From the NCBI GenBank assembly GCA_027923505.1, contig BROI01000037.1:141490-205489 (forward strand): a stretch of 64,000 nt of DNA. The letters run 5' to 3'. This DNA is from Mayamaea pseudoterrestris. Taxonomy: Eukaryota > Bacillariophyta > Bacillariophyceae > Sellaphorales > Sellaphoraceae. The position numbers and the translations under genes were made by a program. Below, in pieces: positions 1 through 64,000 of the stretch. Numbering within the stretch: the stretch's first letter is position 1; each line of letters begins with the position of its first letter. Under the pieces are notes generated by a model. It made no database searches, had not been told where the DNA came from, and saw only the letters and a program-made list of their open reading frames with translations.

Positions 1-1031
1 CAGATACACTGTCTTCGGTTCATAACCATTGCCCTTGCACGCTTCACAGATGGGATCCTTTTCTGGATCGCAGTAACTTGCGCAGTTTGGAAACTTTAGC
101 ACATCACAAAAATTCTTTGGCGGCCAGTCTGGCTTGTTGCAGTCACCCATATTTTCCGGACAAGTGTGCAGCACGCAGTCAAACTCTCCCACAGGTAGCA
201 CCTTCTTTCCCGACGGATCCAAAAACGCTCCACTCGCCGGGACATTCTGCGCCAAAATGCGTTCCACATTCTCCGGCGGATCCATGTCGCGATCGGACGA
301 CGAGTAGTGATCCCCTGCATCCGTGCCAGCGTCCCATGGATATGTGCGCAGCGTGAATCGATCCCAGTAGGTGCGATCGTATTCGTCGACCGTGTCAAAC
401 AGGTAGAAACCAGTGAACCAGTCGGGAGATGGGTCCATTCCGGCAATGGCGTTAATGTACGGATAGTCAAAGTTGACTTCAACGGGTGGGATGAAGACGT
501 AGTTTTCGTCCCAATGGTCCTGATCAATGAAGAATGACTCGCCTTCAACAATCGTCTTGACAAGTTCACCGGCGGCTGTGACTTCATCTTGGAACTTGTC
601 AGTGAATCTGTTCTCTGCAATGGTTTCAATACCAAGCGTTGTTGCTCTATTCTTCAGCCAAGGTCGGAACTGTTATTGAAAGATTAAAAAAAAGCACGAC
701 GATTAGTTGACGTTTGCTCAATACACTTTTCGCCACGAGCTTGAACGATCACACGCACCTCCTTCACACCCGAGTACATTGTTATCGGACCCCACCGCGC
801 GTTCGGCGGATACTCTTTGGGATGATGCATCTTGGTCCACATGTTGCGAAAGATGCAGTAGTACTTTGTGGTGTTGACGGATTGCCACCAAACGGAGCTG
901 TCCGTGCTGTACAAAAAGTCATAGATTTCCTCCGGAATGATCAAGTCATTTTCCACGACAATGTCGGCTCGAGTTCTTGCTGCTAGAGTGCAGAGGAGCA
1001 CCAGCAGGATATTATTGGCCATTATCATCAC
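1..1031 (-). CDS. Spondin-domain secreted protein (C-terminus beyond window)
   Basis: The protein starts at 1031 with a hydrophobic signal peptide (about 22 residues, ending near 'AARTRA'), so it should be secreted or enter the endomembrane system. A clear GT-AG intron lies at 670-758 (donor gtgcgt, acceptor aataacag) and joins exon 1 (759-1031) to exon 2 (1-669) in phase 0. Spondin_N-type features follow: a Trp-containing N-terminal strand, then 'GMDPSPDWFTGFYLFD', then 'YPWDAGTDAG', the usual calcium-binding part of the fold. After the domain comes a Cys-rich stretch (about 12 Cys) that runs off the left edge, so the C-terminus is unknown. Spondin domains usually mediate extracellular adhesion; the ligand here cannot be inferred. 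Confidence 0.8.
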
Positions 1032-1146
1032 ACCTGCTTGTGGTTGACAGTGAATGGTTTGATGAAGTAGACAAGGAAAGGCATAGACAAGCTTGGTCGT
1101 GATCTACAACGGCACTGCACCATGGGTCACAAGTCACAACCGCGGG

Positions 1147-1377
1147 TCATCGATCTTGCATCTCGCAGCGCAGAATGCTTGCAGATGACGCATCGGTACT
1201 TGATGTTTGTACCGGAGAGACAGCTGAATTGATGACGTGGGAAGAGGAAACCCCTTTGTCACTGTGTTCCAAAATGTACTTGGCCTCCCGCGTCAGCCGC
1301 GCCGAGTACGCACGCGATGGATGAATGAACTGCAAGCCACCAAAAGCGACGGATCGTTTGACCAGCCGACGCATCAT
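1147..1377 (-). CDS. Small protein with a mitochondrial-presequence-like N-terminus
   Basis: A 76-codon ATG reading frame lies between the spondin gene (downstream, same strand) and the divergent CER1-like gene that starts at 1512. The N-terminus (MMRRLVKRSVAFGG...) is rich in Arg, Ser and hydrophobic residues and lacks acidic residues for about 35 positions, which is typical of a mitochondrial targeting peptide. The rest is Ser-rich and I recognise no domain. The same frame is open upstream, but the longer version would overlap the neighbour's coding start, so the short ATG is preferred. It could be a chance frame. Confidence 0.35.
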   Translation of the reverse strand: MMRRLVKRSVAFGGLQFIHPSRAYSARLTREAKYILEHSDKGVSSSHVINSAVSPVQTSSTDASSASILRCEMQDR

Positions 1378-1511
1378 CTCTTCTTCCGTGTTTCTACGCC
1401 TGACTCTTTCGGACGACAAAAGTTTGCTTGCGAAAGAAGGGGACAAGCTATACAGCAGTCTAGAAGGTACTACATTGCACTTGTAATTTCCCCCTGCCGC
1501 CTTGGACCACC

Positions 1512-3458
1512 ATGTGTTTGAAACCCGATACCCACAAGGAGGCGCTTCAAGCTGCCGTCCCTCCAGCACAGAAAATCCCCGAAGCCATCACTCCCACTCA
1601 TTCGCACGAACGCAACACGTCCTACGATATTTGGTTGTTTCTGGGAGTCGCTCTCTTTCAGAAATGGACTCCTGTTTGGCCCATCTATGCCATTTACGCC
1701 ATGCGCTTCTTGTCGACGCATGTGCTTCTCTCCTTGCATTGGATGTTTGTCGACAAGGACAACTACACGCACAAGCTCACCAAGAAGCAGCTACTCCGTG
1801 AGCGAGGCGACTATTTGACGGCCTACTACTTGCACATGTACGTGCAGATTGCACTGCAGCTTGTCTTTCCAAGCATGTTTTTCAACGACAGCTCCATCAT
1901 TCCAAGGTGCATGATGGAAGCCTTTGCCATGCACGTCTTGTTCGTCGAGCCAGTCTACTACATGGTCCATCGCTGGTTGCATGTTCCTTCGCAAATGAAG
2001 TCCATGCATGGCTTTCACCACTTGAGTATACAAACGCTGCCAACGACAAGCATGGTACAAAACTTTCACGAGCACATTGTCTACGTGGCAACCTTTGGAC
2101 CGGCCTTTTTCGTGCCCTTTCTCGTCATGGGGCGTCAGCATTGGGTCGCCATTGGAGCCTACTTGGTCTTTTTCGACATTGTCAACCAGTTTGGACACAT
2201 GAACATTATCATTCGCAACAAGCTATGGACGAGCAAGTACTCGCCAATCAAGTATTTGCTGTACACGCCCGAGTTTCATCTTGGACATCATGCCTACTTT
2301 AACGCCAATTATGCTCTCTTCATGCCCATTTGGGACTACTTGGGTGGAACGGCACGCGAGTATCGCAAAAAGGATCCAGCAATGTTACCGAAGAGTCAGC
2401 AGGACTTTTGCTTCATCGGACACAATGGTGGTCTCAGTCATTTGCTGACTATACCAGAGCTTTGCATCTACAAAATCTACGACGACTACAAAGTCTACCT
2501 ACCGCTTCGCCTTGAAATACTCTTGGTGCACGCCGTCTGTCTGGTGACTCGCCTCTTTCGCAATTTCTACTACTGCTCGCGCTTTTGCGTCGCCAATGAG
2601 CGCATAGCCCGCATCATTGTCCTGCTGCGGACGCCGTATGACTACATTACGCCGAGTCGCTATGCCGGCATTAACGAAGAGATTGTAAAAGGCATGCGTG
2701 AGCAGCACCAAAACTATGGAACACGCTACTTTGGTCTTGGTAATCTGAATAAGATGAAGCAACTGAACGACGGTGGCATTGATATTGTCAACATGGTCAA
2801 GAACGACCCCTATCTTTGCGACAAGAAAATCCGCGTTTGGACGGGAGATACCATGACGGTGGCGTCCGTGTACCATCAGATTGCCGATATTCCAAACCTC
2901 ACCGAGTTCTATTACATTGGTGCAGGCGGTAAAGTGGGAACTGCCGTGTGCGAGCTGCTCGTCAAGAATTATCCGCATCTAAAGATCAAAATATTCTCAC
3001 GGACACCGCAACTTAAACACCCCAACATTAGCTACTCGACTGATCTCAGCGAAATGAAAGACTTTAAGGTTGTCCTTGTCGGCAAGATTTTGTCTGGCAA
3101 AATGTACGCCAAGGCATTGCTTCCTCACCGAGAGGTCAAGACACGCTTCATTCTAGATTACACCGTACCGGCGCTACCCATTGACTGTCTTAACAAGCGG
3201 CCTGAAAACATCCAGCACATTCGCGTGGGCTTGCTGCAATGTACGAGTGGCAATTTTCTTCGTGGCCATTATGATTTTTGCATGAGCCACGACGAGAACC
3301 ACATAGTGCCATGTCACTTTGGCTGCCTTATCAACACGGTTGAGGGTCGAGAGACAGACGAGGTTGGAGACATTGATCAAAGCCAAGTCCAGCGCATGTG
3401 GAAGCTAACGCTTGCGCGGGGTTTTGAAAATATCAAGATCGACTACAGCTACGATTGA
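1512..3458 (+). CDS. CER1/WAX2-like fatty acid hydroxylase-superfamily protein
   Basis: 648 residues, single exon. The N-terminal half is a multi-pass membrane di-iron domain of the sterol desaturase/fatty acid hydroxylase superfamily. Its histidine boxes are visible: H153-x3-H157, H166-x2-HH170, H186-E-H188 and H256-x2-HH260. The C-terminal third (from about residue 440) has a Rossmann-like start 'YYIGAGGKVG' and resembles the WAX2 C-terminal domain. This two-part layout is that of plant CER1/CER3, which take part in making wax alkanes from very-long-chain aldehydes in the ER. Activity on aldehydes here is inference; another lipid role is possible. No break seen. Confidence 0.75.
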   Translation: MCLKPDTHKEALQAAVPPAQKIPEAITPTHSHERNTSYDIWLFLGVALFQKWTPVWPIYAIYAMRFLSTHVLLSLHWMFVDKDNYTHKLTKKQLLRERGDYLTAYYLHMYVQIALQLVFPSMFFNDSSIIPRCMMEAFAMHVLFVEPVYYMVHRWLHVPSQMKSMHGFHHLSIQTLPTTSMVQNFHEHIVYVATFGPAFFVPFLVMGRQHWVAIGAYLVFFDIVNQFGHMNIIIRNKLWTSKYSPIKYLLYTPEFHLGHHAYFNANYALFMPIWDYLGGTAREYRKKDPAMLPKSQQDFCFIGHNGGLSHLLTIPELCIYKIYDDYKVYLPLRLEILLVHAVCLVTRLFRNFYYCSRFCVANERIARIIVLLRTPYDYITPSRYAGINEEIVKGMREQHQNYGTRYFGLGNLNKMKQLNDGGIDIVNMVKNDPYLCDKKIRVWTGDTMTVASVYHQIADIPNLTEFYYIGAGGKVGTAVCELLVKNYPHLKIKIFSRTPQLKHPNISYSTDLSEMKDFKVVLVGKILSGKMYAKALLPHREVKTRFILDYTVPALPIDCLNKRPENIQHIRVGLLQCTSGNFLRGHYDFCMSHDENHIVPCHFGCLINTVEGRETDEVGDIDQSQVQRMWKLTLARGFENIKIDYSYD

Positions 3459-4082
3459 ACGAGTTGCTCACCGCTACTAGTGCAACGAAAATGAAGGGGG
3501 CCCAGACGAATTCGCCGCCCCGAACAGAGATCTTAAATATCTCTGACCTAAAACTGTGTACCCTTACATATAATATAGCTTAAGTCAGCATCAACTTCCT
3601 CTCATTCCCTGCCCATATTATTGCCTCGCTTGATCGACGTCGGATAGGCGTACTTGTAGTATTAATACTTATACCGTGGCATCTTGAACCTGTTCTGTTC
3701 GCACGCAACTGTACTATGCCCTTTCTGTCCCCAAGTTTCATCTCTCGTCAACAACGCCGCTTGTCTCATGCGGCAGAGCGAGATAATGTGTTGCCGGGAT
3801 GAACGTCGGACCAGCGCCACATGCTGTATTAAAAGTAGGAGGCGAGTACGAACATAATAGCAATGACCAGGTCTGTGATCGCCCACCGGCCATCGCGTTA
3901 CCGTCCCATACTTCGTGATGACAATGCTTATGATATTTTATAGAAAAGCATGATTAATTGTCTGCTCAAATAACAAACATTATTTATGATAAAAGTATGA
4001 ATGTCGACGCTGCTTTCCATCGACCACTTGTTGTTGGGTCGCGGTACATATATCGGAATAGAATGGTAAGTGATCGATGCGA
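3459..4082. other. Intergenic spacer between convergent genes
   Basis: About 620 bp between the 3' ends of the CER1-like gene and the SGNH-like gene. It is AT-rich in places and holds only short open frames without domains. No tRNA-like arms or repeat seen. Confidence 0.6.
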
Positions 4083-5510
4083 TCACCTTTGCGTTATGAA
4101 ATCCGTCGCTGTTGCTCCCGCTGCTGGTAGGGTTGTTGATGGGTCATCAAGTCGCATGTGTTTTCGATTGCAGGCACGTTCACACTCGTGCAAATCTTGC
4201 TTTCGCAGCAATGCTTGCGTGCACTCCAGTAGACATCCAACCGCGGATACAATTCTTGGACCAAAAGTTTCTGTGCACATGTGCAAACCATCAAAAAAGA
4301 TATTGTTGATAGGACATATGTCCGTGTCGTTAAAATTTGTTGTGCTCTGAATTGGGTGCTCGAGGCAGTTGGTGGCGATTGGTCGCGGCCACGGCAGTGG
4401 ATCGTTTGGAATAAGGTCCGCGACAAAGTCAGACCGAGTTGTATCGTAACCAAGGTTGCGAGCGTTCATCATACCAACCTGTGTTATTAGCGTCCCTAAC
4501 TCGAGTAGTGTGACGCTAATGGGCATGGCCAATTCTGCATCGATCGTGCGATTTAATTGCCAATCGCTTACGAATGACCGTATCCGACGATTTGCCGCCA
4601 TCATATCGGTTGTATCCTCATATTCTTTGACGAGCGGAAGATCCATGAATACAATCGTCTTGACGCCGAAGACCAAGTAAGCTAGCTCGACTGTCTCTTG
4701 GAGTGACTCGCGGGTAATTTCGTTAGGTTGAATCCATATCTGGGGGACGCGAAATATCATGACATCGAACGATCCCAGTGGTGGCAAGCGCATAGAACTG
4801 TCTGTTGGAGTATTTTCGGTTGTGACATTTGCGCTATTGACGACACTGCTTAGCCATGAAAAGTTTTTCATGCGTTCCGCCATTTCTAGTCGCCAGCCGC
4901 CACCTGCCGCCGGTGGAAGTTTGGCAGTGAGACCGAATTGCTGGAGCATGCCAGTAATGCGCCAGCCTGCAATGGTTCCACCGCCTCGAGCTGGCGAGAG
5001 AGTGTTGACATCGCGTAAGCACCCTGGCCCGGTGCATCCCAGAATGGCGCGATCATTGGCGGTCAACAACGATTGTGAAGTTGTTAGATCGGTATCATTA
5101 ATGGATCCAAAGGCGACACTCTGAAAGAGCACGGAGAGCTGAATTCCTAGCGAGTCGCCCATAACAATTATGTTCATGTTCGTCGCCAGGCGAGGAGTAT
5201 ATGCAGACTTTAGAGCTTCCTGCAAGTCTGAAGGGAATGGAAGTCGTTGCTCGTCGCCACATCTATACTCCTCCAATGGATTAGCTTGATAGTACAGCTG
5301 TTCCGGTGGATTCGGAGTCAGTTCTACATGAAAGTACTTGCTCGCGTGCTGTGCTTGTTCCTCATTATCGTCGACAGCTAAAGTCCTTGGCTTGGAGGAG
5401 AGATCGTTTTCAGCTTGGAAATCCGGGAATGACGTAAACGACAGCAAATGGGTTGTCGATAGAGCCAGCACCGCAAGAGCAAAGCTCCGGATAGAGATCA
5501 CCCACAACAT
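4083..5510 (-). CDS. GDSL/SGNH-type hydrolase-like protein, membrane-anchored or secreted
   Basis: 475 residues from the ATG at 5510. Residues 5-28 form a hydrophobic signal or anchor segment. A block 'NIIVMGDSLGIQLS' (nucleophile candidate Ser120) matches the first block of SGNH/GDSL hydrolases, and 'FFDGLHMC' near residue 408 fits the C-terminal Asp-x-x-His block. Between them are 'VMIFRVPQIW' and scattered Cys. Such proteins are usually lumenal or extracellular carbohydrate or lipid esterases; which substrate is used cannot be read from the sequence. Single exon and convergent with the upstream neighbour. Confidence 0.6.
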   Translation of the reverse strand: MLWVISIRSFALAVLALSTTHLLSFTSFPDFQAENDLSSKPRTLAVDDNEEQAQHASKYFHVELTPNPPEQLYYQANPLEEYRCGDEQRLPFPSDLQEALKSAYTPRLATNMNIIVMGDSLGIQLSVLFQSVAFGSINDTDLTTSQSLLTANDRAILGCTGPGCLRDVNTLSPARGGGTIAGWRITGMLQQFGLTAKLPPAAGGGWRLEMAERMKNFSWLSSVVNSANVTTENTPTDSSMRLPPLGSFDVMIFRVPQIWIQPNEITRESLQETVELAYLVFGVKTIVFMDLPLVKEYEDTTDMMAANRRIRSFVSDWQLNRTIDAELAMPISVTLLELGTLITQVGMMNARNLGYDTTRSDFVADLIPNDPLPWPRPIATNCLEHPIQSTTNFNDTDICPINNIFFDGLHMCTETFGPRIVSAVGCLLECTQALLRKQDLHECERACNRKHMRLDDPSTTLPAAGATATDFITQR

Positions 5511-5904
5511 TTTCTTGTCGTGGATAACTGTATCGTCGAATGCTACAAAGTGTGACTTGACTTGAGAAACAATGCATGGGAGGAGAACTGGTTCATTTGA
5601 TCACTGACGAGGTCAAGTCTCGCAAGTGAAATTTACATGTAATTACTTTTCATGAGGACATACGATAAGGCACGACCAGAGGGTTAATTATCGCTTTCCC
5701 AAAGAACAGCTCGATTCGTCAGATAGGGTGTCAAAAGAACAGCTCGGAGTCGATCATGGCGCAGTTGCGCTTCACCATTGTGATATGTGAGTCGTACCGG
5801 TATTGACAGCATGTCGCTGCGGGACGAAAAGACGAATCAATGCGCATTGCATGCATATATCGTTCCTTGGCTGCTCGACTTGTCTCTGTTGCGGGGGAAC
5901 GACA

Positions 5905-7512
5905 ATGATCCCCAGACGATTATTTTCGGGGAGAGAAGTGACGACAAGGTCAATTTGTCATTGGTCCAAAGCGCTTTGCGCGTCGCAATCGCGACAATGG
6001 TCCACCATCACTGCACTCGACAAGCATGCGCACATGATGCAGTCAGCGCGAGCAAAAGCAAATTTTTTACGTCGGTGTATTGTGACAGAGATGGACAAGA
6101 AAGTGGCTGAGGGAATGCTGCGTGAAGATTTTGCGCAGAAGGCTGTTGCCAGGAGACTGCAACGCCTGCAAAAAGCTTTGGAGGATTACGACAACCAACA
6201 TTTCATTCAATTATTGGAGGAACGAGCAGAAAGCGAGCACCACAGATTGCGGTCGACGGAGCAATCGAAGTCGAAACACGAAGTAAAATCTGTGAATGCA
6301 CGAGACAAAGAATCAAAGTCGTTGTGCAGTTTAAATGTGCACGACGCCTCTTTGTCATCATGCACCACCCCACGACCGACGATTCCACGCGGATTGTATA
6401 TTTACGGACCAGTTGGAACAGGCAAGTCCATGCTCATGAATTTGTTCTTCGCCAGTGCGACTAGTGTTACCAAGAAGCGGCGCTATCATTTTCACGAGTT
6501 CATGTGCATGGTGCACCAGCGCATCCATTCGTTGAAGCACGATTCGTTACGAAAGGACGAGCGCAACTTTACCATTGACACTGCCATTCAAAACAATCCA
6601 GTATACCAAGTTGGCATTCAAATGTCGCGTGAAATATCCTTATTGTGTCTTGATGAGTTCCAAGTCACGGATATTGCAGACGCCTTGATGTTACGAATGC
6701 TCTTTTCCGTCCTTTGGGCCAGAGGAACCGTAGTAGTAGCCACCTCGAATCGGCCTCCACGCGATTTGTATCAAGGCGGTATAAATTTTGGATACTTTGA
6801 GCCTTTCATTGGGCTTTTGGAGAAGCATTGCATTGTTTGTTCAATGGAAAGTGACGTTGATTACCGACGACTTGGTTTGAAAGGTGACGAAAGTTCGTTT
6901 ATCTACCTGTCGCAAAATGAAATACACCATAAGCAGGAACAAGTAAATCATGCCATAAACGACATGGTGACAATCTGTCGAGCCGACGCAAACGTTGTGT
7001 ACGATATGGAGTTTCCACTAGGGCACAATCGGTGCCTCATCGTTCCGGACGCCGACGACAGAGGCAAGGTCGCTCGGTTCGATTTCAAGACGCTCTGCCA
7101 GACTGAACTTGGTGCGGCCGACTTTCGGAAACTTGCGCAGGCTTTTGATGTGGTTGTGATTGAGCAGATTCCAGTACTGACGCTTGCTAATCATGATGCA
7201 GCAAGACGATTTATTACACTCATTGACGAGATGTATGAGCATCAGACTGGGCTAATTTGCTCGGCAGCTGCGCCGACACCCGATTCTTTGTTTGTCTACT
7301 CTTTTTCCGACACGTCCAGCGCAGAGAATGGTAGTGACGATGAAGTCAGTACGCCCGAAGGATGGATTGATCAAGCCACTCGCGGCGGACAAGCGGTCGG
7401 TGCACTGGCAAGCGTACGAGAGTTAGGCTTTGCGTTTCAACGAGCAGCTAGTCGAATGCAAGAAATGACATCGCAAGCATGGTGGACAAATACAGTCAGA
7501 TATACCAATTAG
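5905..7512 (+). CDS. AFG1: AFG1/LACE1 (ZapE-like) P-loop ATPase, mitochondrial
   Basis: 535 residues from the ATG at 5905, chosen because what follows (MIPRRLFSGREVTTRS...) looks like a mitochondrial presequence; an ATG at 5851 is also possible. Walker A 'GPVGTGKS' lies near residue 167 and Walker B 'LLCLDEF' near 245, followed by 'VTDIADAL' and the sensor region 'VVVATSNRPPRDLY'. These are signatures of AFG1/LACE1, related to bacterial ZapE, which help turn over respiratory-chain subunits at the inner mitochondrial membrane. The low-complexity insert near residues 110-150 and the C-terminal tail are not family features. Single exon. Confidence 0.88.
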   Translation: MIPRRLFSGREVTTRSICHWSKALCASQSRQWSTITALDKHAHMMQSARAKANFLRRCIVTEMDKKVAEGMLREDFAQKAVARRLQRLQKALEDYDNQHFIQLLEERAESEHHRLRSTEQSKSKHEVKSVNARDKESKSLCSLNVHDASLSSCTTPRPTIPRGLYIYGPVGTGKSMLMNLFFASATSVTKKRRYHFHEFMCMVHQRIHSLKHDSLRKDERNFTIDTAIQNNPVYQVGIQMSREISLLCLDEFQVTDIADALMLRMLFSVLWARGTVVVATSNRPPRDLYQGGINFGYFEPFIGLLEKHCIVCSMESDVDYRRLGLKGDESSFIYLSQNEIHHKQEQVNHAINDMVTICRADANVVYDMEFPLGHNRCLIVPDADDRGKVARFDFKTLCQTELGAADFRKLAQAFDVVVIEQIPVLTLANHDAARRFITLIDEMYEHQTGLICSAAAPTPDSLFVYSFSDTSSAENGSDDEVSTPEGWIDQATRGGQAVGALASVRELGFAFQRAASRMQEMTSQAWWTNTVRYTN

Positions 7513-8235
7513 TACAGAAGTATATTCGACCAACACATATGTACAATTACGATTAGCTACATTTTACATCAACTGTCGAATCATTGCTTCTCAGACTCAT
7601 TATTTAAATTCCGCACCCAGGAAAATTTTGCGGCGGACTTGAATGCTTGTTTGTTCACTCTTTCTTTCTATGCATACCGATAGGGTCTGTACTGATCAAC
7701 TACTCTTTCTATGCTCGTCCCTGTCCTTGCTAATTGGGAATTTCTTTGAATTGTGCGCTAGTAGCAATATAGATTTATTTGTCGACGTGACTATGCCAAA
7801 GCGCTCGCGGATCAATATTCTACTAGTGCGACAAGTAGAGAGCATGAGGCTCCTCCACGTGCCATTCACTCCATTCATACTTGAATTTAGACGGCAATTT
7901 GCCTCGTATAACTTGTCCGCAATGTTGTGAATGAGTCTCGCGAGGCCGATCGCCAAAAGAGATCGCACCGGTACTCCAGGGGTGCGTATTTCCACGAACG
8001 TTTCACCATGGAAACGACGTACATATTATGACGGCATCCACGCTAGTCATACAGCTGAATCTGTCTCGCGGTGAAAGCACAGCTCACTCTATCCGGCTAT
8101 AGTTGAATCTGATCACTTTCGAGTCGCTCAGCTGCAATTGTATTCCACTTATCAACCTCTTCGCACATCAAGCAACAAGCAATCGATCATTGCTTCATCG
8201 CGGTTTTGCCAATTAAGCAACAAAAGTCATCAAAC
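7513..8235. other. Intergenic spacer, AFG1 to TOP6B
   Basis: About 720 bp holding the 3' flank of AFG1 and the promoter side of TOP6B. Overlapping frames of 95-99 codons on both strands lack a recognisable domain, and the minus-strand one lacks an ATG at its left limit, so I call nothing. Confidence 0.55.
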
Positions 8236-10400
8236 ATGTCAACCAACAAAAAGAGTAAGACTAGCATGGGCGAAATTCAACGTCAAAAGAGTCCAGCCGA
8301 GTTTTTCGCCGAGAATCAAGCCATTGCCGGTTTTGACAATTTCGGCAAGGCCCTCTACACGTCCGTGCGCGAGCTGGTGGAGAATGGGTTGGACGCGTGC
8401 GAATCCATTGGCGAGCTTCCAAACATTTCCTTGCATATCACAGAATATACGCAGCAGGAATTTAACAAAATTGCCGGAATTGGAGATTCGCCGCGAAAGA
8501 ATCAGCGAGATACGGAACTTTTTGAGACCAAGGCATCGAAGAGTCGCAGCAAAAAGAGTCTCGATGCAGCAGATGAACTTGAGTTTCAGGCAGACGGAGT
8601 CGGCAAAGAAGATGATGAAAAGGCGAAAAAGAAGCCGCGGCGAGGAGCAGATGCCTACTTCCAGTTGACGGTCCGCGACTCTGGCTGCGGCATGGCCCAC
8701 GACGCCATTCCCAATCTCTTTGGTCGCGTCCTTTCAGGCAGCAAGTACGGCGTGCGGCAAACCCGAGGCAAGTTTGGTTTGGGCGCAAAAATGGCCTTGA
8801 TTTGGGCCCGGAAGAGTTCAGGGCAACCAATTCGCATAAGGACGGCGCACCGGCCGAATGGAGGCAAGCCATCATCGTATGTGAGTTCATGCGTGCTTGA
8901 CATTGACATTTACAAAAATGAACCCAAAATTATTGAACATAGCAAAAAGACAAATACACAAAGTTGGACTGGAACGGAAGTGTCGATTCTCATTGCTGGA
9001 AACTGGACCACGTACAAGTCACGAATAGTTCAATATTTTCAACAGCTTGCCATTATTACTCCGTACGCAAATTTGACCATGGTTTATGACAATCACTCGG
9101 ACCCCAAGCGCTCGATGAGGCTTCAATATGATCGCAGATCCGAACAAATGCCTGAACCGGCCAAGGAAGTCAAGCATCATCCAAGCTCGGTAAACAATCT
9201 GGTTGTGCAGCAATTAGTTCGCTTTACCAAAACCAAGACGCTAATCAAGTTCTTGACCACGGAACTATCCTGTGTTAGTCCATCCATAGCGAAGCGCTTG
9301 ATTGATGAACTGGGAAAAGACTATGATCAAGACATGCATCCGAACGAGTTGACTGATAAGCAGGTGACAAGGCTGGTGCAGTTGCTACGACAAGTCCAGC
9401 TCTTTAGACCACCGGATGGATCCTGCCTCAGTCCACTGGGCGAGTACAATTTGAGTTTAGGCATTCAAAAGGTGCTTGAACCGGATCTGATTGCGACGGC
9501 GCGCGACAAGGTGAGTGTGACAGATTGTGTGGCTGATGAAGCAACTGTCTGTGGCTAAATTTATTCGCTAACACACTATCGTGCATGCACTGCAAATCTT
9601 AGCCCTCCGCATTTGAAGGGCATCCATTCATCATCGAAGCAGCTGTTAGCTTGGGCGGAAAGGATGCCAAGGAAGGCATTTCCGTTGTTCGTTTTGCAAA
9701 TCGCATTCCACTTTTGTTTGAGGGCGGCGCTGACGTTTCGTCGCGGGTTGCCACGTCCAAAATCCGATGGGCGAACTACAAAGTTGATCACAAGAGGGAC
9801 AAGATTGGAGTTTTCGTGAGCATTGTGTCAACCAAGATTCCTTTTAAAGGAACGTCCAAAGAATACATTGGCGATGATGCCACAGAAATACAGCTGTCCG
9901 TCAAGCGCGCAATTCAGTCATGTTGCCAGCAGCTGCGCGTGCGGCTAGCAAAGCGGAATGCTTTAAAGGATGCCAAGGAGAGGAAGAATCGTTTGACAAA
10001 GTACGTTCCGGATATTGGGCGCTCACTGTTTGGTATTCTGGATCAGATGAAGACGCGACATGCGGAAACAAATCTTCTACCTCCATCACCAACGAAACGA
10101 TTACGGGTTGATCCAACGGCCGCAGCGCACATGATTCGCTCTTTACAAAAGGGTGATGTGACGGAAGCGGTCATTAAAGCGAGACTGGAAGCTGCCATTG
10201 ACAATCACATTGAAACGGAGGAGACTGTGGCAGCTGCGGCGGCAAATGGAAACATCGACAAGCACCTAGAAGGCGTTCCAATCTTCATTGTGCCACTTTA
10301 CAATCTAGATGACTCCAAAAATGATATCGTCGGCTCGCTGTTCACCTTTCGCCCGCTGTGTCCCATTCGCGTTGTTGCAATGAATACGGCGAGTAATTGA
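8236..10400 (+). CDS. TOP6B: DNA topoisomerase VI subunit B
   Basis: 689 residues in two exons (8236-9510 and 9603-10400). The intron 9511-9602 has donor gtgagt, a 'cgctaac' branch point and acceptor cttag, phase 0. The GHKL ATPase fold is evident: the N box in 'SVRELVENGLDA', 'DSGCGM', and 'GKFGLGAKMALIW' for the lid; the transducer domain follows. Topo VI is a type IIB enzyme of archaea that in plants and algae supports endoreduplication (with TOP6A) and in meiosis pairs with a SPO11 relative. A Lys/Glu-rich insert (about residues 85-135) separates the first two ATP motifs, as in other eukaryotic versions. The first ATG in frame is MSTNKK at 8236. Confidence 0.92.
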
Positions 10401-10696
10401 TTTTGGAGAGAACGCCATGAATGTTCGTGTCACCAGACGAATTCTCTGCGTGTGTCGTATAACACTTAATCTACAGCGCTCGCATTCATCACTAGTATGT
10501 GGTAATGATATGGACGTGCCTTGAAAGAAAGTGATTTGTAAGACCGTCTCGCGATTATCTTTTTTTAAGGTGGCTACTTGTACTTAAGCGTAAGCATCAG
10601 CAACGTGCCTACGCAATGGTAATGTAAGCCAGAGGATTCCAAGCTACTTTCAGATATGGTAAAAATGACTCAGTTTTGCTGCTACATTTCTGCAAA

Positions 10697-11191
10697 TTAA
10701 TTGCATGGTGCGATACATCGACACGCTGTCTGCTGTCTGGGTCGGTCATCATGCATTTCTCCCCAAAGTCTGGCAAGCCCCTGCAGCAGCCCATCTTTCG
10801 CCAAAGCATCGACCGAAACGTGGCTTTCATCATCGTAATTACTTTCTCTTCGTTTGCTGCTCTGTTTGACAGGTGCTTTTCCGTTCGACGTCACTTCGTT
10901 TCTGGCTGCAGAAGTATCATGACAACTGGCACCATCTGATGAAACGTGTTGTTCATCGCCCGAGCAGCAGCTCGTCGGACTCATCAGCATTGAACAGCCA
11001 TGGTCTTCAGCGTACTCTTGCTGACATTGTTCCGATACTTCATTGTCGTCGCTTGCATCATTGGCTAATTGTGCAGCAGCATCCTTTGGCGACTGCCTTG
11101 TGCCTGCTGCAGCAATTGCAGCCAAATGTTGCTGCTCCCGATGCTGCTTCCAAAAGCGATAGCCGACAATTCCAACCGGTACAAGAAACAT
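10697..11191 (-). CDS. Small protein with N-terminal membrane anchor
   Basis: 164 residues from an ATG at 11191. It opens with a short hydrophobic stretch and a basic flank (MFLVPVGIVGYRFWKQHR), as in single-pass inner-membrane or ER anchors, then becomes acidic and Ser/Cys-rich with no domain I know. It lies between the 3' end of TOP6B and the divergent ankyrin-Iwr1 gene. The only competing frames are shorter ones on the other strand. Real gene status is plausible but not proven. Confidence 0.45.
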   Translation of the reverse strand: MFLVPVGIVGYRFWKQHREQQHLAAIAAAGTRQSPKDAAAQLANDASDDNEVSEQCQQEYAEDHGCSMLMSPTSCCSGDEQHVSSDGASCHDTSAARNEVTSNGKAPVKQSSKRRESNYDDESHVSVDALAKDGLLQGLARLWGEMHDDRPRQQTACRCIAPCN

Positions 11192-11522
11192 GATTAACTA
11201 GTCAAGCTGAGTAATAGTGTTACCAGATTGTAGAGTAAAGTCTCTTGGCATGATGAGTCTCGACATCATGTTTGTGTTAGATCGCGTGGATTTTGTGTCG
11301 GAGGGAGCGTTGAAACGTCAACGAGCGTGCCGGGCCTAGCCCCCGGGGGTGACCCCTTCAGCAGACGAATGAACGACGCGACGAATTGCACCACACAAAT
11401 CACCATGGCAATCCACTGTTCGAACATTCCAGATCAGCCTTCGCAATCAATTCTGAAAGAAATCAAATTACATAACAACGCAAAAGTTTGTCAGCTCTTG
11501 AACATTCCGCTCTACCAGTATC
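11192..11522. other. Divergent promoter region
   Basis: 331 bp between the anchored small protein and the ankyrin-Iwr1 gene. It contains a 10-bp GC palindrome (cccccggggg, about 11340-11349) and no open frame worth calling. Confidence 0.5.
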
Positions 11523-12764
11523 ATGTCGAGCAGCCGCACCTTTCTCCGTGTCCGTCGCCAGCGATCCGCCGCTTCGGCCGACGCCATTTACCTACAAAAC
11601 ATTCAGACGAATGGAGGAATTGAATTGAACAAAATTGGAAACAATAGAGTTGCCGTTTGGAGAAAAATCGATGAAGCGGAGCACGAGCGCGAGAATTCGC
11701 GCAAACGAAACTACCGCGTGCTCGATGCCGTGCTGGAAGATGACTATGTTTCTGCCGTCGCGACAGACAATGACATACTTCTTGACAGCATGAATTATTC
11801 CGCCAGGAAGCGACGAAAACTGACTCTGCTGCCATGCATGACGATTAGCAACTTTGTGACGCGCAAGTCCCAGTCGCCGCGCAAGCAACTTGCGATTCGC
11901 ATTCTTCACCCGACGGAACGACTGGTGGACGACTCACTGCAGCAAGTCTTTCAAGGCGTCACGTCTGCATTGGAACACTATCGACTAATTACACAAGATT
12001 CCAGACTGGCAAACGAAGCAACGAAATGGCTCGCTTGGCGAAACAGTAGCGGCAGTTTGCTGCATGCGTGTGCGCTTTGGAACGAACATGACATTTTGCA
12101 CGACGTGCTGCGCACGCTACTGCGGGACTCGAATACGCAATCAGCAGCAGCAGCAAATACTTGTCATGCCGCGTATGCTAGTATGATATTGGACAGTCTC
12201 GATGCCGATGGCCGCTCGCCGTATCAACTGGCGCAACTCTCTGGCCATGCGCAAGTTTGCGAACTGCTGGAGGCTTACGGAGCCGGCGACTATTTGGTCG
12301 ACTTGTATGCGCTAGACGACGAGGAAATGGTGGACGCAAATAAGCACTTTTTGGAACATGACGCAAGTGCGAACGAATTTAGTGCAGCAACAGATGTCCC
12401 GTACATTTCCTGCGATTTACATGGCGGCGTTGGCTACTGGGACGATCACGGTCAATTAATCTTGGAGCATGCTCCACCTAAAACGGCGAGCAGCGAATCG
12501 CTTCACGATGAAGAAAGCGTCGACTCGAACCACGAAGATTGGGAGGGAAATGACTATCCGGACTACGAATTCGACAATGATTATGATCATGGAGAAAACA
12601 GCGAAGGCGCTGACAATGAGTACTTGACGGACATTGTTCAAAACGACGAAGACACTCAACAATTTGGCTCTTATGCGGCAGTCATGGATCCGTCGGGGGA
12701 CTTTGACGCGGCATATGGAATTTATGGGCAGGGTGATACGGAGGAATATGACAATGAAGTGTAA
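11523..12764 (+). CDS. Ankyrin-repeat protein with Iwr1 (SLC7A6OS-like) regions
   Basis: 413 residues, single exon. The N-terminus 'RTFLRVRRQRSAASADAIYL' resembles the first block of SLC7A6OS/Iwr1 proteins, which escort RNA polymerase II into the nucleus. Residues about 165-270 contain two ankyrin-like units ('GSLLHACALWNEHD', 'GRSPYQLAQLSGHAQVCELL'). The acidic C-terminal region with 'DWEGNDYPDYEFDND' matches the core Iwr1 motif. The role in polymerase import is inferred from these two flanking Iwr1 blocks; the ankyrin insert is not part of the yeast or animal protein as I know it. Confidence 0.65.
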   Translation: MSSSRTFLRVRRQRSAASADAIYLQNIQTNGGIELNKIGNNRVAVWRKIDEAEHERENSRKRNYRVLDAVLEDDYVSAVATDNDILLDSMNYSARKRRKLTLLPCMTISNFVTRKSQSPRKQLAIRILHPTERLVDDSLQQVFQGVTSALEHYRLITQDSRLANEATKWLAWRNSSGSLLHACALWNEHDILHDVLRTLLRDSNTQSAAAANTCHAAYASMILDSLDADGRSPYQLAQLSGHAQVCELLEAYGAGDYLVDLYALDDEEMVDANKHFLEHDASANEFSAATDVPYISCDLHGGVGYWDDHGQLILEHAPPKTASSESLHDEESVDSNHEDWEGNDYPDYEFDNDYDHGENSEGADNEYLTDIVQNDEDTQQFGSYAAVMDPSGDFDAAYGIYGQGDTEEYDNEV

Positions 12765-13223
12765 CATTTGACCTTGCAACCTACACTTGATCTCTCTTCA
12801 GATGCATCAAATTCATAACTTTTTGCTTGCTTTCGAGCTTCCATATCAATATTACATTCGCCAGCCTAATAAATAAGATTTGTACTGTAGTTATTTGGTT
12901 TGAAATTATTTGTTACAGTAATTGATTTTGTTCATCGAAAATCACAGTCAAGACAGTGAAAGCTAGACATAACTGCTGCGACATCACCAGCAGGAACGCA
13001 TGATAGTCACCATGACGAAAAGGGCCAGAGGCGTGACGGCTTGTCTGAATCAGTACCAAACTCTTCGGACCTTGGTTAACGTAATCATTCATGACTTGTG
13101 AATTTAAAAGTTGTTTGTTGACTTTGAGTCCTTGACTCGCTCTAGCCCCCACGTACAACCGCTCATTTGGTACATCAAAGATACACGACGCAGCAACTAA
13201 CAGTAACAATCTCCACTTAAATC
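12765..13223. other. Intergenic spacer
   Basis: About 460 bp upstream of the alcohol dehydrogenase gene. AT-rich next to the ankyrin-Iwr1 gene. One 98-codon minus-strand frame has no recognisable content. Confidence 0.55.
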
Positions 13224-14303
13224 ATGCAAGCCGCTCTGTACCATGAGTTCAACGGCCCCATTGGCATAGAAACAGTCGACATACCTTCCGTACCAGTGGA
13301 CGGCGTCTTGCTGCAGGTCAGGGCAACGGGCGTTTGCCGGAGCGACTGGCACGGATGGAAGGGACACGATGCCGACGTTCGTAAGCATGGCTTACCCTTT
13401 TGTCCCGGACATGAAGTGAGCGGCATTGTTGCCAAAGTTGGAAGAGACTGTAGAAAATTTAAAGTAGGCGATCGCGTTGCAGTGCCATTCATTTTGAGCT
13501 GCGGATCCTGCGAATATTGCGACGAACATCGACCGACGGTATGCATTCACCAGGAGCAACCAGGATTCACGCGCCACGGAAGCTTCGCCGAGTACTTGGC
13601 ACTGCCGCGCGCCGATCGCAACTTGCGCCTACTGCCTTGGAACGTTTCCTTCGTGCAAGCTGCCGCGCTGGGATGTCGCTTCACGACGGCGCATCGCGCC
13701 GTCATGCAGCAGGGTAAATGCAACACCAATACGAGCAGCGTTTGCATCTTTGGTGGCGGTGGACTTGGGTTGAGTTGCGTCATGGTGGCGGCTGCCATGA
13801 ATGTGACACAAATAATTGCCGTCGATGTAAGTCAAGCTGCACTCACCAAGTCCATGGAGCTGGGAGCGACGCATACCGTCTTGGCTGACGACGGAGTCAT
13901 TGATGAAATCATGCGAATGACAAACCATCAAGGCGCACCATTGACCATTGACGCTGCCGGGTTTGCAAGCACCTGCGAAAGTGCCATTCTCTGCACCCGG
14001 CGAGGTGGTCGAATGGTGCAAGTCGGACTGCCAATTGGACATGCACCGCCACAAATTCCCATGGGTTTGGTCGTTGGTCGCGAAATAGAAATTGTCGGCT
14101 CTCACGGAGCGTCAGCCGACACGGTGGGTGAACTGCTACAGCTGGTGGCTTCTGGCAAGCTTGATCCGAGTCGCGTTGTCGAGCGTCAAGTTAGTTTGGA
14201 GGAAGGGATTCAAGTGCTGCAAAGCATGGACAAGGCGAGCCCACTCGGCATGACGATGATTACATCGTTTACTTGTGAAAGGAGCAACACTAGTCGACTA
14301 TGA
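13224..14303 (+). CDS. Zinc-dependent alcohol dehydrogenase (medium-chain dehydrogenase/reductase)
   Basis: 359 residues, single exon, complete. Catalytic zinc ligands are C37 (in 'GVCRSDWHGW') and H62-E63 ('CPGHEVSG'); structural zinc ligands are C92, C95, C98 and C106. A glycine-rich coenzyme loop 'FGGGGLGLS' begins near residue 174, followed by an acidic residue at the end of the second strand ('IIAVDVS'), which suggests NAD rather than NADP. The closest overall form is the bacterial and fungal threonine/sorbitol-dehydrogenase-like branch. The substrate is not determined. No targeting peptide is visible, so cytosol is likely. Confidence 0.88.
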   Translation: MQAALYHEFNGPIGIETVDIPSVPVDGVLLQVRATGVCRSDWHGWKGHDADVRKHGLPFCPGHEVSGIVAKVGRDCRKFKVGDRVAVPFILSCGSCEYCDEHRPTVCIHQEQPGFTRHGSFAEYLALPRADRNLRLLPWNVSFVQAAALGCRFTTAHRAVMQQGKCNTNTSSVCIFGGGGLGLSCVMVAAAMNVTQIIAVDVSQAALTKSMELGATHTVLADDGVIDEIMRMTNHQGAPLTIDAAGFASTCESAILCTRRGGRMVQVGLPIGHAPPQIPMGLVVGREIEIVGSHGASADTVGELLQLVASGKLDPSRVVERQVSLEEGIQVLQSMDKASPLGMTMITSFTCERSNTSRL

Positions 14304-14998
14304 AATGCAGCTGGGCTGTGAGTTTGTGAGTTGATAATATTGGGCTTCGCATGGGCATACGCCGTGGCCACATGAATACAACCGAGGTCGCTGCATGGCC
14401 AAACCCATGCTTATCAAGCAGCAATTTCGATGACGTCTCTTAGCCATCATACTGATCCCGCTTGCTATCGGAGTGCGCGAGGAGATGAAATTTGCTGGAG
14501 CGGGCGCCAATGTTCCAGTGTCTGGTGCACTTGTTGGGTTGTTATGGTAACGTTCCAGGACTTATACTGTATTGAAAAGTCTACGACTTTGCGAATATAA
14601 ACGCTCACTTGCTTCACTCGCATCTTGGTTTGCTAGCTTAATTAATAGTAAAGACAGTGCCATAAGTTCTATATGGAAGGCTTCGTAGCAGAGCTGATGT
14701 GTCATAAGCAACCTCCGTGCAGTAGTGGTTGGTGTTGGCAGCCGTAACCTGAAGGGAGCATCCACGATGATGCCTTTGTACTACGTTTCACCCTCGTCCA
14801 AAGATATCAGAGGCAGCATCGCATGATCTTAATACGTACGGCAACAGGCACGCTGTTTTGTTGTTTCTGCGACAACATGTCTCCAGTGTCACGAGGACAG
14901 ACGTCATCAACTTGTCACTACCATGGCAAAGTACCTTTGCAATATCAGCAGTCAATCAGTAAACTATCCGAACCGAGCAAGGGTCTCCCTAGCGATTT
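14304..14998. other. Intergenic spacer between convergent genes
   Basis: About 695 bp between the convergent ends of the alcohol dehydrogenase and nuclease genes. Only frames of 70 codons or fewer are present; no RNA gene or repeat recognised. Confidence 0.55.
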
Positions 14999-16045
14999 CT
15001 ATCTATCAGTTTTCTGGCAGCAGCCATTAGGGCAAAGGTGCGCGAGGTTTGCCTTGTTGTTCCTCCTCCTCTTGGTCGATACAGACCCATCCTCTAACAA
15101 TAGCTGCTTGGTTCGGTTCGCCGGCAAAACAACGAGCGCGTCCGCTAGATGCTTCCATTCAGTCGTTGCCAAGCTTGGAAAGAACTCGAGGCCAGTGACT
15201 CGCTCCAAGTCAGTCCATTGGACCAAGTAATCCGACAGTTGATTGCTCGTATCGGCCTTGTCATTCACATTGTTTGGAACAACAAAACACGCATACTTGA
15301 CAATGGTTTCTTCGTCATTCTCATTATGTATAACAACGACAATTTTGAAAAAGTGCGTTGGAACTGCCACCAAATTGGGCGGAGCTCCAATGGCTAAATA
15401 CTGATACTCGAACAATTTTTCGTGCACCATTCGATGCGGCAACCAAATGGGCCCTGTGACAACATAGGTTGTTGTATTATCGTCATATGTCGATGACGAT
15501 CGAGCGACCTGTCGCGTCCAAGACTCTAGCTGCGCCCAAATCTTGCGGTTGATCTCGTGGTGCTGGGGCGAAATGTTGGCAAGGTTGTACGTGTCGAGTC
15601 GTTCCTTGGCGTCACCAAAATCGGCAGCGGGCGCCAAGTGACCCCGATCATAGCCAGAGTTGTGGTAGGAGCTGTTTCTTGATCGAAAGTGTTCCGGCAA
15701 GGCTTGCTCCTCGTAAAAATGGTGGCGCTTGCGACCGCCTGACTTGTCGTCGTCATTAATTTGAAGTCGTTCCATGACATAGACTGGGTTGCGAGTACGA
15801 ACGTCAAAGGCAATTTCCAAGTTTGGATTGGGTCGAAATATTCGAATAGGAGACACGGGCGATAGACGAGAAAGTGGTTCTTTATGATCCTTTAACTGAT
15901 CTGGTATCGTTTTTGTACTTCCAAAGAGCCAAGAATTATCTGCTCGCGTCATGTCGCGTTCCTCCTCAGACGTAAAAATTGCGAGGCCTGAAGCTCCAAT
16001 GACAGACAGCAAAACTTTCTCATGTTTTATCAATCTGCGAAACAT
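14999..16045 (-). CDS. DNA/RNA non-specific endonuclease, EndoG/NUC1 family
   Basis: 348 residues from the ATG at 16045. The N-terminus (MFRRLIKHEKVLLSVIGASGLAIF) combines a basic start with one hydrophobic helix, as in mitochondrial EndoG/EXOG anchors. The active-site block 'YDRGHLAPAADF' carries the catalytic His of the ββα-metal fold (DRGH, about residues 133-136), and 'NISPQHHEINRKIWAQLE' provides the metal-binding Asn. The family cuts DNA and RNA and acts in mitochondrial DNA maintenance and cell death. The frame stays open upstream to 16204, where an intron acceptor-like sequence occurs, so an N-terminal extension is possible (see findings). Confidence 0.82.
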   Translation of the reverse strand: MFRRLIKHEKVLLSVIGASGLAIFTSEEERDMTRADNSWLFGSTKTIPDQLKDHKEPLSRLSPVSPIRIFRPNPNLEIAFDVRTRNPVYVMERLQINDDDKSGGRKRHHFYEEQALPEHFRSRNSSYHNSGYDRGHLAPAADFGDAKERLDTYNLANISPQHHEINRKIWAQLESWTRQVARSSSTYDDNTTTYVVTGPIWLPHRMVHEKLFEYQYLAIGAPPNLVAVPTHFFKIVVVIHNENDEETIVKYACFVVPNNVNDKADTSNQLSDYLVQWTDLERVTGLEFFPSLATTEWKHLADALVVLPANRTKQLLLEDGSVSTKRRRNNKANLAHLCPNGCCQKTDR

Positions 16046-16204
16046 GTCTTTTGATGCATCAGGGCTAATGCATTGTATGCCAATGCATGGAGCTGCCAGC
16101 TGCGAAATTTGTGATGGCGACGGTGAACTGATGCACCAACCACTGCGACATAGCATCACGTGTTCTGTTAGTTTTTGAAGCCATCGCAGATTACCGTATT
16201 GGGT

Positions 16205-16725
16205 CTGCAATTAAACAATTTTCGACTGTTAGTTTATGCGCACATGCGCTTTTCCAGCCCTTCACAGTAAGTACTGTATTCCTTACTTGGTCGTGGGCAC
16301 ACTCGTAGAAGTCTGTCGGCAAGCTCTCACTTCGGCTGCCGCCGGTTGTTTTATCTTTCAATGCAAAGTGGTATCGAGGACTGACAAAACTGACATACTG
16401 GTGATACTCGACAATACTGGCGCGTCCTTGCCGTTAGTTTCGTACAACATCGAACTCAACTCTTTAAGATGTTTTCACCACCAACACGCATACCTTTCAA
16501 TAAAGGACGAGCATTATTGGTGCAATTAAGTCTCCAACAGCGCTAGCATTGTCTTTCCGACTGAGCATCGAAAGCATTCCTGTATGCATCTAAGAAATTA
16601 GCTAGCGCTGGAGCAATCAGGTCCATGTAGATGGTTGCATCGCTCGCTGGTTAGAACGACAGTTAGACTGTCGGAAATCGATTTCACATCAGCTCACGTT
16701 AATCGCAACATAATTGCAAGCGACA
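16205..16725 (-). other. Spacer with possible upstream exons of the nuclease gene
   Basis: On the minus strand a good intron candidate lies at 16205-16286 (donor gtaagg, branch actaac, acceptor ttgcag). Upstream of it about 49 codons are open and join the nuclease frame in phase 0. A second candidate donor (gtatgcg) lies near 16490. This may be unannotated exon material; otherwise it is plain spacer. Confidence 0.35.
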
Positions 16726-17973
16726 TCATAGCCTCGTTCTGCCCGGGCGCAACAAGACCCCGGCATCGTTCAATAGAATTTGGGCTTCACCCTCTCCAAC
16801 CTGACTCACAAAACCAGCTACCCAACTCTGTATTCCATCGTACGTCCCTCCAAGCACCTTGCCCGCCGTCTTGCGCCACACCTTTTCGCGCGACTTGCCC
16901 TTGACAGCTTTTCGAGCATCCGCTCGGAATGTATAGGACTCCCAACTGCCCAGATAGTGGTAGATACCAATGGGCATGGTGTCACATGCTATCCATGCCG
17001 ATGGACAAGCGTTGGCGGGTCGGTGGGCATTCATGCCGCCGAATAAATCATCCACAGCCAAACGGGAAACATCGATCATGCTCTTGCCCAAGCCATTGTT
17101 TTGATCCGTGGGATACGCTCGGTAGCGCCATCGTAACGTGTCAAAGCGAGTGGCATTGATGAAAGCAGGAACATGGTGCTTCTTCAAGACTACGTCTTGC
17201 TCCGCCGGTGCACTTTCAACCGCACTGAACAACGCTCGACCGACCGTCACGCACGGTCCATTCTGAAAATAGTCGTACCAAGCAGCTGGATACAGAGACG
17301 TGTCGCGGAGTTCAGTGTTCGTGCTCGTCAGTTCCTTCAACGCCTTCCAAACACTCTCCGGCTCTTTCATCAAATACCTTTCACGCAGTAAGCCTGCATT
17401 CGCCCCGCTCAGAGTCAGAAACTCGTCAATGTCCACAAAGGACGTCCAGCTTTGCTTCAGCGCTTGCAGTTGCCGAATGCAGGCTCCGTAAAACTGCTGC
17501 TGTCTCAAGTTGTGCTTGAACAGACGCTGATCCTCCCTGTCGCTTTCTAACACAGTAAAGTTGCGATCAGCAAAGTCGTCATCCTTCCATTCTAGTATGG
17601 TCATGCGAGTTTTCCATTTTTGTAGTATTTGAGACGGCGAAGTTTGCGATCGTGGATCCGAAGTGACAATCAAAACGCGAAGCTTCAACGCAAAGTAATG
17701 GTAGGCAATCCACTCGGAGAGGCGATGATTGTCGTCCATGACCAATAAACAGGCGGAGAATGTTTCATCGTCGTCATTGGAAATCTCGTTTCCTTTCTCA
17801 GTAGTCTCTTTGATTGATATCTCAGCAGGCTTTTGCAGAAACGTTTCGACGAAATCGGTGAAGCGAACGTCGTTGTCGGTGATGGATGTGCCGAACAACA
17901 GTGACACGTATCGAAGCACCGGAATGATGGAAAGCAGAAATGTTATGGCGAGTATAAATCGCGTCGATGGCAT
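16726..17973 (-). CDS. GT92-like glycosyltransferase, type II membrane protein
   Basis: 415 residues, single exon. Residues 5-25 form one hydrophobic anchor after a short basic N-terminus, the layout of Golgi glycosyltransferases. The lumenal part has 'ACLLVMDDNHRLSEWIAYHY' near residue 75 and 'SWTSFVDIDEFLTL' with a DxD metal/sugar-nucleotide motif (D181-I-D183), both typical of family 92 (formerly DUF23) enzymes. Donor and acceptor sugars are unknown; in related organisms such enzymes decorate glycoproteins or wall polysaccharide. No break seen. Confidence 0.72.
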   Translation of the reverse strand: MPSTRFILAITFLLSIIPVLRYVSLLFGTSITDNDVRFTDFVETFLQKPAEISIKETTEKGNEISNDDDETFSACLLVMDDNHRLSEWIAYHYFALKLRVLIVTSDPRSQTSPSQILQKWKTRMTILEWKDDDFADRNFTVLESDREDQRLFKHNLRQQQFYGACIRQLQALKQSWTSFVDIDEFLTLSGANAGLLRERYLMKEPESVWKALKELTSTNTELRDTSLYPAAWYDYFQNGPCVTVGRALFSAVESAPAEQDVVLKKHHVPAFINATRFDTLRWRYRAYPTDQNNGLGKSMIDVSRLAVDDLFGGMNAHRPANACPSAWIACDTMPIGIYHYLGSWESYTFRADARKAVKGKSREKVWRKTAGKVLGGTYDGIQSWVAGFVSQVGEGEAQILLNDAGVLLRPGRTRL

Positions 17974-18430
17974 GAGATTCGGTCCTTGTTACAGTATCAT
18001 CATGGTAAATAGGCTGTGGAGTAGTTTGGTCATGGAAATAATGACATCGGATCGCGCGACGCATCAGCGTGACCGAATCCCTTATCCAGAACCACTGTGA
18101 CGAATGGATTCATCGCCAAACCGTGACTGTGTCACACCATCACTTCGACCGTTGAGCACGAAAATCCAATGCGGCATCCGAGTCGTCCGTTATTCGAGGG
18201 TGGTCGATTACGGTTGCTTTTGCTTTCAAACTTCTTCTGCAACCAGCTGAAGCCTGTTCCGTCAACTCCATCGTGCTTGTATAGCAAGAGAAGAAAAAGC
18301 GGTTCTGAACGCGGCAGCTTGCTTTTGCAGTAGTATTACTGTTCGCCGACTCGCAAAAACTCGGACTTTTTGGCAGTTACTCCGACTCTTGTACAGCAAT
18401 AGCCATACACTAAGCATTTTGAACTACAAT
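17974..18430. other. Divergent promoter region
   Basis: About 457 bp between the starts of the glycosyltransferase (minus) and the Ser-rich protein (plus). A frame in this region that reaches 18389 begins with TTG, so I start the plus gene at the ATG 18431. Nothing else recognised. Confidence 0.5.
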
Positions 18431-20879
18431 ATGAACCCATCTGGCATGCGCATAGAAGAAAAGAAGAGCGCCGACGCTTCCGTCTTGAGCTACAATAACG
18501 ATGAACGATCACTCTCAAGCTACAAGTCGACGCAAAGCAGCCGATCGTCCGTCTTGCAACGAGCCCGAGAATATAATCGAAGAATCGACGAGCAAAACAA
18601 GCGACGCAGCAAGTCGTTGGAGCGGAGTGCAAGTACCTCAGAAGCGGATAGCTATGTGAGTGGAATGTCTGGAAATAACAGGCGGTCCGTTTCGGCTGGG
18701 CGGCAAGTGATTCCAACGAGCCGAGTGAGTACGAGGGAGCGCGCCATGGCCAGCGTTCGCAAGGAGACAACGGCGACTAGCCATGTAAGTCCAGTCAAGA
18801 ATACGAACAAGATTGAAGCAGCTCGACGCATGTATATTGACGACGATTCCTGTGGGACGAGTGATGGTCCGAGTCCACGAGCCAAGGCAGCATCTACTCG
18901 CCCCACCGCCGTGGTACCACCTGCTGCGCGAACCGTCATGGAGCCGTACAATCGTACGAGCACGCCAACGACAGCAACGACGACGAGCAGTAGTAGTCCG
19001 AAACCGCCGCAATCGTATCAGCAGCCGTCTCCAATACGTCAGCATCAAGCTGTAGCATCTCCCATCCAGCAGCCGGTTTCGCAGCCTCGTGGCGGCAACA
19101 ACAACATTACCCCGACCAATACTCGTCCAAGGGCAAACATGACTCGCAACACGACGACCTCCTCGAGTCGGACCCTTCCCATTACTAACTTGACCTCAAA
19201 TGCTTCGCCAGGTAGTCAATCAACGCGGAGTCGGCAGTCGCGATACTCGGATCAGCAGTCACCCAATGCACAGCCGCACCAACAAGCAAAAGAGCAGCAC
19301 CAGCCCGCACAAGAAGCCAACGCGGCTGACAATCCCAATGGCGTGTCACCTGAACTATTGGTAGACGCACTTGCCGGACACGAGGACGGACTTTTGGCCA
19401 TTGCCGAGCGCCTCATGGAGTCTTACGATGGCGGCTACGATGTCATGGGTGAAGCTATCATTGACGCCTTTGCCGACGTTCAGCGCTTGTTTCAGCATGT
19501 TGTGGAAGCGGCGCACATGGAAGGCGCCGCTTTTGAAGCGACGCGGCGAGAGGAAGAAGTGAATGAACTAAAGAAACAATTAGCGAGTAGCAACATTGTT
19601 GGACAAGATGGCGTTGGGGAATATGGCATGCCGAGCAAGACGGCAAATAGTCCAGGATCGCAGCGATTGGATGAGTTTGTTGATCAAGATGTGAAGGATA
19701 TGTTGACGGAAGCGATTCGCAAGGGAACCCAGCTGCGCGATGCGAATAAACATCGCGAATGTTTGGACTTGTACGAGCGGGCTTGCATTAATGCATCATC
19801 ATTATTGCCAGTAGATTCGGACAATCGCGGGCGCTTGCACATGAGCATGTCGCGAGCCGAATCGTTGAGTCCAGATCGGGCATGCGCCATTTTGAGATAT
19901 ACCATGGACGACGTGTTGCGATCTGGTTTAAAACCTACAAAGTCACCTATGCCGGATCTGTCCAAGCGATCAGATTTGGTGTTGAATCGCCCGACCAACT
20001 CCATGGTCAGCAACGGTGGTCATTATGCGGGTGCTTTACAGAGCGCTGACGAGGCTTTGAACAGTTTGATTGAGGAAATGAAGGAGATCTTGAGTGCGCC
20101 GGTGTATGAAGATACGCCTCTGCAGCACGTTGCTCAACGCTTTTGGGTGGCTTTGCACGATGCGCAGAAGCTGCAGCACCGCAACGAGGATCGCTTGGAG
20201 CAGCAGCTGGCAAAGCTCAAGGGAGAATTTCTATTGGCCAAGTCGGTGAGTACTTGCATGGACAGTTGATGGTCTCTCCATGTGCTGTTAGTCGATGCCT
20301 TTTCTTTACTCATTTACATTTTATATCATTAATTAATTTCAGGAATGGGAGGAGAAGTTGAGTAAAGCTAACGAACAGACGGAACTTTATAAGAGCAAGG
20401 TTGACAAACTACGAAAGGATGCTATGAAGGGCGAAAAATACATGGATCAAGCGAGGCAATTTGCTGCTCGTTTAAATGATAGTGACATGGACATGTCAAC
20501 AATCTATGGGTCAGTAAAGTCTGGCACGTCAGGACGGGCGAATTCGGTTGCTTCGCTCGGCAGCGGTTTGGCGCAGCAAGCCAAGACGATTGTCAACTCG
20601 GTGAACAGTAGTTTCAATTGCGCCAATCTGAACGAACGATCCGGTCAGAACGCGCATGACCTTAATGGCGACGATGCCTTGGATATTCCGTTTGATCGGT
20701 CGCGATCTATGGAGCGAACATCGGATACAACTGGAACGAGTGAGCGATCAAGGACGCCGGCCCAGACTAGAACACCAGGAACAAAGGACCGCTCTCGAAC
20801 GCCAGTGGCAACAAGGACGCCGGCAACTTCCAAAGCGTATCAGGACTATTCAAGGTCACCGCAACGAATTGATGTCTAA
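18431..20879 (+). CDS. Ser-rich low-complexity protein with helical and coiled-coil regions
   Basis: 783 residues in two exons (18431-20245 and 20343-20879). The intron 20246-20342 has donor gtgagt, acceptor tttcag and phase 0. The first 300 residues are disordered: Ser/Arg- and Pro/Gln-rich. Residues about 310-390 and 415-470 are helical ('LLVDALAGHEDGLLAIAERL' and a segment with 'LYERACINASSLL'), the latter a little like a MIT/TPR helix pair. A coiled coil spans the splice junction, and the tail carries repeated 'SRTPAxTRTP' units that look like proline-directed phosphorylation sites. I do not recognise the family; a cytoskeletal or scaffold role would be a guess. Confidence 0.75.
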
Positions 20880-20993
20880 GGGAAGCAATATATATATTAT
20901 AACTTGAACATAGGGTAGAATAATATGGTTAAAATTCAAGCATGCCCTGCCGTGTGATTACTTGCTCCGCTTCGACGCAAAAGAAATGTGCCC

Positions 20994-22073
20994 TCATATA
21001 TCTGCGTCATAATGGAAGAATAAGTTGCAGATATAGAGACGACTGTTCAAGCTGCAAACGCGTGCCACCAGATGACTATAACAAACGTTTACTCGCACAT
21101 ACCTCATGACACCGACTGGAATCAAGAATCCAAACAAGTTCACCGACCAGTATAGCATGTTCAAACAAGCCAGTATTCGACTAAACGCACCCATTGGCGT
21201 TGCACTCGACGTGCTCCACTGCCACACGTAGCCAATCCGCAACACGTTGAATAGTACACTGGTCAGTATTCGCAAAGGCAGCGGCGCCAAAACGACGCGA
21301 CCTCCAAGACTCGACTCCATGACGGCTTGCAGCGACAGAAAGAACAGTGGTCGCGCCGCCAGCGACGCAGTCGCGTACCGCTTTCCGACGGTGCATTGCG
21401 CCACGACGGCCAAGGGTGCCACCAGTCCCAGTAGCACACCGGCGCGCAACCAACGGTCGTACCAGACGGAGTAGGCGAGTGAAAAGCCGAGGGGATTGCT
21501 GAGCATGTGCGGAACATGTCCTTGCGGAGGAAGCGCTGGCAGTCTTGGAGCTCCAGACGTTGTTTGAGGTTGCTGGCTCAAGCGATGCAGGAGGCAAAGG
21601 TATCCAGTCAAACACGCCGCTAGCAACGCGTCGAGTGGTTTCAAAAATGGCACGAGACAGAGGGCCAGCAGCGCTGGCGTCTTTTCCACTGATGCCGTCT
21701 GTGATGCCATGGGAGATGCACTGCCTTGCACGTGACCAGCTTGCGACTGCGCTCGAGCCGCTGCCCGTCGAAGAATCATTGACAATGGCCTTTTCCAGGA
21801 TCTTGACGCAACCACCTCCATGTCATTCGTTTGCCTCAAGACTGCCTCAACGTACGGAGGTAGTTGATTGTTGGGAAAGGAGTTGGCGAGCTGCACAACG
21901 TCATTGTTGGATGGTGGCCATATCTCGGCGCCTCGACCGTACGCCGCAAGAGCATGATGACAACGGTGATGACGTTGGTGTTGTGTCGAGGATTGATGAG
22001 TAGTCGAAGTTGATTGAATGAAAAAGGCGCTGGATGACGTGATTAGCAGCGCTGCTATGAGAGAAGCATGCAT
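20994..22073 (-). CDS. Plastid-targeted multi-pass membrane protein
   Basis: Started at the ATG 22073. The N-terminus MHASLIAALLITSSSAFF is a signal peptide ending in 'SSAFF', the Phe-containing cleavage motif of diatom-type plastid import; a His/Ser-rich transit-like stretch follows. The mature part has four to five hydrophobic segments, including 'LLALCLVPFLKPLDALLAACL', consistent with an envelope or thylakoid membrane protein. I do not recognise the family, though such proteins resemble YGGT- or YCF-like cofactor-assembly factors in layout only. A 51-bp intron-like segment at 21052-21102 is in frame whether spliced or kept. Confidence 0.65.
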   Translation of the reverse strand: MHASLIAALLITSSSAFFIQSTSTTHQSSTQHQRHHRCHHALAAYGRGAEIWPPSNNDVVQLANSFPNNQLPPYVEAVLRQTNDMEVVASRSWKRPLSMILRRAAARAQSQAGHVQGSASPMASQTASVEKTPALLALCLVPFLKPLDALLAACLTGYLCLLHRLSQQPQTTSGAPRLPALPPQGHVPHMLSNPLGFSLAYSVWYDRWLRAGVLLGLVAPLAVVAQCTVGKRYATASLAARPLFFLSLQAVMESSLGGRVVLAPLPLRILTSVLFNVLRIGYVWQWSTSSATPMGAFSRILACLNMLYWSVNLFGFLIPVGVMRYVRVNVCYSHLVARVCSLNSRLYICNLFFHYDADI

Positions 22074-22337
22074 GGTAGACAATGTACGATGCTTAAAGGT
22101 CGTTTGAGCAACCGGTACAATTAGCAAATAGTATCGTCAAAAAATTGACGACGGAAGAATGACATCACACCATGGTGGCGCGACGGCGCGGGGACGAATC
22201 AAGCCATTGTGAAAAGAGAAAAGGACGACAGTTACTGTCACTGTGAGTGTGTCACTGTCTGTCAAAGAGTGGAAACTCCTTTTCATTGTCAGACATTTTG
22301 CAAAACTACTATCGTATGTACTACTATACTGCATCTA

Positions 22338-23768
22338 TCATCCAGTGAGCCATGCTTCATCCCGCTTCTTCTTCCACGACCTTGTCGTCCGTGTATTGGT
22401 GCTACGCTCCGATACTTCCGTCCAACTGTTCAAATGCCGGGTTGTCGGATGCAAGCCAGCCTCCGTCATGTTGCGCAAGGCATTCACCGCGGCAACCCAA
22501 TCATTAGTTGAAACGGCACCGTGCACCAGCAAGCTATAGCATGCCTTGTCCTTGGCCAATACATCGTACACGTTAAAGGTTCTAGGCTCGCCGGGTGATG
22601 ATTCCGGACCAGTTGATCGATCGGCGAGATGTCTGTTCAACAAGGCGGATGCTTCCGTCGCCAGACCGAGTGATTGGTAAGCTGCCGCGAGGGGGTTCCA
22701 ATGTCGCGCCGCCAGTTGTAAATGAGGATGCGTACTTTGTAAGCTTAGTAGTATACTTTTCACTTGATCCAAAGGAGCCCGAGGGCCGTTCAAGTCGTCA
22801 TGTTCGCGCCCCTGTCGAGCTGCACGTACAGCGGCGCGAATCAATGAGAGAACCATGCTATCGGTAACGTGAATCGCAGTCGCTCGTTTGTTTAAACGCC
22901 GTGAACCACCACACTTTGTCTCGTGCCTTTCAACAGTCGTGAATATAGCAAGAGCTGGCTCCCAAAGACAAAGCTTGGCGCAGGCAAGCAAGGCACCTTC
23001 GTGATGAATATTCTTGGGTGGAATCTTGGACAGTGTCGGCGTTGCGCTGTTGGACATTGTCATTGTCTGATTCGTCAGGTCCGACATGCTGCGTTTGCGG
23101 AATACATCATCGTGCTGCATACGATCATACGTTCGAAGCGCATATTTCCAAAGACTGGGCTTGTTTCGCTTGCGCACGTTTCTCCAAATGAGCGACGCGT
23201 AGCCTTGACTATTCATGACTGGCGACTGCGTTCGAAAGTCGGGGTTGCGATCGGAAATGCCCGGCGTCGGTCGCCATTTGGCAGCTGCAGTCGTCCAAAA
23301 GTTGGCGTTGCCTAATGCTGGAGTTGATGGTGTTGGCAAGGCTATTGTAGCGTCGTCCGGTGTCGTTGGTCCATCCTGCTGCCACAGCATGAGCGATCTG
23401 GCCATTTTGAAGATCATTTCCGTTCCACCTGGTAGTGTTTGCATCAATGGTTGTTCCGGCAAGTCCATGGCTTTCAAGGCTTGCTCCTGCTTGCGTTGAT
23501 TCGTTCTTCCTTCCGACACTTTTCGGAGTCGTCGTTTCTGCGAGTTGCTCAATGAGTTGACTGCTGTGGCGGGTCTTTTGCTGAACGAGTTATTTTCGGA
23601 AGATGGATGTTGGGGTCGTCTGGATGAAGACGCAGCCAGGTGAAAGCCTCTGCTTCGTGACGAATAATGTTTCGTTGTGCATCGTGATTGGAACGATGAC
23701 ACGTTTTCCATTCGAGTCGTCGCCAAAGTCACGGCAAAGAGACATTGCGTCCATGTACATTTCCTCAT
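22338..23768 (-). CDS. Pentatricopeptide-repeat-like organelle protein
   Basis: 476 residues from the ATG at 23768. The N-terminus has a hydrophobic signal-like stretch (CLFAVTLATTRMENVSSFQS) then a Ser/Arg-rich region, compatible with organelle import. The C-terminal half is helical with PPR-like units: 'LLACAKLCLWEPALAIF', 'WNPLAAAYQSLGLATEASAL', 'YSLLVHGAVSTNDWVAAVNA' and 'MTEAGLHPTTRHLNSWTEV'. PPR proteins bind organelle RNA; the repeats here are too few and too weak to read a target code. Divergent from the plastid protein at 24167 across a promoter with CRE-like sites. Confidence 0.62.
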   Translation of the reverse strand: MRKCTWTQCLFAVTLATTRMENVSSFQSRCTTKHYSSRSRGFHLAASSSRRPQHPSSENNSFSKRPATAVNSLSNSQKRRLRKVSEGRTNQRKQEQALKAMDLPEQPLMQTLPGGTEMIFKMARSLMLWQQDGPTTPDDATIALPTPSTPALGNANFWTTAAAKWRPTPGISDRNPDFRTQSPVMNSQGYASLIWRNVRKRNKPSLWKYALRTYDRMQHDDVFRKRSMSDLTNQTMTMSNSATPTLSKIPPKNIHHEGALLACAKLCLWEPALAIFTTVERHETKCGGSRRLNKRATAIHVTDSMVLSLIRAAVRAARQGREHDDLNGPRAPLDQVKSILLSLQSTHPHLQLAARHWNPLAAAYQSLGLATEASALLNRHLADRSTGPESSPGEPRTFNVYDVLAKDKACYSLLVHGAVSTNDWVAAVNALRNMTEAGLHPTTRHLNSWTEVSERSTNTRTTRSWKKKRDEAWLTG

Positions 23769-24166
23769 GATCACAAGAAAATCCTTGTCATCGTGGCTAT
23801 ACAGTTAAATTCATGAAAGAAAAGCGAGCATAGGCCGTTATGAAACGTAGATTACGATTGCGACCTCCATGGTCGCGCACTCGTCGAAGCGGAGAAACTT
23901 TGCTATGTCACACCACGACTGACGTTGCAGGAATGAGTCAGAGACTGACGTCAGCTCTATTCAGTCGCGCTTTACCTTCAAGTGCGGCAGAAACCTGCGC
24001 ACGCGCCACGCGAGGCAGACGTCTCTTGCCTTCATCGCAGAAGCAACGAGAAGGTTTGTTTCTCCACCTCCTGCATCAGAAATCCGTCAATCGTACACAT
24101 TCGTAGTATTTATAGACCGATTGTTATACATATTAATCCGAGAGCGCTTTTACAGGCACTCGTACA
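23769..24166. promoter_or_regulatory. Bidirectional promoter with two CRE-like motifs
   Basis: 398 bp between two divergent genes whose products both look organelle-directed. It contains TGACGT at 23920-23925 and the full palindrome TGACGTCA at 23946-23953. In Phaeodactylum such motifs mediate CO2/cAMP responses of carbon-concentration genes; function here is inference. No coding frame is called. Confidence 0.4.
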
Positions 24167-25612
24167 ATGACGCTACCAATCACAAGCACAGCTGCAACGA
24201 GGTTACTACACAGCCGGCGGCGAAGCTCCTTGGCTTCGGTCGTCCTTGTGACTACCTTGGTTTCGGTGACACTCTCACTCCGATCAAGTCACGCTCTGCA
24301 GCCAAACTCATTCCAGACAAGCACCTCCAAGCAAGTCTCCTTGATTAACAATCCTCAAGTTGGCTCATCTTCGCAACAAGACTTTTCCTTCGCGCCGCTT
24401 CCGACTCCCTTGGCATCTCCACCAACGCCGCTCCTGCAGCAGCAGAATTTGGCGGCGGCAACATCAAATAGCCTTGAAACGCCTCCATCCGAGTATGACT
24501 TGTCGGTGGGCCGCGCTCTTGACGCTCTTCGAAAGGACTATCCCGACATACTATGCCGACCACCAGATTATTCCATTTACGCGGACAACATTGAAGTCAT
24601 TGACCCATCCGGCGTGACGCTGCATGGACTGGTAACATATCGCAACTCGTTTCGGTTACTGCAAGCGTTGATCAAGGTGGTGTACTGCCCGTCGCGCAGC
24701 GGCTTGACCTTTCGTCTGTGCTACGACAAGGCGCGCCGCAACATTCGCGTGCACTGGAACGCGCACGTATTGCCGCGGTTCTCCTTTAACAAGGCGCGGC
24801 AGCAACTATATGTGGATGGTATTTCAGTATATGAGCTTGATCAAGAGACTGGTGAAATTGTGCAGCATCGTATTGAACATATTTTGATCAATAATGAGCC
24901 AGTCTTGCCAAAGGAGGGAGTCTTTGCGGCGTTGGAGCAGCAGCATACCATGTCGGTGCCAAGCTTTAGTCAGCAAGTGCCGGCGATTGCTGGAGGAAGC
25001 ACGAATGGAAAAATGCAACGACAGAATAGTGGAAACATGGTGACGGAGTTTCGACCCTGGGATCAGCGAAGGACGGTGCCATCGTCATCATTGTTCATGA
25101 TGGTCCAAGGCCAAGGAGGAGACGCTTCTTCCTCGTCGGCCGCACTATCAAATTCTTCACCAGTGACAGATTTCCCAGACCTTGACTGGAAGGCGCTGGA
25201 AGCGAAAAACAAGTCGCGCAAAAAGTTTGGACTGCAGCCAGTCACGCCGGAGGAATTTATGAAGCTACAAACCGAAGTCGCCGACCTTGCGCAGGAGCAA
25301 CTGGAACGACAACAGCAACTGCTGCAGCAACAGGCGCAAGCAAAGCTTTCGGAACCAAAGCCAAATTTTTTGCAGCAACTGTTTGGACAAGCGTTGAAGG
25401 ATACCTGCGAAACAAACTACGACTGCGAGCGGCCCATGGTTTGCTGTGACTTTGGCATTACGAAAAAGTGCTGCTCGTCGGGAATGCGTGTGGTGGATGG
25501 CCCGCCGCAGTATGCGACTGTGCCAGTGCCACAGGGGATTGACGATGAATATGGTTATCCGCCAGGGCGTGGCCCGGCCGGCGATGGCGCTGGGAACGAG
25601 CGATTGTGGTAG
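24167..25612 (+). CDS. DUF2358-like plastid protein
   Basis: 481 residues, single exon. A signal-anchor-like N-terminus (SSLASVVLVTTLVSVTLSL, ending near 'SHALQPN') suggests import through the secretory route into the plastid. Residues about 105-255 match the DUF2358 fold (SnoaL/NTF2-like): 'DYSIYADNIEVIDPSGV', 'RNSFRLLQALIKV', and 'VHWNAHVLPRF'. Families with this domain occur in chloroplasts of plants and algae, without a fixed biochemical role. Near the C-terminus a Gln-rich helix is followed by a Cys cluster (C-x5-C-x4-CC-x8-CC), a separate metal- or disulfide-like element that is not part of DUF2358. Confidence 0.72.
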   Translation: MTLPITSTAATRLLHSRRRSSLASVVLVTTLVSVTLSLRSSHALQPNSFQTSTSKQVSLINNPQVGSSSQQDFSFAPLPTPLASPPTPLLQQQNLAAATSNSLETPPSEYDLSVGRALDALRKDYPDILCRPPDYSIYADNIEVIDPSGVTLHGLVTYRNSFRLLQALIKVVYCPSRSGLTFRLCYDKARRNIRVHWNAHVLPRFSFNKARQQLYVDGISVYELDQETGEIVQHRIEHILINNEPVLPKEGVFAALEQQHTMSVPSFSQQVPAIAGGSTNGKMQRQNSGNMVTEFRPWDQRRTVPSSSLFMMVQGQGGDASSSSAALSNSSPVTDFPDLDWKALEAKNKSRKKFGLQPVTPEEFMKLQTEVADLAQEQLERQQQLLQQQAQAKLSEPKPNFLQQLFGQALKDTCETNYDCERPMVCCDFGITKKCCSSGMRVVDGPPQYATVPVPQGIDDEYGYPPGRGPAGDGAGNERLW

Positions 25613-25940
25613 TTGATTACCACTGGTATCAACGAGAAACTGATACCTGCGGTTTATCGACGATAAGGACGATTATGAGTAGCCAAGACTGCGGTCTTTG
25701 CACTGAGTGGCGAGCAATGAGTCTGCAGACTCCACTCGTCGCTCATCTTTGCACATAATGCATTGGAGTTTTCCGAGAGGCAACCATGACGCTACAACGC
25801 CCCGTCTTGCATGATAAAAATAGATGCATGTATACAATTTATGAAATATTTGTAGATAGTGGCTATGGTAGGAAACATATTGAGAGCTGCTGAGTGCAGT
25901 GCTTTCGAGATTAAAAGCAAACATGGAGTTGCCTGCATAT
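25613..25940. other. Intergenic spacer
   Basis: 328 bp between the DUF2358-like gene and the left edge of the duplicated segment. AT-rich, nothing recognised. Confidence 0.55.
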
Positions 25941-26077
25941 ACTTATAGTTGACGTGACATAGTTTTTGTCCGACCGTTTCTTGACAATCTTCGAATTTCA
26001 TCGCCAAAGTGATGCGACCTTTCTCGACGAGGATCTTATTCTAGTTGCATACGTTTCCTATATTCTACAATTCCATC
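25941..26077 (+). promoter_or_regulatory. Duplicated promoter, copy 1
   Basis: The 137 bp before the ATG are nearly identical to 32098-32236, with a handful of substitutions and one 2-bp indel. It includes TGACGT at 25950-25955 in 'gttgacgtgacatag', kept in both copies. Confidence 0.6.
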
Positions 26078-26902
26078 ATGGTGACAACGCGCAACCAAGA
26101 GAAGCACGATGAGGCCGAGCCGCCGTCTAATAAGAACGAGGAGTCGTCAACTGAGCCGTCAACGTTGAAACGGGACAAGGACGAGGCGCCAAACGCCGAC
26201 AAGAATCTTAGCGCAAATCAGAGTTCTCACACCGACCATACGTCCAAGCAGAAACGAGACGAGTCGGGCGACGACGAGGGTCGCGAAGACATCAAGCAAG
26301 GCGCTGCGAAGCGAGAAAGCTCCACATCGCCCACTGCAGGCGACAATTCGGACGACAACGACGATAAGGATTCCGACGCTGAAATTACCATTAATCGTGC
26401 TCCCGTTCTGACGCTATGGGTATCTGTCGTGGCGGAGCGCCTTGGTTACAGTCGCGATGAAGCTTATTCGTACGGACGCTGGGTGGCGAGCACACTGGCT
26501 GCGTCCAAGGGTAGGTCGCTGGGCATTGTTCGTCCCAGCAAGAAGAAAAAGACTGACGCGGAGGGTCGTCGCGAGGGACGTGAAATGGATGCCGACCACA
26601 TTATGGTGTTTGGTCAAATGAAGGTACCAGTCAAGGATGTGAATGGCAAGCTCTTGGCGGTCAAGCAAGGCAAGACGATTAATCCAGAGACGGTTCGTCG
26701 CTACTTTCACAACAAGTTTGGCGACAATTTGGATCATGCGCACGACGCCATGATGAAACTTGCCGAAAGCTTGGAGGCGGACGACTTGCGCAACCGCGCC
26801 TACGAATTCTACGAGCAGTTTCGTCCCGAATGGCATGGCTGGGGTCGTAAGGGAACTCTTGATTTGGACGAAATTGAACACATGGCCGAAGAAGATGAAT
26901 AA
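26078..26902 (+). CDS. Conserved protein, acidic N-terminus and bacterial-like C-terminal domain, copy 1
   Basis: 274 residues from the ATG at 26078. The first ~105 residues are charged and disordered. The C-terminal ~165 residues form a compact domain beginning 'APVLTLWVSVVAERLGY' with 'AYSYGRWVASTLAASKG', 'NPETVRRYFHNKFGD' and 'FRPEWHGWGRKGTLDLDEI'. From memory this domain resembles a conserved bacterial family of unknown function; I cannot confirm it here. Its near-twin lies at 32237-33058. The differences are mostly in the disordered part and mostly conservative in the domain, suggesting that both proteins are kept by selection. No targeting peptide is visible. Confidence 0.75.
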   Translation: MVTTRNQEKHDEAEPPSNKNEESSTEPSTLKRDKDEAPNADKNLSANQSSHTDHTSKQKRDESGDDEGREDIKQGAAKRESSTSPTAGDNSDDNDDKDSDAEITINRAPVLTLWVSVVAERLGYSRDEAYSYGRWVASTLAASKGRSLGIVRPSKKKKTDAEGRREGREMDADHIMVFGQMKVPVKDVNGKLLAVKQGKTINPETVRRYFHNKFGDNLDHAHDAMMKLAESLEADDLRNRAYEFYEQFRPEWHGWGRKGTLDLDEIEHMAEEDE

Positions 26903-27298
26903 TTGGTTACCTACGGCAAGTTGCGGGGGGCAAACTTGTATGCAAGGCATAATTGACGAAAGAGTACAAGAGATTCAATAGCAAGCTCATATGTTCCATT
27001 AATCAACAATGTACTTTACTTTGAGGATACCAGGCTAGCCCGAGACAGCGACACCAGTTGCTCAGTCAGCAGCTTGCTATTGTAGACAGCTGGTAAAGAT
27101 CCCAATGCAGGACATTGAAGGCGCCAAGGCTGCAGTATTTCTAGTGATTACATCCACACTCATTCCTCCGCTGTTGTTAATTACAATTGTATCGTTCATG
27201 CTGTTGACAACCGGTAGGCATGGCTAGGGTAGCTAACTTTGCGTGCCGATGGCCATCGCATGAACCGAATGGCGTCTTATCGGTTCTCAAAATCCGGG
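26903..27298. other. Spacer left of the tandem duplication
   Basis: 396 bp with no coding content recognised. The homology with the second gene copy stops right after the stop codon, so this flank is not part of the gene duplication. Confidence 0.5.
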
Positions 27299-27927
27299 AT
27301 TGCGAAAGTTCGTTCTTCTGTGGGATCAAACTCGGTCCAGAATGACGATACAGAGAATCTAAACATACCATCGTCTACGTCTATCATTCAAGAATGCAAA
27401 GGTGCGAAATTGCAACATAACTTTTAATTTTGGTCATGCTGGGACGATTCTTGCAAACTCACTCAAATCATCTCGATAGAAACACCACAACAACTTTGGC
27501 CACAGCTGTAATACCAGGCTATTGGCTCGTCCATTGCATCAAGTATATATTAAATGGTATATTGCGCCTGTTTCAGCCAAAAGCATGCATGTTTAGGACG
27601 TCGCGTCGACGATTGAAGATGTTACCAGTTTGCACCTCGTTCAAACAAAGGCGACTCACTCACTCAATTTTGGTCCCGCGGCAAATGTTCCAACGGAATC
27701 ATATTCCCTGCTTTCTTGTGGTTCTCATGACATCTTGCTGGTTGCAATGCAACGCCTCCTTGGTCCCGCAAATCCAGCGCAAAAATGGCGATGCCATGAA
27801 AATCGATCAAAAAACCCGGAGACCAAGGAACCGCGCTTTTTCGCATGGGATGCGGCACGACTCAGCCAATCCAATCCCGTGACCACCCTCTCAGGGGTTA
27901 GCGTAAGAGCGGGGGTTCCCCCCGCAA
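27299..27927. repeat. 629-bp direct tandem repeat, unit 1
   Basis: Direct repeat adjacent to 27928-28556, with no difference seen over 629 bp. The unit ends with a perfect hairpin gcggggg-ttc-cccccgc (27909-27925). A ~150-codon open frame in each unit has no recognisable content, so I treat the unit as non-coding. Confidence 0.9.
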
Positions 27928-28556
27928 ATTGCGAAAGTTCGTTCTTCTGTGGGATCAAACTCGGTCCAGAATGACGATACAGAGAATCTAAACATACCAT
28001 CGTCTACGTCTATCATTCAAGAATGCAAAGGTGCGAAATTGCAACATAACTTTTAATTTTGGTCATGCTGGGACGATTCTTGCAAACTCACTCAAATCAT
28101 CTCGATAGAAACACCACAACAACTTTGGCCACAGCTGTAATACCAGGCTATTGGCTCGTCCATTGCATCAAGTATATATTAAATGGTATATTGCGCCTGT
28201 TTCAGCCAAAAGCATGCATGTTTAGGACGTCGCGTCGACGATTGAAGATGTTACCAGTTTGCACCTCGTTCAAACAAAGGCGACTCACTCACTCAATTTT
28301 GGTCCCGCGGCAAATGTTCCAACGGAATCATATTCCCTGCTTTCTTGTGGTTCTCATGACATCTTGCTGGTTGCAATGCAACGCCTCCTTGGTCCCGCAA
28401 ATCCAGCGCAAAAATGGCGATGCCATGAAAATCGATCAAAAAACCCGGAGACCAAGGAACCGCGCTTTTTCGCATGGGATGCGGCACGACTCAGCCAATC
28501 CAATCCCGTGACCACCCTCTCAGGGGTTAGCGTAAGAGCGGGGGTTCCCCCCGCAA
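27928..28556. repeat. 629-bp direct tandem repeat, unit 2
   Basis: Second perfect copy of the unit, joined at an 'attgcg' match. It is followed by 17 bp of unrelated sequence and then a partial third copy. Confidence 0.9.
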
Positions 28557-28573
28557 TAAGGAATTTAGAGAAT

Positions 28574-28767
28574 TCATGACATCTTGCTGGTTGCAATGCA
28601 ACGCCTCCTTGGTCCCGCAAATCCAGCGCAAAAATGGCGATGCCATGAAAATCGATCAAAAAACCCGGAGACTAAGGAACCGCGCTTTTTCGCATGGGAT
28701 GCGGCACGACTCAGCCAATCCAATCCCGTGACCACCCTCTCAGGGGTTAGCGTAAGAGCGGGGGTTC
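28574..28767. repeat. Partial third copy of the repeat (194 bp)
   Basis: Matches the last ~194 bp before the hairpin's second arm. It differs at one position (ctaagg for ccaagg) and stops inside the hairpin loop, so it is an older or independent copy. It abuts the 3' side of the decayed copia element. Confidence 0.8.
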
Positions 28768-28863
28768 TGAAGTACCTATCGTAGGATGATATGTAAATGG
28801 AAATTATGGTGGTATTTTAAAGACTGCAATTGAAGATTGCCTCCATGGCGAGCCATCGCTCTT

Positions 28864-30675
28864 TTACTGGCGAGGCATAGCAGGTGTTGCAGACACCGTT
28901 GGAGATTCGGCGGGGGGTACACTTGGTCGCTCAGCAATTGGTGACTGGTTAGATGGCACCCTTGGAGAGTCCGCCGCGGGCGTACCGAGTGGGGTGATAA
29001 AGTCAGCTGGGACGTCGACGTTGTTCATGGATGCAAAGATTGCTGCTAGGCGTTTGATTTCTTCCGTGTGCGACGAGACTATAGGATCCACAGGGGCGGA
29101 TGGTCGCGGATTTTGTAGAAGATGGAGCAGGTCCTTGATCAGTGCGGAGACTATGTCGTTGGTAGACGGTGTAGGCATGACGACTTGGGATGGAAACCAA
29201 GCGAGAGTGTCGGCAATACGTTCAGTGTCTGTTTCAGTGGCATAGACTCGGTAGCAGCGGTAGTGCTCCATTGCTGGTCCAAGGTAATAGCCATCAACTC
29301 CGTGTGGCGACTGGGACTGGCGCTTATCTGCTTTCTCATGAATGATGACTCGCGTTCCTGGTGGTGCCATTGGTGTTCGATTAAAATCAAAAGCACCATG
29401 CAGCTGGGCATACGCTGAAAGTTTTGGATTGATTCTGGATGTGCAAAGCAGATTAAGTGTGATGACAGCCTGCGGGAGGAGGCGGTCCCAGTGTCGGAGT
29501 GGAAACTTTGGATCGGTGCCACAGAGGATGGCAACAAAGTGGTTTGTCCATGTGCGAATGGCACGCTCTGCGGCATTGCGACGGTGATTGTATGGAGGAA
29601 CCAATTGAAAATCAATGTCTTGCTCGCGCATAAAGTCCTTGAGTGCTTTGCAGGCTTCATTGTCCAAGCGTTGGAGCTGTGGCTTGAGTCCTCGAGAGCA
29701 TAGTAGTTCATGGATCTTTTTGTACGCCGCAACAATGCTGGCGCCTGTCTTATTCTTCAAAGGTTCGACGAGAATCGCATTGCTGTCTTCATCATAGACG
29801 ACTAGCATGCTTGTGTTTCCTGAGCTGGAGACTTGCATGAAACGCCCTGTGAGATCCGAATGCACTTTTCCGGTGGCTTCTTTGACGCTTGCCCAAATGC
29901 GGTGCTCGCGTTGCGCCGGTGGATCTGATTGAGTTGGGTACATATCTGCTTCAATGTCAGCTGCAGTGTCGACGACATGATTTGCAACATGCTTTTTTGT
30001 AGAGCGAACATTTTTTCTGGTCTGATCAAGGTGTCCTTTTGCACTTGCTGTGGATCGCGGTGGATGAGCTCGTACTTGCTGGGAGGTGACACTGGGGAAC
30101 GTGGTAAGATGCCCATTATCCAGTGCTTTGCACAAGGTGGAAACTGTTGGAGATCCCATGGTGGCGCTGAGGTAGGCCACGCGGTCAGCGACTGTGTGAG
30201 GCTGATACATGGAGAGTGCATAGTTTGTGCTTGTTGGTAGGTGCTGGTTCATGTTGCATGACCAAAGTTTTGTGTCACTGTCTCGTGTCCCTGCGAGTAT
30301 GATTTGGTCGCCTTTGGAGACTGTGACTGTTGTTGCTGTGAACTCTGCGGTGCAGCCATCGTCGCATAGTGTGCCAATGGAGAGTAGAGACATTGCCATG
30401 TCTGGGAAAACATGCGCCTGGCGTGCAGCGGGCGAGCATCCTGGTAGATCTAGGAGTACTGTGTGCGTGGACTGCATGGTGGTGCCATTGGGGACTGTGA
30501 CGGTGATTCCTGGTGAAGCTGGCTGCTTGTTTGAGTACGGGAGCATGGATGTGATGTAATGGCCGGTGCATCCGGTGTCGGCGATTGCTTTACAGTGTAT
30601 AGGCGGGGAGGAGACATCAAGTTCATTTAACCACTGTTTATTAGTTGAACTATTAGCTGATGCCGTCCCTCCATC
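28864..30675 (-). pseudogene. CoDi-like pol fragment: protease and integrase, no RT
   Basis: Open from just below the TAG at 30676-30678 to 28864. It begins with the aspartic protease block 'IADTGCTGHYITS' (about 30590-30550), then a pre-integrase region, then an integrase core with a plausible D-D-E set ('HSDLTG', 'QRLDNEACK', 'NAAERAIRTW'). A Pro/Ser-rich linker ends the frame where RT should begin. Integrase residues look intact, but RT and RNase H are absent. Frame stops and deletions elsewhere mark it as a dead copy. Confidence 0.8.
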
Positions 30676-31592
30676 CTATTCCTGCGTGGAGCGGTTGCCG
30701 TTGTTGCGGTAGGTGAGGTTTCCTTCCTTGCCATTCATCTTGTTCGCCCAAGTGGCCGCAACTTGATGTCCTTCCTTTTGGTGAGTGCACTGTGCTGTCC
30801 ATGCCCGCAGCATGCGTCCAGCAATACTTCTTGACGCGAGGAACTTGATTGTTATGCGTGTTCGTTGTGCTTGATCGGCGTCGTTGGCTTGCGCAAAGAG
30901 CAGCATGCCGCTAATGTTTCTGGAGAGAACTCTGACAGTACTCGCTTTGACTTTCTTGGACATGGTTTGCTTGGCTAAGCCCCGCGCACCGCCGCCTCTT
31001 GTTGCGGCGGAGTCGACTACAGATTTTGCCGTGCTTTGATGCCGCGGATGTGCTTATGTGGTCGAGTGAGGCTCGGCCGGCCGTTGCGAGGCTGCGGGGC
31101 ATTCAATGTATTTGTCCACTGGGCATCACCAAATGCATTTGCTTCAAGACTCGATGAGTCTTTCGCGTCACTATGTGTTTGAGAGTGGAGAACAGACACT
31201 GTATGTCGGGCAGTTTCTGGCATGCATTCCATGATCATGGCCTTGGTGGACGAAGCCACTTTGCGGTCTAGGTTGAAACGTGCAACTTGAATGGCAAGCT
31301 GGCGAGTTGCTTCTTTGATGACTGCTGCCGGCGCATTGTTGGGCAGGCCAAGGTCATTATCGGGGAAGTCTTGTGCAACATATGGGTCTCCAGGCGAGAG
31401 GTTGTCATATTCTGCTTGAGTGTAGCAATGGTGACTGTGTCCCATCAAGCCGTTACCAAAGTCGGATTCGATTGATTGAAGGTTGGTTCGAAGTTGGTTT
31501 TTGAAGACTTGACACTCCTCATACGTGATGGTTCCTGTCGTTCCCATGGGGGAAAACTTTGTATGCGGGTAAAGGGGCTTGGAGTCGGCCAT
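30676..31592 (-). pseudogene. CoDi-like gag remnant
   Basis: Starts with an ATG at 31592 and reads 191 codons of a typical CoDi gag N-terminus, ending in a TAG at 31017. The C-terminal gag continues in another frame ('SAATRGGGARGLAKQ' then 'CTHQKEGHQVAATWANKMNG', a degenerate zinc-knuckle-like block). A single TAG at 30676 separates it from pol in the same frame. The long helical middle of gag is missing. Confidence 0.7.
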
Positions 31593-32098
31593 GGTGTTGC
31601 TTTATTGATGGAAGCTTGGTGCTCAGGCAGAGCTTGTTGCTTGGTTGGTCGATTCGACAGCAGGTGTCGAGAGAATGCCGGGTGGAGCAAGTGTTGGAGA
31701 GCCTGGATGGATCGCTTGCTTGGTTTGTTCGGTCTTGGCAATCTCTGCTAATGCTAAGTTGCGCAGTACTCAATTGTTAGTAGTGAATGATTGTTTAGAT
31801 TGCTGGTTATGCTATTGTATTGAGAGGTCAATGGCATGGAGGCAACGTAGAAGACGAGATTGCCAAGTTGTGAGCTGTTGGAGGGGATGTCGCATGCGAC
31901 TCGGATGGAGCTCGAGATCCATCCCTCGCCGACTCGCCAACTGGAGGCAACGGGATTGATATAGATACGGCTTGTAGGAATTAGCCATATAACATATAGA
32001 GAGGTTGGCATGCCGGCGCTGTTACTTAGGTAACGTGCGCGCCGGCCGGCCTTGAGGTTCTTCCTTGGGAATCGGATTGAAGCTCGGAGAGATCAACA
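31593..32098 (-). repeat. Probable 5' LTR and leader of the CoDi-like element
   Basis: On the minus strand it begins TGTTGATC, a usual copia LTR start, at 32098, exactly where homology between the two gene copies begins. The partner LTR is not in the window, so its 3' border is unknown. Confidence 0.45.
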
Positions 32099-32236
32099 CT
32101 TATAGTTGACGTGACATAGTTGTTGTCCGATCGTTTCTTGACAATCTTCGAATTTCATCGCCAAAGTGATGCAACCTTTCTCGACGAGGATCTTATTCTA
32201 GTTGCATACGTTTCATCTTTATTATACAATTCCATC
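32099..32236 (+). promoter_or_regulatory. Duplicated promoter, copy 2
   Basis: Nearly identical to the region before copy 1, including TGACGT at 32107-32112. Directly abuts the probable LTR. Confidence 0.6.
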
Positions 32237-33058
32237 ATGGTGACAACGCGCAACCAAGAGAAGCACGATGAGGCTGAGCCGCCTTCCAATAAGAATGAGG
32301 AGTCGTCAACTGAGCCGTCAACGTTGAAACGGGATAAGGACGAGGCGGTAAACGCCGACAAGAAACTTGGCGCAAATCGGAGTTCTCATAGCGACCATAC
32401 TTCCAAGCAAAACCGAGACGAGTCGGGCGACGACGAGGGTCGCGAAGACATCAAGCAAGGCGCTGCGAAGCGAGAAAGCTCCACATCCCCCACTGCTGGC
32501 CACGATTCGGACGACAACGAAAAGGATTCCGACGCTGAAATTTCCATCAATCGTGCTCCCGTGCTGACGCTATGGGTTTCTGTTGTGGCGGAGCGCCTTG
32601 GTTACAGTCGTGATGAAGCTTATTCATACGGACGCTGGGTGGCAAGCACACTGGCTGCGTCCAAGGGCAGGGCGCTGGGCATTGTTCGTCCCAGCAAGAA
32701 GAAAAAGACTGACGCGGAGGGTCGTCGCGAGGGACGTGAAATGGATGCCGACCACATTATGGTGTTTGGGCAAATGAAGATACCCGTCAAGGATGTGAAT
32801 GGCAAGCTCTTGGCGGTCAAGCAAGGCAAGACTATTAATCCAGAGACGGTTCGTCGCTACTTTCACAACAAGTTTGGCGACAATTTGGATCATGCGCACG
32901 ACGCCATGATGAAACTTGCCGAAAGCATGGAGGCAGACGACTTGCGCAACCGTGCCTACGAATTCTACGAGCAGTTTCGTCCCGAATGGCATGGCTGGGG
33001 TCGCAAGGGAACTCTTGATTTGGACGAAATTGAACACTTGGCCGAAGAGGATGAATAG
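32237..33058 (+). CDS. Conserved protein, acidic N-terminus and bacterial-like C-terminal domain, copy 2
   Basis: 273 residues, intact. Against copy 1 about 16 substitutions were counted by eye, mainly in the disordered N-terminus; in the domain they are conservative (S/A, V/I, L/M, M/L). One residue is lost in an acidic run. Its promoter is truncated on the far side by the copia element, yet the ~138 bp shared with copy 1 remain, so it may still be expressed. See copy 1 for the domain description. Confidence 0.75.
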   Translation: MVTTRNQEKHDEAEPPSNKNEESSTEPSTLKRDKDEAVNADKKLGANRSSHSDHTSKQNRDESGDDEGREDIKQGAAKRESSTSPTAGHDSDDNEKDSDAEISINRAPVLTLWVSVVAERLGYSRDEAYSYGRWVASTLAASKGRALGIVRPSKKKKTDAEGRREGREMDADHIMVFGQMKIPVKDVNGKLLAVKQGKTINPETVRRYFHNKFGDNLDHAHDAMMKLAESMEADDLRNRAYEFYEQFRPEWHGWGRKGTLDLDEIEHLAEEDE

Positions 33059-33235
33059 GTAATGTAGATGAGTAAATCAATATGGATTGTATGCATATTT
33101 CCGCCTCGACTTTTCTTTGGCGACATACACTCATTTGCAAGCGCGTTGGCGCTACTCGTACAATTCGTTTCAATCAGATAGCTAAATTGGTGATGGTGGG
33201 ACAGCCAAAAGCCGTTCATCGCCAGCATCTCCATC

Positions 33236-34499
33236 ATGCAGCCTTCATCATCTTCATCCACGGGTCTGTTTGCATTATACAGTCGCAAACAGCAGGTTTC
33301 AAGCAAGCACACTACAGCAATGATTGACCCTCAAGACTTGGATTATGCACTCGAAACGGTTCAGCGCGGCTTTCAGCAAGGCTTGGAACGGTCTGACGTG
33401 TATGCCATGATTGCTGGAACGGCTGCCTTTTCGTCAACACTTGCACTTTCAACCTACGTGATGCAGCAGGTATTGCGCATTTCCACGGCAACCAATCGAC
33501 CAATACCAAGTCTTTCTGGAGTGGCGAGTGTTTGTTTGGCATCGGTGGCGAGTCATCATGCAGCCATTGCGACGAATGAATACGTGGTGCAAGGTAAACT
33601 TCCCACCTTGTTTGACATTAGGCGACGCCAACGAGATACAATCTTGGATACTTCCTTTCGACGAAAGAACAATGATTTCCTCGATTTACACTTTGTTCAG
33701 ATTCCGCTTCACACGCTACGCATTTGCTGCCTGGGTCTATTGACTTTTAAGCTTTTGGGCGGACGCTTCTGGTCCGTCGCACCAAGTAGCTATGTTCACC
33801 ATGGATCATTCGCGAGGCCACGGGTCTTTAGCCTCAAGGCAACTTCGGTATATGCCACCGAGACGCAACGATTGGCGCTGCAACGCATGGGACGTCTCGC
33901 GGGTTGTCATACCTGTGGGACGCGCATGCTCTTCCAGCGACCAAGGTTTAACGGCGATGTGAGTCCGTTGCGAGAAACTTGATTGACTTTGTTTCTCGAA
34001 CGATTCTCTCATTCGTCTAGTTTCTCGATCATTGTGACTCTATTTGTCTTTGCAGCACATGCCTCCTCTACTCGTGGCCAATGAGCTGAACCGAATCTGG
34101 TACCGAAAACTGTTTCGAATGAAAGTCAAATTTCGTTTCTTTCCACAGTGCATTGACTGCTCCAATACGCAAGGCGGCATCATGTCGCAAGCGAGAGCAG
34201 TGCTGGACAAGCAACCCAAGAATCTATTGCAGCGCAAAGTCTTTCAGGGAACAGACATGATGAAGCTGCCAATCTTACACAGTAAGAACTTTTACCATGG
34301 CTTGCAGCCGCGCATTAGTCACTTGACGGGGACTGTTCTTGGCGGCTTCGCCGTGCTAAACAGCAGTGAAGCGGATATAGCGAATGGAAATCGAAATCGG
34401 TACGAACGATTGCACAAGCAACTCTCGAGCTGGTGCAAAAATGTACGAAACAATGACATGGTTGTCAAATTGGTCTCGTCCCTGCAACGACCAAAATGA
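33236..34499 (+). CDS. Two-exon protein of unknown function with membrane segments
   Basis: 388 residues in two exons (33236-33958 and 34056-34499). The intron 33959-34055 has donor gtgagt, acceptor tttgcag and phase 0. An internal start at Met29 (33320) is possible. Hydrophobic segments lie near residues 70-90, 105-120 and 175-195 ('TLRICCLGLLTFKLLGG'). Two Cys pairs, 'CHTCGTRM' before the splice site and 'QCIDC' after it, could bind metal together. I do not recognise the family. Convergent with coproporphyrinogen oxidase. Confidence 0.72.
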
Positions 34500-34600
34500 A
34501 AAAATTGATATAGACATAGATTGTGCCATAGAATTACCTAGTAAACATGCTTACAGTATAAGAATGTTTTATACAACTTCTGTAAAGGTGTTAAATGAAT

Positions 34601-35838
34601 CTATACCCATTCGCGAGGGTGCCTGCATGCATCAATCAAGTCGGCTTCCGGTGAACCTGGTTCTGGGTGAAAGTCGTACTCCCATCGGGCCGTTTCCGGC
34701 AAGCTCATTAGAATGGATTCGATGCGGCCGCCAGTCTTGAGTCCAAAAATGGTTCCTCGGTCGTAGACTAGGTTGAATTCTACGTAGCGACCCCGTCGCA
34801 TCAATTGCCATTGCTTCTGCTGCTCAGTGAATGGGTCATTCATGTGCTTCTGAATAATAGGACCATATGCTGGAACAACCGAATTCAATGCCTCTTCGGC
34901 AAAAGCAAAGATCTTTTCCGGATCACGGTCGTTCAAGTCGTCAAAAAAGATTCCACCAAGTCCACGAGTCTCGTTGCGGTGCGTTATGGCAAAGTAGCGA
35001 TCGGCCCATGCCTTGAACTCTGGGTAGAATTTGGAATCGTGCTTGTCGCAGACTTCCTTGTAGGTTCCATGAAAATGCTTCATGTCTTCTTCATTAACAT
35101 AGGCGGGCGTAATGTCGGTACCTCCTCCAAACCACCAAACGCCACCATCCGTCTCAAAGTAGCGATAGTTAAAATGCATTGTCGGGCAGAATGGATTCTT
35201 GGGATGCATCACGCAAGATAGGCCGCACGCAAAGAATGGAACCTTTTCGCCAGGTGCCATGCCCTTGGCGCGATTCACGCCTCGCTCCGTCGCTGCCTGC
35301 AACGCTTCGGGAGGCATGCTTCCATATACAACCGACAAGTTGACACCAGCCTTTTCCCAAACCTTGCCGTCCTTGAGGACGCGCGACATGCCACCGCCGC
35401 CTGATGGACGTGTCCAGCAATCCTCCTGGAACTCTGCCCCTCCATCAATCTCCTGAATTGCCTTGGTAATGGCGATCTGTCCTTGGCGAAGCATCTTTTC
35501 CATCTTGCTGCGCATGGGATAATTTCCCTCGGGGCCGTCGCCTGGTTTGACGAGGGTCTCGGGAACCGAGTCAATCTTGTCGACCGTCCAGCCAAGATGG
35601 ACGGGTGGCTTGTCCGTCGCAGCTTCTGTCTTGGCTTCCGTGGTGGAGAAACTGCCATGGTAAATGCGAAAGAAATGTGAGATAGGCTGTATTAAATGAA
35701 AGATAAACAGCTAGACGTCTTATTCGCTGCTTTTACTTGCACTTACAGTTCTCCTCCTCGAATGCCGAATCGAGACCGGGGCGCAAAAGCCGAGCATGAT
35801 GTTGATGCCACGGCAACGGCGGCAAGGAAGATTCTCAT
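34601..35838 (-). CDS. HEMF: Coproporphyrinogen III oxidase (oxygen-dependent), plastid
   Basis: 380 residues in two exons (35747-35838 and 34601-35651); intron 35652-35746 (donor gtaagt, acceptor atggcag). Exon 1 encodes a signal peptide followed by 'CSAFAPRSR', a textbook plastid-import motif of diatoms. Family motifs include '[13 protein letters not shown]', '[17 protein letters not shown]', '[10 protein letters not shown]' and '[20 protein letters not shown]'. The enzyme oxidatively decarboxylates coproporphyrinogen III to protoporphyrinogen IX in heme and chlorophyll synthesis. Without the small first exon the protein would lack its targeting signal, so the splice is well supported. Divergent from the zinc-finger gene. 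Confidence 0.95.
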
Positions 35839-36167
35839 ACTGCGATCGCAAGGCAGAAGCTATGAGAAATATATTGGATCTGATCAACAAAACGTCCACG
35901 TAAGCTTTAAATGATTCTATTCCCAAATGCGAAGCAAGTGGAAAGGACAAGAGTATCGTCGCGATGATCCAAGTGATGAAGGAGGAGAAAAACGTGCAAA
36001 TAATGTTGTGGATCATCGAAGCTTCAACCGGGACTGAACGTCACGACTGCGACATGAATGTATCACAGGTCGTACCGGTTCTCATTGTGGCTCGCAAACG
36101 CTCGCGACGACCACCATGGCCGCAAAAAAACCAGCAACATCCGTACTGTAAACATTTCCATAAGAGG
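35839..36167. other. Divergent promoter region
   Basis: 329 bp between coproporphyrinogen oxidase and the C2HC/PHD gene. The plus frame is open from an ATG at 35964, so part of this could be coding. Confidence 0.45.
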
Positions 36168-39071
36168 ATGCCTCGTAGGAGACAACGCAGCAGTAATGAG
36201 CTTTTAATTAGCTCTTATAATCGCCCTCGTCGAGGAGAAGCTGCAGCAGCAAGCAGCCTTGAGGATACCGATGACGATGATGATTCACACGTCTCTGACG
36301 CCGCAGCGTCACCTGCCAACGTTGCGTTTGCTTGTCCGCACTGCAGCAAAACGTTCAAGCAGGAGCATGGTCTCAATTATCATGTTTCCAATTTTGTATG
36401 TCGGGGTGAATTGAAACCAAAATCCGCATCCTTGACAAAGCAACGAAAGCTTTCTGCGAAGAAAAAATTAGAAAGCGACAATAACAACGAGGACGAAGCT
36501 AGCAATGACGAGCAACAAGTGGGCGGTTCGGACAATGAGAGCTCTAGCGACAAGGAAAGTTCCGACGAAAGCAATCGCAAGCGACCCGCGCGCAAGACTC
36601 GTGCTCGTGCGGTGGTTAGGAAGCGAACCAAAATTGTCAGGACATATCGCGAGGATGAATCAAGTGATTCCATTAGTGATAACGAGGCGGGAGATGATGA
36701 CGAAGACGAAAATGTGTTGTCAGTCAAGAAGGAGGTGGTTGAGGCAAGCAATACTGATAATGATGATGTCAATGGAGACGTCGACTCGGATTCGCTCCCA
36801 TCCACAAGTAAGCGCAGACGTACCCCCGCCAAAGTGTCGTCACAGATTAATCTCCCCGACGACTTAAAATGTCCCCATTGCTCCAAAACCTTCAAGGTTG
36901 CCACTGGATATCTATATCACGTTAACAACTTTGTTTGTCGCCAAGAACTGCGACCAGGTGGGCCTGTTCGCAAGGGCAAGCGCAAGGCGTCCGAACTTGC
37001 TAGCAATGACAGCAGCAGCAAATCGGATTTTAAAAGGATCCGCGGCAACCTAAGTTCTCGCACATGTCCAAAGTGCAAGCGGGTCTTTACAAGCACGCTG
37101 GGGTGCAAGTATCATGTTGAAAAGAATGTGTGCACATCTACTGCGCGCAAAGCTGCTAGCAACGCCAACAATATTCCCCTCTCAACCCTGCAGCCTGGTC
37201 TCTTTTTTGTCACCAAGTATGGAGTTGTAAAGGTGGTGGCTGACAATCGAGCTGTTCCGACTGCTGTCTACAGCAAGGATTATAAGCAAGAGTCCAAGAA
37301 ATATTCGAATACTCGAGCACAGTATGAAAAGCGTTTGCAGAATTTAAAATTAGCGAATACGATCCAGCATTTGGCAAAGCGAGCGAAGCTGACGGAACTG
37401 TACACAGCCCGAGAAGTGACACAGGAAGCTGTGTTCGAGACCAGCATTGGAGTAAAACATCCGATGATTTTCAAAAATAGCGGTGATTACCCACCGGCGA
37501 TGGTTGTTCCTTCACGTCCACCAAATCCGTCGGAGCCGGAGGGTAGCTTTCCGGATCGGATTGTCGAGTGCGTCGTCATTCCTGATACTCGCACTCGTTT
37601 TCATGGTGACGATGATGAGGATCTAATCCATGTGCATCCGTCGGGAAACGTTGGATGCAAAATGTTTCTGCAGCGGCGGTTACTAAACACTCCATTTAAT
37701 GAGAATCAGTCTCTATTTTGCTGCCATCATTGCGGTCAAGAGTTTGCCTCCAAACCTGGAGCTAAGTATCATCTGCAGTCGGAAGTGTGCATCATTAAAT
37801 CTAGGAATGCCGCGGAATCATTTAAGCATACAATGGAGTCTCTTGTCGATTCGCAAATGTGCACTGATTCTGACGAGTCCAATTCGGTTGGTCATCGAAC
37901 AGCTAAGCTAGCATTAGCTTTTCCTAACATGCGCGCTTCCGGTTCAATGTTGCGTGACGCACCTGCGCCGACTCGAATTTTTACACGCAAGAAGGAGAAG
38001 TTGATCACAAACGTATCCGTATATCCGCAAGTATATTTGGCCTTGGGCTTTCGCTTTTTGGCGCGCTCAGCTGTACCGGTCAAGCAGAGCACAATTAGCG
38101 CGTTCAAGAAACGCACCAAGCCTCGCAAGGCAGAGCAAATCTCTGTCGATGAAGATGCAGATGATGATGTGATGGCTACTGTAGTTCTCTCAAGTGATGT
38201 ACCACCTGTTGGGGCAAAGCGTTCGAAATCAAATTTGCGGAAGCCGACACCGGAAGAAGCAATGAACCCGAGGCTTGTTTTGGCTGATTTGGAGAAGCAG
38301 CTGATGTTCGAACAAGCAAAACAGCTTGGGTCCGTATATGAATTTGTTTTCAAGTCACTCAAATTTAAAAAAGAGAAAGTAAAGCGGCGCAAGAGAGGTC
38401 GAAAAAAGGAGGCAGCCAACTTCCATGAGACGTTGAATGTCCCTCCAAAGACTGGATCGGATGAGACGCCACAATTGTCCAAGGCAAAGCCAGCCGGGTC
38501 TCTCAAGGCAATCCAAGCGCCCCACAATCATCGCTTGCTTTCAATCGACACTGGCGTACTCGCTGTGGAAGTCGACGCAGGGAGATACCCAAGCATGAAG
38601 CGCAACAAGCCAGATCAAGAACACCATACGAGTTGCTATTTATGCAAGTCCAACGCCGAAGTTGCCCCCTTGATGGAATGTCAGTTTTGCGCTCGCAGTG
38701 TACATTGGGAATGTATGCTCTCGCGCTACATTGTACAGGAGCCGGATACTGATTTCATGTGCAGCGAGTGCATTAACTACATTCACCATCGTCGAAAACG
38801 AGCTGAAAAACGTAAACTCGAGAAGCTGGGACTTTTGGAGCAAGCGGAAGAAATGAGTGATCCTGCGCTATTGACAAGCGTTGTTCCTGGGCGCGAGTAC
38901 GATTGTCTGCTAGCACAGGGACATCGAGTGGCAGAGCTGAGTGAACTGCTGGAGGATACGCGGAGACGCTTGTCGCAAACATTGAGCGTTGCGCAGTTGG
39001 ATGAGATGAGGTTTGCGTCAATTGAATCCGCAGAGCGCGAAGCTCAAATTGTACCGATGGCGTGGGATTAG
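36168..39071 (+). CDS. Nuclear protein with four C2HC fingers and a PHD finger
   Basis: 967 residues from the ATG at 36168 (MPRRRQRSS); an in-frame ATG at 35964 would add 68 unremarkable residues. Four zinc fingers of form C-x2-C-x12-H-x5-C lie near residues 55, 235, 300 and 517, each ending 'YHxxxxxC', so the last His of a C2H2 finger is replaced by Cys in every copy. Acidic and basic low-complexity runs separate them. A PHD-like finger ('CYLCKSNAEVAPLMECQFC...') begins near residue 821, followed by a coiled coil. This suggests chromatin reading and DNA binding. Single exon; no family name offered. Confidence 0.78.
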   Translation: MPRRRQRSSNELLISSYNRPRRGEAAAASSLEDTDDDDDSHVSDAAASPANVAFACPHCSKTFKQEHGLNYHVSNFVCRGELKPKSASLTKQRKLSAKKKLESDNNNEDEASNDEQQVGGSDNESSSDKESSDESNRKRPARKTRARAVVRKRTKIVRTYREDESSDSISDNEAGDDDEDENVLSVKKEVVEASNTDNDDVNGDVDSDSLPSTSKRRRTPAKVSSQINLPDDLKCPHCSKTFKVATGYLYHVNNFVCRQELRPGGPVRKGKRKASELASNDSSSKSDFKRIRGNLSSRTCPKCKRVFTSTLGCKYHVEKNVCTSTARKAASNANNIPLSTLQPGLFFVTKYGVVKVVADNRAVPTAVYSKDYKQESKKYSNTRAQYEKRLQNLKLANTIQHLAKRAKLTELYTAREVTQEAVFETSIGVKHPMIFKNSGDYPPAMVVPSRPPNPSEPEGSFPDRIVECVVIPDTRTRFHGDDDEDLIHVHPSGNVGCKMFLQRRLLNTPFNENQSLFCCHHCGQEFASKPGAKYHLQSEVCIIKSRNAAESFKHTMESLVDSQMCTDSDESNSVGHRTAKLALAFPNMRASGSMLRDAPAPTRIFTRKKEKLITNVSVYPQVYLALGFRFLARSAVPVKQSTISAFKKRTKPRKAEQISVDEDADDDVMATVVLSSDVPPVGAKRSKSNLRKPTPEEAMNPRLVLADLEKQLMFEQAKQLGSVYEFVFKSLKFKKEKVKRRKRGRKKEAANFHETLNVPPKTGSDETPQLSKAKPAGSLKAIQAPHNHRLLSIDTGVLAVEVDAGRYPSMKRNKPDQEHHTSCYLCKSNAEVAPLMECQFCARSVHWECMLSRYIVQEPDTDFMCSECINYIHHRRKRAEKRKLEKLGLLEQAEEMSDPALLTSVVPGREYDCLLAQGHRVAELSELLEDTRRRLSQTLSVAQLDEMRFASIESAEREAQIVPMAWD

Positions 39072-39191
39072 TAATTAAAAAATGTATGTTTTGCAGTATG
39101 TTCTACCCAGGAGAACAATTTTTTTTAAGAAAGTATAGTGGACTATAATATTTTGCCGCACTAAAGCACTATACGGCACCTCGCATTCCAC

Positions 39192-40190
39192 TCACGAATC
39201 TCGATACTCGGGCAGCAGCCGCACCAAACTTGCATTGTCCTCAAAGGCTTCCGCCATGCACAAGTCGAGAAGAAATTCAACGTGGCGCGGATGATGCCAA
39301 GGTCCATCGGTGATGTCACTTGGTGCTTTAACACCAGCAGAGTCATTCGCCAAGTTGCTCGAGTCATCAATGTTTAGTAAACGAACCTGCAGATACTGAT
39401 CCTCCTCCTTGTCGTGAGTCGCTAAACGATGAATCAACTCCAATACCAACTCGTGGAACGGCACAATGCTAGGTGAAAATGCGTCATGCTCGGGAGAGTC
39501 AAGATGTTGTCGCAGCAACCGTTCGTTAAACGTTGGAGCTGGAGGCGGGGGATTGAGCTGGTGCTTGTCAATGACACTGCAGATATGAATCAGATCATTT
39601 CGAAGTTGTTCGTGCTCTACAGCATGCGCGTTTGGACCGTCAATCAATGGCTCCTTCAACGTTTCTTCCTCCTGCTCGACACGCGACGCTTCCAGCTGCT
39701 CCTTTAGCTCTTGGAGTTCCTGCAGTTGGTATTCCAAACGATGCAGTCGTTTCATCTCTCGCTCAAGTTCCTTGACAGTCAGTTCGCTGGTTTCCAGCGA
39801 ATCATGATAGCTATGCACCAGCTCGCGATCAAGCTCCCGCATAATCTCGTCGTCAACGCAATTGGCACTTTGATGACTAGATTGTGATTGCTGCAGCAGC
39901 TTTTGACGCATTCTTTCAATGCCAATCTTCCATTCGCTGTGAGGAGACGTTTGCATCAAGTGTGCTTCCGCTTGAAACATGCAATTGAGAAAAGAGTTAT
40001 CAAAGCTACTCTGAGCTTCATTTACTTCATTTGATTGACATGACATTGGCGCATTAGAAGTCGTTGCAGTGTTCGACAGAAGAAGCGACTGCAAGTGCTT
40101 CCATCGCCGGTCATTTTCAGCGACTAGATTTATTAGCTCTTTCCTTTGATTCTCCTCTTTCGTTCTGCTGCTCTCGTGCTGATTGATCAT
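39192..40190 (-). CDS. Coiled-coil protein of unknown function
   Basis: 332 residues from the ATG at 40190, chosen because upstream codons would run into the divergent protease gene. Residues about 130-200 form a Leu/Glu/Gln-rich coiled coil ('LEREMKRLHRLEYQLQELQE'). The C-terminus has a small conserved-looking block ending 'HHPRHVEFLLDLCMAEAFED'. The overall plan (coiled coil, then a short globular C-terminal block) resembles some kinetochore linker proteins, but I see no diagnostic residue. Confidence 0.68.
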   Translation of the reverse strand: MINQHESSRTKEENQRKELINLVAENDRRWKHLQSLLLSNTATTSNAPMSCQSNEVNEAQSSFDNSFLNCMFQAEAHLMQTSPHSEWKIGIERMRQKLLQQSQSSHQSANCVDDEIMRELDRELVHSYHDSLETSELTVKELEREMKRLHRLEYQLQELQELKEQLEASRVEQEEETLKEPLIDGPNAHAVEHEQLRNDLIHICSVIDKHQLNPPPPAPTFNERLLRQHLDSPEHDAFSPSIVPFHELVLELIHRLATHDKEEDQYLQVRLLNIDDSSNLANDSAGVKAPSDITDGPWHHPRHVEFLLDLCMAEAFEDNASLVRLLPEYRDS

Positions 40191-40393
40191 AATGATATGA
40201 ATGTAGAGTTGGATCTTTCTTTGTGCATGATCGCTTCGATTTTGACGGTGATGGGCCTTCAAAGTATGTCGCAGCGGTTTTGATGCAAACTCCCATGCAT
40301 TCGTGTGTGCCACGTGGCCCCAGAACACGAACACGTTTTATCTCCGACCACCAACAAAATTGGCAGTCCCAGTCTCACATTATCATTTTGACC

Positions 40394-42217
40394 ATGGCCA
40401 CCGCCATTGCCCTACCCCCGTCGCAAAATGTGCAGTCAATCGACTCGTACGAACAACAAGAAGAAGAAGATTGCGAGAGTTTGGAGACAGACGTAATCGT
40501 TGGGGCTGATGAGAATAACGAAGAAATGATGGAATCGATCGAAAGCAGCACCTCTTTTGCTGCTGCTGCTGCTGACACCACCACTACTACATCTATGGAG
40601 GACGCTGCTTCAGACGTTGCAATGTTGGACTCCGCGAACGATGACGCAAAAATCACAAAATTGACTGATTCCTACGCTGGCATTGAAAATTTGGGCAATA
40701 CCTGCTACATGGCAGCCTCCCTCCAGTTGCTCGCCAGTCTGCAAGACTCGTTCGTCGAAGGCGTTCGTCAAACACAACGAGACAACGAATCGAATGGCGG
40801 CAGCAGCAAACTACTGCATAGCTTCGTCAGTGTCATGGATCGCTTAAAGCAGGAAACGACGGTTCATATTGACGAATTCAAAGCCATGGTCGACGAGCAG
40901 TCGCCCCTCTTTTGTGGCTACGACCAACAGGATGCGCACGAGTTCATTACGACCCTGCTGGATTTGATTGACAATGAATGCAAAACGAAGATAACCACAA
41001 AAGAAACTGAAGCAGATAAGCAAATTGTTATGTCCGAACAAAAAGTGCAAGCCATTGTCGAACCAATGGACGAGGAACCAGATGAACAAAATGACATGCA
41101 CTCGGTCAATGACGTTGCAAATTTGTTACTGTCGAGCGATTGGTCGGACGAATCAGCCACGAAACGTTTGCGGACCGAAAAAGCGGAGGAAGTGGAGTTG
41201 GCGCAAAAAGATGAAACGTACTGCAGCCCGTTTCCGCGGGTTCCTTCCGTCCCGTTTTCGTCACTCGATAATGATGGGATTAGTCAATTGATTTACGGGA
41301 CGGCACAACAAGACTTTTTGGCAGCTTCCTTACACAATCAGACTCCTTCTTCGACACCAGCAAGTCCGCAGCAACCAAGATGCAAGCTTGTGGGAGGGCG
41401 CATGAATACCGAGGGTGTCGTGTGGAAGCCGTTGCATGCGGATGCTTCCGACCATTGCGACCAATCGTCGGATACGCCGAACCGAGTACAGCATGCGCTT
41501 CAGCACAACATGGAGGAGCAACACCATGACACCCGCAGCTCTCAGACTGACACTACCACCACTACTGACGCAACATCTACAGCTGCATCGCCTGTCGATG
41601 ACAACTTCGTCATGACTTGTCGCATTCAGCTAACTTGCGACTCGTGCAAGTACACGCGCTTGCACAATGAAACGTACTCGCACTTGTCGCTTGAGATTGG
41701 TTGTGAAGGTAGCAGCATTGAGGACGGACTCCGCCGCTTCTTTGCGCCCGAAAAGCTCGAGTGCAAATGCGAAAAGTGCTTCGCCGACAGTGCCACGCGG
41801 AGCCTCGTGGCGACGACACTACCGAAATGCCTGCTGTTGCACTTGAAGCGATTCATTGTGGAAGTCAATCACGACTATTCATCTATATCATACCGGAAGA
41901 ACCGATCAAACGTTGCTTTTGAGGATGCACTGTCCTTTCAAGATGATTCCTTTCTGAGCGAGTACCTCGACGATAATTGCGACGGCGTCGATGAGGCACA
42001 ATTATCTACAGAGTACAAGCTACGCAGCGTGATTAATCACATTGGATCGTCGGCTAGTTGCGGTCACTATACGGCTGATTGCAAGAGACTGGACCGGCAC
42101 GCCGGAGATCTTGCCTGGTACCGGTTTAATGACGACCATGTCCGTGGCATATCGTCCACGACGGCCTTGGAGGAATCGCAGAGAACAGCCTATTTGCTAC
42201 TGTATGAAACAGCATAA
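40394..42217 (+). CDS. Ubiquitin-specific protease (USP/UCH family)
   Basis: 607 residues from the ATG at 40394. The Cys box 'GIENLGNTCYMAASLQLL' places the nucleophile at C104; 'YDQQDAHEFITTLLDLI' follows. The His box 'SSASCGHYTADC' gives the catalytic H558, with 'WYRFNDDHVRGI' providing the Asp/Asn. Two Cys pairs ('LTCDSCKYT' and 'CKCEKC') form the usual zinc ribbon of the fingers. An acidic disordered N-terminus and a long insert between Cys and His boxes are present. The enzyme should remove ubiquitin from proteins; substrates unknown. Single exon. Confidence 0.93.
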   Translation: MATAIALPPSQNVQSIDSYEQQEEEDCESLETDVIVGADENNEEMMESIESSTSFAAAAADTTTTTSMEDAASDVAMLDSANDDAKITKLTDSYAGIENLGNTCYMAASLQLLASLQDSFVEGVRQTQRDNESNGGSSKLLHSFVSVMDRLKQETTVHIDEFKAMVDEQSPLFCGYDQQDAHEFITTLLDLIDNECKTKITTKETEADKQIVMSEQKVQAIVEPMDEEPDEQNDMHSVNDVANLLLSSDWSDESATKRLRTEKAEEVELAQKDETYCSPFPRVPSVPFSSLDNDGISQLIYGTAQQDFLAASLHNQTPSSTPASPQQPRCKLVGGRMNTEGVVWKPLHADASDHCDQSSDTPNRVQHALQHNMEEQHHDTRSSQTDTTTTTDATSTAASPVDDNFVMTCRIQLTCDSCKYTRLHNETYSHLSLEIGCEGSSIEDGLRRFFAPEKLECKCEKCFADSATRSLVATTLPKCLLLHLKRFIVEVNHDYSSISYRKNRSNVAFEDALSFQDDSFLSEYLDDNCDGVDEAQLSTEYKLRSVINHIGSSASCGHYTADCKRLDRHAGDLAWYRFNDDHVRGISSTTALEESQRTAYLLLYETA

Positions 42218-42585
42218 ATAACATAGTCGTCTTAGTTATAATAAAGTCAAAGCAAAAGCGGGATGACCGGGTTGCGACTGCGACTTTTACATATGTACCG
42301 ATAACGTGCTTGCGCCGGGATGTACCCTTAGCGGTTAGTAATGCGGCTACGTCTACTTCCTTATTTCTGCAGCAGCATTCGCCTCTGCACTAGATAACTT
42401 GGTATAGATGCTAATTGTGTTATATGGCTGTCTCGAGAAGTCTTGTCTACCTACTGTAGGCGTCGCGGCAGCAAATCAGAGTCGCAATGGTGTCGCATGG
42501 TGTCGCACCACAACCCACCCCGCGCCAGCAACCAAGCAAATCCACAAACAAAAACAAGAATCGGATCGCAACTGCAACAACCACC
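42218..42585. other. Intergenic spacer
   Basis: 368 bp between the protease and MYND genes. An ATG at 42487 is in frame with the MYND gene; I prefer the one at 42586 with 'accacc' before it. Confidence 0.5.
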
Positions 42586-44328
42586 ATGTCGACTGCAACT
42601 TCCTTTTCGTTTGGAGATTTTGTCCAGATTGCTCATGACTGCACTCATTCCCAAGCTGGACAGCGAGGTTACGTGGCGAACGAGCCGCGACGCGACGGAA
42701 GCATCGAAGTGTACGTGGACTCCTACCAAGGCAGTATTCCGACGCTGAAACCGTTGGCTTGCCACAAGGTTCCAATCAATCTGCTAAACCTTATTCGGAA
42801 ATCGGATGATTCAGTACTTGTACGAGTTTGTGATTATGCTTCCGGCGAGTTTCCTCGCCTCGGCGTGGTTTCGTCCGACCCGGTAACGCGTGCAAGTGGA
42901 GGCAGCGACGAATCACCTTACGACAAGTTGCCGCGACCTCCAGCCCAAGACTTGCCGGGACCTCACTCTGGAGACTGCAGATTCAACAATCAAAGGACGG
43001 AGACCATCTATTGTCAAATTTACGCAGGAAAGTTTGTCTTGGAAGTCTCGCACACGTTCATCAATTTGACAAGCAACTATCAAATCAACGCCAGGCTTGC
43101 AGCCAAGGGCACACCAAACTACTGCTTCATAGTCAGTGTTGAGTCCGACGAAGACCATCCAAAGGCCGAAAACGGCTTGCTAAAGGTCGGCATGCTGCTC
43201 TTTTACACCGATCCAAACAATATCGGAATGGCCGGCGCCTCCTTTCAGTGGCTGGAGGAATTTTTTCTCACGGACGACCAGCAGCATCACTTGGCGTGGC
43301 GCGTGTTGCATCTCTATCTGCGAGTCTTTGGAAATGATAACGTAGGATTGCGTAGCATGACGACCCAGTTTCTCAAGGTCGTGGACGTTTGTCGAGGCAA
43401 TGGATGGTGGAAGGAAATGTTGGATGCATCGATATTGTGGTCGGACTATGTGCAGCATACGAGGCAGCCTGATGAATGTCAAGTTCAGTACTTTGGTAAG
43501 ATTTGTGAAGCTTTGCAGATGAACAATCGTTTTCGGGAGGCGGCGGAACTATACGGGCAGCTAGCTAGTGATTATGGCAGCAAACTAGCCGACAAACGAC
43601 AGCTTGTTGAAGCGTACATGAACCAAGGCGGCTCGTACAAGCGATGCGCCAATTTCGATGATGCTGAAGTTGCCTTGTTGAATGGATTTCGGGCACTCTT
43701 CACGTCATTTAACCTTAACAACGCATTCACCCTCAGTCCTGCGGTGAACATCACTTTCTACGGCTTGCTGGCGCGGCATATATCCGAGTGCTACCAGTTT
43801 CGACTTGACAATCCGGATAACTCTGAAGTAGCATTTGCGAATGAAACTTTGGTTTTGTTGCTAAGCATGTCGCAACTTGCAGGCTGTTCGATTCCGGCTT
43901 TGGACCGAGTTCCGGCAGACAAGATTGTCAAGAGTCAATTCAACGCCAAGGGAGCGGCGCGAAAGGCACTCGCGGCAGCTTTCAAGACGGACACTGTCGA
44001 TGAATTTTACCAAGTACTTCGTAGTTGGAAACAGCCTGGCGCGTCTGTAGAAGTGACGGCTACAAACAAATTTAAGCAGGGTCGGGATTACACGACGGCC
44101 AAGGGCATTAAGCATGGTTCACGTGACGAGATCCGAGCCGGCGTTCGCACGGACTCCTGCTTGCCGAAGCGAAAGTGCTACTATCCAAACTGTCCGGAGG
44201 GTTACATGGCCGTGGAAAAATTGAGTCAATGCTCCAAGTGCAAAATAGCCCAGTACTGTTCGCGCGATTGTCAAGCTGCGCACTGGAAGGAGCACAAGCT
44301 ATTGTGCACGGCGGCACGGCAAGGATGA
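42586..44328 (+). CDS. MYND-finger protein with TPR-like helices
   Basis: 580 residues. The C-terminus carries a MYND zinc finger: 'CSKCKIAQYCSRDCQAAHW' with the preceding CYYPNC pair and a final 'HKLLC'. The N-terminus (about residues 8-70) has an SH3/KOW-like beta region ('GQRGYVANEPRRDGSIEVYV'). The middle is helical with TPR-like repeats ('FREAAELYGQLASDYG', 'VEAYMNQGGSYKRCANFDDA'). MYND fingers bind proline-rich peptides; this one has no SET domain, so it is not an SMYD methyltransferase. Single exon. Function otherwise unknown. Confidence 0.78.
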   Translation: MSTATSFSFGDFVQIAHDCTHSQAGQRGYVANEPRRDGSIEVYVDSYQGSIPTLKPLACHKVPINLLNLIRKSDDSVLVRVCDYASGEFPRLGVVSSDPVTRASGGSDESPYDKLPRPPAQDLPGPHSGDCRFNNQRTETIYCQIYAGKFVLEVSHTFINLTSNYQINARLAAKGTPNYCFIVSVESDEDHPKAENGLLKVGMLLFYTDPNNIGMAGASFQWLEEFFLTDDQQHHLAWRVLHLYLRVFGNDNVGLRSMTTQFLKVVDVCRGNGWWKEMLDASILWSDYVQHTRQPDECQVQYFGKICEALQMNNRFREAAELYGQLASDYGSKLADKRQLVEAYMNQGGSYKRCANFDDAEVALLNGFRALFTSFNLNNAFTLSPAVNITFYGLLARHISECYQFRLDNPDNSEVAFANETLVLLLSMSQLAGCSIPALDRVPADKIVKSQFNAKGAARKALAAAFKTDTVDEFYQVLRSWKQPGASVEVTATNKFKQGRDYTTAKGIKHGSRDEIRAGVRTDSCLPKRKCYYPNCPEGYMAVEKLSQCSKCKIAQYCSRDCQAAHWKEHKLLCTAARQG

Positions 44329-44470
44329 GCAAACGAGAGATAGTCAATTAACATCATTAGTAGCGTGTTGGATACCAAACACCCGGTATTCATGCAGCTT
44401 TCCCTAGTAGTTTCCGTAGCAGAAGGCTTCACACTTTCAGCTGCTCCTGAGATATGGAATAAAATGTACT

Positions 44471-45607
44471 TTATCTATCGTTGCCGCAGTCATATAAACT
44501 ATTGAGTCGCTGTAGCACGCCACCAAACATGTTCTCATCTAGTTCATGCACAAGATGTAACAAGGAGTCTCGGGTTGTTGGGTCGTGACTGCTCGCATGT
44601 CCTCCTGCATTGACTTCCGGTTGCTGAGGAATTGTATAATACTCGTGACCACCTGGATATAAAAAGTCCATCGTTTGTCCAAATATATTGAGCTGTTTAC
44701 TGGCGTTGGTGATGTCCTCAAAGCAGACTAATAGCGTTCTGTCCACGGGGTCCACCTGTCTGCGTTGCTCCAATTCCACGAGATATCCCTCAATGGATAA
44801 GTAATACGCTCGCAAGGCCACGTGGATGTAGACGCGCATGCCCACATCCGCGTCTTCATCTGCTAAATAGTGACACATTGATCGATTAAGGCCAGGCGGA
44901 TAGGCAAATTGAATATCACGTGTGTACCTTTCCCAATCCATGTTTCGTTGACGCTTCTCTGGCACGGGTTCGCCGTAGGCGCTGAGCCAACACTCATGTC
45001 CCGACTGGTGATACAAGTAGCCGGATACAATAGCATCAAACATGTTGCGGAGAAGGACAACTTGCCGGTAGTCCTTTAGTGATGTACTGTTTGCCTTGGG
45101 CATCCTTTTAGGAGTGATATGAGTGCTCGTAATATTTGGGGCAAAGGAACCGTAAAGCTTTTCGGACAAGATAAACCCGAATTTGTGGTTACGTCTGGGA
45201 TTGTGAAGCAGTTTGAATGAGGCTCAATAGCTTCCTTTTTAGTACATGGATCTGGCAATTGGCACTTACAAAATTTGGCGTTGGCAGCAATTTCGATCCA
45301 TGTGAAAGCAGGAACAATTCTCGTCTATTACCATTACCAATGGAGCCAGCTCCTCACTATGACTCTCTACAAATATATCTCGGTTAGTATTTAGAAGGAC
45401 TATCAGCGTGACAGCCGTCGTTCCAAAAAATAACAACCATGACAAAGAGGTGCGTGGCTGAAACATTGAATTTTGAAAAATTGGAATTGTTTGCTGGGAA
45501 TGCTCATCACTTGATTCACAGTCAAGTAAACAATGCTCATCCAAGCCTTCATTGTCATCAGTATTATCAAAAATTTGCTCGTCTGCATAGAGTTCTTTCA
45601 TTGCCAT
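44471..45607 (-). CDS. Sulfotransferase-like type II membrane protein
   Basis: 353 residues in two exons (45270-45607 and 44471-45194); intron 45195-45269 (75 bp, donor gtaagt, acceptor cccag). The splice joins '...DRNCCQRQIL' to 'RNHKFGFILSEKLYG', restoring a block (Cys pairs, then R-x-HK-x-G) that I associate with diatom sulfotransferase-like proteins. One anchor spans residues 54-72. 'DYRQVVLLRNMFDAIVSGYLYH' fits the 3'-phosphate-binding region of PAPS sulfotransferases, but the usual 5'-phosphosulfate loop is not evident, so activity is uncertain. Likely Golgi. Confidence 0.72.
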
Positions 45608-45981
45608 GTTAAGTTTAATTTTTTTCCAGTCTCATCCACACCATCATCACGAGTCGCAGTCTCTGTTGCCGATACCGGTAAGGATTTGGCGACTGATGAC
45701 ATGCGTTGGTAAAAGCGCTACCGGCGCGCTTTCAAACGCCTTCAACGGTTTGAACGTTTTGTTGCAGGTATGAAAAAAAATGTCTATTCACGACAAAGTA
45801 CTATAGCCCGTAAATATATCAGTCGTGCGCAACGCGGCGGACAGACTTGTTCTGCGAAACAACCATCCGACCGAACCATGAGCAACTTCGTATGCGTCAT
45901 TTGCAGCAAGATCAGCGGAAGAGCATCAAAAGCTTTAGAGACGATAGTAGATCTCTAAACATATAAAAATCTTGTGAAAGA
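45608..45981. other. Divergent promoter region
   Basis: 374 bp between the sulfotransferase and cysteine synthase-like genes. A 62-codon frame at 45770 has no recognisable content. Confidence 0.5.
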
Positions 45982-47502
45982 ATGGAAGCAAGAACACGAA
46001 CGCCAATCGGGCCTCTCATCGTCAAATCTGCCTCCATGATCGTCGCAGCTGGGTGCGCTTGGTACTTCTACCAACGTAAAGGTTCCATTTGCTACAACCA
46101 GTCGCGCCAAAGGCGCAAACAAAATCATCAAGAAGATTCCATCACGTCGGCTTACGAATCACTGATTGGAGACACGCCCATGATTGAGCTGCAGCACTTG
46201 TCGCGCTTGCTCAAGCGACGAATATTCGTCAAACTGGAACACTTGAATCCAGGAGGGACGGGCAAGGATCGAGCCGCCCGCAGCATGATTTTGGCAGCGG
46301 AACGACAAGGTGCCTTGCCGGTATATGAAGCGAGTCATGAACTGGACGATGTGTCTGGCACGAGGTTTTGCATATCAACAACTGTGACGAGCACGGCAGC
46401 GCGTTGTAATCCATTGCAAGGCGACAATCAACCTGAAACGAGTAATGTAATAAATGCGTCTATCAGTATTAAAGATGCTTCATCAGTTTTCATGGACAAA
46501 ACTATGGACGCTGCAATTCAAAAAGCAGTGGCATATATGCCAACGTCGATTACAAAATGCGGCATGATTGTGGAAGGAACGTCGGGATCCACTGGAATAT
46601 CGTTGGCTGCACTGGCCCGCTGTCGCAACCACGCCTGCATTGTCGTCTTGCCAGACGACCAAGCTTCCGAGAAACGAGTCGTTTTGGAAGCCTTAAGTGC
46701 CGTCGTGTTGGTGGTGCCGACGCACAGCATTTCGCATCCGCACCATTACGTGAATGTGGCACGGAAGCTTGCCGAGCGAGCGCGACTAAAATACAAGCTT
46801 CAGGCGGTGTTCATGGATCAGTTTGACAACTTGGCCAATTTCCAGGTACATTATGATGAGACTGGACCGGAAGTGTGGGAGCAGTGTCAGCGAAATATAC
46901 AAGCTGTTTGTCTTTCCGCAGGAACGGGAGGTACGATTGCCGGCGTTGGCCAATATTTGAAGCAAGCATGTCCATCCATTCGCATTGTTTTGGTGGATCC
47001 GCCGGGGAGCTCGCTGTATCACAAGATTGTGCATGGAGTTTGCTTTGCGCCCCAGCAGTCTGAAAGAACATTGCAGCGACATAGATACGATACCTTGGCG
47101 GAAGGAATTGGACTGGACCGTGTCACGCGCAACCTACAAGCCGGCTTGGATGCGATTGACAGTGCCATTCAGGTATCCGATCAGGAGGCTTTGGACATGG
47201 CGCATTGGTTGCTGCGAAAGGAAGGTTTGTGGGTGGGTTCGAGCTCGGCCATGAATGTTGTAGGAGCCGTCCGCACTGCCATGGAGTTGCCGGAAGCGTC
47301 CAAGATTGTCACATTTGTTTGTGATTCCGGTCAACGGCATGTTACTCGATTCTGGAACCGAGATTTCGTTATAAGCCGAGGATTGGAGTGGCCAGGAGAT
47401 GTTTCATCTCCGTTAGAGTCATCTCTAGAAAGGTTGTCTGACTGCTTACGTGAGGCTTTGGTAAATGACAAGAGAATAAGTACGCTAGAGGACAACCAAT
47501 AA
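45982..47502 (+). CDS. Cysteine synthase homologue, MCY1-like, membrane-anchored
   Basis: 506 residues, fold type II PLP enzyme. Residues 11-30 form a hydrophobic N-terminal anchor, as in yeast MCY1. 'LIGDTPMIEL' and 'LNPGGTGKDRAA' (PLP lysine K95), 'GTSGSTGIS' near 196, and 'SAGTGGTIAG' near 313 define the family. It should make cysteine from O-acetylserine and sulfide at the mitochondrial outer membrane, by analogy. An insert of about 75 residues (residues ~113-190) separates the PLP lysine region from the substrate loop; canonical enzymes lack it. The gene is convergent with MSH2, and the young copia element sits between them. Confidence 0.85.
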   Translation: MEARTRTPIGPLIVKSASMIVAAGCAWYFYQRKGSICYNQSRQRRKQNHQEDSITSAYESLIGDTPMIELQHLSRLLKRRIFVKLEHLNPGGTGKDRAARSMILAAERQGALPVYEASHELDDVSGTRFCISTTVTSTAARCNPLQGDNQPETSNVINASISIKDASSVFMDKTMDAAIQKAVAYMPTSITKCGMIVEGTSGSTGISLAALARCRNHACIVVLPDDQASEKRVVLEALSAVVLVVPTHSISHPHHYVNVARKLAERARLKYKLQAVFMDQFDNLANFQVHYDETGPEVWEQCQRNIQAVCLSAGTGGTIAGVGQYLKQACPSIRIVLVDPPGSSLYHKIVHGVCFAPQQSERTLQRHRYDTLAEGIGLDRVTRNLQAGLDAIDSAIQVSDQEALDMAHWLLRKEGLWVGSSSAMNVVGAVRTAMELPEASKIVTFVCDSGQRHVTRFWNRDFVISRGLEWPGDVSSPLESSLERLSDCLREALVNDKRISTLEDNQ

Positions 47503-47574
47503 GTTGTCTTAGTGTTTTGTTTACTGGTATAGGGTAAATGGCTGCTACCACCATATGGCGAAGTTGCACGCATC

Positions 47575-47579
47575 AAGCT
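47575..47579. repeat. Target-site duplication AAGCT (left)
   Basis: Matches 54451-54455 right after the 3' LTR. In the uninterrupted sequence, on the minus strand, these bases and the two that follow spell the last Ala codons and the TGA stop of MSH2. Confidence 0.95.
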
Positions 47580-47933
47580 TGTCAGCCGATTACATGATTG
47601 AATACTCGAATGCTCTTGTCGCATGCGACATGAGCTATACATCAATACCTGGCTCGTGTGTGAATCGCCTGTTAATTAAGGACGATCGCCTGTTGGATCT
47701 ATTCAACGGGAGCACATGGACAGTTACATACAAAATTAGCGGACGCTACAGGATTAGCAGACTGTAGCGGGTAACTCACTTTCTATAGTATCACGTTGTT
47801 TTACCGACGTTGTAGATTGTGCCTCTTGCAATACGAGAGCAGTAAAGGAGAAGTGCACATCTCTGGTCTGCTTAAGGATTGTACAGAGGATTGAAGACCA
47901 CTGTCGAGCATCTTGCAAAGAGGCCGTGTGACA
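47580..47933 (+). repeat. 5' LTR
   Basis: 354 bp, identical by eye to the 3' LTR. Starts TGTCAGCC and ends GTGTGACA. No TATA box or CRE is obvious. Confidence 0.95.
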
Positions 47934-47955
47934 GATCAACAGTCTTGGTTGTACC
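47934..47955 (+). other. Probable primer-binding site
   Basis: 'gatcaacagtcttgg' directly follows the 5' LTR and is shared, with minor change, by the second element at 58711. The tRNA (perhaps an internal half-tRNA) is not identified. Confidence 0.5.
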
Positions 47956-48117
47956 CTGCAAAGTGAAGCTTTGGACGCAAGGCATCACCTTCCTTCCCTC
48001 AAAACTTCTTCGCAGTCGACGAGAGCAGCAACTCTCGAGGCAGCATAAAGCAGAAGCACCTTAAAGTAAAGGGGTCTGCGATCGGATCGACTTGCAAGCG
48101 TTCCATAAACTGCAAAG

Positions 48118-50646
48118 ATGGCTCCAAGTACACGGAGCAACTTCCTCAAGATGGGCTTGTCGGCAATGATGAATCTGGCCGACGATGCAACGTATGACGC
48201 TCATAGCATCGTCACGACTCTCCAGTCGATCGGTGTAAATGATCGCGAGTCCCTCATGCTCGTTACCGATGCTGATATCAAGGGTCTCCATTTCTCGCCG
48301 CCAGAGGAGAACATGGTTCTTCGCATCAAGAAGTGGGCGGTCGGCAAGGATAAAGCAGCCGACTGGGCGACTCTGACGATCGACAAGCTTATCAGCGAAA
48401 CAAGCGATAGCGTGGCGACTCCATCGGCGACAAGCACGAGTCGTTCCTTCGAGAGCCGAATCAAAGTTGATATGAACGCGTATAAGGAGCTCAAGGACGA
48501 CAGTCGCTTCCGCGTATGGAATCGAGAGACGCTGATGGCAGCGTATATGCATGGACTCTCCGACATCTTCGACGAGAAGGTTGTCGCTCCGACTGACGCA
48601 GATGGCTTGAAGGAATGGAACTTAAAGCAGAGCGTCGTCATGAGCATCTTCGTTAACACCTTGAAGACGGCGAAATCGCTGCAGATCCTCCGCAAGCACT
48701 TAAACAATCGAACGGCAAAGGCGTGCTATCAGGAGCTAGTCACCGAGTATTGCAAAGGAACGTTCGGAAAGATCCAAGTGCGTAAGGCAGAGAAAACGTT
48801 GCGCGACTTCAAGTTCGATGAATCCAAGTCCCATATGAGCTTCGTTACTGGCTGGCTGAACAAGCTCAAGGATTATGAAGAGATCAAGGATGCGCCCGCG
48901 TCTGATGGAGACAAGCTCGAGTGGTTTACCGACGCGCTGCAAGCAAGCGACGCGCTCCGTGCTGTTATTGATACAACCACCGTGCAAGATCAGCGTGATG
49001 GCAAAGATACCGACTTCAACACCCTGATTACGCTCGTCTCGAGCATGGCGATCTCCAAGGACTCGTATGCTTCGATTACCAAGAGCAAGCTTAAAGCGAA
49101 TCAAGCTGAAACTGGAACTCCAAGCGCTAAGAAGAGCGGCGGCGGCGGTGGTCGTGGCGCCGGGCGTGGAGGAGCTGGTCGAGGCATGCAGAATCCCGGC
49201 CGCGGCACTGGTCGTGGCGGAGGCCGAGGCCAAGGCGGACAGCAGCGTCAAGCGAATGAAGCAGCAAGCAGTACAGCTCAGTTGCCTGCGGTATCGTCTG
49301 AAGTATGGGCGACCATGGACCAAGCAGCTCGAGCGCCGTACATCCGTCAAGCTCGTGAGCGTCGTCAGCAGCGCACTCATCAAGCGGCAAACCAGGCGCA
49401 GTCAAGCGGCGGCAACGGCAATCCGAACATTGCGACCATTCAGTTCGTTAATGAACCAAACCATTCGACGGCAATGTCGGCTGTTACGCAGCAGACTCAG
49501 CCTCCGCAGCAGCAGCAACCCGCGCAGCAGCAGCGAGGATACGCCGCGCGTCAATTCCTTTCGAACGACCAAGCATCGGTTGCTCAATCCAGTCAGCAGT
49601 CGCAGCAACCGGAGCATACCATCATGATGGGGAATCAGCGTTATCACATGTACCGTGCGAACGCTTGTCGGCTCAAGTATCGCATCAGTCGCTCGAGCGT
49701 GGGCGCTGATGACTCGTTGATTGATCGAGGCGCAAACGGCGGCCTCTGGGGATCCGAGGGTCGTGTACTTGACGTATCAACCTTCCACACCGTCGATATT
49801 ACTGGTATTGACAAGCATGTGAAGAAGGGCGTGCCACTTGGAATGGTGGCCGGAAAGATTGTCAGCGTGGAGGGTGAGCAAATCATCGCCATCTTCAACA
49901 ATTACGCCATTGGAGGCAGCGGAGCGACGATTCACGCAGCCATTCAGCTCGAGGACTTTGGACATGAGGTCTTTGATAAGGTATCAGGCGTTGGAGGACT
50001 GCAGTTAATGAAGCTCTCTGATGGAACCATTGTCCCCTTTAGCGTGGTTAATGGATTGGTCCAACTCGCGATGGCTAATTTTACCGACGACGAATTTAAT
50101 AGCCTCCGCTACGTTATGATGACGTTGGATGCTCCCTGGGATCCGTCAAAGTACGACAATGTGCTTGATGAGCAGGTTGCGAAGGACGCTGCAGAGTCGC
50201 TCGACCATGACGCTTCAACCATTGTGATGAGCAACGTCTCTAACCCCGGTCGACCAAACGATTTGCAGTCGTATCTCGAGTCTTTATCCTGCCCTTTGAG
50301 CAACTACGACCGCACGTCGTATACATTGTCCGAAGCGGATCATTCTATCGCTGGAAACGGAGTGGGCGCGACTCATTCAAGTGGACAGCTGCAAGTTGAT
50401 TCTTCTGTCGTCGACAGCAATCAAGTCAATAACACGGAGACTGAACTCGACGCGGACGACGATAGCGTTCCTCCATTGGTCGCGCGCGATGCAAACGATG
50501 ATTCTACCGCTGGCGGGTCCCGCGGCGACGACGAGTCAATCGCTAGCCACGGCAGCAACGACAGCGACGAATGGTTTGACGCTGAGGAAGATCTATTTTT
50601 CGAGTATGGGGAGACAATGAACAAGTCTTCTCTACGCATGATTTAA
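48118..50646 (+). CDS. Retrotransposon gag and protease
   Basis: 842 codons. Residues 1-330 form helical gag, residues ~340-378 a Gly/Arg-rich RGG box (the site where a CCHC zinc knuckle is expected), then a Gln-rich stretch. The protease begins near residue 530 with 'LIDRGANGGLWG', in which Arg replaces the usual Ser/Thr after the catalytic Asp. The frame stops at 50646; integrase continues in the -1 frame, so a 1-base loss or frameshifting separates them. Confidence 0.85.
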   Translation: MAPSTRSNFLKMGLSAMMNLADDATYDAHSIVTTLQSIGVNDRESLMLVTDADIKGLHFSPPEENMVLRIKKWAVGKDKAADWATLTIDKLISETSDSVATPSATSTSRSFESRIKVDMNAYKELKDDSRFRVWNRETLMAAYMHGLSDIFDEKVVAPTDADGLKEWNLKQSVVMSIFVNTLKTAKSLQILRKHLNNRTAKACYQELVTEYCKGTFGKIQVRKAEKTLRDFKFDESKSHMSFVTGWLNKLKDYEEIKDAPASDGDKLEWFTDALQASDALRAVIDTTTVQDQRDGKDTDFNTLITLVSSMAISKDSYASITKSKLKANQAETGTPSAKKSGGGGGRGAGRGGAGRGMQNPGRGTGRGGGRGQGGQQRQANEAASSTAQLPAVSSEVWATMDQAARAPYIRQARERRQQRTHQAANQAQSSGGNGNPNIATIQFVNEPNHSTAMSAVTQQTQPPQQQQPAQQQRGYAARQFLSNDQASVAQSSQQSQQPEHTIMMGNQRYHMYRANACRLKYRISRSSVGADDSLIDRGANGGLWGSEGRVLDVSTFHTVDITGIDKHVKKGVPLGMVAGKIVSVEGEQIIAIFNNYAIGGSGATIHAAIQLEDFGHEVFDKVSGVGGLQLMKLSDGTIVPFSVVNGLVQLAMANFTDDEFNSLRYVMMTLDAPWDPSKYDNVLDEQVAKDAAESLDHDASTIVMSNVSNPGRPNDLQSYLESLSCPLSNYDRTSYTLSEADHSIAGNGVGATHSSGQLQVDSSVVDSNQVNNTETELDADDDSVPPLVARDANDDSTAGGSRGDDESIASHGSNDSDEWFDAEEDLFFEYGETMNKSSLRMI

Positions 50647-50663
50647 ACGTTTACCAGGCAACG

Positions 50664-52454
50664 ATGGAAGCTGGCAACACGACGGCATACATCAATCTTG
50701 CCGCTCGTCCTGCTCGATCCATCTTGCCTGCTCGCCCCGACTACGACGCTTTGCGCCCGTACTTCGCGTGGATTCCAATCAATCGTATCAAGGAAACTCT
50801 AAAGAATACAACGCAGTTTTATCGTGCGGAGAACCGTCATCCTATGCGGCGCCATTATCGGACGCGTTTCCCTGGAGCCAACGTTAATCGTCTGGCGGAG
50901 ACGGTCGCTACCGACACCATTTTCTCTGATGTGCCTGCTATTGACGACGGTATTCCCGGTCATGGAGGTTGCACGATGGCACAACTGTACGTTGGTCTTG
51001 AGAGTCGATTGATTGAGGTATACCCCATGCGGAGCAAAGGACAGTTGCCGAGCACGTTGATGAAATTCATAAGCGAACGAGGCGCTCCACTCGAGCTCTT
51101 CTCTGACTGCGCTAAGGAAGCTTGCAGCAAGGAAGTTGAGGAAATCCTTCGTATGATGATGATTCGGCGTCATAAACGCAGCAAGCCATACCAACAGAAC
51201 CAAGATCCCGCGGAGCGCGCCATTGGCGACGTCGAGCGCCAAGTGAATGTCGTCATGGATCGTACTGGGACACCAGCTCCATTCTGGTTGCTTTGTACGC
51301 TGTACATTGCGAGTCTCTTTTGCGTTCTTTCCCAAGCTTCTTTACAAGGGAAGACTGCCTTTCAGCATACTACTGGCCAAGTCCCAGACATTTCGCCCTA
51401 CTTGAATTACCATTGGTGGGAGCGCGTCTCTTTCCTTGACGACAATCCCGACAAGATGACTGATAGCATGCAACGCGCTGGTCGTTTTGTTGGCGTTGCA
51501 AAGGATGTGGGCGACCATTTAACTTATTGGATCCTTGATGAGGAGACGATGAAGGTCATTCCTCGGTCTGTTGTTGCAAAGCGCGACGATCCTGCAAACC
51601 CCAATCTCCGGCTCGATACGCCGACTGTTTCTGCTACTGCAGATGGGGAGGCATTCGTTTACACGCAAGACGGCATCATTGAAGCGTTTAACTTGAGTGA
51701 TAAAGACGAAGAGTCTCCAGTAACAGACAGCGGCGAGCGCTCCCCGGGTGAAACCGTCGCGAGCGACGAGTCGAGAAATCCTTTGAGCAATCCTAATCGT
51801 CCTCAAACTCGCTCACAAACTAAAGCAAATCCTTCTCCAAGCAATCGTCCCAAGTTGCCTTACTTTTCACCTGAAGATTTGATTGATCGGTCCTTTCTAT
51901 ACGACGCTCCAAACGGGCAACGCCTTCGAGCCGTCGTCAAACGCAAGCTAGACACGTTGGACGCTCAGAATCATCAAAACATTAAGTTCATTTTGCATCT
52001 TGGTAAAGAAGAAGCGGAGGAGGTGATTGATTACGTTAAATTGAACGACATCTTCGAGGCTCTTGTGCTGGATGAGGTAGCTAACCCTCAAGCGTGGCCG
52101 ACTTACAAAGAAATCCTTTCCCACGCTGGTCCGTACACAAACCGGTCCCCTGAGTGGCGTGGAAGCAAGTTTAACGTGTTGGTATTATGGGACGATGGCG
52201 AGGACATGAATCAATTTGGCAAAGATGATCCCGTAGCTGCGCCGACTATGCTCGAGACCATGGGCTGCTTGAGACGGATGGATGGAAGTTTCTGCAGAAG
52301 CATGCGCGGGAGACAAGCTCCTTACGCAAGATCAAAGCAGCGAAGTCAGCTCAATCAAAACGCGGTCCACGCTACAAGTTTGACGTCCGTATCCCTCGCG
52401 ACTGGCGTGAAGCTCGTTCCTTTTCAAGGAAGCTGGCCATACCAAGTGGACTGA
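50664..52454 (+). CDS. Retrotransposon integrase (frame-broken at the C-terminus)
   Basis: The integrase core has 'TDTIFSD', 'LFSDCAKEA' and 'DPAERAIGD', a plausible D-D-E set, followed by a copia linker. From about 52262 the true frame moves to the -1 frame, and again about 52437, so the last 60 codons here are out of frame. The correct reading continues into RT. Confidence 0.8.
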   Translation: MEAGNTTAYINLAARPARSILPARPDYDALRPYFAWIPINRIKETLKNTTQFYRAENRHPMRRHYRTRFPGANVNRLAETVATDTIFSDVPAIDDGIPGHGGCTMAQLYVGLESRLIEVYPMRSKGQLPSTLMKFISERGAPLELFSDCAKEACSKEVEEILRMMMIRRHKRSKPYQQNQDPAERAIGDVERQVNVVMDRTGTPAPFWLLCTLYIASLFCVLSQASLQGKTAFQHTTGQVPDISPYLNYHWWERVSFLDDNPDKMTDSMQRAGRFVGVAKDVGDHLTYWILDEETMKVIPRSVVAKRDDPANPNLRLDTPTVSATADGEAFVYTQDGIIEAFNLSDKDEESPVTDSGERSPGETVASDESRNPLSNPNRPQTRSQTKANPSPSNRPKLPYFSPEDLIDRSFLYDAPNGQRLRAVVKRKLDTLDAQNHQNIKFILHLGKEEAEEVIDYVKLNDIFEALVLDEVANPQAWPTYKEILSHAGPYTNRSPEWRGSKFNVLVLWDDGEDMNQFGKDDPVAAPTMLETMGCLRRMDGSFCRSMRGRQAPYARSKQRSQLNQNAVHATSLTSVSLATGVKLVPFQGSWPYQVD

Positions 52455-54090
52455 TGCGGAGCAAGTTGAAATTGACAATCTATTTGAGTACGATACGTTT
52501 AAAGACCTCGGTAAAGGCGACAAGCAACCGAAGGGGCATCAAAAGATCCGCACCATTTGGGTCTACGATTGCAAACATGACTTTCGCCATCGAGCAAGGA
52601 TGGTGGCTGGAGGGCACTTGACGCCCGAGGCAGACGATGCTTACTCGAGCGTCGTATCATTGGAGATTATGCGCTACGCGTTGGTGATTGGAGAGCTGAA
52701 TGGACTCAAGCCCATGGTCGGCGACATCGGCAATGCGTATCTCGAGGCGTACACTAAAGAGAAAGTTTATTTCGTCGCTGGTCCTGAGTTCGGCCATCTT
52801 GAAGGGCATTCCCTGCTCATTGTCAAAGCTCTATACGGTCTGCGAACTAGCGGAGCTCGTTTCCATGAGCGTCTAGCCGATGCTCTGCGTGACGAAGGAT
52901 TCAAACCTTCGCTGGCGGATCCCGACCTGTGGTTGCGAGACACTGGCGATTGCTACGAGTATATATGCGTCTGGGTTGACGACTTGCTTGCCATTCTGAA
53001 GGATCCAGAGGCGTTTTACGAGGCGCTGCGCAGCAAGTATCAGTTCAAATTGAAAGGCGTCGGGCAACCCGAGTATCATCTTGGAGGCAACTTCGGTCGC
53101 GATCCTGATGGTACGCTCTATTGGGGAGCTCGCACGTACGTTGAAAAGCTTCTCGGCAATTACGAGCGCATGTTTGGCGGTCCTCCAAAGAAGTATTCTT
53201 CGCCGCTCGACAAGGACGACCATCCTGAGTTGGATCAGTCGCCATTACTGCGCGCTGATGGAGTCAAGATGTATCAATCGCTCGTCGGAGCGCTGCAGTG
53301 GGCAATTACTTTGGCACGATTCGATATCGCATGCGGAGTTGCTTGCTTATCTCGCTTTCGAGCGGAGCCTCGTGAGGGGCATCTTGATCGAGTCAAGCGC
53401 GTTTGTGGCTACTTGCGTAATCATCCTGACGCTGCGATTCGCTTCCGAGTTAACTGGCCTGAAAACGAGGCAATCTTTGGAGAGCAACCCGAGTTTGATT
53501 GGATGTATAGCGTCTACGGGGAGCCCGCGGAGGATGAGCTTGCTTTATATCCTCCACCAAAGGGAAGAATGGTGCGTCTGACGACATGGAAAGACGCCAA
53601 TTTAATGCACTGCAAAGTAACTGGCAAATCTTGCAGCGGCATTCTTCATTTCATTAACCAAACGCCCGTCAAGTGGTTCTCCAAGTTACAAGATACAGTG
53701 GAGGCGGCAACGTTTGGATCTGAGTCAATGAGTGGACGCATTGCTACCGACCATATCATCGGGATGCGCGCGTCGCTCAAGGCGATGGGTGTGCCTATAG
53801 AGAAGACCAGCTGGATGCTTGGAGACAACCAGTCGGTAATCACTCAAAGCACAATCCCTAGCTCAACACTTACAAAGCGTCACAATGCTCTGGCCTACCA
53901 TCGGATTCGCTGGGCGGTGGCGACTAAGGTAATCAAGTTCGTCAAGGTCGACGGTAAGGAAAACGTCGCAGACCCTCTGACCAAGTACATGAATTACACT
54001 GAGTCAATGCCTTTGATCAAGCCTCTGTTATTCTGGAGAGGAGAGACTTTGATTGAAGGAGATTTGGGAGCTGGCAGCCGATCTGCTTAA
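52438..54090 (+). CDS. Retrotransposon reverse transcriptase and RNase H
   Basis: About 550 codons. RT motifs include 'ARMVAGGHLTPEADD', 'LKPMVGDIGNAYLEA', 'VKALYGLRTSGARFHE' and the active site 'VWVDDLLAIL' (Trp instead of Tyr before VDD). RNase H follows ('KDANLMHCKVTG', 'ESMSGRIATD', 'LGDNQSV', 'KRHNALAYHRI'). Complete through its stop 7 bp before the LTR. Confidence 0.88.
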   Translation, partial: HTKWTDAEQVEIDNLFEYDTFKDLGKGDKQPKGHQKIRTIWVYDCKHDFRHRARMVAGGHLTPEADDAYSSVVSLEIMRYALVIGELNGLKPMVGDIGNAYLEAYTKEKVYFVAGPEFGHLEGHSLLIVKALYGLRTSGARFHERLADALRDEGFKPSLADPDLWLRDTGDCYEYICVWVDDLLAILKDPEAFYEALRSKYQFKLKGVGQPEYHLGGNFGRDPDGTLYWGARTYVEKLLGNYERMFGGPPKKYSSPLDKDDHPELDQSPLLRADGVKMYQSLVGALQWAITLARFDIACGVACLSRFRAEPREGHLDRVKRVCGYLRNHPDAAIRFRVNWPENEAIFGEQPEFDWMYSVYGEPAEDELALYPPPKGRMVRLTTWKDANLMHCKVTGKSCSGILHFINQTPVKWFSKLQDTVEAATFGSESMSGRIATDHIIGMRASLKAMGVPIEKTSWMLGDNQSVITQSTIPSSTLTKRHNALAYHRIRWAVATKVIKFVKVDGKENVADPLTKYMNYTESMPLIKPLLFWRGETLIEGDLGAGSRSA

Positions 54091-54096
54091 GCGGAG

Positions 54097-54450
54097 TGTC
54101 AGCCGATTACATGATTGAATACTCGAATGCTCTTGTCGCATGCGACATGAGCTATACATCAATACCTGGCTCGTGTGTGAATCGCCTGTTAATTAAGGAC
54201 GATCGCCTGTTGGATCTATTCAACGGGAGCACATGGACAGTTACATACAAAATTAGCGGACGCTACAGGATTAGCAGACTGTAGCGGGTAACTCACTTTC
54301 TATAGTATCACGTTGTTTTACCGACGTTGTAGATTGTGCCTCTTGCAATACGAGAGCAGTAAAGGAGAAGTGCACATCTCTGGTCTGCTTAAGGATTGTA
54401 CAGAGGATTGAAGACCACTGTCGAGCATCTTGCAAAGAGGCCGTGTGACA
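54097..54450 (+). repeat. 3' LTR, encodes the new MSH2 C-terminus on the opposite strand
   Basis: Identical by eye to the 5' LTR, followed by AAGCT (54451-54455). The last 62 bp, read on the minus strand, supply 20 codons and a TAA (54389-54391) to MSH2. Confidence 0.95.
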
Positions 54451-57124
54451 AAGCTGCCTCCAACGCGCTCATAACGGCAGCCTTCTTCTCGTCCTCCGAA
54501 GCATACTCTCGTGACAGCAAGTCCTTCAAATTGATCTGACGCAAACGCTTTACAAATGCAGTGTCAGCCGCGACAGACTCGGCTTGATCATGATCGTCGA
54601 CGGCGTAGCCGCTATTGACAACGCTGCTGGGACTGCTTTCCGACGACTGCCGTTTCTTTGTGTATTGAAAATTCTCCAACTCTTTCGCCTTAATTTTAGC
54701 GTCTTCAATCACCACAGAAGGTACGTTGGCCATTTTAGCAACTTGAATGCCAAAGCTTTCAAGGCACGGACCTGGTTTGACTTCGTAAAGAAAGGTCAAG
54801 CCATGATCACCCTTCTTCGCAGTAACATGATAGTTCTTGACAACATGCTTACAATCTTCGAGTGCCGTCAGCTCGTGAAAGTGTGTCGTAAACACCGTCA
54901 TGCAGCCAATCGTGTCGACTATGTATTCACTAATCGCTCGCGCCAAACCATATCCGTCGAAAGTTGACGTTCCTCGTCCAAGCTCATCAATCATGATCAA
55001 ACTTCGCTTGGTCGCGCGACGTAAAATAGATGACGACTCAAGCATTTCAGCCATAAAGGTGCTGATTCCGCGTTCCTGCAAGTCACCCGCACCAACGCGG
55101 GCCAAAATGTCGTGGCAAATGTTCATTTTGGCAGATGCGCACGGCACATACGCGCCAACTTGTGCGAGCGCAACAATGGCACCGAGCGAGCGAATATAGA
55201 CGGATTTTCCGCCCATATTTGGTCCTGTAATGAGCAGAAAGGACTGCTCACCGTATACAAGGCGAATGTCGTTGGGGATAAAGTCGACGCCGTCCTGGAG
55301 CTCGACGCACGGGTGGCGGGCCGCTTTCAAAACAATGCCAGTTCCGTCGTCCTCATTGTCCGTCAATTCCGGTCGAACGTAGTTACTGTATGCTGCAATA
55401 TGGGAAAAGCCAACAATAACATCCAAAGTCGCGACCAGTTGACTGGCATGAGACAGCACGTCGACATAGCTGGCCGCCGCCTGCATGGCTTGCATGGCTA
55501 GTTGGCGCTGGTACTTGTCATACTCATTTTTCAAATCTTGCTTGCGACTTGCTAGTCCACGAAGTTCCTTGGTTGTAAAGTAGACTCCATTCTTCAAGAT
55601 TCGCGAAACCTGGACGCGAATCTGCGTCGTTGCCTCGAGCAGCTTCAAGTCATTGGCATCGGCGAGTCGAAACTGAAACTCACCATCATTCGAGTTTCGG
55701 TCCAACTTGACGGCGTTTCGCTTTCCCGAAATGTTTGCCCAGGTTTCGTTCATTTGCTCCAAGCATTCCTGCACCTGCGTTTCCAATTCATTCAGCTCGT
55801 CATACACTTGCTCCAGCTCCGGCTTGTAGCCGGGTCGAAGTCGATATTCGCGGGGAGCAGCGTCCAAGTCAACAACATCTTCGGCTAGCTGACTCGCAAG
55901 AACCAAATCTTGTTCACACTGCTCAAGGCCATGCAGCAGCGTTACGAGCAGACTGGGCGGCACAGCAGTTTCATCGTTGTGAGAATGATGTAACGTCGAC
56001 GGATCGTCCGATAATGCCACTTGCAAGCGATCCCGGAGCAATGGAACTCGTTGTGATGCCACTAGCCAAAGTTTGTACATGGCCTGCAGCGCCTTGGTCG
56101 TTGGCCCCAACGGCATGCTCGCGCCAATGTCATTGACGCTTCCATCATGCACTGACGACGCCGCATCACTATCAATCTCATCATCAATACTAGTATACAT
56201 TTCCAGCTGCTTGGCCAAGCCATCCAGATCAATGGCAGCAAATCCCGCCAAACCTTCCTGTTTGAGTGCATCGCGCGCAATGTTTCGCTGCAGCAACCAC
56301 GCCACCGCCTCCTGTCGCTCCAGTATTTGCTCCAACTGCACCAGCGGCTGCTGCAACCACGTGGCCAGTCGCAGCTTGCCCACGTGCGTCTGCAGTGGCT
56401 GTCTCAACAATCCAAAGAGACTCGCGTTGCTCGCGCTGCTGAAAGCTCCCACTTGATCGGCAATGTGCGACGGCGGCCATAAATGAATGGCTTCGCACGC
56501 CGTCTTGTCGAGTGACAGAAACGACGGCAGTTTGCCCACGTCAATCTCCAGCGCCAGTGACGACTGCTCCGTTTGCGTCGCGCTGAAATAGAATTCGAGA
56601 CTAGTCGAAAGGTGCGTCGTTTCCGACGAGTGCAGCAAGGATGACAAATCGGAGTGCGCGCCAACGGAGAGGGCGGCTTGGCGCGACAAGCGATGCGCCA
56701 AGGTTTGCGACAAGTTGCATTTGCTTTTGGGTAGTGTTTCGTGGAAGCGAATCGTCACGTCGAGAGCAGGTGGTCCGTCGATGGCTTGCATGCTGTCATT
56801 GTTTTCGTCATTGTCTTGCGATTGCGTAACGAGTATTTGCTGCAACACTTGCTCGAGCGCTCCCAACGCTCGCTGCTTGACTTGCTTCTCGGCTGCAACG
56901 TGAATGCATGAAACGTCAAAATCTGCTTGCTGCAACAGTGCCTGAAGATGAGTGTAGGCCGCTGGATGATCAATGAAGGAGTAGCATCGCAAGGACTGCG
57001 TGGACGAATTCACTGCGGAATCACATTCGCGCCAAAGCGTCAGCTGGACGGCATGGGCGCAGTTTGGATCGGTCATTCCCGATAAGGACTTGTAGCGGGA
57101 GACGTAGAGTGTAACTGCTGTCAT
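54389..57124 (-). CDS. MSH2: DNA mismatch repair protein MSH2, stop codon replaced by LTR
   Basis: 911 residues from the ATG at 57124 (an upstream ATG adds 26). The ABC ATPase has Walker A 'GPNMGGKSVYIRSLG', the signature region 'ARVGAGDLQERGISTFMAEM', Walker B 'LIMIDELGRGTSTFDG' and 'VFTTHFHELTALE', all typical of MSH2. Its upstream lever/clamp region is present. The native end was 'MSALEAA' and TGA; the copia insertion splits that TGA, so translation continues 20 codons into the LTR to a TAA. Walker A has Val where Thr is usual after GKS. The protein recognises mismatches with MSH3/MSH6. Single exon. Confidence 0.95.
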   Translation of the reverse strand: MTAVTLYVSRYKSLSGMTDPNCAHAVQLTLWRECDSAVNSSTQSLRCYSFIDHPAAYTHLQALLQQADFDVSCIHVAAEKQVKQRALGALEQVLQQILVTQSQDNDENNDSMQAIDGPPALDVTIRFHETLPKSKCNLSQTLAHRLSRQAALSVGAHSDLSSLLHSSETTHLSTSLEFYFSATQTEQSSLALEIDVGKLPSFLSLDKTACEAIHLWPPSHIADQVGAFSSASNASLFGLLRQPLQTHVGKLRLATWLQQPLVQLEQILERQEAVAWLLQRNIARDALKQEGLAGFAAIDLDGLAKQLEMYTSIDDEIDSDAASSVHDGSVNDIGASMPLGPTTKALQAMYKLWLVASQRVPLLRDRLQVALSDDPSTLHHSHNDETAVPPSLLVTLLHGLEQCEQDLVLASQLAEDVVDLDAAPREYRLRPGYKPELEQVYDELNELETQVQECLEQMNETWANISGKRNAVKLDRNSNDGEFQFRLADANDLKLLEATTQIRVQVSRILKNGVYFTTKELRGLASRKQDLKNEYDKYQRQLAMQAMQAAASYVDVLSHASQLVATLDVIVGFSHIAAYSNYVRPELTDNEDDGTGIVLKAARHPCVELQDGVDFIPNDIRLVYGEQSFLLITGPNMGGKSVYIRSLGAIVALAQVGAYVPCASAKMNICHDILARVGAGDLQERGISTFMAEMLESSSILRRATKRSLIMIDELGRGTSTFDGYGLARAISEYIVDTIGCMTVFTTHFHELTALEDCKHVVKNYHVTAKKGDHGLTFLYEVKPGPCLESFGIQVAKMANVPSVVIEDAKIKAKELENFQYTKKRQSSESSPSSVVNSGYAVDDHDQAESVAADTAFVKRLRQINLKDLLSREYASEDEKKAAVMSALEAALSHGLFARCSTVVFNPLYNP

Positions 57125-57592
57125 GATGATGAAGTTGGTACAGACAAAATGGAGGTGCAAGGATGCTAACTGTGGCTCGCAGTTTTTGCATTCTTGCATC
57201 ATTGCATTGGATGAGGCGAATGAACGGAAACCGCTACGACAGCTTCAGCTATCGCGACATTATTACCCTCCTCCTATCCACTACTATCATTCACCGCATC
57301 GCTCCCAGCCACCCGACTGGCATGAGTCTCTTTGTACGTTGAACTGTTTGTCTCGAGTGTCTGCTGTAGTACTGTACAGTACCTTGGGGCGGGCTTTTGA
57401 ACCATCAGAATATTCGCTTGCTTTTACATCAATCATTCTACGATAGACTTTTCAAACCTTTTGCCGTTGCATTCCAACGTGAATCACGTCTTTTCAAGTC
57501 CGACCCCGGCCTCTCGGTGCTTTGCTGTGCGCTTGTTTTTGTTTTGCCTAACTGTAACTTTCATCAAAATAAAATCATCAAGGTACTTCACC
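57125..57592. other. Divergent promoter region
   Basis: 468 bp between MSH2 and the truncated gene on the plus strand. Open frames here are short and I call none. Confidence 0.5.
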
Positions 57593-57973
57593 ATGAACAA
57601 TGCCAAATTCGCTAGTTTTAATCGGATTCCTGTCATACTCGTCTTGGCAAGCTTTTTTGTTTTCAACATCTTCCGACACCTAGAGTCCATGAATTTGTAC
57701 ACGCCTGCAGTATCTATCATGCAAATGGCGCGAAACAGTTCTTCCTGTCCAGAGATTGCTCCAGAGGTTGTTCCAGTCTTTTACAATCTCTTTGTCGCGA
57801 ATGAAAGCGATAGCACGCGAGTTCGACAACTCGTCGATGAGCAATTTTCCAATCTTTTACCTGAGCATCAAGTGTATATGCACTCAATTGGATATCCACT
57901 GGACATCCCCAATACAACCATGCTGCAGCATCATGAACAAGGTGATGAGGTGCTGACGCTTCATTCACTATGA
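57593..57973 (+). pseudogene. Truncated membrane-anchored protein, glycan-related family
   Basis: 126 codons from the ATG at 57593. A short N-terminus and hydrophobic anchor (IPVILVLASFFVFNIF) are followed by 'PVFYNLFVANESDSTRVRQLVDEQ' and 'GDEVLTLHSL', blocks I recognise from large diatom proteins of a glycosyltransferase-like family that go on with 'YLHxKGS' and a long C-terminus. Here a TGA follows 'LHSL' at once and the rest is absent, though a weak continuation is possible in the next frame. Probably a broken gene; the retroelement to its right starts ~470 bp later. Confidence 0.5.
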
Positions 57974-58446
57974 GTTAAAGGTCGTTGCGGTTCTCAGTGC
58001 GACACCTTTCAGCCACTCATCTCGTTCCACATAATCAAGCCATCGCCATGGGAATCCTCCTCATTCATGTACTTGAACTTGCAGCGTATCGGGCCTTTCT
58101 TTGGATGCAAGTTGAATGTACCTTGAGGTGAATCTGAGCTGGAGCATACGTGGCTTTCTTCGCTCCTTTGGATTGCAATTGTTTGCTCAGTCTCAGTGTT
58201 CTTTCACCGACCCACACCACATCTAATTCACACCTACTAGTAAAGCGACTTTCACCCAACTACAGTCTTTGTACTTTAGAGACTATTGTATCCATATAAA
58301 GCAGTAAGATGTCACAATGACGATCTAGTCCAGTCGCTTGACGCGAACCTAGACGTCGCCGGGGGCGCACGAGCATAGTACTCGAACCTCCGTTGCGGTA
58401 CCAGAAAAGACATCTACTCACAACTACGTCATTGAAATATTGCATG
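57974..58446. other. Spacer left of the second retroelement
   Basis: About 470 bp. May contain decayed remains of the truncated gene. No RNA gene or repeat recognised. Confidence 0.5.
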
Positions 58447-58710
58447 TGTGCCAGCCGCAGGCACGATTAAACAAGATTAGTATTCACTATCGTGAATGGT
58501 CTTGAAAGAGCCATCTGATCAATCGCTCTTTCTCGACCGATCGTAAATCAACTCACTTTCTAGAGAACTGCTTAATCAACTAGTGTTTTGTAGGATAAGA
58601 CCCCTGTAGGATAAACCAAGGTAAAGGACTGATCATCCCGCTCACTTGGAAACCGACTACAGAGGGTGAGGAATCGTTGCAGCCGTACGAACTGGAACTG
58701 CATCGTGTCA
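58447..58710 (+). repeat. Probable 5' LTR of the second element
   Basis: Its right border is set by the conserved primer-site sequence starting at 58711; the left border (tgtgccag) is only a guess. Shares 'aactcactttcta' with the first element's LTR. Confidence 0.5.
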
Positions 58711-58951
58711 GATCACACAGTCTTGGTCTTTACAATCAACCTCGGCGCTGGTGACGTCACTCCCGTCGTTTCGTTGCACACTACATTGGCAGCGGACATC
58801 CCTCGTTCATTTCCTGTCGAGGCTTCAATCTACACTAGTCCGGTAGACGGAGGGATTGAAGACCGAAGTCGATTGCAAGCATCGCTTCGGATAGAATCGA
58901 CTTCCTCGATTATTCGCGATATATCTCATCCTGTACCAATCAATCAACAAC

Positions 58952-60200
58952 ATGACCGTCGTCGAAGATGATCCTCCCGACGGACCCAATGTCACGCAAG
59001 ATGACGCGGAAGACAACTCGCTCGCCGTCGGATTGAAAAGCATGTACAAGCAGAAGACCGTCAACAACGACAAGTTCATGAAGCTTCCAGTCATCGTCGC
59101 CATCAAGTCACTCCTCCCGGACGGACGTCTACTCACGGAGCCATTCCTAATGCTGACCATCAAGGACATCGAGTCGGTACTGAAGGAATCCAAAACGCAC
59201 ATCACGGTTATTCGAACCATCACCCCTCGTCAATGGGCACGGAAGAGCGCGAACTCAAGGAATGGGCGACGCTCGTCGCAGGACTCATCAAAGCGACCGA
59301 ATCGCCCGAAGAGTCTCTATTCCAAAGCGACATGAGTCGGATTCAACCGAGTCAGCCACGGACGTTCCCGGAAGTCCGAGGCCGAGAAGTACAAATCTCG
59401 CGTCCGAGTAGACACCAAAGCATACAACGAGTTCAAAGACGAGTACAAATTCTGTCAATGGTGGCTCAAAATGTTCACAACGGCCAGAACCAAGGCATCG
59501 AGCGAGTCTTCGATCCGGATTTCAACCGACAACGCCGCTCGAAGATCTCGAGGTATTCAAAGCGCAAGAAGCCACAGCATTCGACATCATCACTTCATAC
59601 TGCAAAGTCGCCAACTGCATCCCGATCATTCGCTGCCACAAGGACGGGTCGGCCCACAGTGATTATAGGAAATGCACACGATGTAATTGGACGGGCAAGA
59701 ACGCCGAACGCGCAGCGCAGCGAGTCAAGAGTTCCGCGACATGAAACTGACGAACGACCACGGCAGTACGTACACTCGTGGTTCACTCAATGGGAGAATG
59801 CCTTGCTCGATACGAAGATTATACTGGCGAAACAGTCCCCGACGCGACGCGCAAGAAGTGGTTGTCCGAATCGGTTCGCTGGAATGACGCCCTTTCGCCA
59901 AGAAATTCGGCGAGTCGTATCCTCAACGCGCAAGGTCAAGATCAAAGCTTCGAAGACTGGTACAAGCAGCTCATCGAGTTCGGCTCGCGATACCGACGAC
60001 GTCAAAGCGACACGCCAAACGCCAAATGAAGATCCACCAATCCATCCAACAAGCGAGTACTACTGACCGGAGGCACTACACCGACTAGCGGCAACACTCA
60101 AAGCAGCAGCCACGGCGGAAACGGTCGTGGAAATGGCAGCGGACGTGGAACGGTCGCGGTTCTGGACGCGGTGAAAGCGCGGCCGAGGTAACCGGACGAG
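58952..60200 (+). pseudogene. Gag of the second element, many frame breaks
   Basis: Starts at the ATG 58952 (MTVVEDDPPD). Homologous pieces to the first gag turn up in different frames: 'ELKEWATLVAGLIKAT', 'VDTKAYNEFKDEYKF' and 'YEDYTGETVPDATRKKW'. A Gly/Arg-rich RGG box (about 60090-60220) again stands where a zinc knuckle would be. Confidence 0.75.
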
Positions 60201-60699
60201 GTGGTGGACACGGACAGTGCACCAATCCTTCTGCAGCATCGAACCGTCGAGTCGAGCCGGATGTATGGTTCTCTTGGACGGAGGAGCAACGCGAAGCTCA
60301 TAAGGCAGAAACTCCCGAATCCGGGAAGCGGAACGTGCGCGCCTGCAGCTGAACGCCAAGCCCAAGCCAGCACGAACAACACTAATACACCACCAACTCC
60401 ACAAATTCAGCTTCCACCGGCGAGTACGACGGCGATGTCAGCCATGTCGGCGATTACTCAGCCTACAGTCGAACTACACCAGCACGTGGAACCGCCATGC
60501 GCGCGTTTCAGTCTCAGCAACAAGGCTCGATCGCTCAAGGAAGCCAGCCATCTACTCCACCAGTGTATCAAGCACGAGTTGGCGACGTTACATACAACAT
60601 GTATCGATGCCAACGCAACTAACGTCACGCGTCGTTCTACAAACCTATGCGCTACACATAACGTTATCCTACGCAGATGCGCTTTATGGGTATGAATAC

Positions 60700-63600
60700 T
60701 CCGGCAACCGAAGGGCCACACACGTCACAGTTCCATGTCACTGGTCCATTACGTCCCGAAGCCCGTCCATGATGGATCGCGGTGCCAACGGTTCGTCGCT
60801 GGAGGAGATGATTTGCTTGGATCGTCGACGACCAGTTTGCAGACGTTACCGGAATTGACAATCACATGGCAAGGACTACCCCGGAACATTCGCCGCCAAG
60901 ATCTGGACGACGGAAGGGTACGTCATTGGCATTTTCTACCAGTACGCCGACGGAGGAACCGACGCAACCATTCCTCGGTCGTTCAGCTCGAGGACTTCGG
61001 AAACAAGGTATTCGAGCAAGGCAAGCGCACTTGGCGGACGGCAGCTCATGTACACCCGAAGGAGCATTGATCCCATTCACGGTCCAGAACGGTTTGGTCC
61101 ATTTGAAGATGCATCATTTCACCGACGCCCGAGTTCGACACGTTGCCGCACGTCGTCATGACAGCAGACACGCCTTGGGATCCGTCAATCGATGGAGACC
61201 TTAATGACAGTCGATCCAAGCGGAAATTGAAACCACGCGACGGACGATCACGGCGCCAACACTACTAGTCAACAACACCAAGTCAACGGAAACGCGCAAG
61301 ACGAATATCCCGAAGACCTTTCAGTCAAAACACTCAACGTCGTCTCATGGAACGGATTCCGAAACCCACGAATGGGAGCACTTCAGCGACGAGTCGGACC
61401 CTATACAAGTCGAAACCGGGTCCATCCGAGCGCGTTGAGCCGACATTGTACCCGACGACGCTTCTTACAACACGAACCCACAACAGGACGACATTTCACT
61501 ACCCTCACTACTTTCACGCGGAACCATATCGACATCCGGATCAAGCCATGCTCCGAATCCCAACGACGCAACGTTCGAATCTGAAGACATTGCCGGGAAA
61601 TGCGATCCGTACGAGCTGCAGGTCAATGCCGCAATTGTAGAAGCTGGAGGCAATCCATATTCTGGACTAGCCGGCCGACCAGCGCACGCTGTGGTTCCTA
61701 CGCGACCAGATTACCAAATGCTCCGTCCCAACTTGATTTCTACCCACCGATCCGTATCAAAGAGACTCTCAAGAACACTACCCAATTCTATCACGCCGAG
61801 CAACGTTTTCCTCAGCGACGCCATTTGCGTACTTCGTTTCCCGGTGCGAATGTTTCCGACTACCTGAAGAAGTTGCAATGGACACACTATTCTCCGACAC
61901 ACCCGCACTCAACGATGGTATTCCTGGACATGCCGGATGCCAAGCAGCGCAACTATACGTTTGCATGCAGAGCCGATTGATTCGCGTCTGCCGATGGCGA
62001 ACAAGGGACAAGTTCCGTCGACGCTCATGCAGTTTATCAACGATTGCGGTGCTCCACCGGTCTAATATCAGACGGAGCCAAGGAAGAAAACAGCCTGGCG
62101 AGCGAATCGAACGCCAGTTTATGATCCGTAAGCACTGGGTCAGCGAACCGGAAAACCAACAGCAGAATCCAGCGGAACGCGTTATCGGCGACGTCGGCGC
62201 GCACTGTCAATGTCAACATGGATCGAACCGGATCGCCTGCACCAACCTGGCTGCTATGCACTCTACATCGTAGCTCTGCTCGCCCTCATGTCCCGGTCAC
62301 GTCTTCTGGTGGCATGACCCCATATCAAAAGGTATATAATGAAGTACCCAATATCTCTGCCTACCTCAACTACCACTGGTGGCAGCCCGTTCGATACAGC
62401 GCAAACTCTACATCGCTCAACCAAACCAATGAGCGCGCTGGACGCTCGTCGGGTAGCTGATAACGTCGGTGATGCTCTAACGCTACTGGGTCTTGGACGA
62501 GGAAACACATCAAGTTGTCGCCCAAAGCATTGTAACGCTCGTCGAGACGATCTTAATCCAAACATCCGTCTTGATTTACCAAGTCGAAGCTTCTCCCGAA
62601 GCGCGTGTTAGTATACCCGAAGGTGGAACTCAAGAGAGCTTCCAACTCGGCACCCAAAGCTCCGAAGAAGAGGGGCTACCCACTGATGAACCCGTTCCTA
62701 CTGAAACGGCGACGACGGACCCAGTTCGCCCGGAGATGAACCATTCGTCGGAGCAGTCCCACCAGCGGCCGCCATCAGCCCGTCCTCAAGCGCATCCACG
62801 CGGACCAATCGATTACTACCTGCATTCTCACCTGAAGAACTTTACAATAAGCGTTTACTCGGCATACTCAGGATGGGTGGCTCCATGGAGCGGCGAATGG
62901 TTCACAAGCTCGAAACCATGGACGCAGCCAACCATCATAACATCAAGTTCCTACTCCAATCGGCGAAAACGAAGCTGAAGAAGTCATCGATTACATCCGA
63001 CTCTGCGAATTGTTCGAAAAGGACCAAGCAGCAAAGGTAAGCGATCCTGAACACAACTGGACGTTTAAAGCAATCCTATGATCTAAGGGCCACTCGCCAG
63101 CAATCCAACGGATGGAAAGGCTCCATGTATAACATCAAAGTCGTGTGGGAAGAGCACCAACTCGCGACTTGGGAGCCTTTGAACGCTGCTTAGCGACGAC
63201 ATCATTTCCTGCGCACTACGCCCGGCGAACGGTGGGTCACTACTCAACAAGAAAGGCTGGAAGTTCCTACTTGACGCAGCCCGACGCGCACGTAGTCGCC
63301 CGTCGAACCGTAAAGCCAACGACGCAGCACCCGTGCACGTTCGGCGTCAGGTACCACGATCCAAAGGGCTTCGAAAGTTCCAAGAAGAACTCCGGCATAC
63401 CAAATGGACCGACGCGGAGAAGGTAGAGCTGTCAAGCCTGTTCGATCACGACACCTTCATTGATCTCGGATTGAATGCCGCGCCTCCCGAAGGCTATCAA
63501 AAGATTCGCACTATCTGGGTCTGCGACTGCAAGCAAGACTTTCGTTCACAAGGCTCGGATGGTTGCGGTGGACACCTTACTGATCCTGTCGACGACTCAT

Positions 63601-64000
63601 ACTCGAAGCGTCGTTTCACTGGAATCGCTGCGCCTAGCGCTGGCGATAGGGAGTTGAATGGACTCACTCCCATGGTAGCGACATCGAAATGCTTACCTCG
63701 AAGCAAAACCAAGAAAAGATTTACTTCATCGCTGGACCTGAGTTCGGCGACTTGGAAAACCACACACTCATCATCTACAAAGCACTCTACGGCTCCGCAG
63801 AACAAGGCACGATTCCCGACCGCTCTGAAAACGGAAGGCTTCAAAGCCTGTCGCCCGATCACGTTTGGATTCGTGCTGGCCATTCTTGAATACTTTCACT
63901 GTCACCGACGCCTGCTAATGATTGCCCGGGCGCATTCTACGACATTCTTCGCAACAAGTACAAGTTCAAGCTCAAACGTCGGATGCCCAGAGTACCATCT
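60700..64000 (+). pseudogene. Pol of the second element, many frame breaks
   Basis: Protease motif 'MMDRGANGS' at 60769-60795; integrase pieces 'YPPIRIKETLKNTTQFY', 'MDTLFSDTPALNDG' and 'NPAERVIGDV'; RT pieces 'RTIWVCDCKQDF', 'EKIYFIAGPEFGDLEN' and 'LIIYKALYG' at the right end. Segments align to the first element in shifting frames with few stop codons inside segments. Confidence 0.78.

What the first reader, a model, noticed from the sequence alone, without database searches (positions are those of the whole stretch)
54389..54455. A retrotransposon inserted inside the stop codon of MSH2 and gave it a 20-residue LTR-coded tail
Direct reading: 5-bp AAGCT duplications flank the element. On the MSH2 strand the left half of the pre-insertion site gives ...GCA GCT T and the right half GA, so the native stop was TGA. 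After insertion, T is followed by the LTR's TG, and the frame continues 20 codons to a TAA within the LTR. The gene therefore escapes disruption but has a new C-terminus and a new 3' end; its native 3' UTR is 6.9 kb away. MSH2's C-terminus helps dimerise with partner MSH proteins, so an effect on mismatch repair and mutation rate is conceivable (inference).
Basis: partly seen in the sequence, partly recalled or inferred. Interest (0 to 1): 0.88.

Follow-up and report, generated by a model that had tools for sequence, protein, structure and literature searches.

The report
Retrotransposon in a diatom's MSH2 stop
In a diatom genome a recently inserted jumping element splits the stop codon of the DNA-repair gene MSH2, so the gene is predicted to read on into the element and gain a 20-amino-acid tail; whether this alters repair is untested and a mild or no effect seems most likely.

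Summary
A 6,871-bp Ty1/copia-type element (47580-54450, + strand) has two identical 354-bp LTRs and a 5-bp AAGCT duplication. It sits after the T of the TGA stop of MSH2 (- strand). Joined flanks give ...MSALEAA-TGA. With the element, T joins the LTR's TG (TTG, Leu) and the frame runs 20 codons to TAA at 54389-54391. The 25 relatives with a complete C-terminus (19 groups at 85% identity) end 2 residues before to 12 after the inferred native end; none carries the tail. A structure model ends its last helix at the native terminus and leaves the tail unstructured. MSH2 is otherwise intact, with one match in the assembly. The insertion looks young (0 of 354 LTR differences). In the empty site only 70 bp separate the MSH2 stop from that of a convergent gene; a ~20-codon tail is about what chance gives. 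Unproven: transcription, translation of the tail, zygosity, any effect on repair. I expect a tolerated or mildly impaired allele; a mutator effect is possible, since MSH6 but no MSH3 was found as partner. An interesting case of a known kind.

The parts
47580..54450 (+). LTR retrotransposon of the Ty1/copia type, 6,871 bp, antisense to MSH2
   Evidence: LTR pair, TG...CA ends, 5-bp target duplication; RVT_2 domain in the 3' ORF
47580..47933 (+). 5' LTR, 354 bp
   Evidence: identical to the 3' LTR
54097..54450 (+). 3' LTR, 354 bp; its antisense strand codes the MSH2 tail
47575..47579 (.). target-site duplication AAGCT, copy on the far side; its first base with 47573-47574 makes the native TGA of MSH2 on the - strand
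54451..54455 (.). target-site duplication AAGCT, copy on the MSH2 side; 54451 is the T of the split stop codon (- strand)
54452..57202 (-). MSH2, native sense codons (917 residues from the first ATG; N-termini of relatives suggest a start nearer 57124)
   Evidence: MutS_V, MutS_III, MutS_IV; best solved match human MSH2; 25 relatives compared at the C-terminus
54389..54451 (-). 20-codon extension LSHGLFARCSTVVFNPLYNP plus TAA stop, read from the antisense strand of the 3' LTR (first base from the native stop)
45967..47502 (+). convergent pyridoxal-phosphate-dependent enzyme gene (PALP), as a stop-to-stop frame; in the empty site its stop lies 70 bp from the MSH2 stop
   Evidence: PF00291; gap computed

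Best explanation
A copia-type retrotransposon of a small family of this diatom inserted recently, antisense to MSH2, between the first and second base of its TGA stop codon. Because LTRs begin with TG, the split stop became TTG and translation is predicted to run 20 codons into the antisense 3' LTR and stop at its TAA. The gene also lost its native 3' flank and must form its transcript end inside the element. SHOWN: insertion, target duplication, loss of the stop, open extension, native end in relatives, intact MSH2 motifs, one match in the assembly. INFERRED: that the extended protein is made, that it is largely functional because the tail hangs off the end of the last helix, and that the allele persists because it is tolerated, very recent, or accompanied by an empty allele in a diploid.
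For: Identical LTRs and perfect 5-bp duplication; joined flanks restore a TGA directly after ALEAA; 25 of 25 relatives with a complete C-terminus end 2 residues before to 12 after that point, 19 groups at 85% identity (of 26 relatives with the ATPase motif one, P0076, was dropped for lacking the C-terminal region); the closest relative P0002 (57% identity) ends ALELSV; last predicted helix 903-919 against native end 917, block pLDDT 81 and 72 before, 34 and 30 in the tail; Walker and signature motifs present; one match for MSH2 in the 30.6-Mb assembly. An older copy in the same genome also has a 5-bp duplication, GAGCC.
Against: No transcript, peptide or read data, so neither expression nor zygosity is known. 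The tail is more hydrophobic (Kyte-Doolittle +0.39) than the last 20 residues of each of 25 relatives (mean -0.46, maximum +0.18) and than the window's own native last 20 (-0.60), a trait tied to degradation of human stop-loss proteins (PMC12817085, abstract and passages). Low model confidence in the tail is expected for any sequence without homologues. An intact frame says little about function if the insertion is very recent.
Confidence: 0.72

Rival explanations
1. Impaired allele: the hydrophobic tail or the lost 3' UTR lowers MSH2 level or dimerisation, giving a natural partial mismatch-repair defect (mutator).
For: Tail hydropathy above that of each of 25 relatives; hydrophobic extensions are linked with degradation in human stop-loss variants (PMC12817085, passages); the assembly shows MSH6 but no MSH3 among six MutS_V loci, so no second MSH2 mismatch-repair partner was found. 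Mismatch repair corrects errors 50- to 130-fold in the eukaryotes measured (PMC8156620, passages).
Against: Tail lies beyond the last helix; relatives' C-terminal tips differ in length by up to 14 residues; MSH2 frame and motifs intact. A raised mutation rate was not sought.
Confidence: 0.2
2. Heterozygous insertion: the assembly shows one haplotype, the other carries the empty site, and the tail has little consequence for the cell. (Compatible with the best explanation.)
For: In Phaeodactylum tricornutum many transposable-element insertions are in one haplotype only, with the other allele empty (PMC2806351, passages).
Against: One MSH2 match in the assembly, which a collapsed assembly would show in any case; no reads available.
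Confidence: 0.4
3. Transcript-level effect dominates: MSH2 RNA has no good end signal in the antisense LTR, or LTR-driven antisense RNA across MSH2 lowers its expression; the tail is rarely made.
For: The native 3' flank is 6.9 kb away; no AATAAA or ATTAAA in the antisense LTR; the 3' LTR points into MSH2 antisense.
Against: Which 3'-end signals this diatom uses is unknown here; LTR promoter activity was not tested.
Confidence: 0.2
4. Assembly error joins an element to MSH2.
For: No reads could be examined.
Against: Exact LTR termini and a matching 5-bp duplication on both sides, and flanks that restore a stop where relatives stop, are very unlikely from a misjoin.
Confidence: 0.03

Closest known systems
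Diatom copia (CoDi) LTR retrotransposon insertions, e.g. Blackbeard in P. tricornutum (PMC2806351, passages)
   Same: Ty1/copia-type element, TG/CA ends, short target duplication, recent insertion in a diatom
   Different: Per the passages, none of the polymorphic insertion sites that they cloned lay inside genes; here the element splits a stop codon. CoDi subgroup was not tested.
Stop-loss variants with C-terminal extensions (human; PMC12817085, abstract and passages)
   Same: Stop codon lost, in-frame extension to the next stop; 20 codons here against a random expectation of 21.3 given there
   Different: Caused by an LTR element rather than a point change; extension and 3' end are supplied by the transposon; consequences unmeasured
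MSH2 of other diatoms (P0087 Cylindrotheca closterium, P0089 Nitzschia inconspicua; unnamed P0002)
   Same: MSH2 core, same C-terminal helix end, no MutS_I domain listed
   Different: Only the window's MSH2 carries the LTR tail

Membership tests
Ty1/copia LTR retrotransposon | paired LTRs with TG...CA ends | tested here: met
   354-bp identical LTRs, TGTCAG...GTGACA
Ty1/copia LTR retrotransposon | short target-site duplication | tested here: met
   AAGCT both sides; GAGCC in the C27 copy
Ty1/copia LTR retrotransposon | copia-type reverse transcriptase (RVT_2) | tested here: met
   PF07727, 6.2e-21, 75.6 bits, cut-off 31.6
Ty1/copia LTR retrotransposon | integrase upstream of reverse transcriptase | tested here: inconclusive
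   the 622-aa ORF at 50586-52454 had no Pfam hit at 0.001; not searched further
CoDi (diatom copia) groups | placement in a CoDi lineage by RT phylogeny | not tested
   one search gave 1,766 RT homologues among 8,000 scored candidates; of the 120 listed none is named CoDi (most have no name); no tree was built
MSH2 | closer to MSH2 than to MSH3, MSH6 or other MutS paralogues | tested here: met
   364.6 bits to human MSH2 against 198.8 for the best bacterial MutS, 185.5 for MSH3 and 167.8 for MSH6
MSH2 | MutS core domains III, IV, V | tested here: met
MSH2 | MutS domain I (usual in MSH2 elsewhere; I do not hold it to be required) | tested here: not met
   no PF01624 in the protein nor on this contig; none listed for P0002 and P0057-P0092 either
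Stop-loss with C-terminal extension | native stop lost and in-frame downstream stop present | tested here: met
Stop-loss with C-terminal extension | extended protein is produced | not testable with these tools
   needs RNA and peptide data

The most novel reading that the evidence does not exclude
The insertion makes a naturally impaired MSH2 allele in a lineage whose only detected MSH2 mismatch-repair partner is MSH6, so a transposon has turned this diatom strain into a mutator, which could in turn speed its adaptation and the change of its genome.
Probability: 0.12. Interest if true: 0.8.

Novelty: new member of a known kind. Interest (0 to 1): 0.42.

Why it matters
It is a clean natural case of a transposon supplying both the last residues and the 3' end of a genome-maintenance gene. 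It also shows a simple rule: since LTRs of this type begin with TG on either strand, an element that lands inside a stop codon destroys it (T|TG Leu, TA|T Tyr, TG|T Cys), in either orientation. If the allele weakens MSH2, the strain would be a ready-made natural diatom mutator to compare with a measured diatom mutation rate (PMC6604790, abstract and passages).

Tried and rejected
Considered and rejected: (1) A longer native C-terminus cut off by the element: the joined flanks stop at once and 25 relatives end near there. (2) A second, intact MSH2 elsewhere in the assembly: one match only. (3) A special selection for the stop codon: the 20-codon length is near the random expectation of 21.3 codons (PMC12817085, passages); other phases would give 59 or 44 residues antisense, and 5, 62 or 7 sense. 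The insertion lies at the edge of a 70-bp gap between two stop codons, so tolerance of insertions in gaps explains much of it (inference). The finding was picked for its look, so its rarity was not tested. (4) Species name: paper searches for a diatom assembly of 41 contigs (two listings, neither fitting) or 30.6 Mb (none) gave nothing; that the window is a diatom rests on the named relatives.

Led nowhere: paper searches on an LTR element or transposon in a stop codon and on diatom MSH2 showed no matching report in their listings; they cover only the open-licence library. PMC3848065 (passages) spoke of bacterial MutS, not of the MSH2 tip. The structural comparison mostly stopped at model residue 776 or 777, a few rows reaching 849 to 897, so the role of the C-terminal helix at the dimer interface was not tested. 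Missing MSH3 rests on a six-frame search without regard to introns and is not proof. Both MSH2 protein searches scored only 8,000 candidates, so relatives were missed. One 5-residue word of the tail, GLFAR, also occurs in a bacterial hit, P0056; I take it for chance. Whether the three frames of the element's ORFs are programmed or damage was not settled; ORFs of the C27 copy were only listed.

Full report
WHAT IS THERE. The window is from a genome of 30.6 Mb in 41 contigs. A 6,871-bp LTR retrotransposon occupies 47580-54450 on the + strand. Its LTRs (47580-47933, 54097-54450) are 354 bp and identical, start TG and end CA, and are flanked by AAGCT on both sides. The ORF next to the 3' LTR carries the copia-type reverse transcriptase RVT_2. 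The gene on the other strand, ending at 54389, is MSH2: MutS_V, MutS_III and MutS_IV, and among solved structures it matches human MSH2 best (364.6 bits, against 198.8 for the best bacterial MutS, 185.5 for MSH3 and 167.8 for MSH6).

THE SPLIT STOP CODON. On the - strand the gene reads GCA GCT T, and the LTR then supplies TG, so the codon is TTG. The frame goes on for LSHGLFARCSTVVFNPLYNP, whose first residue is that TTG, and stops at TAA (54389-54391). Joining the two flanks with one copy of AAGCT gives GCA GCT TGA.

WAS THAT REALLY THE NATIVE END? Two protein searches (each scored only 8,000 candidates) found an unnamed metagenomic protein, P0002, 57% identical over nearly the full length; the second added relatives that include Cylindrotheca closterium, Nitzschia inconspicua and marine transcriptome proteins. 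Of 38 sequences taken into (the window's own, P0002 and P0057-P0092), 27 hold the ATPase motif, i.e. 26 relatives; P0076 lacks the C-terminal region. The other 25 (19 groups at 85% identity) end 2 residues before to 12 residues after the inferred native end, and none has the tail. P0002 ends ALELSV where the window would end ALEAA. The inferred native stop is well supported, and the C-terminal tip is naturally variable, which argues for tolerance.

THE TAIL. AlphaFold2 on a 26-sequence alignment (mean pLDDT 75.5, pTM 0.71) ends the last helix at residue 919, against a native end at 917; residues 921-937 are below pLDDT 50. Low confidence is expected for a sequence without homologues, so this only says that nothing ordered is predicted. 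The tail is more hydrophobic (+0.39) than the last 20 residues of each of the 25 relatives (mean -0.46, maximum +0.18) and than the window's own native last 20 (-0.60). In a study of human stop-loss variants greater hydrophobicity of extensions goes with degradation and with harm (PMC12817085; abstract and passages). This is the main argument for an impaired allele. Human and diatom quality control may differ (inference).

WHERE IT LANDED. The neighbour at 45967-47502 is a convergent pyridoxal-phosphate enzyme gene (PF00291). In the empty site only 70 bp lie between its stop and that of MSH2. The element thus sits at the very edge of a small intergenic gap; an insertion a few bases further on would have left both proteins unchanged. 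An LTR element with TG...CA ends that lands inside a stop codon abolishes it; the length of the tail is then set by chance (one search gives 20 and 44 residues for the two antisense phases inside the codon, 62 and 7 for sense).

AGE AND FAMILY. With 0 of 354 LTR differences, and using the P. tricornutum rate of 4.77e-10 per site per generation (PMC6604790; abstract and passages), the 95% upper bound is roughly 9 million generations (my arithmetic; another species' rate, and lower if repair is impaired). The family is small: seven LTR matches in the assembly, two of them the window's own. The copy on C27 has LTRs that differ at 5 of 354 sites, a GAGCC duplication, and its two parts lie apart, as if split by a further insertion. 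The LTRs on C17 and C10 are identical to the window's, yet the C17 internal part is only about 97% identical by blastn, 91%. In P. tricornutum many such insertions are heterozygous (PMC2806351; passages), so an empty allele is quite possible here.

PARTNERS. Six MutS_V loci were found in the assembly: MSH2; an exon on C3 closest to MSH6; one on C8 that I read as MSH4-like from its sequence (recalled; the solved-structure search, ranked bacterial MutS first); one on C3 with MutS_I and a C-terminal stretch that I read as GIY-YIG, hence MSH1-like (recalled; sequence, MutS_I; not searched against solved structures); and two closest to MutS2. No MSH3 was seen. MutS_I was found at two places only, near the MSH6 exon and in the MSH1-like gene. 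If the MSH2-MSH6 pair suffers, no other MSH2-based mismatch-recognition pair was found.

VERDICT. Observation confirmed; mechanism of the stop loss clear. The biological effect is open; a tolerated or mildly impaired, possibly heterozygous allele is most likely. It is a new case of a known kind of event (a transposon insertion altering a gene's end), in a gene where a consequence would matter.

Noticed in passing
54389-57202 (-) and genome loci: This diatom's MSH2 lacks MutS domain I; rows for human MSH2 in the structural comparison begin at its residues 124 to 149, apart from one that begins at 298, and P0002 and P0057-P0092 list no MutS_I either, nor does the Aphanomyces hit P0094. No MSH3 was found. 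I recall that yeast MSH2 without domain I loses mainly MSH3-dependent repair, so joint loss of MSH3 and of MSH2 domain I would be coherent and worth a proper survey.
   Followed up: partly
45967-47502 (+) and 47573-47575: Convergent PALP-family gene with only 70 bp between its stop and the native MSH2 stop; the element now separates the pair by 6.9 kb.
   Followed up: yes
48109-54090 (+): The element's coding region is spread over three overlapping ORFs in different frames (48109-50646, 50586-52454, 52411-54090); whether by design or damage was not settled.
   Followed up: no
about 60923-61188 and 63487-63754: Further copia-like matches to the element (68% and 76%) upstream of MSH2, pointing to a decayed relative on that side.
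   Followed up: no
L026, L027: LTRs identical to the window's on C17 and C10 although internal parts diverge or break off (C10 identical over LTR plus 300 bp, then interrupted), suggesting recombination or nested insertion between family copies.
   Followed up: partly
L033, L037 (C3 about 1.40 Mb, outside the window): A MutS gene with MutS_I and a C-terminal stretch that looks like GIY-YIG, resembling plant-type MSH1 (recalled).
   Followed up: partly
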